Source of the DNA: Deltaproteobacteria bacterium RBG_13_61_14
GTDB lineage: Bacteria; RBG-13-61-14
DNA length: 25,100 bases
Direction of reading: 5' to 3'
Assembly: GCA_001797815.1 (NCBI GenBank)
Contig: MGQK01000125.1
Coordinates: 57,204 to 82,303, forward strand
Shown here: positions 1 to 25,100 of the stretch, one piece after another
How the letters are laid out: the number at the start of each line of letters is the position of its first letter
How positions within the stretch are numbered: the stretch's first letter is position 1
Made by a program: the position numbers and the translations under genes
Notes under the pieces: generated by a model
Database searches by the model: none
What the model was told of the DNA's origin: nothing
The model's input: only the letters and a program-made list of their open reading frames with translations

Positions 1-10
1 GCCCCGGGCT

Positions 11-1357
11 TTATGGAGTAAAGCGCACGAAGATCGGGTTGACGAAGAGCTCGCTCTCCGGCGCCAGCGGAGTCTCGTAAACTTTTCCTTGCCCGCGCGG
101 CCCGACCACTTCCACCCGATAAACCGCCGGCTCTTTCTTCGCGCCCTGCTCCTGGTCGGCAAAGGTGATTTCCGATCCCTCCTGCTCGGCAATCACCTTG
201 CCGTTCCGGATCAGGCGGACCCGGGTCTCGGGCAGGGCATGGTCCAGCGCGAACCGGACCTTCGGCGCTCCGGTCACGGTCACTTCCCGGCCCAACATCA
301 CCGCCTCTTTCGGCCGGCCGGAATCGCTTACCCACCATTCGGCCACGTAACTGTTCTGAAAGGCCTCGCCCTGGAGCGCGACCATCCGGCCCTCGCGCAT
401 GGCTCGATAAATTTCAGACTCGCTGAACTCGCGCAGATAGAAAAGGGTGGTGGCATTGGCCAGGCTGCCTTCCGGGCCGTGGTAGTCGGCGTCGCCCGAG
501 GCCCATACCGGCCGGTCGCGCATGCCCACCAGGTATTCGAGCAGGACCGTGTCCCACATGCCGCCCGGGCCGCCGGCTTTCTCGTGCCAGCCCTCGGGCA
601 GAATGGAGAAACCGGTCAGGTTCTGCAAATGGATATTGCCGATCGGCGGAGGCGTGACCGCGTGGGCCGGGCCCAGCCATTCGTCCTGGCCCGACTCGAC
701 GTGGACCGCGTGCACGATCCCGCCGTGGTCCGCGATGTAACTGACGAACTCCTGAAAAGGCTTCTCGTTCGGGATCGGCTCGGGCTTCAGTTTCACTCCT
801 TGCCGGGCCGGCATCTGCTCCAGGATTACGGGGTCTTCGATGGAATAGACCGTGAAGTGCTGGAACTGTCCGGCCAGCACCAGGCGGGGGAATTTCCCGT
901 AGTTATATATGTAAGGGCTGGAGACCTCCACCCCTTTGAGCACGATCATCCCCTGGGCTTTTGCCTGCTCCTGGATCCGGCGCAGGTGCTGGAAATAGGC
1001 CTCATAACCCACCTTTCCCACCCCGCCGGTCTGCACGCACAATTTTTTGCCCAGGCAGAACTTGCCCTCGCGGTGGTCGTTGTAGGCCAGGACCGCCATG
1101 CCCTGGACCTGCGCCAGCTTGAGCAAGTCCTCGGCCGTGCGGCGGCCGTCGCTGTAAATGGTATGGTTGTGCAAGGTTCCCCGGGCGATGATCCAACCCT
1201 GGGCCTCGTAGCGCGGCGTCCGCTCGGGCCGGCCGGGGGCCGACTCCAGCCCCACCGCCTTCCCCTTGGGCAGCGAGACGGTGCAGCCTGAAGAAACCAT
1301 CAAGGCCATCAGCGTGGCCGCGATTCCCCATCGCTCCAAAAGTTGACCCGGCTTCAT
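11..1357 (-). CDS. PHP-domain lipoprotein (putative metal-dependent phosphoesterase), copy 1
   Basis: Predicted 448-residue exported lipoprotein with a PHP-family hydrolase domain. The N-terminus has a basic start, a hydrophobic stretch and the lipobox VSSGC (Cys25), which predicts lipid anchoring. The metal-binding pattern of PHP enzymes is visible: HNH at 63-65, SDG with Asp70, NDH with His95, GVEV with Glu144, His216/His219, and a late DADYH (Asp289, His293), so an active metal centre is likely. The substrate is unknown; PHP proteins hydrolyse phosphoesters, but a polymerase-associated role is excluded by the export signal. The ATG at 1357 is chosen because AGGAGG lies 8 bases upstream and the signal peptide begins there; an in-frame extension to 1420 has no such support. 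It lies 43 bp after a close paralogue, so this is a tandem duplication and probably one transcript. Confidence 0.85.
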   Translation of the reverse strand: MKPGQLLERWGIAATLMALMVSSGCTVSLPKGKAVGLESAPGRPERTPRYEAQGWIIARGTLHNHTIYSDGRRTAEDLLKLAQVQGMAVLAYNDHREGKFCLGKKLCVQTGGVGKVGYEAYFQHLRRIQEQAKAQGMIVLKGVEVSSPYIYNYGKFPRLVLAGQFQHFTVYSIEDPVILEQMPARQGVKLKPEPIPNEKPFQEFVSYIADHGGIVHAVHVESGQDEWLGPAHAVTPPPIGNIHLQNLTGFSILPEGWHEKAGGPGGMWDTVLLEYLVGMRDRPVWASGDADYHGPEGSLANATTLFYLREFSESEIYRAMREGRMVALQGEAFQNSYVAEWWVSDSGRPKEAVMLGREVTVTGAPKVRFALDHALPETRVRLIRNGKVIAEQEGSEITFADQEQGAKKEPAVYRVEVVGPRGQGKVYETPLAPESELFVNPIFVRFTP

Positions 1358-1400
1358 CCCTTGGTCACCTCCTCTAATCCTTTCTCGCTGGTCGGTCGTT

Positions 1401-2756
1401 TCATTTTTCAAACCGCACAAAGATCGGGTTCACGAACAGCTCGCTCGCGGGCATGGTCGGGCCGTCGTAATCGCCCCGGTCGGCCCGCGGCCCCACCACT
1501 TCCACCCGGTAAAAGGCCGGCTCCTTTTTCGACCCCAACTCTTCGTCGCGATAGGTCAGCTCGGTGCCGTCCGCTTCGTGGATCACCACGCCGTTGCGGA
1601 TGAGCCGGACGCGGCAATCGGCCACCGGGTGGTCCAGGGCAAACCGGATCACCGGCGCACCCCGGAGGGTGAGCTCCCGGCCGAGCATGACCGGGTCCTC
1701 CGGCTTACCCTGATCGCTCACCCACCACTCGGCCACAAAGCTGTCCTGGAAGGCGTCGCCCTGGAGCGCCGCCATCCGGCCCTCGCGCATGGCCCGATAA
1801 ATTTCGGGCTCGGTGAACTCGCGCAGGTAAAAGAGGGTGTTGGCGATGGCCAGGCCCGACTCGCAGTGGTAGTCGGCGTCGGCCAAGGTCCAGATCGGCT
1901 TGGCCCGCATCCCCATCAAGTATTCCACCAAAACGGTGTCCCAGAGTCCGCCGGGCCCGCCGGTCTTCTCGTGCCAGGCATAGGCCAGCGCCGCAAAAGC
2001 GGTCAAGTTCTTCAGCCGGTGCAGGTTCTCCGGAACCGGCGGGCAGGCGCCGTGGGCCGGGCCATACCATATGTCCCCGCCTTCATCCAGGTGCGCGACG
2101 CTGACGATGGCCCCTTGTCCGGCCAGGTAGTCCACCACCTCGGCCCAGGGCTTTTCATCCGGGATCGGCTCGGGTTTGAGAGGGACGTTATGGCGAGCCG
2201 GCATCTGCTCGAAGACCTGGGGGTCCTCGATCCCGTAGACGACAAAATGGGTCTGGAGCCCGTCCAGCACCAGGGCCGGAAACTTGCCGTAGTTGTAGAA
2301 GTAAGGGATGACCTCGACCCCCTTGAGCACGATCATGCCCTTCGCGGCCCCCTGGTCCTGGATCCGGCGCAGATGGTCGTAATAGGCCTCGTAGCCCACG
2401 GCCTCCACCCCGCTCATCTTGGCGCAAAAGAGTTCGCGCTTGCCCGCGCAGATTTTGCCCTCGCGGTGGTCGTTATAGGCGAGGACGGCCATGCCTTGCC
2501 GGCCGGCCATTTCCAGCAGGTCTTCGGGCGTGCGGCAGCCGTCGCTGTAAACGGTGTGGTTGTGGATGCTGGCGCGGGCGATGATCCAGCCGGCGTGTTC
2601 GTAGCGCGGCGTGCGCTCCGGCGCCGGCCCGCCCGGCGGAAGCCCCAGCGGCTTTTTCTTGAGTCCGGCGCTGATGGCGCAGCCGGAGAGGAGCATTGCC
2701 AGGCATAGACCGAGCGCGACCTTCACTTCCCAACCGCTTTTGTTAACCATTGACAT
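1401..2756 (-). CDS. PHP-domain lipoprotein (putative metal-dependent phosphoesterase), copy 2
   Basis: Predicted 451-residue lipoprotein, paralogous to the next gene downstream over its whole length. The signal peptide ends in LLSGC (Cys26). PHP metal ligands are present: HNH at 65-67, Asp72 in SDG, His97 in NDHREG, Glu148 in KGVEV, a His in the SVAH segment, and DADYH near the C-terminal third. Much of the sequence between motifs also matches the neighbour (for example YNYGKFP and FYLREF). The difference after the metal motif, DADYHCESG here against DADYHGPEG in the neighbour, suggests some divergence. GGAAGGAG lies just upstream; the ATG at 2756 is 4 bases from it and the in-frame ATG at 2750 is 10 bases away, so 2750 may be the true start. 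The unknown secreted protein lies 110 bp upstream on the same strand. Confidence 0.85.
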   Translation of the reverse strand: MSMVNKSGWEVKVALGLCLAMLLSGCAISAGLKKKPLGLPPGGPAPERTPRYEHAGWIIARASIHNHTVYSDGCRTPEDLLEMAGRQGMAVLAYNDHREGKICAGKRELFCAKMSGVEAVGYEAYYDHLRRIQDQGAAKGMIVLKGVEVIPYFYNYGKFPALVLDGLQTHFVVYGIEDPQVFEQMPARHNVPLKPEPIPDEKPWAEVVDYLAGQGAIVSVAHLDEGGDIWYGPAHGACPPVPENLHRLKNLTAFAALAYAWHEKTGGPGGLWDTVLVEYLMGMRAKPIWTLADADYHCESGLAIANTLFYLREFTEPEIYRAMREGRMAALQGDAFQDSFVAEWWVSDQGKPEDPVMLGRELTLRGAPVIRFALDHPVADCRVRLIRNGVVIHEADGTELTYRDEELGSKKEPAFYRVEVVGPRADRGDYDGPTMPASELFVNPIFVRFEK

Positions 2757-2866
2757 TCATCTCCTTCCAAATCATAAAAGGGATTCCTAGCACAGAAGCA
2801 TTGTTCTTACAACAGACTTGAATCTCGGTGCTCAACGGGCCTCGGGCAGGAGAGTCCTTTCAAAAA

Positions 2867-4177
2867 CTACGGTGCCGGAGTTTTCAATTCTTCGGGCGCG
2901 ATCAGACGGCCCTGCGGCAAGTATTCCCCCAGTTGGTCGGTTACCGCTTCTCCGGCCGGAACCGCGCCGGCCAGGAAGGGAAAATCCGGGGACGGCACCA
3001 TGTTCCGGTAAACCAGGATGGAAACCGGCTTCCCCTTCAGGTCCACCCAGGTGTAGCCGTTTTCCGAATTCGCCTTTGCCGGCCGGGGCGCGCCGAAGCC
3101 GATGACCAGGTTCACGTATCCGTCCGGCCCGATCACCGCTTCGGCGTCAGCCAGGGTGAACAGGGTGAAACTCCGGCTGGAAGCAAACGACAGGCTCCAG
3201 TAGCGGACGTCCTCCCGGCCGGTGATGTTGCCAAAGTGAAAGGTGTCCGGGAAACTCGGCGCTTTCCAGCGGATCAGGAGTAATTGCTTCGGGTCCGGCT
3301 TGACCCCCGCGATCAGATACACGGTCTCCGGGTTTTCGCCCGCGGCTTCAGGCGAACGGCGCCATTGCAAAACCCGGTTCGGTTCCTTCCCGGCAGAGAG
3401 CGATTCTTGCCAAGCCTGGCGGCCGAGCAGGAGCAGGGCCGAAGGAATGACCCCGGCTTTTTTAACCATCAACCACCGGGCTTTGATTTTCTCCATGAAG
3501 GGGGAGGGCGGTTGGACCAGACTGCCGTCGGATACTTTCCGAAAATAGACCAGGGGCTTCTTCACCCCGCAGTCCTCATCCAGCCCCTCGCTCGGCAAAT
3601 AACGCCGATAACCCAGCAGCCCCTCGGGATTTTCCCTGCCGTCCTCCCGCGTCCCCAGGTAAAGCACGTTGCCATGCACTCCCTGGATTCCCCGGAACCC
3701 GGCTTCCGCCGATCCCTCCGGCGGAGCGGTCCAACGGACGAGGAGCGTAAAGCGCCGGTTGGGCGCGTTGAAGTCTTCGCCGGGCCGGAAAGGGTTGACC
3801 GAGCCGGGGTCCGGCGCGATCTGGGCATCGTGGATGCTGGCAATGGGCCGATGGTCCGCGTCGTAGGCGATAAAGGAAAAGTAAGCGCAATAGGGATAAT
3901 CGCCCTGGATCACCATTTCCAGGGAAGGATCGGCGCGGTAGTAGCGCATGGGGTAGTTGGCGTGCAGGTCGGTGAAGAACAAGGTCCGCGGAAAGGCCAG
4001 GTTCCAGGGAGAGACATATTCCGCAGAGACCTCTGGTGGGTTCGACGCGCTCACCATCGAAGGAGGATTCGACAGGCTCACCATCGAAGACGAATTCGAC
4101 AGGCTCACCACAGCAGGGCCATTCGCCCCTGCTGCCGCCATTCCCAAAATCAGGCTGATCCCGATGCGCTTAATCAT
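2867..4177 (-). CDS. Secreted protein of unknown function with N-terminal 9-residue repeats
   Basis: A 436-residue protein with a Sec-type signal peptide (MIKRIGISLILGMAAAGANG). I do not recognise a named family. Right after the signal peptide come three 9-residue repeats (VVSLSNSSS, MVSLSNPPS, MVSASNPPE; about residues 22-50) encoded by 27-bp DNA repeats. The body has NYPMRYYRAD, an FNAPNRRFTLLVRW segment, and later RYWSLSF followed by a DGYVNLVIG segment. Extracellular hypothetical proteins often carry a similar RYWSxx...DGxxxxVI pattern, but I cannot name a Pfam. It lacks catalytic motifs I can identify. AGGGAG lies 7 bases upstream of the ATG. It precedes the two PHP lipoproteins on the same strand, so all three may be envelope proteins expressed together. 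Confidence 0.75.
   Translation of the reverse strand: MIKRIGISLILGMAAAGANGPAVVSLSNSSSMVSLSNPPSMVSASNPPEVSAEYVSPWNLAFPRTLFFTDLHANYPMRYYRADPSLEMVIQGDYPYCAYFSFIAYDADHRPIASIHDAQIAPDPGSVNPFRPGEDFNAPNRRFTLLVRWTAPPEGSAEAGFRGIQGVHGNVLYLGTREDGRENPEGLLGYRRYLPSEGLDEDCGVKKPLVYFRKVSDGSLVQPPSPFMEKIKARWLMVKKAGVIPSALLLLGRQAWQESLSAGKEPNRVLQWRRSPEAAGENPETVYLIAGVKPDPKQLLLIRWKAPSFPDTFHFGNITGREDVRYWSLSFASSRSFTLFTLADAEAVIGPDGYVNLVIGFGAPRPAKANSENGYTWVDLKGKPVSILVYRNMVPSPDFPFLAGAVPAGEAVTDQLGEYLPQGRLIAPEELKTPAP
4041..4121. repeat. 27-bp tandem repeat, three units, inside a coding region
   Basis: Three consecutive 27-bp units start at 4041, 4068 and 4095. Each begins TTCGAC(A/G)(G/C)GCTCACCA; the first two continue TCGAAG, while the third diverges in its second half. 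Within a unit, TTCGA and TCGAA form a short inverted pair. The unit length is a multiple of three, so the reading frame of the secreted protein is kept and the repeat appears as nine-residue repeats. The TTCGACAGGCTCA wording matches a type of small palindromic repeat I recall from many bacterial genomes, where it is found between and within genes. Confidence 0.85.
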
Positions 4178-4266
4178 GGTTTTCTCCCTGTGCAGGATTT
4201 CCGGTTACCCTAGCAGGAAGCTCGGAGGAAGGCAAGTGATGCATATTTTTATAGCCCAACCCTTTT

Positions 4267-4947
4267 TTATTTATCATAAAAAGAACAATTCTTCCTCAAT
4301 AAACAGGTGCTACAAATAGCGGACTTATTTTTACAAATTAAAGATGCATAATCAATCATTGCAAGGTTAACGGTTATAGTTTCATCACAATTTACAATCT
4401 CTCTTGCCAGGCACTGCATTTGCAAATCAAAGCGAAGATCTTCTTTACAGGAAATCCCAAAATATCTAGATAATAGTCTTGCTACATTTACATCGAGCAA
4501 TGGACTACGATTCTTAAAGTAAAAAAGCATTATAGAATTAGAAATATATTGCCCAATACCAGGAAGAAATTCTAGCGCCTTTACATCTTTGGGGAACTTA
4601 CCACCGGATTTGTCTATGATTACCGCCAGTTTCTTCAGTGTAATTGATCTTTTTCGCCAAAGACCCAAGGGTCTTAAAACTTTACCCAGCTCTCTATTAG
4701 AAGCATTCGCTATAGATTTCCAATCGGGATATACTTCAAGAAATTCATTGTAATGCTGCTTCACTATTTCTGCTTTAGTTCTCTGCAGAAGAATTTCAGC
4801 TATAATTCTATTATAATTTGATATACGGCTTCCTCTCCATGGAAATTTCCTTCCATTTTTGCTAAACCAATTTAACAATAATTTTCTAAAAAACTTTATC
4901 TGTCGAAGTGATGGATATGAGTCTTCCTTTTTGCTTACCTTTCTCAT
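4267..4947 (-). CDS. HhH-GPD DNA glycosylase with 4Fe-4S cluster, Mig.MthI-like (G/T mismatch thymine glycosylase)
   Basis: A 226-residue member of the endonuclease III/MutY superfamily. Seen: FPWR near 35-38, Glu51 in AEILLQRT, the helix-hairpin-helix LPGIGQY (128-134), catalytic Asp152 in LLDVNVARLL, and a C-terminal iron-sulphur loop Cys205-X6-Cys212-X2-Cys215-X5-Cys221. The residue at the EndoIII catalytic lysine position is Tyr134 (GQYIS). MutY has Ser there. From memory, the thymine glycosylase Mig.MthI, encoded beside M.MthTI on the archaeal plasmid pFV1, has Tyr. The short length without a MutY C-terminal domain agrees. It is the last gene of an MTase-REase operon, so the inferred role is removing T from T:G mismatches left when 5-methylcytosine deaminates. 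It is AT-rich, unlike the flanks. There is no strong ribosome-binding site. Confidence 0.9.
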   Translation of the reverse strand: MRKVSKKEDSYPSLRQIKFFRKLLLNWFSKNGRKFPWRGSRISNYNRIIAEILLQRTKAEIVKQHYNEFLEVYPDWKSIANASNRELGKVLRPLGLWRKRSITLKKLAVIIDKSGGKFPKDVKALEFLPGIGQYISNSIMLFYFKNRSPLLDVNVARLLSRYFGISCKEDLRFDLQMQCLAREIVNCDETITVNLAMIDYASLICKNKSAICSTCLLRKNCSFYDK

Positions 4948-4978
4948 TTCTAAATTAGCTTTTTTCGAACATATAATT

Positions 4979-5734
4979 TTATTTCATATGATTAGAAAGA
5001 TGCATTTCGATAGTTTTCTTTAATCGCATCAGCTCTTTTAACTGTGGAGAAACAGTAGTTTCTCCACCAGTTCCAAGCAAGAAGAACTTTGAGTGAGCCT
5101 GAGACGCTTCGACAATAGATAGGTCCATTTCCTTCCTTAAGGCAACTTGAACTGAAAGACAGTGTGGATTTCCCTTTGTAATTAATTGGTCACGGCCTAG
5201 CCAATCAAAAAATTCAGATTGAGAAACACGTATTTTGGAATTAATGGTAACAAGAGGCAACACCCTCTGATTCTTATTTAATTTTAATATTGGGAGGCGA
5301 GGCCATCCAACTTCAGGTTCCTTTATTTTATCTTCTTCTTCAATATAACCAATAGCAATATCTGTCCTTTCTGAAGGGCTTTTTACGCTTACATCGCCCT
5401 TTTCCCATAAATGATAGTGTCCAAAAGTAACGCTCACCTCGGAAAATATATCAAGCCTCTGAAACTTTTCACATATCTTTATTGCAAAATTCAAGAGATA
5501 ATCTTGAAGTAGTGATCCTGGCAAATTTCTTGCAAGATTTTGGCTAATTGAATATTTCTCCTTATTTTCTTTTTTTCCAAGCCAGTTATACCTTTCTATC
5601 AATTCATCAAAAGCCTCAATTGGGTCGCAACCAGCTAAAACATTATATACATTTTTTGTCTGCAATAATTCCTCAGCTAATTGCTTATTTCCTTCTTTTC
5701 TAAATTCTTCTATATACTGATTTAAAAATAGCAT
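4979..5734 (-). CDS. Probable type II restriction endonuclease
   Basis: A 251-residue protein lying between a C5 methyltransferase (17 bp upstream) and a mismatch glycosylase (31 bp downstream), which makes it the expected restriction partner. The sequence shows a helical N-terminal half (LPGSLLQDYLLNFAIKICEKF, about 71-91). A candidate nuclease core follows: RTDIAIGY with Asp125, then a hydrophobic strand PLVTINSKIRVS with Lys167. In a PD-(D/E)XK fold the acidic residue two before the lysine is replaced here by Asn165, so the catalytic set is atypical or sits elsewhere (Glu99, Glu111 and Glu174 are nearby candidates). The segment SQSEFFDWLGRDQL plus GNPHCLSVQVALRKEMDL looks conserved and may match the Bpu10I-type family, but this is only a recollection. 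The target site cannot be read from sequence. Codon use is AT-rich. Confidence 0.7.
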   Translation of the reverse strand: MLFLNQYIEEFRKEGNKQLAEELLQTKNVYNVLAGCDPIEAFDELIERYNWLGKKENKEKYSISQNLARNLPGSLLQDYLLNFAIKICEKFQRLDIFSEVSVTFGHYHLWEKGDVSVKSPSERTDIAIGYIEEEDKIKEPEVGWPRLPILKLNKNQRVLPLVTINSKIRVSQSEFFDWLGRDQLITKGNPHCLSVQVALRKEMDLSIVEASQAHSKFFLLGTGGETTVSPQLKELMRLKKTIEMHLSNHMK

Positions 5735-5751
5735 AATTTAAACCTACAATA

Positions 5752-6948
5752 TTATTTTTGTAACGCTCTCAATAGATTTTCTGCAATAGCTTTTGCTAAT
5801 AATGGCGGAACTGCATTACCAACTTGCGAATATTGTGGCAATTCTAAATTTCTTTTTTTATTTCCCTTACCTCCTCCTCCTGTAGCCCTAGGACCAAGAA
5901 ATTCAAATGTATCATCAAAGGATTGAAGTCTCGCCATCTCTCTAACGGTAAGTATTCTTGGCTGAGTATAATGAACAAGATCATCTGGAAGAGTTACTAC
6001 AGTAAAAGATGGCAAATCGGGATTCAATTTCACACACCATTTCTTAGATGATCTTAAGTGCTGATTCCAAGCCAATTTGGGGATGGAATCAAGACCTTTA
6101 CCCTGCTCTATTAATGCAAATCGAGCCATAACTATAGGTGTGTGACATGCAGCATCATGGTTTTTTAATATATTATCTTTTCTTGAAATGCCAAGTTTTG
6201 TAAATAAGCGACCATTACGACTATCAATTTGGTAATCTGTAACGGGAGGATAATCACTATCATATGAGCCATTATTTTCCCATGGTCTCAGAAATTCTAG
6301 ATCACCAATTGCTTCTCTTACAGTAATAGGTTTATTAAAATGAGTTTTATCAATTTCCTCAATTGGTGTCATATCCTTTCTATTTCCTATGAATATAATC
6401 CTCTCTCGAGCCTGAGGAACTCCGAAATCTGTAGCATTAACTTTAATCGGCCCAACGATATTATATTTGACTCTTTTCATACTCGAAACTTCTTTATATA
6501 TAAGATTAACAATTTCACCCTCATACATCATAGCTAATCCTGGAACATTTTCCATTACAAAATACTTCGGCCTGATTTTCTCAATTACTTTTAGATACGG
6601 TAAAAATAAGTCGTTACGGGGATCTTTTCGATCTCTCTTACCAAACAAGGAGAAACCCTGGCAGGGTGGGCCGCCTACAATAAGATCAACATGATATTTT
6701 CCAGAAATATTATAAATACACTTTAAAAGATTGTCAAGAAAATACTTATCTCGTATATCCTCAACAAGAAATGAATAATCTAATCCTAGTTGCTGGCGGA
6801 ATCTATTCTCATGAGTATATTTTGCCAAATAATGAATATCACTTGCTGCGACTAGACGAAATTTCTTCTTTGGATTTCCTGCAAGCAACACTCCTTCGGT
6901 GAAGCCCCCAGCGCCAGAGAAGAGATCAATAAATGTGAATTCCGGCAT
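5752..6948 (-). CDS. DNA (cytosine-5-)-methyltransferase of a restriction-modification system
   Basis: A 398-residue C5-cytosine methyltransferase that transfers a methyl group from S-adenosylmethionine to cytosine in DNA. All major motifs are present in order: motif I DLFSGAGGF (8-16), motif IV GGPPCQGFS (92-100) with nucleophile Cys96, motif VI ENVPG (133-137), motif VIII QARERIIFIG (179-188), motif IX REMARLQSFDD (336-346), and motif X QVGNAVPP (375-382). The target-recognition region should lie at about 200-330. Length is normal for the family and nothing appears truncated. The ATG at 6948 has GGGAG 8 bases upstream. It is first in a minus-strand operon with the putative endonuclease and the glycosylase, preceded by a strong sigma70-like promoter. 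The low GC marks recent acquisition. Confidence 0.97.
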   Translation of the reverse strand: MPEFTFIDLFSGAGGFTEGVLLAGNPKKKFRLVAASDIHYLAKYTHENRFRQQLGLDYSFLVEDIRDKYFLDNLLKCIYNISGKYHVDLIVGGPPCQGFSLFGKRDRKDPRNDLFLPYLKVIEKIRPKYFVMENVPGLAMMYEGEIVNLIYKEVSSMKRVKYNIVGPIKVNATDFGVPQARERIIFIGNRKDMTPIEEIDKTHFNKPITVREAIGDLEFLRPWENNGSYDSDYPPVTDYQIDSRNGRLFTKLGISRKDNILKNHDAACHTPIVMARFALIEQGKGLDSIPKLAWNQHLRSSKKWCVKLNPDLPSFTVVTLPDDLVHYTQPRILTVREMARLQSFDDTFEFLGPRATGGGGKGNKKRNLELPQYSQVGNAVPPLLAKAIAENLLRALQK

Positions 6949-7000
6949 AAGTTATGCTCCCTAATACCTCAAGAAGAGAATAGAAAAATAATTTCTTAAT

Positions 7001-7029
7001 ATGTTATCAAAAATTCAAACTGCTGTCAA
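7001..7029 (-). promoter_or_regulatory. Sigma70-like promoter of the restriction-modification operon
   Basis: On the minus strand TTGACA (7024-7029, perfect -35) is separated by 17 bases from TAACAT (7001-7006, 4 of 6). The sequence upstream of the -35 is AT-rich like an UP element. The predicted start of transcription is about 45-50 bases before the methyltransferase ATG. No second promoter or control-protein gene is visible in the cassette. Confidence 0.7.
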
Positions 7030-7173
7030 GCAAAAGATTTAGCCAAAAATTATTAAAGCATTAAGGGATTCAGACCTAATCATTAGATTTTCTCGCCTCC
7101 AAATTTTTCGGAGCGTGGGGTCCTGGTCCCCGCCCCGAGGTCAGGCCTCCCGTCCGCCAGGGGTGGGCATCCT

Positions 7174-7265
7174 CCTTCGTCCCGCCATGCGGGACTTCGG
7201 CGGAAGGAAGCCCAAGAGGGCAAGCATCCCGCTGTAAGGCGGGACGAAGACGCGCGGTCTTGCCC
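7174..7265. repeat. Nested GGCGGGACGAAG inverted repeats
   Basis: CTTCGTCCCGCC (7175-7186) is the exact reverse complement of GGCGGGACGAAG (7238-7249). Inside the left arm, CCTTCGTCCCGCCATGCGGG followed by ACTTCGGCGGAAGG is itself a palindrome (7174-7207). A second pair, GGGCAAG (7218-7224) and CTTGCCC (7259-7265), partly overlaps. The structure would fold as a branched hairpin in either strand. Confidence 0.75.
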
Positions 7266-7336
7266 CTACGGATGATCCTCGCATCGGCCAATTCATCTTT
7301 TAAAAAATCTGCGAAATCTGCGGATGCTCCTGAGGA

Positions 7337-7418
7337 TTTTACCACAAAGACACTAAGGCACAAAGCTTTAAGAAAAGAAGGACTTTGGGTTTTGAGTCTT
7401 TGAGCCTTGGTGGTAAAA
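7337..7418. repeat. CACAAAGACACTAAGG-type imperfect inverted repeat, copy A
   Basis: The left arm TTTTACCACAAAGACACTAA (7337 on) is imperfectly complementary to the right arm ending GCCTTGGTGGTAAAA (7404-7418). The right arm plus its continuation recurs downstream in copy B. Similar CAAAGNCACCAAGG/CCTTGGTGNCTTTG arms occur in many unrelated environmental genomes as dispersed palindromic repeats (recalled, not searched). Confidence 0.7.
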
Positions 7419-7476
7419 ATCCTCTTTGGACGGAATCGTAGCAAAACTGATTATTCATGTCAAGAAAGAAATAGGA

Positions 7477-7683
7477 GATTTAACCACAAAGGCACCAAGG
7501 CACTAAGTGATAAGAAAATAAGGGCTTTTCCTGCTTTGAGTCTTTGAGCCTTGGTGGTAAAAATCCTCTCTTCTTTCTCGGTGCTCTCTGCCTTCGGCCC
7601 GAGCTCAGGCCGAGGGGTGGCTCTGTGGTCAAAAATCCTCTTTGGACGGAATCGTAGCAGAACCGGATAATCGTGTCAAGAAA
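7477..7683. repeat. CACAAAGGCACCAAGG-type repeat, copy B, with an internal insertion
   Basis: Left arm TTAACCACAAAGGCACCAAG begins at about 7480. The 35 bases at 7535-7569 are identical to 7391-7425 of copy A, and the 29 bases at 7631-7659 are identical to 7415-7443. Compared with copy A, copy B has about 60 additional bases between these blocks, including a 30-base palindromic element at 7591-7620. Homology to copy A continues with substitutions to about 7683. Confidence 0.8.
7591..7620. mobile_element. Putative 30-bp palindromic repeat element with 5-bp flanking duplication
   Basis: Thirty bases containing GCCCGAGCTCAGGCCGAGGGG are flanked on both sides by CTCTG (7586-7590 and 7621-7625). 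Removing the 30 bases and one CTCTG restores GTGCTCTCTGTGGTC, the wording normally seen in this repeat family. A related 31-base sequence in opposite orientation lies at 8049-8079. Together this suggests a small non-autonomous element that inserted into a pre-existing repeat. Confidence 0.5.
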
Positions 7684-7753
7684 ATAATAGTGGACTGTGC
7701 GCAGTGCACAGTAAGCAGTGGAAATCATAAGGAAAAGGAGGGGATCGGAGTTC

Positions 7754-7960
7754 CACGCAAAGTCGCCAAGGCTCTCAATGTAGGAAAGGAGACAAGAGAA
7801 GATGACGCAAAGAAAATTAAGCCGCAATGGATTTCCCGTCTTGCGTCGCTGCTTCTTTGCGGCTAAGCATGAAAAAGGAGGAGCACTGGGAATAAGACAA
7901 GTTGCGATTATTTTCTAAATCTTTACCTTTGGAGTCTTTGCGGCTTGGCGTCTTTGCGTG
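7754..7960. repeat. 207-bp element with 17-bp terminal inverted repeats
   Basis: CACGCAAAGTCGCCAAG (7754-7770) and CTTGGCGTCTTTGCGTG (7944-7960) are inverted copies with 16 of 17 bases matching. The interior carries further CGCAAAG/CTTTGCGGC words in both orientations (about 7812-7865 and 7934-7945). There is no coding potential inside. It resembles the other CAAAG/CTTTG palindromic repeats of this interval but has longer, cleaner arms. Confidence 0.75.
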
Positions 7961-8048
7961 AAACTCTTGATCTGGTCTTTGGTTCCGGCTCGGCCGGGTT
8001 AGGCTTTAGGCTTCAGAACAAGAAGATCTGTCCTCGACCCCGAGCGCT

Positions 8049-8090
8049 CCCCTCGGCCTGAGCACTCGGGACCGAAGGCGGACCGAGGGG
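8049..8090. repeat. CCCCTCGG...CCGAGGGG palindromic repeat
   Basis: CCCCTCGG (8049-8056) and CCGAGGGG (8083-8090) are an exact 8-bp inverted pair. The first 31 bases (8049-8079) match the element at 7590-7617 in opposite orientation, apart from a few substitutions and small length differences. Confidence 0.7.
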
Positions 8091-8117
8091 CAAAATCTGC
8101 GGAGAAGAGGTTTCACG

Positions 8118-8241
8118 CTAAGTCCTTCGATTCATAAGTTCGATGACGAACTTATTTACTCAGGACTTAGTGCTGAGTGAGCAAACTCATCGAGCAAGCA
8201 GAAATGATATGTCATCAGTATTTGCGAATCGAAGCACTAAG
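8118..8241. repeat. Cruciform-like repeat with internal hairpins
   Basis: Outer arms CTAAGTCCTTCGATTC (8118-8133) and GAATCGAAGCACTAAG (8226-8241) are complementary at 14 of 16 positions. Directly inside is a perfect 9-bp hairpin ATAAGTTCG-atga-CGAACTTAT (8134-8155). Further small inverted words follow (ACTCAG/CTGAGT near 8159-8179). The structure would give a multi-armed fold as RNA or single-stranded DNA. Confidence 0.75.
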
Positions 8242-8362
8242 CCGCAAAGGAGCAAAGGGAAGAGAGGGAATCAGTTCAAGTTCACGTGCAAGTTAAGGTT
8301 CAAGGATAAAACTTTAATTCCCTGCCAACCGCCAACCTTCAACTGCCAACCGGCTTCAGCCT

Positions 8363-8446
8363 GGGGTGGTTGCCGCGTTAGATGGGGTGGTTGCTGAGCA
8401 GAATGGGGTGGTTGCCGTGCAGAATGGGGTGGTTGGCGCGCAGAAT
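8363..8446. repeat. 21-bp tandem repeat, four units
   Basis: Four head-to-tail 21-base units start at 8363, 8384, 8405 and 8426. Each begins GGGGTGGTTG and ends with AGAT or AGAAT; the middle positions vary (CCGCGTT, CTGAGC, CCGTGC, GCGCGC). A fifth partial unit GGGG begins at 8447. There is no spacer, so this is a minisatellite. Although 21 is a multiple of three, no surrounding gene supports a coding role. Confidence 0.85.
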
Positions 8447-8761
8447 GGGGGGACGTTTGAAGAGGGTATATCGTATGTCGTATGTAGTATGTCGGAAAAG
8501 AGAAGAAGAAGAAACCAAGAGAAATTTCGCCAGGTTAAGTTGGTTCCCGGGCGGTCGGAGAGGAGGGTCAAAGGATTAGGAAGGGCCGATGGCAGGAATG
8601 GGGGAGCGTTTTGGGGGCGCTGGTCCAAAAAGATATTGAGAAATCGCCAGGTTAGCATCTCGAACAGTTGTTCTATTTCAACCTTCATCCTTGACCCTTC
8701 ACCCTTCAAACTTCACTGTCCCCTATTATATGTATGTTTGTTGCAGTTTTTAAGGAATTGG

Positions 8762-8834
8762 GGATTTCAGATTTCGGATTTTGGATTGGCCGGTTTTTTG
8801 CCAATCCTTAATCCGCAATCCGCAATCCGAAATT
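8762..8834. repeat. GATTTCGGATT-type inverted repeat with perfect core hairpin
   Basis: The core GGATTGGC (8783-8790) and GCCAATCC (8800-8807) pair perfectly around a T-rich loop. The outer arms are imperfect copies of GATTTCGGATT and AATCCGAAATT words, with ATCCGCA repeated in tandem on the right. This is another dispersed-repeat class typical of the interval. Confidence 0.7.
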
Positions 8835-8875
8835 AGAAATGGTCTCCTTTTGGCTCACGCCTCTGCGGTGGTGGA

Positions 8876-9133
8876 TCAGGGGACCGCGGAGAAAAGGTCC
8901 TCCACCTGTTTTTGGATTTCGGGCCGGCTGAGACAGTCCGCGCAAGAGATAACCCAGCGGGGGTTTTTGAGCTGGAAGAAGGAGAGGTCCACGCTTTCAT
9001 CGCGCGGGTTCTTGATGGTGATGGGTTCGCAATCGCCGGTGAGGAGCGCGTAATAGTCCACCCGGTAGCCTCCCTCGCTGGAGGCGGAGTGCCGGGTCGG
9101 CTTCACTTCCCGGCCACAATGTGAGCAAACCAT
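8876..9133 (-). CDS. Small protein with two CXXC pairs (putative zinc ribbon)
   Basis: An 85-residue protein with Cys3-X2-Cys6 at the start (MVCSHCG) and Cys64-X2-Cys67 (ISCADC) near the end. This is the spacing expected of a small zinc-binding fold. I do not recognise the family. AAGGA lies about 9 bases upstream of the ATG. It follows the barrel-like exported protein by 44 bp on the same strand and is probably the last gene of the TetR-led operon. It has no signal peptide, so it should be cytoplasmic. Its stop is only about 40 bases from the repeat-rich interval. The codon pattern and cysteine pairs argue that it is a real gene; its function is unknown. Confidence 0.7.
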   Translation of the reverse strand: MVCSHCGREVKPTRHSASSEGGYRVDYYALLTGDCEPITIKNPRDESVDLSFFQLKNPRWVISCADCLSRPEIQKQVEDLFSAVP

Positions 9134-9177
9134 GCGCTCATTCCTTGGACCGCAGCGGGGCGGCGGAGGGCTCGCGG

Positions 9178-10020
9178 CTAGAGGTTGAACCCCACGAAGG
9201 CAATCGGACCTTGATGGAAGAGGTCAATCTGGAACGTCTTATCGCTCAGCAGATCCAGGCTGGCTTGGCCCTGGAGCCACTGGTAACCGGCCGCGGCGTA
9301 AAAGCGGCTCACCTTGAATTGGACACCGCCGAGCAGGTCCACATAGCTGGCCTGGAGATTCATGATTTCCAGGTGCATGCCCGAGGCTTGCCCGAACAGG
9401 CCCAGGCCGTAGAGCAAGGTACATTCGCCGGAGACGCCCACCACCGGCAGCACCAGGGGAAACACGGCGTTTTCTTCTTTTTTCAGGGAGGTGCCGCCGA
9501 TCCGGCCTTCCAGGGTGACGTCAAAAAGGTAGAGTTCGGTGCCGAGCAGGGCGCCGAGGTAGCCCCGCTTGAAGGCCAGGGGCGAAAACTGGTAAAAAGC
9601 CTTGACGCGGTCCACCTGGATTCGGGTTCCGACCTGGCCGGTGAAGGTCCGGCCTAAAAATTCAATGGGATTGTCGGGAAAGATATTGTTATTGTCGCCC
9701 CGGTAACGGCCCTGGAAATAGGAAAGGTAAAGCCGGTTGCGTTTGGTCGGGCGAAAGTCCAGAATCAGCTCGGGGACTCCCTGCGGATTCTCAATCTTCA
9801 GGTCATCCACCAAGCTCAGGGTTTCCCCGATCTCCGTTTTCTCGCCCAGCAGGTCGGTGCCTCGGTCGGTGAACTTGATCTCCCCGTCCAAAGCGGCCGA
9901 CCAGTAACTGAGCTTCACCCCCCCGTGGCGGTGCTTGGTGCCCCAATCCCTGGGCTTGGCCCACCCCGGGAACGCGGCGATCAAGACCAGGAGCAACGCC
10001 ATCCTACTCGCTGCTTTCAT
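9178..10020 (-). CDS. Exported protein, probable outer-membrane beta-barrel
   Basis: A 280-residue protein with a clear signal peptide (MKAASRMALLLVLIAAFPGWA). The mature part is rich in short amphipathic strands with aromatic residues (VKLSYWSAAL, NRLYLSYFQGRY, VKAFYQFSPLAF, RFYAAAGYQWLQ), glycine turns, and a C-terminus IAFVGFNL. These features fit an 8-12-stranded outer-membrane barrel, but no named family is recognised. The ATG at 10020 is chosen because AGGAGG stands 8 bases upstream; the codons before it are TTG GTG and lack spacing. It begins 31 bp after the second TetR gene and is likely co-transcribed, so it may be under autoregulated TetR control. An alternative is a periplasmic beta-rich protein. 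Confidence 0.75.
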   Translation of the reverse strand: MKAASRMALLLVLIAAFPGWAKPRDWGTKHRHGGVKLSYWSAALDGEIKFTDRGTDLLGEKTEIGETLSLVDDLKIENPQGVPELILDFRPTKRNRLYLSYFQGRYRGDNNNIFPDNPIEFLGRTFTGQVGTRIQVDRVKAFYQFSPLAFKRGYLGALLGTELYLFDVTLEGRIGGTSLKKEENAVFPLVLPVVGVSGECTLLYGLGLFGQASGMHLEIMNLQASYVDLLGGVQFKVSRFYAAAGYQWLQGQASLDLLSDKTFQIDLFHQGPIAFVGFNL

Positions 10021-10051
10021 CACCAATTCCTCCTTTTCCCAGCGCCGTGCC

Positions 10052-10732
10052 TCACTCGGCCCAGCACCTCCAATCGCCGGGCTCGGCCAAGAGCAGGTCC
10101 AACGCGTGCTCGCATAACCGCTCGAAATAAAAACTCGGGTCTTCCGCGGCGTCCAGCATCACGCACTGCACCGCGCCGCCGTTGACCAGGCTCTTGAGCA
10201 GGGTGGTCCCGGTCCGCTGATCCAGGTCGGGATTGAAGTGCCCCTTGGCCTGGCCCTCGCGGATGGTCGCGGCCAGCTCCGGCGTGAAATTTTCCAGCAG
10301 CTCATAAAACAGGCTGGTGCCCCGGTTCTGGAGCCCGCCGGCCATGAGGGCGCGCAAGTCCTCGCTGAACAGACCCCGATAGCGCTGGAGCATCCGGCTG
10401 AGCACCCGGAAAAAGGTCTGGATCATTTCCTCTTCCGAAAACGTCCTCTGCGCCAGCCGGAACCGCCGCTGCGAGAGCAAGAGCACGCTCGGCAAGAGCC
10501 ACCGGAAGAAACGCTGCAGCACCTGGCCGCGGAGCTTCTCCTCCGTGGCAAAGTGCCAGGCGACCACGGCCGCCGGAAGCTGGGCGGCCCGGGCCGCCTC
10601 GCTCAAGGCCACCAGGCCCGAAGCGCGCTGGGCATAGAGTTGAAACGCGGCCGCCAGGATCTTTTCCCGGCAGGGCTGGCTCTGGTAAAAGCTCAGATCT
10701 ATAATCATAGCTGGCATCGCCTGGGGCTCCAT
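10052..10732 (-). CDS. TetR/AcrR-family transcriptional regulator (second of a pair)
   Basis: A 226-residue TetR-type protein. The N-terminal helix-turn-helix region is CREKILAAAFQLYAQRA followed by LSEAARAAQLPAAVVAWHF and TEEKLRGQVL (about 20-70). The usual T-x-x-x-IA pattern is weakened (VALSEAARAAQ), and the YYHF-like recognition helix is VAWHF. The C-terminal domain is a helical ligand-binding type. The ATG at 10732 follows the stop of the upstream TetR by only 2 bases, with GGAGAACC inside the end of that gene, which implies translational coupling. An alternative start is the Met at 10717. A barrel-like exported protein follows 31 bp downstream, the likely regulated partner. The ligand is not predictable. 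Confidence 0.85.
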   Translation of the reverse strand: MEPQAMPAMIIDLSFYQSQPCREKILAAAFQLYAQRASGLVALSEAARAAQLPAAVVAWHFATEEKLRGQVLQRFFRWLLPSVLLLSQRRFRLAQRTFSEEEMIQTFFRVLSRMLQRYRGLFSEDLRALMAGGLQNRGTSLFYELLENFTPELAATIREGQAKGHFNPDLDQRTGTTLLKSLVNGGAVQCVMLDAAEDPSFYFERLCEHALDLLLAEPGDWRCWAE

Positions 10733-10734
10733 TT

Positions 10735-11421
10735 TTAAGGGTTCTCCGCCGACGAGCCTGGCGGTTCCTGGTGGAGCAGCCGCATGGTCGCCAGGGTAAT
10801 ATGGCGCAGCGCCTCTTCCGCCGTCAACTTTTCCGGCTCCATATACCATTGCATAAACAGGCCTTGAGACAAGGCCAGGATGCTCTTGGCGGTCCAATCC
10901 GGGTCCAGGGTCGCCCGAAACCATTTCTTGTCCTGGCCCAGGCGGATCACCTCCGCCAGGGTCAGGGTGAGGTTGGTCCAGAAGTTCCGGATCTTCTCGG
11001 CCAGGGAGGGATTCTTGTGAATTTGCTCAAAGCTCAGGGAAAAGAGGGCGGTTAGAATCGGCAGGTGCCCCTCCAGGGTTTGGCCGATCCCCCGGAAGAA
11101 GAACTCCATGATCTCCTTGGCGCCGGCTTGAGGATGCTCCGCGGAATACAATTCCCACCCTTGCTGGATATCCTCCCCCAGCTTCTTCTCCAGATAATAT
11201 TCCACCACCGCGAGCAGCAGGCCCTCTTTGCCGCCAAAATGCCAATCCACCGAGCTGCGATAAGTCCGGGCGCCTTCCGCGATCTGGGTGATGGTGGTGT
11301 CGCTGTAGCCTTGCCGGGCAAAAAGCTCCAGTCCCACCCGCAAGATCTCCTGCCGGGTTTTTTCTCCTTCCGCTTCCCGAGGATGTCTCCGGATCTTCCC
11401 TCCGATCATGCTTTCCCCCAT
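10735..11421 (-). CDS. TetR/AcrR-family transcriptional regulator (first of a pair)
   Basis: A 228-residue regulator with a textbook TetR DNA-binding domain: TRQEILRVGLELFARQGYSDTTI, TQIAEGA, YRSSVDWHFGGKEGLL (about 22-70). The C-terminal part is helical and should bind a small effector and dimerise. The start chosen is ATG 11421 (AGGA 7 bases upstream); TTG 11451 or ATG 11409 are possible. It is first in a probable operon with a second TetR gene, an exported barrel-like protein and a small CXXC protein. A sigma70-like promoter is seen at 11467-11496. In this family the neighbouring genes and the regulator itself are common targets, so autorepression is plausible. Confidence 0.93.
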   Translation of the reverse strand: MGESMIGGKIRRHPREAEGEKTRQEILRVGLELFARQGYSDTTITQIAEGARTYRSSVDWHFGGKEGLLLAVVEYYLEKKLGEDIQQGWELYSAEHPQAGAKEIMEFFFRGIGQTLEGHLPILTALFSLSFEQIHKNPSLAEKIRNFWTNLTLTLAEVIRLGQDKKWFRATLDPDWTAKSILALSQGLFMQWYMEPEKLTAEEALRHITLATMRLLHQEPPGSSAENP

Positions 11422-11466
11422 TGCCAATCCTGACCAGACCGAGTTAGACAACCTGACCTTTTCATT

Positions 11467-11496
11467 ATGCTAGCGGCCTCAGCCTTACCCTGTCAA
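11467..11496 (-). promoter_or_regulatory. Sigma70-like promoter upstream of the TetR pair
   Basis: On the minus strand TTGACA (11491-11496) is followed after 18 bases by TAGCAT (11467-11472, 4 of 6), itself running into AAT. The predicted transcription start is near 11460, about 40 bases before the chosen ATG. The rest of the 220-bp intergenic region holds a GGGCGCGCCC palindrome (11600-11609) but no gene. Confidence 0.6.
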
Positions 11497-11671
11497 CCAA
11501 AATTGGCGGCTGCCTAATTTTTTTTCGAGAAGCGAATCAATCACGGCCCAACGACCGCGCCCGCCACCGGATGCAAAATTTACCCGGTTTCACCTGCCCG
11601 GGCGCGCCCTGGGTGCCCATCCTCGGCGCCGGCTGTTGCCTCCTGCTCGCTAAGTCAGAGCCTGGCACCAT

Positions 11672-12805
11672 TTATTTCAGGGTCTCCCGGGCGATGAGCA
11701 TGCGCTGGACTTCGCTGGTGCCCTCGTAGATGGTGGTCACCCGGGCGTCGCGGTAGATGCGTTCGATGGGAAATTCCGAAGTGTAACCATAGCCGCCGTG
11801 GATTTGCAGGGCCTGGTAAGCGGAGCGGTTCAGGGTCTCGGAGGCAAAGAGCTTGGCCATCGAGGCCTCCTTGGTAAAAGGTTGTTCGCGGTCTTTCAAG
11901 GCCGCGGCGGAGAGGGTGAGGAGCTCCGCGGCTTCTCGGCCGGTGGCGATATCGGCGATCATCCACTGGATGGCCTGGTGGGCGGAGAGGGGTTTGTGGA
12001 ACTGGCGTCGCTCGTTCGCATATTTCACGGCCTCCTCCTGACAGGCCCGGATCATCCCGGTGGCCTGGGCCGCGATCCCGATCCGGCCCGAAGCTAACGC
12101 CTCGGCCACCACCCGGCCGCCGTCGCCCTCCTTGCCGATCCGGTTCTCTTCCGGCACCTCGCAGTCCTCGAAAAGCAATTCCACCGTGTTGCTGGCCCGC
12201 AGCCCCATCTTGGACAATGACCGTCCGATCTTCAGGCCGGGCGCCCCCTTTTCCACCATGAACGCGCTCAGACCCCGGCCTCCGCTCTCCCCGGTCCGGG
12301 CCAGCACGAAAAAAAGCCCGGCATAACCGCCGTTGGTAATAAAGATCTTGGTGCCGTTGAGCCGATAGCGCGAGCCCCGGCGCCGCGCCTGGCATTGGAT
12401 CTCGGCCAGATTGGAGCCGGCCCCCGGCTCGGTAAGCGCAAACGCGCCCAGGACTTCGCCGCCGGCCAGGGGCTTGAGCAGCCGCTGTTTCTGTTCCTCG
12501 GATCCGAACCGGGCCAAAGGCTCGCTGGTCAAGTTGGTCACGCTCATGGTGACCGCGGTGGAGGCGCAGGCGCGGGCGATCTCCATGACCGCGAGCACAT
12601 AGGCGACGGCCCCCACCTCGGAGCCGCCGTAAGCGGCCGGCACCATCATCCCGCACAATCCCAGGCCGGCCAATTTGCCGATCAACTCTTCCGGGAACTT
12701 GGCTTCCCGGTCGCGTTGGGCCGCGCCCGGAGCCACTTCGCGGCGGGCAAACTGCTCCACCATCATCCGGATCATGTCTTGCTCGGGGGTCAACGGGAAA
12801 TACAT
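11672..12805 (-). CDS. Acyl-CoA dehydrogenase
   Basis: A 377-residue FAD-dependent acyl-CoA dehydrogenase that oxidises acyl-CoA to the 2,3-enoyl-CoA, with electrons passing to an electron-transfer flavoprotein. Seen: the signature GAFALTEPGAGSN (120-132) for flavin binding, FITNGGYAG (about 165), SKMGLRASNT before the C-terminal domain, QAIQWMIADI, the IHGGYGYTSEFPIER segment, and the catalytic base Glu361 in TIYEGTSEVQ. Length and domain order match short/branched-chain or butyryl-CoA dehydrogenases. The chain length of the substrate cannot be fixed. It starts 7 bp after the XRE-cupin regulator gene, so it is co-transcribed and the regulator probably controls this step of fatty-acid or amino-acid catabolism. 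No signal peptide, so cytoplasmic. Confidence 0.95.
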   Translation of the reverse strand: MYFPLTPEQDMIRMMVEQFARREVAPGAAQRDREAKFPEELIGKLAGLGLCGMMVPAAYGGSEVGAVAYVLAVMEIARACASTAVTMSVTNLTSEPLARFGSEEQKQRLLKPLAGGEVLGAFALTEPGAGSNLAEIQCQARRRGSRYRLNGTKIFITNGGYAGLFFVLARTGESGGRGLSAFMVEKGAPGLKIGRSLSKMGLRASNTVELLFEDCEVPEENRIGKEGDGGRVVAEALASGRIGIAAQATGMIRACQEEAVKYANERRQFHKPLSAHQAIQWMIADIATGREAAELLTLSAAALKDREQPFTKEASMAKLFASETLNRSAYQALQIHGGYGYTSEFPIERIYRDARVTTIYEGTSEVQRMLIARETLK

Positions 12806-12812
12806 GGCGGCC

Positions 12813-13364
12813 TCAGGGATGGTAGATCACGACCAAGAGCCGGGTCGGCTCGCGGCCGGGGTTGCGGAGCCGATGCTGCTGGCCGGAATCGAAGTGGATG
12901 CTCCCGCCCGCCTGGAGACGGGTGGTCTTGCGGCCCACGGTGATCTGGAGCCGTCCCCCCAAGACGTAGATGAATTCTTCGCCCTCGTGGCGGTAGCCCA
13001 CCTTGCGGTGCTCGCTCTTCGGATCAATCGTGACCTGGAAGGCCATCAGGTGCCGCTCCGGCTCGTCCGGGCTGAGAAGCTGGTAGGCGTAATCCCGGGT
13101 CCGTTTCTCCCGCGCCACCCGCCGCTTCTCCGCTGAACGCCTTCCCTCTTCCCCGCCCATGAAGGCGGCAGGCTCCACCGAAAGCGTGCGCGCCAGGGTG
13201 AGGATCTCGGCGACCGAGGGCAAGACCTCGTCTTGCTCGAGCTTCTTCAGGTAGGCCGGCTTCAGGCTCACGTGGTCCGCCAATTCCTCCAGACTCCAAC
13301 CCTCTTTCTCCCGCAAATGGCGCAATTTGGCCCCGAAACTCCTCGCCTTCTCCCGTGCGGCCAT
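12813..13364 (-). CDS. XRE-family regulator with C-terminal cupin domain
   Basis: A 183-residue regulator combining an N-terminal XRE helix-turn-helix (GAKLRHLREKEGWSLEELAD, then VSLKPAYLKKLEQDEVLPS; about 11-50) and a C-terminal cupin (HEGEEFIYVLGGRLQ at 126-140, FDSGQQHRLRN at 158-168, with His126, Glu128/Glu130 and His164 as probable metal or ligand contacts). This is the architecture of small-molecule-sensing repressors such as PuuR. The ATG at 13364 has GGAGGG 6 bases upstream. An in-frame ATG at 13394 overlaps the promoter -10, so it would not be transcribed from that promoter. It leads a two-gene operon with the acyl-CoA dehydrogenase, which it probably regulates. Confidence 0.92.
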   Translation of the reverse strand: MAAREKARSFGAKLRHLREKEGWSLEELADHVSLKPAYLKKLEQDEVLPSVAEILTLARTLSVEPAAFMGGEEGRRSAEKRRVAREKRTRDYAYQLLSPDEPERHLMAFQVTIDPKSEHRKVGYRHEGEEFIYVLGGRLQITVGRKTTRLQAGGSIHFDSGQQHRLRNPGREPTRLLVVIYHP

Positions 13365-13392
13365 CTTCTCCCTCCTTTTGCTCAATGGCTGC

Positions 13393-13421
13393 ATTATATC
13401 CTCTCTGCTGTTCCCGGACAA
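13393..13421 (-). promoter_or_regulatory. Promoter of the XRE-cupin/acyl-CoA dehydrogenase operon
   Basis: On the minus strand TTGTCC (13416-13421, 4 of 6) and a perfect TATAAT (13393-13398) are spaced by 17 bases. Transcription should start near 13386, about 20 bases before the ATG at 13364. This also decides the start of the regulator gene. Confidence 0.7.
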
Positions 13422-13434
13422 TCTAATCTCCGGT

Positions 13435-13543
13435 AAGGGGTCAGGTCTTGACTTTGACATTGGTGGATTTGAAAGAAGTGGCCATCGCGTATTTTTGCTT
13501 GAGGGAGAAACGCGACGGGGCGAAGGCGCGAGGGCGCCCCGTC
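13435..13543. repeat. TCAGGTCTTGACTTTGACA-type repeat remnant with strong hairpin
   Basis: The stretch GGGGTCAGGTCTTGACTTTG (from 13437) matches a wording I recall next to REP-associated Y1 transposase genes in many genomes. It is followed by a perfect 9-bp stem GACGGGGCG (13514-13522) and CGCCCCGTC (13535-13543) with a 12-base loop. No transposase gene is present. It may be a non-autonomous remnant. The hairpin lacks a T-tract, so it is not a clear terminator. Confidence 0.45.
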
Positions 13544-13575
13544 ATCATGATGCGCCACCGCGATCCAGAAAAAGT

Positions 13576-13604
13576 TTGACTGTTTCGGACGGGCCGCCTA
13601 TAAT
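13576..13604 (+). promoter_or_regulatory. Promoter of tRNA-Pro
   Basis: TTGACT (13576-13581, 5 of 6) and a perfect TATAAT (13599-13604) are spaced by exactly 17 bases. Transcription would begin around 13611, immediately before the tRNA. It may also serve plsY downstream. Confidence 0.85.
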
Positions 13605-13612
13605 ATGCGGAT

Positions 13613-13686
13613 CGGGACGTAGCGCAGGCTGGTAGCGCGCTTGGTTCGGGACCAAGAGGTCGCTGGTTCAAATCCAGTCGTCCCGA
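13613..13686 (+). tRNA. tRNA-Pro (anticodon CGG)
   Basis: A complete cloverleaf can be drawn. Acceptor CGGGACG pairs with CGTCCCG (13613-13619 with 13679-13685). The D stem is GCGC/GCGC. Anticodon stem CTTGG/CCAAG encloses loop TTCGGGA, giving anticodon CGG at 13647-13649 (reads CCG, proline). The T stem GCTGG/CCAGT has one G-U pair around TTCAAAT. A C1-G72 pair is typical of proline tRNAs. The discriminator base is A at 13686, and CCA is not encoded. Confidence 0.95.
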
Positions 13687-13714
13687 TATTTTTTGCAACC
13701 CCGCGGGAACATCG

Positions 13715-14332
13715 GTGCTTACCTGGATCCTGATTCTGGTCTTGGCCGGTCTTTTCGGCAGCATCCCCGTTTCGCTCCTGATCGCTCGCGCGAACCACGT
13801 GGACCTGCGCCAGGTCGGCTCCGGCAACGTGGGCGCCACCAATGTCTATCGCGCGCTCGGCCCGGCCTGGGCGGTCCTGGCTTTTTTGGGCGACGCCCTC
13901 AAGGGCGCGCTGCCGGTCCTCCTCGCGATTTTCCTTTTCGACCGCGGCCCGAACGCGGACTGGTGGGTAGCGGGCGCCGGGTTGCTGGCCGTGCTCGGCC
14001 ACCTGTTTCCGCCCTGGCTCAAGTTCCGCGGCGGCAAAGGCGTAGCCACTTCCTTTGGCGTCATGCTGGCGCTGTCCCCTTGGGCCGCCCTCCTGGCCTT
14101 CGCCCTTTGGGCGGCGCTGGCGGTCACCCTCAAAATCTCAAGCGTGGCCAGCCTGGTTGCCGCCCTCTCCCTGCCCGGGTTCGTATATTTTCTCGATCCT
14201 TCGCCGGCCGTTCGCTGGCTGGCTTTGATCATGACGGTCCTGATTTTTGTTTCGCATCACGAGAACCTCCGCCGCCTGCTCCGGGGCGAGGAAAAGCCCA
14301 TTCGGCGCAATCCTCCGCCAGCGGCGCTTTGA
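13715..14332 (+). CDS. plsY: Acyl-phosphate:glycerol-3-phosphate acyltransferase
   Basis: A 205-residue integral membrane enzyme that transfers an acyl group from acyl-phosphate to glycerol-3-phosphate, the first acylation in bacterial phospholipid synthesis. Family motifs are all seen: FGSIPVSLLIA (14-24), GSGNVGATNVYR (35-46), GDALKG (59-64), HLFPPWLKFRGGKGVAT (96-112), and the ENLRRLLRGEE tail. Hydrophobic segments are consistent with about seven membrane spans, and the length is typical. The start is GTG at 13715; only a weak GCGGGA precedes it. It sits 28 bp after tRNA-Pro and could be transcribed from the same promoter. PlsX, which makes the acyl-phosphate, is not in this window. Confidence 0.97.
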   Translation: MLTWILILVLAGLFGSIPVSLLIARANHVDLRQVGSGNVGATNVYRALGPAWAVLAFLGDALKGALPVLLAIFLFDRGPNADWWVAGAGLLAVLGHLFPPWLKFRGGKGVATSFGVMLALSPWAALLAFALWAALAVTLKISSVASLVAALSLPGFVYFLDPSPAVRWLALIMTVLIFVSHHENLRRLLRGEEKPIRRNPPPAAL

Positions 14333-14357
14333 CTTGGCCGTTGGCGCGTGCTACAAA
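14329..14357 (+). promoter_or_regulatory. Predicted promoter for the endonuclease/exonuclease/phosphatase gene
   Basis: TTGACT (14329-14334) overlaps the plsY stop codon. TACAAA (14352-14357, 4 of 6) lies 17 bases downstream. A start near 14364 would leave a leader of about 22 bases that contains GGGGAGG. Confidence 0.5.
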
Positions 14358-14385
14358 CTCTCATTCTTCTCGTCGGGGAGGTCGG

Positions 14386-15639
14386 ATGAAATTGGTTTGG
14401 GCATCCCGCCGGAAATGGACCCTTGGGCTGCTGGTCCTGGGTTGGCTCGGGAGCGTCAGCGCCTGGGCGGAAGAAGCCGCGCCGACGTTCCGGGTCCTGA
14501 CCTATAACATCTGGGGCATCTTTAACGCCAAAGACCGGGGGCTCCGGTTCGAGCAAATTCCCGCGGCCATCCAGGCGCTCAACCCGGACGCGGTCTGCCT
14601 GGAGGAATGTTTCCGCTGGCACGACCTGCACACCATCACCAACGGCCTGCGCGAGCTGGGCTATCCGCTGGAAACCGTGTATCAGAAAGAACTGCTCTAC
14701 GGCAGCGGGGCGGTCATCCTGTCGCGATACCCGGCGGAGCTCTTGGAGTTCGAGCCTTTCCGGATCAAGGGATCCTTTTACTCGTATGAGCGCGGAGCCG
14801 GCCGGGGCGTGGCTCATGCGCGGCTCCAGACCCCGGCCGGGCCGGTGGACTTTTTCTGCACCCATGCCATGCCCCGGATGAACCTGATCTTCGATGAGCA
14901 AGGCGACTACCTCGACGCCGACCCCAAGCAGGACGACCGGCTCCTGCAGATGGTGGAGATCCACCAGATCGTCGAGCGCCGGCGCGACCCCCAGGCCGCC
15001 GGCGTGATCGTGGCCGGCGACTTCAACGTGTCGCCCGAAATGCTCGAATACCACCTCCTGCTCCGCTCCGGAGATTTCCATTCCAGCTTCGATGAACTCC
15101 ACCCGGACCAAAACCCTTCCACCTACACCCTGGAAGACGAGTTCGCCACGGTGGAAGCCAGCCGGTTGGATCATATCCTGTTCCGCAACGAGCCCGGCGC
15201 GCTCGGGCCGCGGCTTGATTCCGTGGAATCGCGGGTGGTGATGAAGGAGCCGGTGCCGATTCCAAAGCTGGGCCGCAGCATTCCCCTGTCCGATCATTAC
15301 GGTCTCTTCACGGTGTTCGCGCTCCGCAGTGCGGCGGAAATGGCCCCCGACGCCGAGCCGCCCTCGGCCCAGGGGCGCCAAGCGGCGGAGTATTATCTGC
15401 CCGCGGTCCAATCAGGGGTGATCGAGATCGTCCCCGAAAACCGGGGGGCCTGGGAGGCGCTGGCTCTGGCGGTCCTGGAGGATGCGATCCGCCGCGGCCA
15501 GCGCCGAAGCCCCTTGATCCGGCCGGCGGCGGAAATCGTAGCGGGTTGGTCGGAAGCTAATAACGTCCAACGGGTTGCCCTGGACCCGGAGCGGCAAAAA
15601 GCGCTGGGAAAGTTTTTGGCGAGGTCGAGCGACCGGTAA
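14386..15639 (+). CDS. Secreted endonuclease/exonuclease/phosphatase-family protein
   Basis: A 417-residue exported protein with an N-terminal signal peptide (residues 1-28, ending SVSAWAEE). The EEP fold motifs are present in order: TYNIWG with Asn41, LEE with Glu74, a Tyr/His region ending CTHAMPR (His160), GDFN (211-214), LDHI (261-264) and SDHYG with His304. These are the metal and catalytic residues of DNase I, sphingomyelinase and inositol-phosphatase relatives. The pattern with CTHAMPR is closest to sphingomyelinase-like members, but the substrate is not determined. About 105 residues follow the EEP domain and match nothing I know. ATG 14386 has GGGGAGG 4 bases upstream, and the signal peptide starts there. 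An unknown exported protein begins 16 bp downstream, so both are likely co-expressed. Confidence 0.88.
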   Translation: MKLVWASRRKWTLGLLVLGWLGSVSAWAEEAAPTFRVLTYNIWGIFNAKDRGLRFEQIPAAIQALNPDAVCLEECFRWHDLHTITNGLRELGYPLETVYQKELLYGSGAVILSRYPAELLEFEPFRIKGSFYSYERGAGRGVAHARLQTPAGPVDFFCTHAMPRMNLIFDEQGDYLDADPKQDDRLLQMVEIHQIVERRRDPQAAGVIVAGDFNVSPEMLEYHLLLRSGDFHSSFDELHPDQNPSTYTLEDEFATVEASRLDHILFRNEPGALGPRLDSVESRVVMKEPVPIPKLGRSIPLSDHYGLFTVFALRSAAEMAPDAEPPSAQGRQAAEYYLPAVQSGVIEIVPENRGAWEALALAVLEDAIRRGQRRSPLIRPAAEIVAGWSEANNVQRVALDPERQKALGKFLARSSDR

Positions 15640-15655
15640 AAGGAGGGCTGGAAAG

Positions 15656-16705
15656 ATGGCGGCAGGCAAAACCTGGCAAAGGCTCTGCGTCGCGGCGCTG
15701 GTATTGGCGGGGGTATCCGCCCTGGCCGCGACCAGCGCGTTCGTGGCCCAGCGGGAGAGGTTCCGCCAGGAGATCAATTTCAAGAAGGAGACCAAGCTGG
15801 ACCAGGCCGGCCGCTACCTTTCGGTCCTGTTCGACGCCGACGTGGGCAAGTATGACTTCCAGGTGAGCGAGCCGGACCGGCAGCGGCTGTCCGCCTACCT
15901 GGGCGACTTTTTCGCCACCACGGACCAGAACCTGCTCAAGACCATGGTGGACGCGCTGAACACCGGCCACATCATCGTCTTCAAGGAATACCACCCGGAC
16001 GGGGTCAACCTCAAAACCTTTTTTCTCTCGCCCAAGGCCCGGTATTGGGAGTGGCTTACGGACATTAACGGCATCGAGAACATGTTCCACGTTTACAACT
16101 TCTCCGTGGGCCTGGGGCCGAACAACCCCCAGGGCAGCTACGTGCTCCTGCAGACCCAGGGCACCTTCTTCGGCATCACCCGGGCCGTGACCCTGCCCGT
16201 GTTTTTCTGGCAGGACGATGCCACGCGCACTCTCAATTTCCGCATGCCCACCCAGGCCGCGGTCACCGAGGCGGCCCAAAAGATGCCGGCGCTCAAGCCC
16301 GGGCGCACCGACCTGGACCTGAAGTTCATGGATTACTCCCGCGTCCACCCCTTCTTCCAGGAAAAGAACGCGCGGGGCGAATTCGTGACTTCCGACCAGG
16401 ACATCAAGGAGATCCTGCACGAGGTCGTGCTGAACATGGACGAGGATTGCGAGGTCAAGGAGACCACCGGCCACTGGACCATCCACGAGGATTACCCCTA
16501 CCTGGTGGTGGACTATTCCCTCAAGACCCGGGTGAACATGGCGGCGTTCATCCCCCCGGCGCTCCGGTTCCTGGCCGGCACCCTCGAGCAGGCGGCCCAG
16601 TATATTTCCGACGAGGTCTCGGCCAAATACCTGACTCTCTCGATGAAGAACTTCCGCGATCTCACCCAGCAGTGGACCGCGGAGGGGAAGCAAGAAAGGC
16701 ATTAG
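15656..16705 (+). CDS. Exported protein of unknown function
   Basis: A 349-residue protein with an N-terminal hydrophobic signal or anchor (residues 8-30) and no other membrane segment, so periplasmic or surface-attached. I do not recognise a family. The body is rich in aromatic and acidic residues (DINGIENMFHVYNFSVGLGP; GHWTIHEDYPYLVVDYSLK). The last 120 residues could be an alpha/beta lipid-binding fold, which is a weak guess. ATG 15656 is preceded by AGGAGGG 9 bases upstream. It follows the EEP-family gene by 16 bp, indicating one operon. Its stop codon TAG lies inside a GGCATTAGGCATTAGG repeat, so the last residues and stop may be supplied by the repeat. Confidence 0.75.
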   Translation: MAAGKTWQRLCVAALVLAGVSALAATSAFVAQRERFRQEINFKKETKLDQAGRYLSVLFDADVGKYDFQVSEPDRQRLSAYLGDFFATTDQNLLKTMVDALNTGHIIVFKEYHPDGVNLKTFFLSPKARYWEWLTDINGIENMFHVYNFSVGLGPNNPQGSYVLLQTQGTFFGITRAVTLPVFFWQDDATRTLNFRMPTQAAVTEAAQKMPALKPGRTDLDLKFMDYSRVHPFFQEKNARGEFVTSDQDIKEILHEVVLNMDEDCEVKETTGHWTIHEDYPYLVVDYSLKTRVNMAAFIPPALRFLAGTLEQAAQYISDEVSAKYLTLSMKNFRDLTQQWTAEGKQERH

Positions 16706-16795
16706 GCATTAGGCATTAGGCTTTAGACTGAAGAAAAAAGCTGACCGATTGCACTACTGAATAATTTTCGGCCTAAAGCCTAAAGTCTAATGCCT
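16697..16795. repeat. GGCATTA 9-bp tandem repeat within an imperfect inverted repeat
   Basis: The left part has AGGCATT in a 9-base tandem register about three times, then GGCTTTAGACT (16697-16729). The right part GCCTAAAGCCTAAAGTCTAA continuing TGCCT (16771-16795) is its imperfect reverse complement. It overlaps the stop of the upstream gene and ends 14 bases before the GH57 start codon. Confidence 0.8.
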
Positions 16796-16809
16796 GGGGC
16801 CTTCTTCAA

Positions 16810-18951
16810 ATGACTACTCTCCACGTCGCCTTGGTCTGGCACATGCACCAGCCGTCCTACCGGGACGCCTTCACCGGTGAGGCCGACATGCCCTGGGTGC
16901 GCCTGCACGCAACCAAGGGCTATTACGACATGCCCTTGATCCTGGAGGAATGCGACCTAGCGGCCGCCACCTTCAACCTCACCCCGGTGCTGGTCCAGCA
17001 GATCCAGCTCTACCTGGAAGGCAAGATGACCGGCACCTTCCTGATCTTGAGCCAAAAGCCGGCCGGCGAGCTTGACGAGACCGAGCGGGCCTTTGTCCTG
17101 CGCAACTTCTTCCTCTGCAACTGGGACACCATGATCCGGCCCTACTCCGGTTACGCCCGCCTGCTCAACAAGCGCGGCACCCGGATCGCGGGGGTGGACT
17201 TTATCGCCCTCCAGCGCCGGTTATGCGAAGCCGAATTCCGCGACCTCGTGGTCTGGTTCAACCTCACCTGGTTCGGTCCCAAGGCGCTCCTGCGCTTCCC
17301 CGAGCTCAAAGAGCTGCGCCGCAAGGACCGGAACTTTTCCGAGGAGGACCGGGCCCTGGTCCTGGATCGCCAGATGCAGATCATGGCCGAGCTGCTGCCG
17401 ATCTACCGCCGGCTCCAGGACGCGGGCCGGGCCGAGCTCACCGCCTCCCCCTTTTATCATCCCATCCTGCCCTTGCTTTGCGACACCGAGTTCGCCCGCC
17501 GCGACCAGCCGCAGCGGGCCTTGCCCCAGCGCTTTGCCCATCCGGAGGACGCCAAGGCGCAGGTGGAGCGGGCGGTGCGTTTTCACGCCGAGGTCTTCGG
17601 CCGGCCGGCGCAAGGGATGTGGCCGTCCGAAGGCTCGGTCTGCCCGGAGCTGATCCCGATCTGGGCCGAGGCCGGGCTTCAGTGGGTGGCCACGGATGAG
17701 GACATTCTTTTCCGCTCGGTGCCGGCGCTGAACCGGGCCGACGTGCTCTTCAAGCCTTACCGCGCGGTCCACCAAGGCCGGGAGATCGCCATCGTCTTCC
17801 GCGACCGGGGCCTGGCCGACCTGATCGGCTTTAACTATTCCAAGATGCGGCCGGAGGCGGCGGTGTCCGACTTCCTGGGCAAACTGGCCGGGATCCGTGA
17901 CGCGGTGGCGGCCCGGGGCCAGGCGCACGCGCTCTGCGCGGTGATCCTGGACGGCGAGAATCCCTGGGAGTATTTCCCGGACTCGGGCCTGGGCTTTCTT
18001 CAGGGCATTTACCGCGGCATCCCCGCGACCCCGGGCCTCGCGCTGACCACGCCCGGCCAATACTTGCGCGAGCATCCGCCGCAGGACGCCATCACCCGGC
18101 TTTACACCGGCTCCTGGATCTCGCACAACTTCAACATCTGGATCGGCGAGCCGGAGGAGAACAAGGCCTGGGACTACGTCTCCTGGACCCGCCACGACCT
18201 GGAACGGCTGGCGCCGCAAGCGCCGGCCGCGGCCCTGGAGCAGGCGCGGGAGAGCCTGTTCGCGGCCGAAGGCTCGGACTGGTTCTGGTGGTTCGGCGAT
18301 GATTTCGCCTGCGATACCAAGAAGGAATTCGACCAGATCTTCCGCAACCACTTGAAGAACGTCTATCGCTTCCTGGGCCAAACTCCCCCGCTCTTCCTGG
18401 ATGAGCCGGTGCGCTTCGAGCGCGCCAGAAAGCTGGCCGAAGAACCGCTCGGCTTCATCTCGCCCATCCTCGACGGCGAGGCGACCTCGTTCTACGAATG
18501 GCAAGAGGCCGGCCACCTCAACCTGGACAAGATCCAGGGCGCGATGCACCAGACCGACAGCCTCTTCAGCCACATCTATTTCGGCTTTGACCTCAAGCTG
18601 CTCTTCCTGCGCCTGGACCCGCGGGAGGGCGAGGAAGTCCCGCCCGAGCTGAGCGTGCGGGTGCATTTCCTGCAGCCGGTGGACCAGGTATTGCATTTCC
18701 CGTTCCGGGCGCCGGCTCGTTTCACCGTGAGGCGGGGCGAGCAGGAGATAACCCTGCCGACCATCGCCGCGGACAAGATCATCGAGCTCTCGGTGCCCTT
18801 CCAGGACCTTGGCTTCAAGCCCGGCGACGCCGTCACCTTCGTGGTCGAGGTCTTCTCCGGCGGCCAGTTCCTCGACCGCTACCCCCGCGACGGCTTCATC
18901 AGCTTTACCGCGCCGGATGAATCGTTCGAAAGCAAAATGTGGAGCGTCTGA
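16810..18951 (+). CDS. Glycoside hydrolase family 57 protein
   Basis: A 713-residue GH57 enzyme, acting on alpha-glucans such as glycogen or amylopectin. Conserved GH57 regions are seen: HMHQP (11-15), TASPFYHPILPL (211-222), GMWPSEGSV with probable nucleophile Glu274 (269-277), and DGENPW with probable acid Asp381 (381-386). A C-terminal region from about residue 560 (HIYFGFDLKLLFLRLD and onward) is beta-rich and resembles the glucodextranase-like C-terminal domain, probably for carbohydrate binding. There is no signal peptide, so it is cytoplasmic. The ATG at 16810 has only a weak GGGG upstream because the spacer is filled by a repeat. The MFS transporter 49 bp downstream could be co-expressed. 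The exact reaction (hydrolysis or transfer) is not determined. Confidence 0.93.
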   Translation: MTTLHVALVWHMHQPSYRDAFTGEADMPWVRLHATKGYYDMPLILEECDLAAATFNLTPVLVQQIQLYLEGKMTGTFLILSQKPAGELDETERAFVLRNFFLCNWDTMIRPYSGYARLLNKRGTRIAGVDFIALQRRLCEAEFRDLVVWFNLTWFGPKALLRFPELKELRRKDRNFSEEDRALVLDRQMQIMAELLPIYRRLQDAGRAELTASPFYHPILPLLCDTEFARRDQPQRALPQRFAHPEDAKAQVERAVRFHAEVFGRPAQGMWPSEGSVCPELIPIWAEAGLQWVATDEDILFRSVPALNRADVLFKPYRAVHQGREIAIVFRDRGLADLIGFNYSKMRPEAAVSDFLGKLAGIRDAVAARGQAHALCAVILDGENPWEYFPDSGLGFLQGIYRGIPATPGLALTTPGQYLREHPPQDAITRLYTGSWISHNFNIWIGEPEENKAWDYVSWTRHDLERLAPQAPAAALEQARESLFAAEGSDWFWWFGDDFACDTKKEFDQIFRNHLKNVYRFLGQTPPLFLDEPVRFERARKLAEEPLGFISPILDGEATSFYEWQEAGHLNLDKIQGAMHQTDSLFSHIYFGFDLKLLFLRLDPREGEEVPPELSVRVHFLQPVDQVLHFPFRAPARFTVRRGEQEITLPTIAADKIIELSVPFQDLGFKPGDAVTFVVEVFSGGQFLDRYPRDGFISFTAPDESFESKMWSV

Positions 18952-18958
18952 GGCAGCC

Positions 18959-18993
18959 GGGATTGACACCGAGGTCAGACCCGTTATTTGCGA
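18959..18993. repeat. TTGACACCGAGGTCAGACCC repeat-like string
   Basis: The spacer between the GH57 and MFS genes contains TTGACACCGAGGTCAGACCC (18963-18982). This phrase (reverse complement GGGTCTGACCTCGGTG) recurs in my memory near REP-type transposase remnants. It also happens to contain a -35-like TTGACA at 18963-18968, with a poor TATTTG about 16 bases downstream. Confidence 0.3.
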
Positions 18994-19000
18994 ATAGAGA

Positions 19001-20188
19001 ATGAACCAGGAAGTCACTTCCGCCGGCACCGTCCCTTCCCAGAGCGCCGCGCTCAAGTTCGTGGTCCTGCTCGGCGTGGTCAGCCTGTTCGCGGATATCA
19101 CCTACGAAGGCGCCCGCTCGCTCTCCGGGCCTTATCTCAATCTGCTCGGGGCATCCGCCACCGTGGTCGGGGTCACCGCCGGGTTCGGCGAGTTCATCGG
19201 CTACGCGCTCCGGCTGGTCTCGGGCTGGCTCACCGACCGCACCCGCCGATACTGGGCGCTGACCATCATCGGCTATGCCGTGAACCTGCTCGCGGTCCCG
19301 CTCCTGGCCCTGGCCGGGAGCTGGGAAATCGCGGTGGGGCTGCTCATCGCCGAGCGCCTGGGCAAGGCCATCCGCACCCCCGCCCGCGACGTGATGCTCT
19401 CCCACGCCGCCGGCCGGCTCGGCCGGGGCTGGGGCTTCGGCCTGCACGAGGCCCTGGACCAGATCGGGGGAGTGAGCGGCCCGCTCCTGATGGCCGCAGC
19501 CCTCTACGCCCGGACCGATTACCCGACCGCGTTCGGCCTCTTGCTCATCCCCGCCCTGCTCGCGCTCGCGGTCCTGGTCGCGGCGCGCTTTCGCTATTCC
19601 CAGCCCGAGCAATTCGAGCCGCGCACTCCCAAACTGGAAACGCGGGGATTCCCCCGGGCCTTCTGGATTTACCTAGCCGCGGTCGCCCTGGTCGCGGCCG
19701 GCTTCGCCGACTTCCCCCTGATCGCCTTTCACCTCAAGCAGCAACAGGTCGCGCCGGACAATTGGATCCCGCTGCTTTACGCCGCGGCCATGGCGGTGGA
19801 CGCTGTTGCCGCGCTGATTTTCGGCCGGCTCTTTGACAAGGTCGGGCTGCCCATCCTGGCCGCGGTCGCCCTGCTCTCCTCGCTCTTCGCGCCCCTGGTC
19901 TTCCTGGGCTCCCTGGCCTGGGTCTTCCTGGGCATGGCGCTGTGGGGCGTGGGCATGGGCGCGCAAGAGTCCATCATGAAGGCGGCGGTGGCGGAGATGG
20001 TGCCCAGCGACCGCCGCGGCAGCGCCTACGGCTTATTCAATTTTGGCTACGGCAGCGTATGGTTCCTGGGCAGCGCCCTGATGGGCTTCCTCTACGACCG
20101 CTCGCTCTACGCCCTGGTCGCCTTCTCCGTGGTCATGCAGCTCGCCTCCATTCCCCTGTTTCTCCTGGTTCGAACCGGGAAGAAGTGA
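19001..20188 (+). CDS. MFS-family transporter
   Basis: A 395-residue multi-pass membrane protein of the major facilitator superfamily with about 12 predicted helices. It has the loop 2-3 signature as GWLTDRTRRYWALTIIG and a second-half counterpart FGRLFDKVGLPILA. The first helix region contains DITYEGARSLSGPYL, and helix 5 has an acidic motif HEALDQIGGVSGP. Helices 10-11 carry GVGMGAQESIMKAAVAE. These suggest a proton-coupled porter, but not which substrate. The start ATG 19001 has only a weak AGAGA before it. It lies 49 bp after the GH57 gene. The stop codon is 2 bases before a MITE-like element. Confidence 0.9.
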   Translation: MNQEVTSAGTVPSQSAALKFVVLLGVVSLFADITYEGARSLSGPYLNLLGASATVVGVTAGFGEFIGYALRLVSGWLTDRTRRYWALTIIGYAVNLLAVPLLALAGSWEIAVGLLIAERLGKAIRTPARDVMLSHAAGRLGRGWGFGLHEALDQIGGVSGPLLMAAALYARTDYPTAFGLLLIPALLALAVLVAARFRYSQPEQFEPRTPKLETRGFPRAFWIYLAAVALVAAGFADFPLIAFHLKQQQVAPDNWIPLLYAAAMAVDAVAALIFGRLFDKVGLPILAAVALLSSLFAPLVFLGSLAWVFLGMALWGVGMGAQESIMKAAVAEMVPSDRRGSAYGLFNFGYGSVWFLGSALMGFLYDRSLYALVAFSVVMQLASIPLFLLVRTGKK

Positions 20189-20190
20189 TT

Positions 20191-20313
20191 TATGCCAATT
20201 TGCAATCAAACTTCAGGCTTTTCCGATTAAGGCGCGCAGGGGCACGGCAGGCCGCGCCCCTGCTTTCGGGCCGGCCCTTGACTATGAATAAAAAATAATT
20301 GCAAATTGGTATA
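20191..20313. mobile_element. 123-bp MITE-like element with 16-bp terminal inverted repeats
   Basis: TATGCCAATTTGCAAT (20191-20206) and ATTGCAAATTGGTATA (20298-20313) are inverted copies with one mismatch. The interior has no gene but carries a strong hairpin GCAGGGGC (20236-20243) and GCCCCTGC (20256-20263). The ends begin and finish with TA, which fits insertion at TA. It sits directly after the MFS stop and may act as that gene's transcript end. Confidence 0.7.
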
Positions 20314-20329
20314 AGTCGAAATCGAGCGG

Positions 20330-20361
20330 AAAAAACAAGCGCCGGGAACCCTGCCCGGCGC
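20330..20361 (-). terminator. Rho-independent terminator (minus strand)
   Basis: On the minus strand an 8-bp perfect stem GCGCCGGG/CCCGGCGC with a 7-base loop (plus 20339-20361) is followed by TTGTTTTTT. This is a classical intrinsic terminator for the minus-strand gene that ends at 20468. Confidence 0.85.
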
Positions 20362-20467
20362 CTTAGTTAAGGAATAAGCAAAAAACCAGTTTCGGATTTA
20401 TGGAGCTTTACGATCAACAGTTTCTTGGGTTAGGTCATCTGGCCCGGAGAGACGGGGCAAGACTCTG

Positions 20468-21013
20468 CTAATCCCAGGAGAGTTCTATGGAAGTTTCGGG
20501 ATCGCCTTCCCAGCTCTTCGCTACAAATTGAGACCGGACATTTTTGGCTCCGCCCAGTTCCAAGGTCCTTTCATACCATCCTCTGACCAAATGATAAAAG
20601 GCTTCAAATTGGGGATCGAAATCTCTTATCGTCATCATGGCCTTCTTATCTGAGATCAAGCTTCCATCGAAATCGCCGAAGTCGAATAAAAGATTTCTAA
20701 TTTGCCCCAGCTTTCTTAAAATCCCTTCAGGGTTGTCCTCAACTAGAATGTTCTTATACACATTTTTAAGGATGCTCTCGGCGTAGGTGCGGCCCCATTG
20801 TCGCACGACTTCCATATCTCCTTTGGCCGCCTCCTGAACCACGGCATTGAAGCAGTTCTTATAGGTCTCAAAGGGATACCACGCGCTGGCGAGAATCCGC
20901 TGGGAGATGATCTCTCGGTCCTGGCCGGTAAGATAAGAATCATAAGCTCCAGTCTTGTCAGCCCGGATACCCTTGACGAAATCAACCAGCAAGCTTCCTT
21001 TAACCCTTGCCAT
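20468..21013 (-). CDS. DUF2378-like protein (Myxococcus TIGR02265-type)
   Basis: A 181-residue soluble protein beginning MARVKGSLLVDFVKGIRADK. Features include ILASAWYPFETYKNCFNAVV, a WGRTYAESILKNVYK helix and a C-terminal VRGWYERTLELGGAKNV segment followed by FVAKSWEGDPETSIELSW. This layout resembles the DUF2378/TIGR02265 family known mainly from Myxococcus and other deltaproteobacteria, related in fold to heme-NO-binding/V4R-like sensors. The assignment is from memory, and the function of the family is not established. There is no signal peptide. A purine-rich GGGAAAAGCC precedes the ATG. It is separated from acpP by 159 bp that contain a 7-bp inverted repeat AGTTATG/CATAACT (21135-21164), so it probably has its own promoter. 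A terminator follows at 20330-20361. Confidence 0.65.
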   Translation of the reverse strand: MARVKGSLLVDFVKGIRADKTGAYDSYLTGQDREIISQRILASAWYPFETYKNCFNAVVQEAAKGDMEVVRQWGRTYAESILKNVYKNILVEDNPEGILRKLGQIRNLLFDFGDFDGSLISDKKAMMTIRDFDPQFEAFYHLVRGWYERTLELGGAKNVRSQFVAKSWEGDPETSIELSWD

Positions 21014-21172
21014 GGCTTTTCCCTTACTTTCTCCCCTTTGCGAAGAGCGAGGTATTTTTCCCAGTAAAAGCCCCTCCCCTAATCTTATTGAGCTTTATTT
21101 AAAAGAAGAGATTCAACAATACCTAATCATCTTCAGTTATGAAGTAAAGAACCTGGTCATAACTTAACAATT

Positions 21173-21412
21173 TTACTTCTCTTCCGCATGGGCCGTAATG
21201 AAATTGATCGCGTCCTGGATGGTGCCGATCTTCTCCAGGTCCTCGTCCGGCACTTCCAGCCCAAACTCGTCCTCCATCACCAGCACCAGCTCCCACAGGT
21301 CCATGGAGCTGATCCCGAGGTCGTCAATGAAATGAGCTTCCGGCACCACGTCGGCCGGGGCCAGCTCCAGGTGTTCAATAATTAATTGGATCACCCGCTC
21401 TTTTATGTCCAT
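21173..21412 (-). CDS. acpP: Acyl carrier protein
   Basis: A 79-residue acyl carrier protein, the cytoplasmic carrier of growing fatty acyl chains on a 4'-phosphopantetheine arm. The acidic helical layout is typical: FIDDLGISSMDLWELVLVME (28-47), then DEFGLEVPDEDLEKIGTI and AINFI. The prosthetic group should attach to Ser36. The usual DSL attachment motif is SSM here and the following V/T-E-L has W (LWEL), which is unusual for an AcpP. It is the last gene of the yceD-rpmF-fabD-fabG-acpP cluster, 58 bp after fabG. AGGAGG lies 9 bases upstream of the ATG. The cluster position argues for the housekeeping ACP despite the altered motif. Confidence 0.93.
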   Translation of the reverse strand: MDIKERVIQLIIEHLELAPADVVPEAHFIDDLGISSMDLWELVLVMEDEFGLEVPDEDLEKIGTIQDAINFITAHAEEK

Positions 21413-21470
21413 CCTCCGGTTCCTCCTTCGGCGTATTCCGGTAATAAAACGGAACTAGCTTAACCGATCT

Positions 21471-22232
21471 TCAGCCAAAATACAAACCCCCGTTCAGGTG
21501 CAGGGTCTGGCCGGTGAGGTAGGCCGAGAGTCCGCTGGCCAGGAAGAGCACCACCCCGGCCACGTCCTCCGCGGTCCCGGCCCGGCCCGAGGGGATATGG
21601 TCCAGGATCTCCTGGCGCACCTTCGGAGGCAGGGCCAGGGTCATCTCGGTCTCGATGTAGCCCGGCGCCACCGCGTTCACCGTGATCTGGCGGCCGGCGA
21701 GCTCGAGCGCCAGGCTCCGGGTCATCGCCTCCAGCCCGGCCTTGCTCGCCGCATAGTTCGCCTGCCCGGCCCGGCCGATCCGGCCGATGATCGAAGAGAT
21801 GACGATGATCCGGCCGTAGCGCCTCCGCACCATCACCCGGGCCGCGGCCCGGCAGCAATAAAACGCGCCGGTAAGGTTCACCGCCAGCACCCGGTGCCAG
21901 TCCTCCGGCTTCATCCGGGCCAGCACCTGGTCGCGGGAGATGCCGGCGTTGTTGACCAGGATGTCCAGCCGGCCCTTGCGCTTGCTGAATTCCTTGATTG
22001 CGTCCTGCACCTTGGCGAAATTCTCGACCGGGAACTTCTGCAGCTCGCCCTGGCCGCCGCCGCGCTCCAGGTCCAGGAGCGTCCGTTTCGCCGCCTGGTC
22101 ATCGGCGGAGTAATTGATCGCCACGTAGGCCCCGGCCTGGCTCAGGCGCAGCGCGATGGCCCGGCCGATGCCGCGCGAGCCGCCGGTGACCAGGGCCACC
22201 TGGCCGGAAAGGTCGAGGTCGTCCGTGGGCAT
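21471..22232 (-). CDS. fabG: 3-oxoacyl-[acyl-carrier-protein] reductase
   Basis: A 253-residue short-chain dehydrogenase that reduces 3-oxoacyl-ACP to 3-hydroxyacyl-ACP with NADPH during fatty-acid elongation. Seen: the nucleotide-binding TGGSRGIGRAIA (16-27), NNAG (94-97), the catalytic Ser147 in ISS, Tyr160 and Lys164 in ANYAASKAG (158-166), and the C-terminal PGYIETEM and GQTLHLNGG. Length and the Ser-Tyr spacing of 13 agree with FabG. The ATG overlaps the fabD stop in the arrangement TAATG, so translation is coupled. It lies between fabD and acpP, which fixes the fatty-acid synthesis role among many possible SDR functions. Confidence 0.96.
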   Translation of the reverse strand: MPTDDLDLSGQVALVTGGSRGIGRAIALRLSQAGAYVAINYSADDQAAKRTLLDLERGGGQGELQKFPVENFAKVQDAIKEFSKRKGRLDILVNNAGISRDQVLARMKPEDWHRVLAVNLTGAFYCCRAAARVMVRRRYGRIIVISSIIGRIGRAGQANYAASKAGLEAMTRSLALELAGRQITVNAVAPGYIETEMTLALPPKVRQEILDHIPSGRAGTAEDVAGVVLFLASGLSAYLTGQTLHLNGGLYFG

Positions 22233-23164
22233 TAGCGCACCTTCTGCACCGCTTGGAGGTCAGCGGGGACCGCGAGGTTCAGGGTCTTGGCCTCGGGCAG
22301 GATGCGGCGGATGAGTCCGGTCAGCACTTTGCCCGGCCCGATCTCCAAAAACATTTCCGCCTGGAGCCCGGCCATGGCCTGGACTGACTCGACCCAGCGC
22401 ACCGGCGAGGTGATCTGGCGGAGTAAAAGGTCGGCCGCGGCCTCCGGCCCGGGGTAGGGTTTGGCTTCCACGTTGGAGATCACCGGAGAGGAAAGTTTTT
22501 GCCAGGAGATGCTCCGCAGCACCTCGGCCATGCGCTCGGCCGCGGGCTGCATCAGCTCGCAGTGAAAAGGCGCGCTCACCTTGAGCGGGATCGCCCGCTT
22601 GGCGCCTCGCTCCTTGGCCAAAGCGCTCGCCCGCTCCACCGCCGCGGCGCAGCCCGAGATCACGATCTGGTCCGGCGCGTTGTAGTTCGCCGGCCGGACC
22701 ACCTCGCCCTGCGCCGCCTCCTCGCAGACCCGGGCCAGCGCTTCGGCCGTGAGCCCCAGGATCGCGGCCATGGCCCCTTCCCCGGCCGGGACCGCGTCCT
22801 GCATGAAGGCGCCGCGCTGGCGCACGGCCGCCGCCGCCTCCGGCAGGGTCAGCGCGGAGGCGGCGAGCAGGGCCGAATACTCGCCCAGGCTGTGCCCGGC
22901 CGCGGCCACCGGGCGCAGGCCGGTCTCGGCGTGCAGCACCTTCCAGGCGGCCGCGGACACGATCAGCACGGCCGGCTGGGTATTGGCGGTCAGTTGCAGT
23001 TCCGCTTCCGAGCCTTCAAAGCAGAGCTGGGCCAGGTTGAGGTGAAGGGCGTCGCCGGCTTCTTCAAAGCATTGCCGCGCCAGCGCGAATTCCCGAAAAA
23101 ACTCCTTGCCCATGCCTTGCGCCTGGGAACCCTGGCCGGGAAAGACAAAGGCAAAGGCGGTCAT
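22232..23164 (-). CDS. fabD: Malonyl-CoA:ACP transacylase
   Basis: A 310-residue malonyltransferase that moves malonyl from CoA to ACP, supplying the extender unit for fatty-acid synthesis. Seen: the N-terminal FVFPGQGSQ (7-15), the active-site GHSLGEYSAL with Ser92 (90-99), the QRGAFMQDAVP segment, NYNAPDQIVISG, and the catalytic His201 in SAPFHCELM. A late EIGPGKVLTGL completes the family pattern. The Met at 23164 is used because the fold begins there; the frame extends further upstream into rpmF without support. It starts 17 bp after rpmF and overlaps fabG by one base. The ribosome-binding site is poor (AAGCCTAGGGCC), so coupling to rpmF translation is likely. Confidence 0.96.
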   Translation of the reverse strand: MTAFAFVFPGQGSQAQGMGKEFFREFALARQCFEEAGDALHLNLAQLCFEGSEAELQLTANTQPAVLIVSAAAWKVLHAETGLRPVAAAGHSLGEYSALLAASALTLPEAAAAVRQRGAFMQDAVPAGEGAMAAILGLTAEALARVCEEAAQGEVVRPANYNAPDQIVISGCAAAVERASALAKERGAKRAIPLKVSAPFHCELMQPAAERMAEVLRSISWQKLSSPVISNVEAKPYPGPEAAADLLLRQITSPVRWVESVQAMAGLQAEMFLEIGPGKVLTGLIRRILPEAKTLNLAVPADLQAVQKVR

Positions 23165-23181
23165 GGCCCTAGGCTTGGGGC

Positions 23182-23370
23182 TCAGGTTTTCCGTTCTTCG
23201 ACTTCTTTGATGGCCCGGCCCTTGTAGTAACCGCAATGCGGGCACATGCGGTGCGGCAGGATTTTCTCCGCGCAGTTGGGGCAGGGGACCAGGTTCGGCG
23301 CGCGGAGCGCGTCATGGGTGCGGCGCTTGTCGCGACGGCATTTTGAGGTCTTCCGTTTCGGGAGCGGCAT
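23182..23370 (-). CDS. rpmF: 50S ribosomal protein L32
   Basis: A 62-residue basic protein of the L32 family, part of the large ribosomal subunit. It shows the start MPLPKRKTSKCRRDKRRTHD and a zinc ribbon Cys30-X2-Cys33 with Cys43-X2-Cys46 (CPNC, CPHCGYYKGR). The length is normal. GGAG stands 7 bases before the ATG. It lies between yceD and fabD, the common arrangement that links ribosome and membrane synthesis. The 88-bp gap before it contains a 6-bp hairpin GGGCGC/GCGCCC (about 23396-23415). Confidence 0.97.
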   Translation of the reverse strand: MPLPKRKTSKCRRDKRRTHDALRAPNLVPCPNCAEKILPHRMCPHCGYYKGRAIKEVEERKT

Positions 23371-23458
23371 CGGGTTCTCCGTTCAGCAATTCTCCGGGCG
23401 CGGTCACGAGCGCCCTGGCCAACCTTGTTCGGGAAAAGCAGGGCTTGGCCTTCCCTGC

Positions 23459-23995
23459 TCAGGATTTGATTTTCAGCTTGCGCAGAATGCCCAGCCGGGG
23501 GTCGCCCTCGCTTTGGGCGCAAGCGCAACTCTCCCGGTTCCAATTGACTCCGCACTGGGGGCACAAGCCCCGGCAGTCTTCCCGGCACAGAGTCTGGATC
23601 GGGATTCCCAGGGCCACCTCCTCCCGGAAATACTGGTCCAGCTCCACTTCCGGACCCTCGAAATAGAGGTGGTCCATTTCCTCGGGCGTTAACCCCACCT
23701 CTTCCTCCGGCCGCCTCGGCTTGCCCGGCATCAACACCAGGTCAAACGAGCCGCCCAAGGGCCACTCCACCTCGTCCCCGCACCGGGTGCAAAAGGTATG
23801 GAGCCGGGTCGCCACCTCTCCCCGCAGCCGCAGGTTCTGGCCTTCCCGGCTCACTTGACCGGAGAGCAGGATCCGATCCTGGATGTAAGTATCACCGGGC
23901 TGGGAAAATTCCGGGATATTGGTCAACCATTCCGGAGGATGCTCTTCGGAAAAGGCAATCCCCTCCGGCGGAATCTTGTCAACTACCACTTTCAC
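23459..23995 (-). CDS. yceD: DUF177 (YceD-like) protein
   Basis: A 178-residue protein of the DUF177 family, found beside rpmF in most bacteria and linked to 23S rRNA/large-subunit metabolism. Seen: Cys69-X2-Cys72 (FCTRC) and a C-terminal cysteine cluster Cys136, Cys140, Cys144, Cys147 (CREDCRGLCPQCG), followed by Cys156 and Cys158. EEVALGIPIQTLC is the usual core before the cluster. The start is GTG at 23995 with only a weak AGGGCTGG upstream. It is first in the yceD-rpmF-fabD-fabG-acpP operon, immediately downstream of a strong promoter at 24026-24054. Confidence 0.9.
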   Translation of the reverse strand: MKVVVDKIPPEGIAFSEEHPPEWLTNIPEFSQPGDTYIQDRILLSGQVSREGQNLRLRGEVATRLHTFCTRCGDEVEWPLGGSFDLVLMPGKPRRPEEEVGLTPEEMDHLYFEGPEVELDQYFREEVALGIPIQTLCREDCRGLCPQCGVNWNRESCACAQSEGDPRLGILRKLKIKS

Positions 23996-24025
23996 CGCCA
24001 GCCCTGCCCGTTCTTAAGGTTGATT

Positions 24026-24054
24026 AGTATAAAACAAATGGAAGGTATTGTCAA
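24026..24054 (-). promoter_or_regulatory. Strong promoter of the yceD-rpmF-fab operon
   Basis: On the minus strand a perfect TTGACA (24049-24054) is separated by exactly 17 bases from TATACT (24026-24031, 5 of 6). Transcription would begin near 24019, leaving a leader of about 25 bases before the GTG start of yceD. Confidence 0.85.
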
Positions 24055-24116
24055 AAATCCAAGTTTTAATCGAACCGGCCATGCCGCCTCAACTCCTGAT
24101 TCCCGGTTACGAGGCA

Positions 24117-24162
24117 GGGACACGGCGCGCGGCTCGACTGAGCTCGCCGAAGTCCGTGCCCC
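24117..24162. repeat. GGGCACGG-type palindromic repeat between divergent genes
   Basis: GGGACACGG (24117-24125) and CCGTGCCCC (24154-24162) form an inverted pair with one mismatch. Between them the CTCGACTGAGCTCGCCGAAG string contains further inverted pairs. A GGGGCACGG string with the same wording is found in the MITE-like element at 20239-20247. Confidence 0.7.
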
Positions 24163-24199
24163 GACCAAGAACAAAATAGGATTAACGCCGGATTTGTGT

Positions 24200-24205
24200 T
24201 ATAAA
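24200..24205 (+). promoter_or_regulatory. Possible -10 box for recJ
   Basis: TATAAA (24200-24205) lies 5 bases before the recJ ATG. No good -35 is seen at the right distance. If used, the transcript would begin at or very near the start codon and give a leaderless message. Confidence 0.35.
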
Positions 24206-24210
24206 AAATT

Positions 24211-25100
24211 ATGCCTCGCCGATGGGAAATCCGGCCGCCTTCCAAAGAGCTGGCCGAGACCCTGGCCCGGGAGTTGGAACTTCACCCGCTGGCAGCCTGG
24301 GTCCTGCTCAACCGGGGCATCTCCGACCCTGCCGCCGGCCGGCAGTTCCTCCAACCCTCCCTCGACCAACTCAAGCCCGAACCCCTTCCCTGCGATATGG
24401 ACAAGGCCGTGGCCCGGCTGACCCAGGCCCTGGAAAAGAACGAGATAATCGGCATCCACGGCGACTACGACGTGGACGGCGTCACCGGCGCCGCGCTTTT
24501 GTGCTCGTTCCTCACCGAGCTCGGCGGCCGCGCCATCCCCTACCTCCCCCACCGCCAGCGCGAGGGCTACGGCATGAAGCCGGCCGGGGTGGACGCGCTC
24601 AAGAGCCAGGGCGCTTCCCTGATCCTCACCGTGGACTGCGGCATTTCCGACCAGCCCGCGCTCGAGCACGCGGAGCGTCTGAACCTCCCGGTCATCGTAG
24701 TGGACCATCACCAGGTGCCCCGGCACTTGCCCCCGGCTTATGCCATCATCAATCCCAACCGTCCCGACTGTCCGTTTCCGTTCACCGAACTTTCGGGCGC
24801 TGGTCTGGCCTACCTGCTGCTCATCGCACTGCGCGCCCATCTCCGCGAGCGCGGCTTTTTCCAGGGCAAAGCCGAGCCGAACCTGCGCGCCTACCTGGAT
24901 CTGGCCGCGCTCGGCACCATTGCCGACGTGGTGCCGTTGATCGGGCTTAACCGCACCCTGGTGGCCTTCGGCCTCAAAGAGATCAATTCCCCCGAGCGCG
25001 TCGGACTGCAGATGCTCTCCCGGGTGGCCGGGCTCGACGGAGTCAAGCTTTCCGCCGGCCGGGTGGCCTTCACCCTGGTGCCCCGGCTCAACGCGCCCGG
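24211..25100 (+). CDS. recJ: Single-stranded-DNA-specific exonuclease RecJ (partial, N-terminal 296 residues)
   Basis: The start of a RecJ 5'-3' single-strand exonuclease (recombination and mismatch/base-excision repair), cut by the window end. Read directly from 24211: MPRRWEIRPP at the N-terminus, DYDVDG (85-90) of DHH motif I, VDCG (141-144) of motif II, VDHHQVP (164-170) of motif III, and IADVVPL (237-243) of motif IV, all metal-binding motifs of the DHH phosphoesterase domain. Ninety residues before motif I is normal for RecJ. The ATG lacks any Shine-Dalgarno sequence (GTTATAAAAAATT precedes it), and a TATAAA box ends only 5 bases upstream. It is divergent from yceD across a 215-bp region. 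Confidence 0.95.
   Translation, partial: MPRRWEIRPPSKELAETLARELELHPLAAWVLLNRGISDPAAGRQFLQPSLDQLKPEPLPCDMDKAVARLTQALEKNEIIGIHGDYDVDGVTGAALLCSFLTELGGRAIPYLPHRQREGYGMKPAGVDALKSQGASLILTVDCGISDQPALEHAERLNLPVIVVDHHQVPRHLPPAYAIINPNRPDCPFPFTELSGAGLAYLLLIALRAHLRERGFFQGKAEPNLRAYLDLAALGTIADVVPLIGLNRTLVAFGLKEINSPERVGLQMLSRVAGLDGVKLSAGRVAFTLVPRLNAP

Follow-up and report, generated by a model that had tools for sequence, protein, structure and literature searches.

5-Methylcytosine is mutagenic, and restriction-modification (R-M) systems built around a C5-cytosine DNA methyltransferase (MTase) therefore need a cure for T:G mismatches. The principle of linking glycosylase repair to such a system has been known since Mig.MthI, which is encoded in Methanothermobacter thermautotrophicus by plasmid pFV1 (NC_001336), close to the R-M genes of MthTI. 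In the Dcm/Vsr system of very-short-patch repair, a repair gene is likewise tied to a C5 MTase and undoes 5-methylcytosine-to-T changes, here by means of the nicking endonuclease Vsr. Mig.MthI acts on both U/G and T/G, and substituting V for A50 and Q for L187 shifts its activity from T/G towards that of an A/G glycosylase (PMC2714593). Two surveys of R-M systems record only Vsr under repair function (PMC10609329; PMC8011034). The attachment of glycosylases to C5 systems with unrelated endonucleases in bacteria and archaea appears to have been little surveyed in the open-access text; REBASE may list more.

We analysed a 25,100-nucleotide stretch of DNA (the window) from Deltaproteobacteria bacterium RBG_13_61_14, which lies on a contig of 147.5 kb and carries three closely spaced genes on the minus strand. 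The first gene encodes a 398-aa C5 MTase (5752..6948), the second a 251-aa probable restriction endonuclease of the PD-(D/E)XK type (4979..5734), and the third a 226-aa HhH-GPD/4Fe-4S DNA glycosylase (4267..4947). All three open reading frames listed in the first-pass annotation are present, separated by 17 bp between the MTase and the 251-aa gene and by 31 bp between the 251-aa gene and the glycosylase. The three-gene block is AT-rich (34-36% GC, against 62% in the rest of the window), and its GC3 of 25-28% compares with 76-93% in the neighbouring genes. Given this foreign base composition, the simplest reading is that the cassette was horizontally acquired as one unit; a search for direct repeats flanking it found none. 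Taken together with the evidence below, we consider it highly probable that the locus is a horizontally acquired Type II R-M cassette that carries its own Mig.MthI-type mismatch-repair gene in place of Vsr.

A consensus scan placed a candidate cassette promoter on the minus strand at 7001..7029, approximately 50 bp upstream of the MTase ATG, with the form TTGACA-17-TAACAT (10/12) and an extended -10 element. The same scan found a perfect promoter-like match (TTGACA-17-TATAAT, 12/12) on the minus strand within the MTase coding sequence at 6709..6737. With both sites present, a single promoter ahead of the MTase serving all three genes is only possible, and the internal site might drive the endonuclease and glycosylase separately. 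Several repeats occur nearby. The intergenic region upstream of the cassette (7335-7966) holds several copies, direct and inverted, of a 'ACCACAAAGRCACYAAGGCAC' type element, and imperfect 21-bp tandem repeats, apparently intergenic, lie at 8357-8461. Three 27-bp tandem repeats at 4035-4115 specify a repeated Ser/Asn/Pro peptide just past the putative signal region of a neighbouring 436-aa ORF.

The MTase matches PF00145 (E 6e-57) and the PADLOC MTase_II model (E 2e-86), and contains the C5 motifs FSGAGG, PPCQGF, ENV, QARER and GNAV, as its original assignment to the C5-cytosine family would predict. No other gene in the 4.74-Mb genome, an assembly of 132 contigs at 95% completeness, matches PF00145. 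None of the nearest plasmid-borne MTases (33-42%) comes with an annotated endonuclease from which the target could be named. Since this MTase is linked to a protein with a predicted restriction-endonuclease fold, and the pair is kept in Calothrix and Caulobacter, we assign the system provisionally to Type II.

The 251-aa protein has no family match in sequence searches of Pfam, NCBIfam and the PDB, and its sequence matches that of no known restriction enzyme. Low-scoring hits from Pfam, NCBIfam, PADLOC and the PDB (GST_N_5, E 0.056; Cas8b, E 0.008; homing endonuclease, E 0.05; colicin D, E 0.25) were set aside as noise. Calothrix sp. NIES-4105 and Caulobacter sp. 602-2 each encode a homolog with 56-57% identity, and in both the gene comes immediately after that of a homologous MTase. 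A search of approximately 780 cyanobacterial and proteobacterial genomes gave no relatives beyond those already known, and none appeared in the plasmids, phages and viral contigs searched. In Calothrix sp. FI2-JRJ7 the pair is degraded to a 61-aa MTase remnant and a shortened endonuclease (L015:4858-5552). No glycosylase adjoins the pair in Calothrix or Caulobacter; the relatives encoded in those genomes are all of EndoIII or MutY type. The MTase and 251-aa protein therefore form the unit, to which the glycosylase is an addition. Among genomes with a related pair, Vsr occurs only in that of Caulobacter; two others (G003 and G005) have neither a Mig-type glycosylase nor Vsr, so a repair gene is not obligatory.

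We modelled the window protein (pLDDT 76.7, pTM 0.81) and its Caulobacter homolog (pLDDT 78.3, pTM 0.81) with AlphaFold and compared both models with known structures. BbvCI is the top fold match of the window model (Foldseek E 1e-6; Z 14.7 over 223 residues, rmsd 4.5) and also of the Caulobacter model (Z 10.9 over 211 residues, rmsd 4.4), in each case well ahead of the next-ranked structures. Because the alignments underlying them share one set of four sequences, these models are only partly independent of each other. This BbvCI-like endonuclease fold, found with both query models, gives substance to the earlier description of the gene as a probable endonuclease, and the protein is probably a restriction endonuclease of an uncharacterised family.

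Like BbvCI, Bpu10I, Bsu36I and BlpI, the 251-aa protein is predicted to have a helical N-terminus and a PD-(D/E)XK-like core, and it is of similar size. Although the fold agrees with that of the BbvCI-like family, the sequence similarity and the D...E-x-K active site of that family are absent. D125 and K167 are invariant among the homologs, and K167 is preceded by N165-S166 rather than by the canonical glutamate of the D/EXK motif. A candidate active site thus comprises E99, D125 and N165-S166-K167. In BbvCI the Asp and Lys are strictly required and the Glu less so, and a small neutral residue is possible in the related NgoMIV family (PMC6326814). BbvCI is built from two subunits with E-x-K motifs, whereas the cassette has a single endonuclease gene with N-S-K, which points to a homo-oligomer with a palindromic target. 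E174 (K+7) of the window protein, positioned by sequence spacing only, replaces a Met of Bsu36I, BlpI and Bpu10I (PMC6326814), and the target may accordingly differ from theirs.

The third gene product matches PF00730 (E 9e-14), with a cluster of the form Cys205-X6-Cys212-X2-Cys215-X5-Cys221 and a catalytic Asp152, and so belongs to the HhH-GPD/4Fe-4S glycosylases to which it was first assigned. The nearest PDB chain is that of Mig.MthI (1kea, E 1e-33), ahead of the best MutY (7e-23). Seven residues were examined in a 40-row comparison, and the window residues F35/E51/R56/A59/Y134/D152/L195 are identical to F27/E42/R47/A50/Y126/D144/L187 of Mig.MthI. The corresponding positions in MutYs, including that of E. 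coli, are L/M, E, Q, V, S/T/Y, D and Q. All 18 Mig-type rows share Tyr134, Asp152 and the four Cys. EndoIII (Nth) of E. coli and Calothrix has Lys at the position of Tyr134, which separates the window protein from Nth. The first-pass annotation also took Tyr134 to favour T:G activity over MutY, but Tyr is present here in 5/13 MutYs, making the residue necessary and insufficient rather than diagnostic. On homology to Mig.MthI, we predict that the enzyme acts on T:G (and U:G) mismatches.

Alternatively, chance might have placed beside the R-M genes a short adenine glycosylase of MutY type, or a general stand-in for a missing MutY. Its best-scoring NCBIfam model is indeed TIGR01084 mutY (E 9e-44), and the genome search turned up no MutY-like gene. 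The TIGR01084 score is far under the model's cut-off (150 versus 286.5 bits), however, and Mig.MthI itself scores similarly at 153 bits. Each of the 14 MutYs examined has a Val and a Gln where the protein has Ala59 and Leu195. The protein is 226 aa long against 316-383 aa for the MutYs, and lacks both their C-terminal extension and a C-terminal 8-oxoG domain. Both trees unite the 13 MutY rows in a clade (100/99) that excludes it, and EndoIII is separate. Phylogeny thus places the protein within neither MutY nor EndoIII, and the earlier preference for a Mig.MthI-type enzyme over MutY agrees with the nearest structure, the residue signature and the position outside the MutY clade. Two genomes of the same order also have no MutY-like match, so there is no fresh loss of MutY to compensate, and we regard the MutY explanation as very unlikely. 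The exact position of the glycosylase is less sharply drawn, as it is a long row whose branch beside MutY has only 71/73 support. The data do not reject a topology uniting all Mig-type rows (AU p 0.41), and the tree does not support a settled placement as sister of Mig.MthI. Matches in phage records are MutY-like at 26-32%, and the viral contigs contain no near relative.

The repair background of the genome is consistent with a role in T:G repair. Three HhH-GPD genes were found, namely the cassette glycosylase, one of DR2438/Nth type and one of 3-methyladenine type, together with one UDG-family gene. PF03852 (Vsr) has no match in the 132 contigs. With a single C5 MTase and no Vsr, no candidate for T:G repair is obvious apart from the cassette glycosylase, within the limits of an assembly that is 95% complete; the apparent lack of Vsr and of a second C5 MTase could instead reflect assembly gaps.

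We next consider the genomic neighbourhood of Mig-type glycosylases, scored with one HMM for C5 MTases and with record annotations. Outside one cyanobacterial clade, a C5 MTase lies within 2.1 kb of the glycosylase in 14/14 cases, compared with 1/39 MutY controls within approximately 1.5 kb. The 14 comprise the window, one cyanobacterial contig with a divergent pair (L071), and 12 plasmid records from Caldicellulosiruptor, Alisedimentitalea, Thermus (four), Methanothermobacter and haloarchaea (five); the four Thermus plasmids are mutually related, so not all cases are independent. An arrangement first thought to be rare and known from an archaeal plasmid is therefore also carried by plasmids of Caldicellulosiruptor, Alisedimentitalea, Thermus and haloarchaea. 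Those linked endonucleases that could be identified are of varied type, being NgoFVII-type in L005, MvaI/BcnI in L006, NgoPII on pFV1 and BbvCI-like in fold in the window.

The cyanobacterial clade behaves differently. None of its ten rows (L067, L068, L070, L072-L077 and plasmid L007) has a C5 MTase within 5 kb, and the Mig-type family therefore also lives outside R-M systems. The pocket in this clade reads F/E/K or R/A/Y/D/L. In four of these loci a DUF416 protein (PF04222) adjoins the glycosylase or lies within 1.2 kb of it (L070:5852-6478, L074:4193-4927, L076:4312-4941 and L077:3163-3792). The clade's distance from C5 MTases, together with the U/G activity that accompanies T/G activity in Mig.MthI (PMC2714593), would fit an enzyme whose main task is genome-wide repair of U:G or other deaminated bases and which rides in the cassette as a mere passenger. 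Against this stand the UDG-family gene already present in the genome, the 31-bp spacing and shared foreign base composition that tie the glycosylase to the endonuclease gene, and the 14/14 linkage outside the cyanobacterial clade. We accordingly give a passenger role little credence.

A role in restriction itself, in which the glycosylase attacks bases of incoming DNA in the manner of R.PabI, or attacks modified phage bases, seems more improbable still. Base-excision restriction does exist (PMC10273834), and a 5hmC glycosylase protects against T-even phages (PMC13160076). R.PabI, however, has a fold unrelated to that of N-glycosylases (PMC4081073), the cassette has a separate gene with an endonuclease fold, and the glycosylase pocket is that of a T:G enzyme. 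PADLOC labels its Mig.MthI model 'Type II nicking endonuclease', but that model is essentially Mig.MthI itself (533 bits), so the label is a matter of nomenclature.

Two described or sequenced loci most closely resemble the cassette. On pFV1, the glycosylase also lies near a C5 MTase and an endonuclease gene and has identical pocket residues, and we propose the same function for the cassette glycosylase as for Mig.MthI, with which it shares approximately 33% identity. The pFV1 endonuclease is of the NgoPII family, and the genes are divergently oriented with an extra ORF between them, whereas the cassette has three co-directional genes and a BbvCI-like endonuclease fold. The Alisedimentitalea scapharcae plasmid (NZ_CP123587, L006) shares the order MTase, endonuclease, glycosylase on one strand, and its MTase is related to that of the cassette (E 2e-39), but its endonuclease belongs to the MvaI/BcnI family. 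Its glycosylase is the closest row found (40%) and groups 100/100 with the cassette glycosylase in the first tree; it was omitted from the second. The reading frame of this gene (L006:5001-5639) is open only from 5070, which interrupts the N-terminus, and the gene may be decaying.

The proposed mechanism is as follows. The MTase would place 5-methylcytosine in its target site, and the BbvCI-fold PD-(D/E)XK-type nuclease, probably as a homo-oligomer, would cut the same site when unmethylated. Deamination of 5-methylcytosine would yield T:G mismatches beyond the reach of uracil glycosylase repair. The cassette glycosylase would then flip out and excise the T opposite G to leave an abasic site, and base-excision repair would restore C:G. 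It would thereby replace the Vsr endonuclease of other C5 systems, a nicking enzyme of unrelated fold, with a glycosylase predicted to make an abasic site. The sequence itself shows the gene order and families, the pocket residues, the linkage to MTases, and the lack of a detected Vsr or second C5 MTase; from the predicted fold we infer endonuclease activity and from homology T:G excision, and the scheme as a whole, with methylation and cutting at one site, is built on these.

More broadly, we lean towards the view that Mig-type glycosylases linked to R-M genes form a modular and widespread alternative to Vsr, in bacteria as in archaea, and have repeatedly been attached to C5 systems with unrelated endonucleases; the cassette would be a version with a new BbvCI-fold endonuclease family. 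Annotation names such glycosylases MutY or hypothetical. Two pocket residues combined with linkage to an MTase offer a simple way to find this second solution to the T:G problem, and the cassette provides both a bacterial candidate T:G glycosylase and an uncharacterised endonuclease family.
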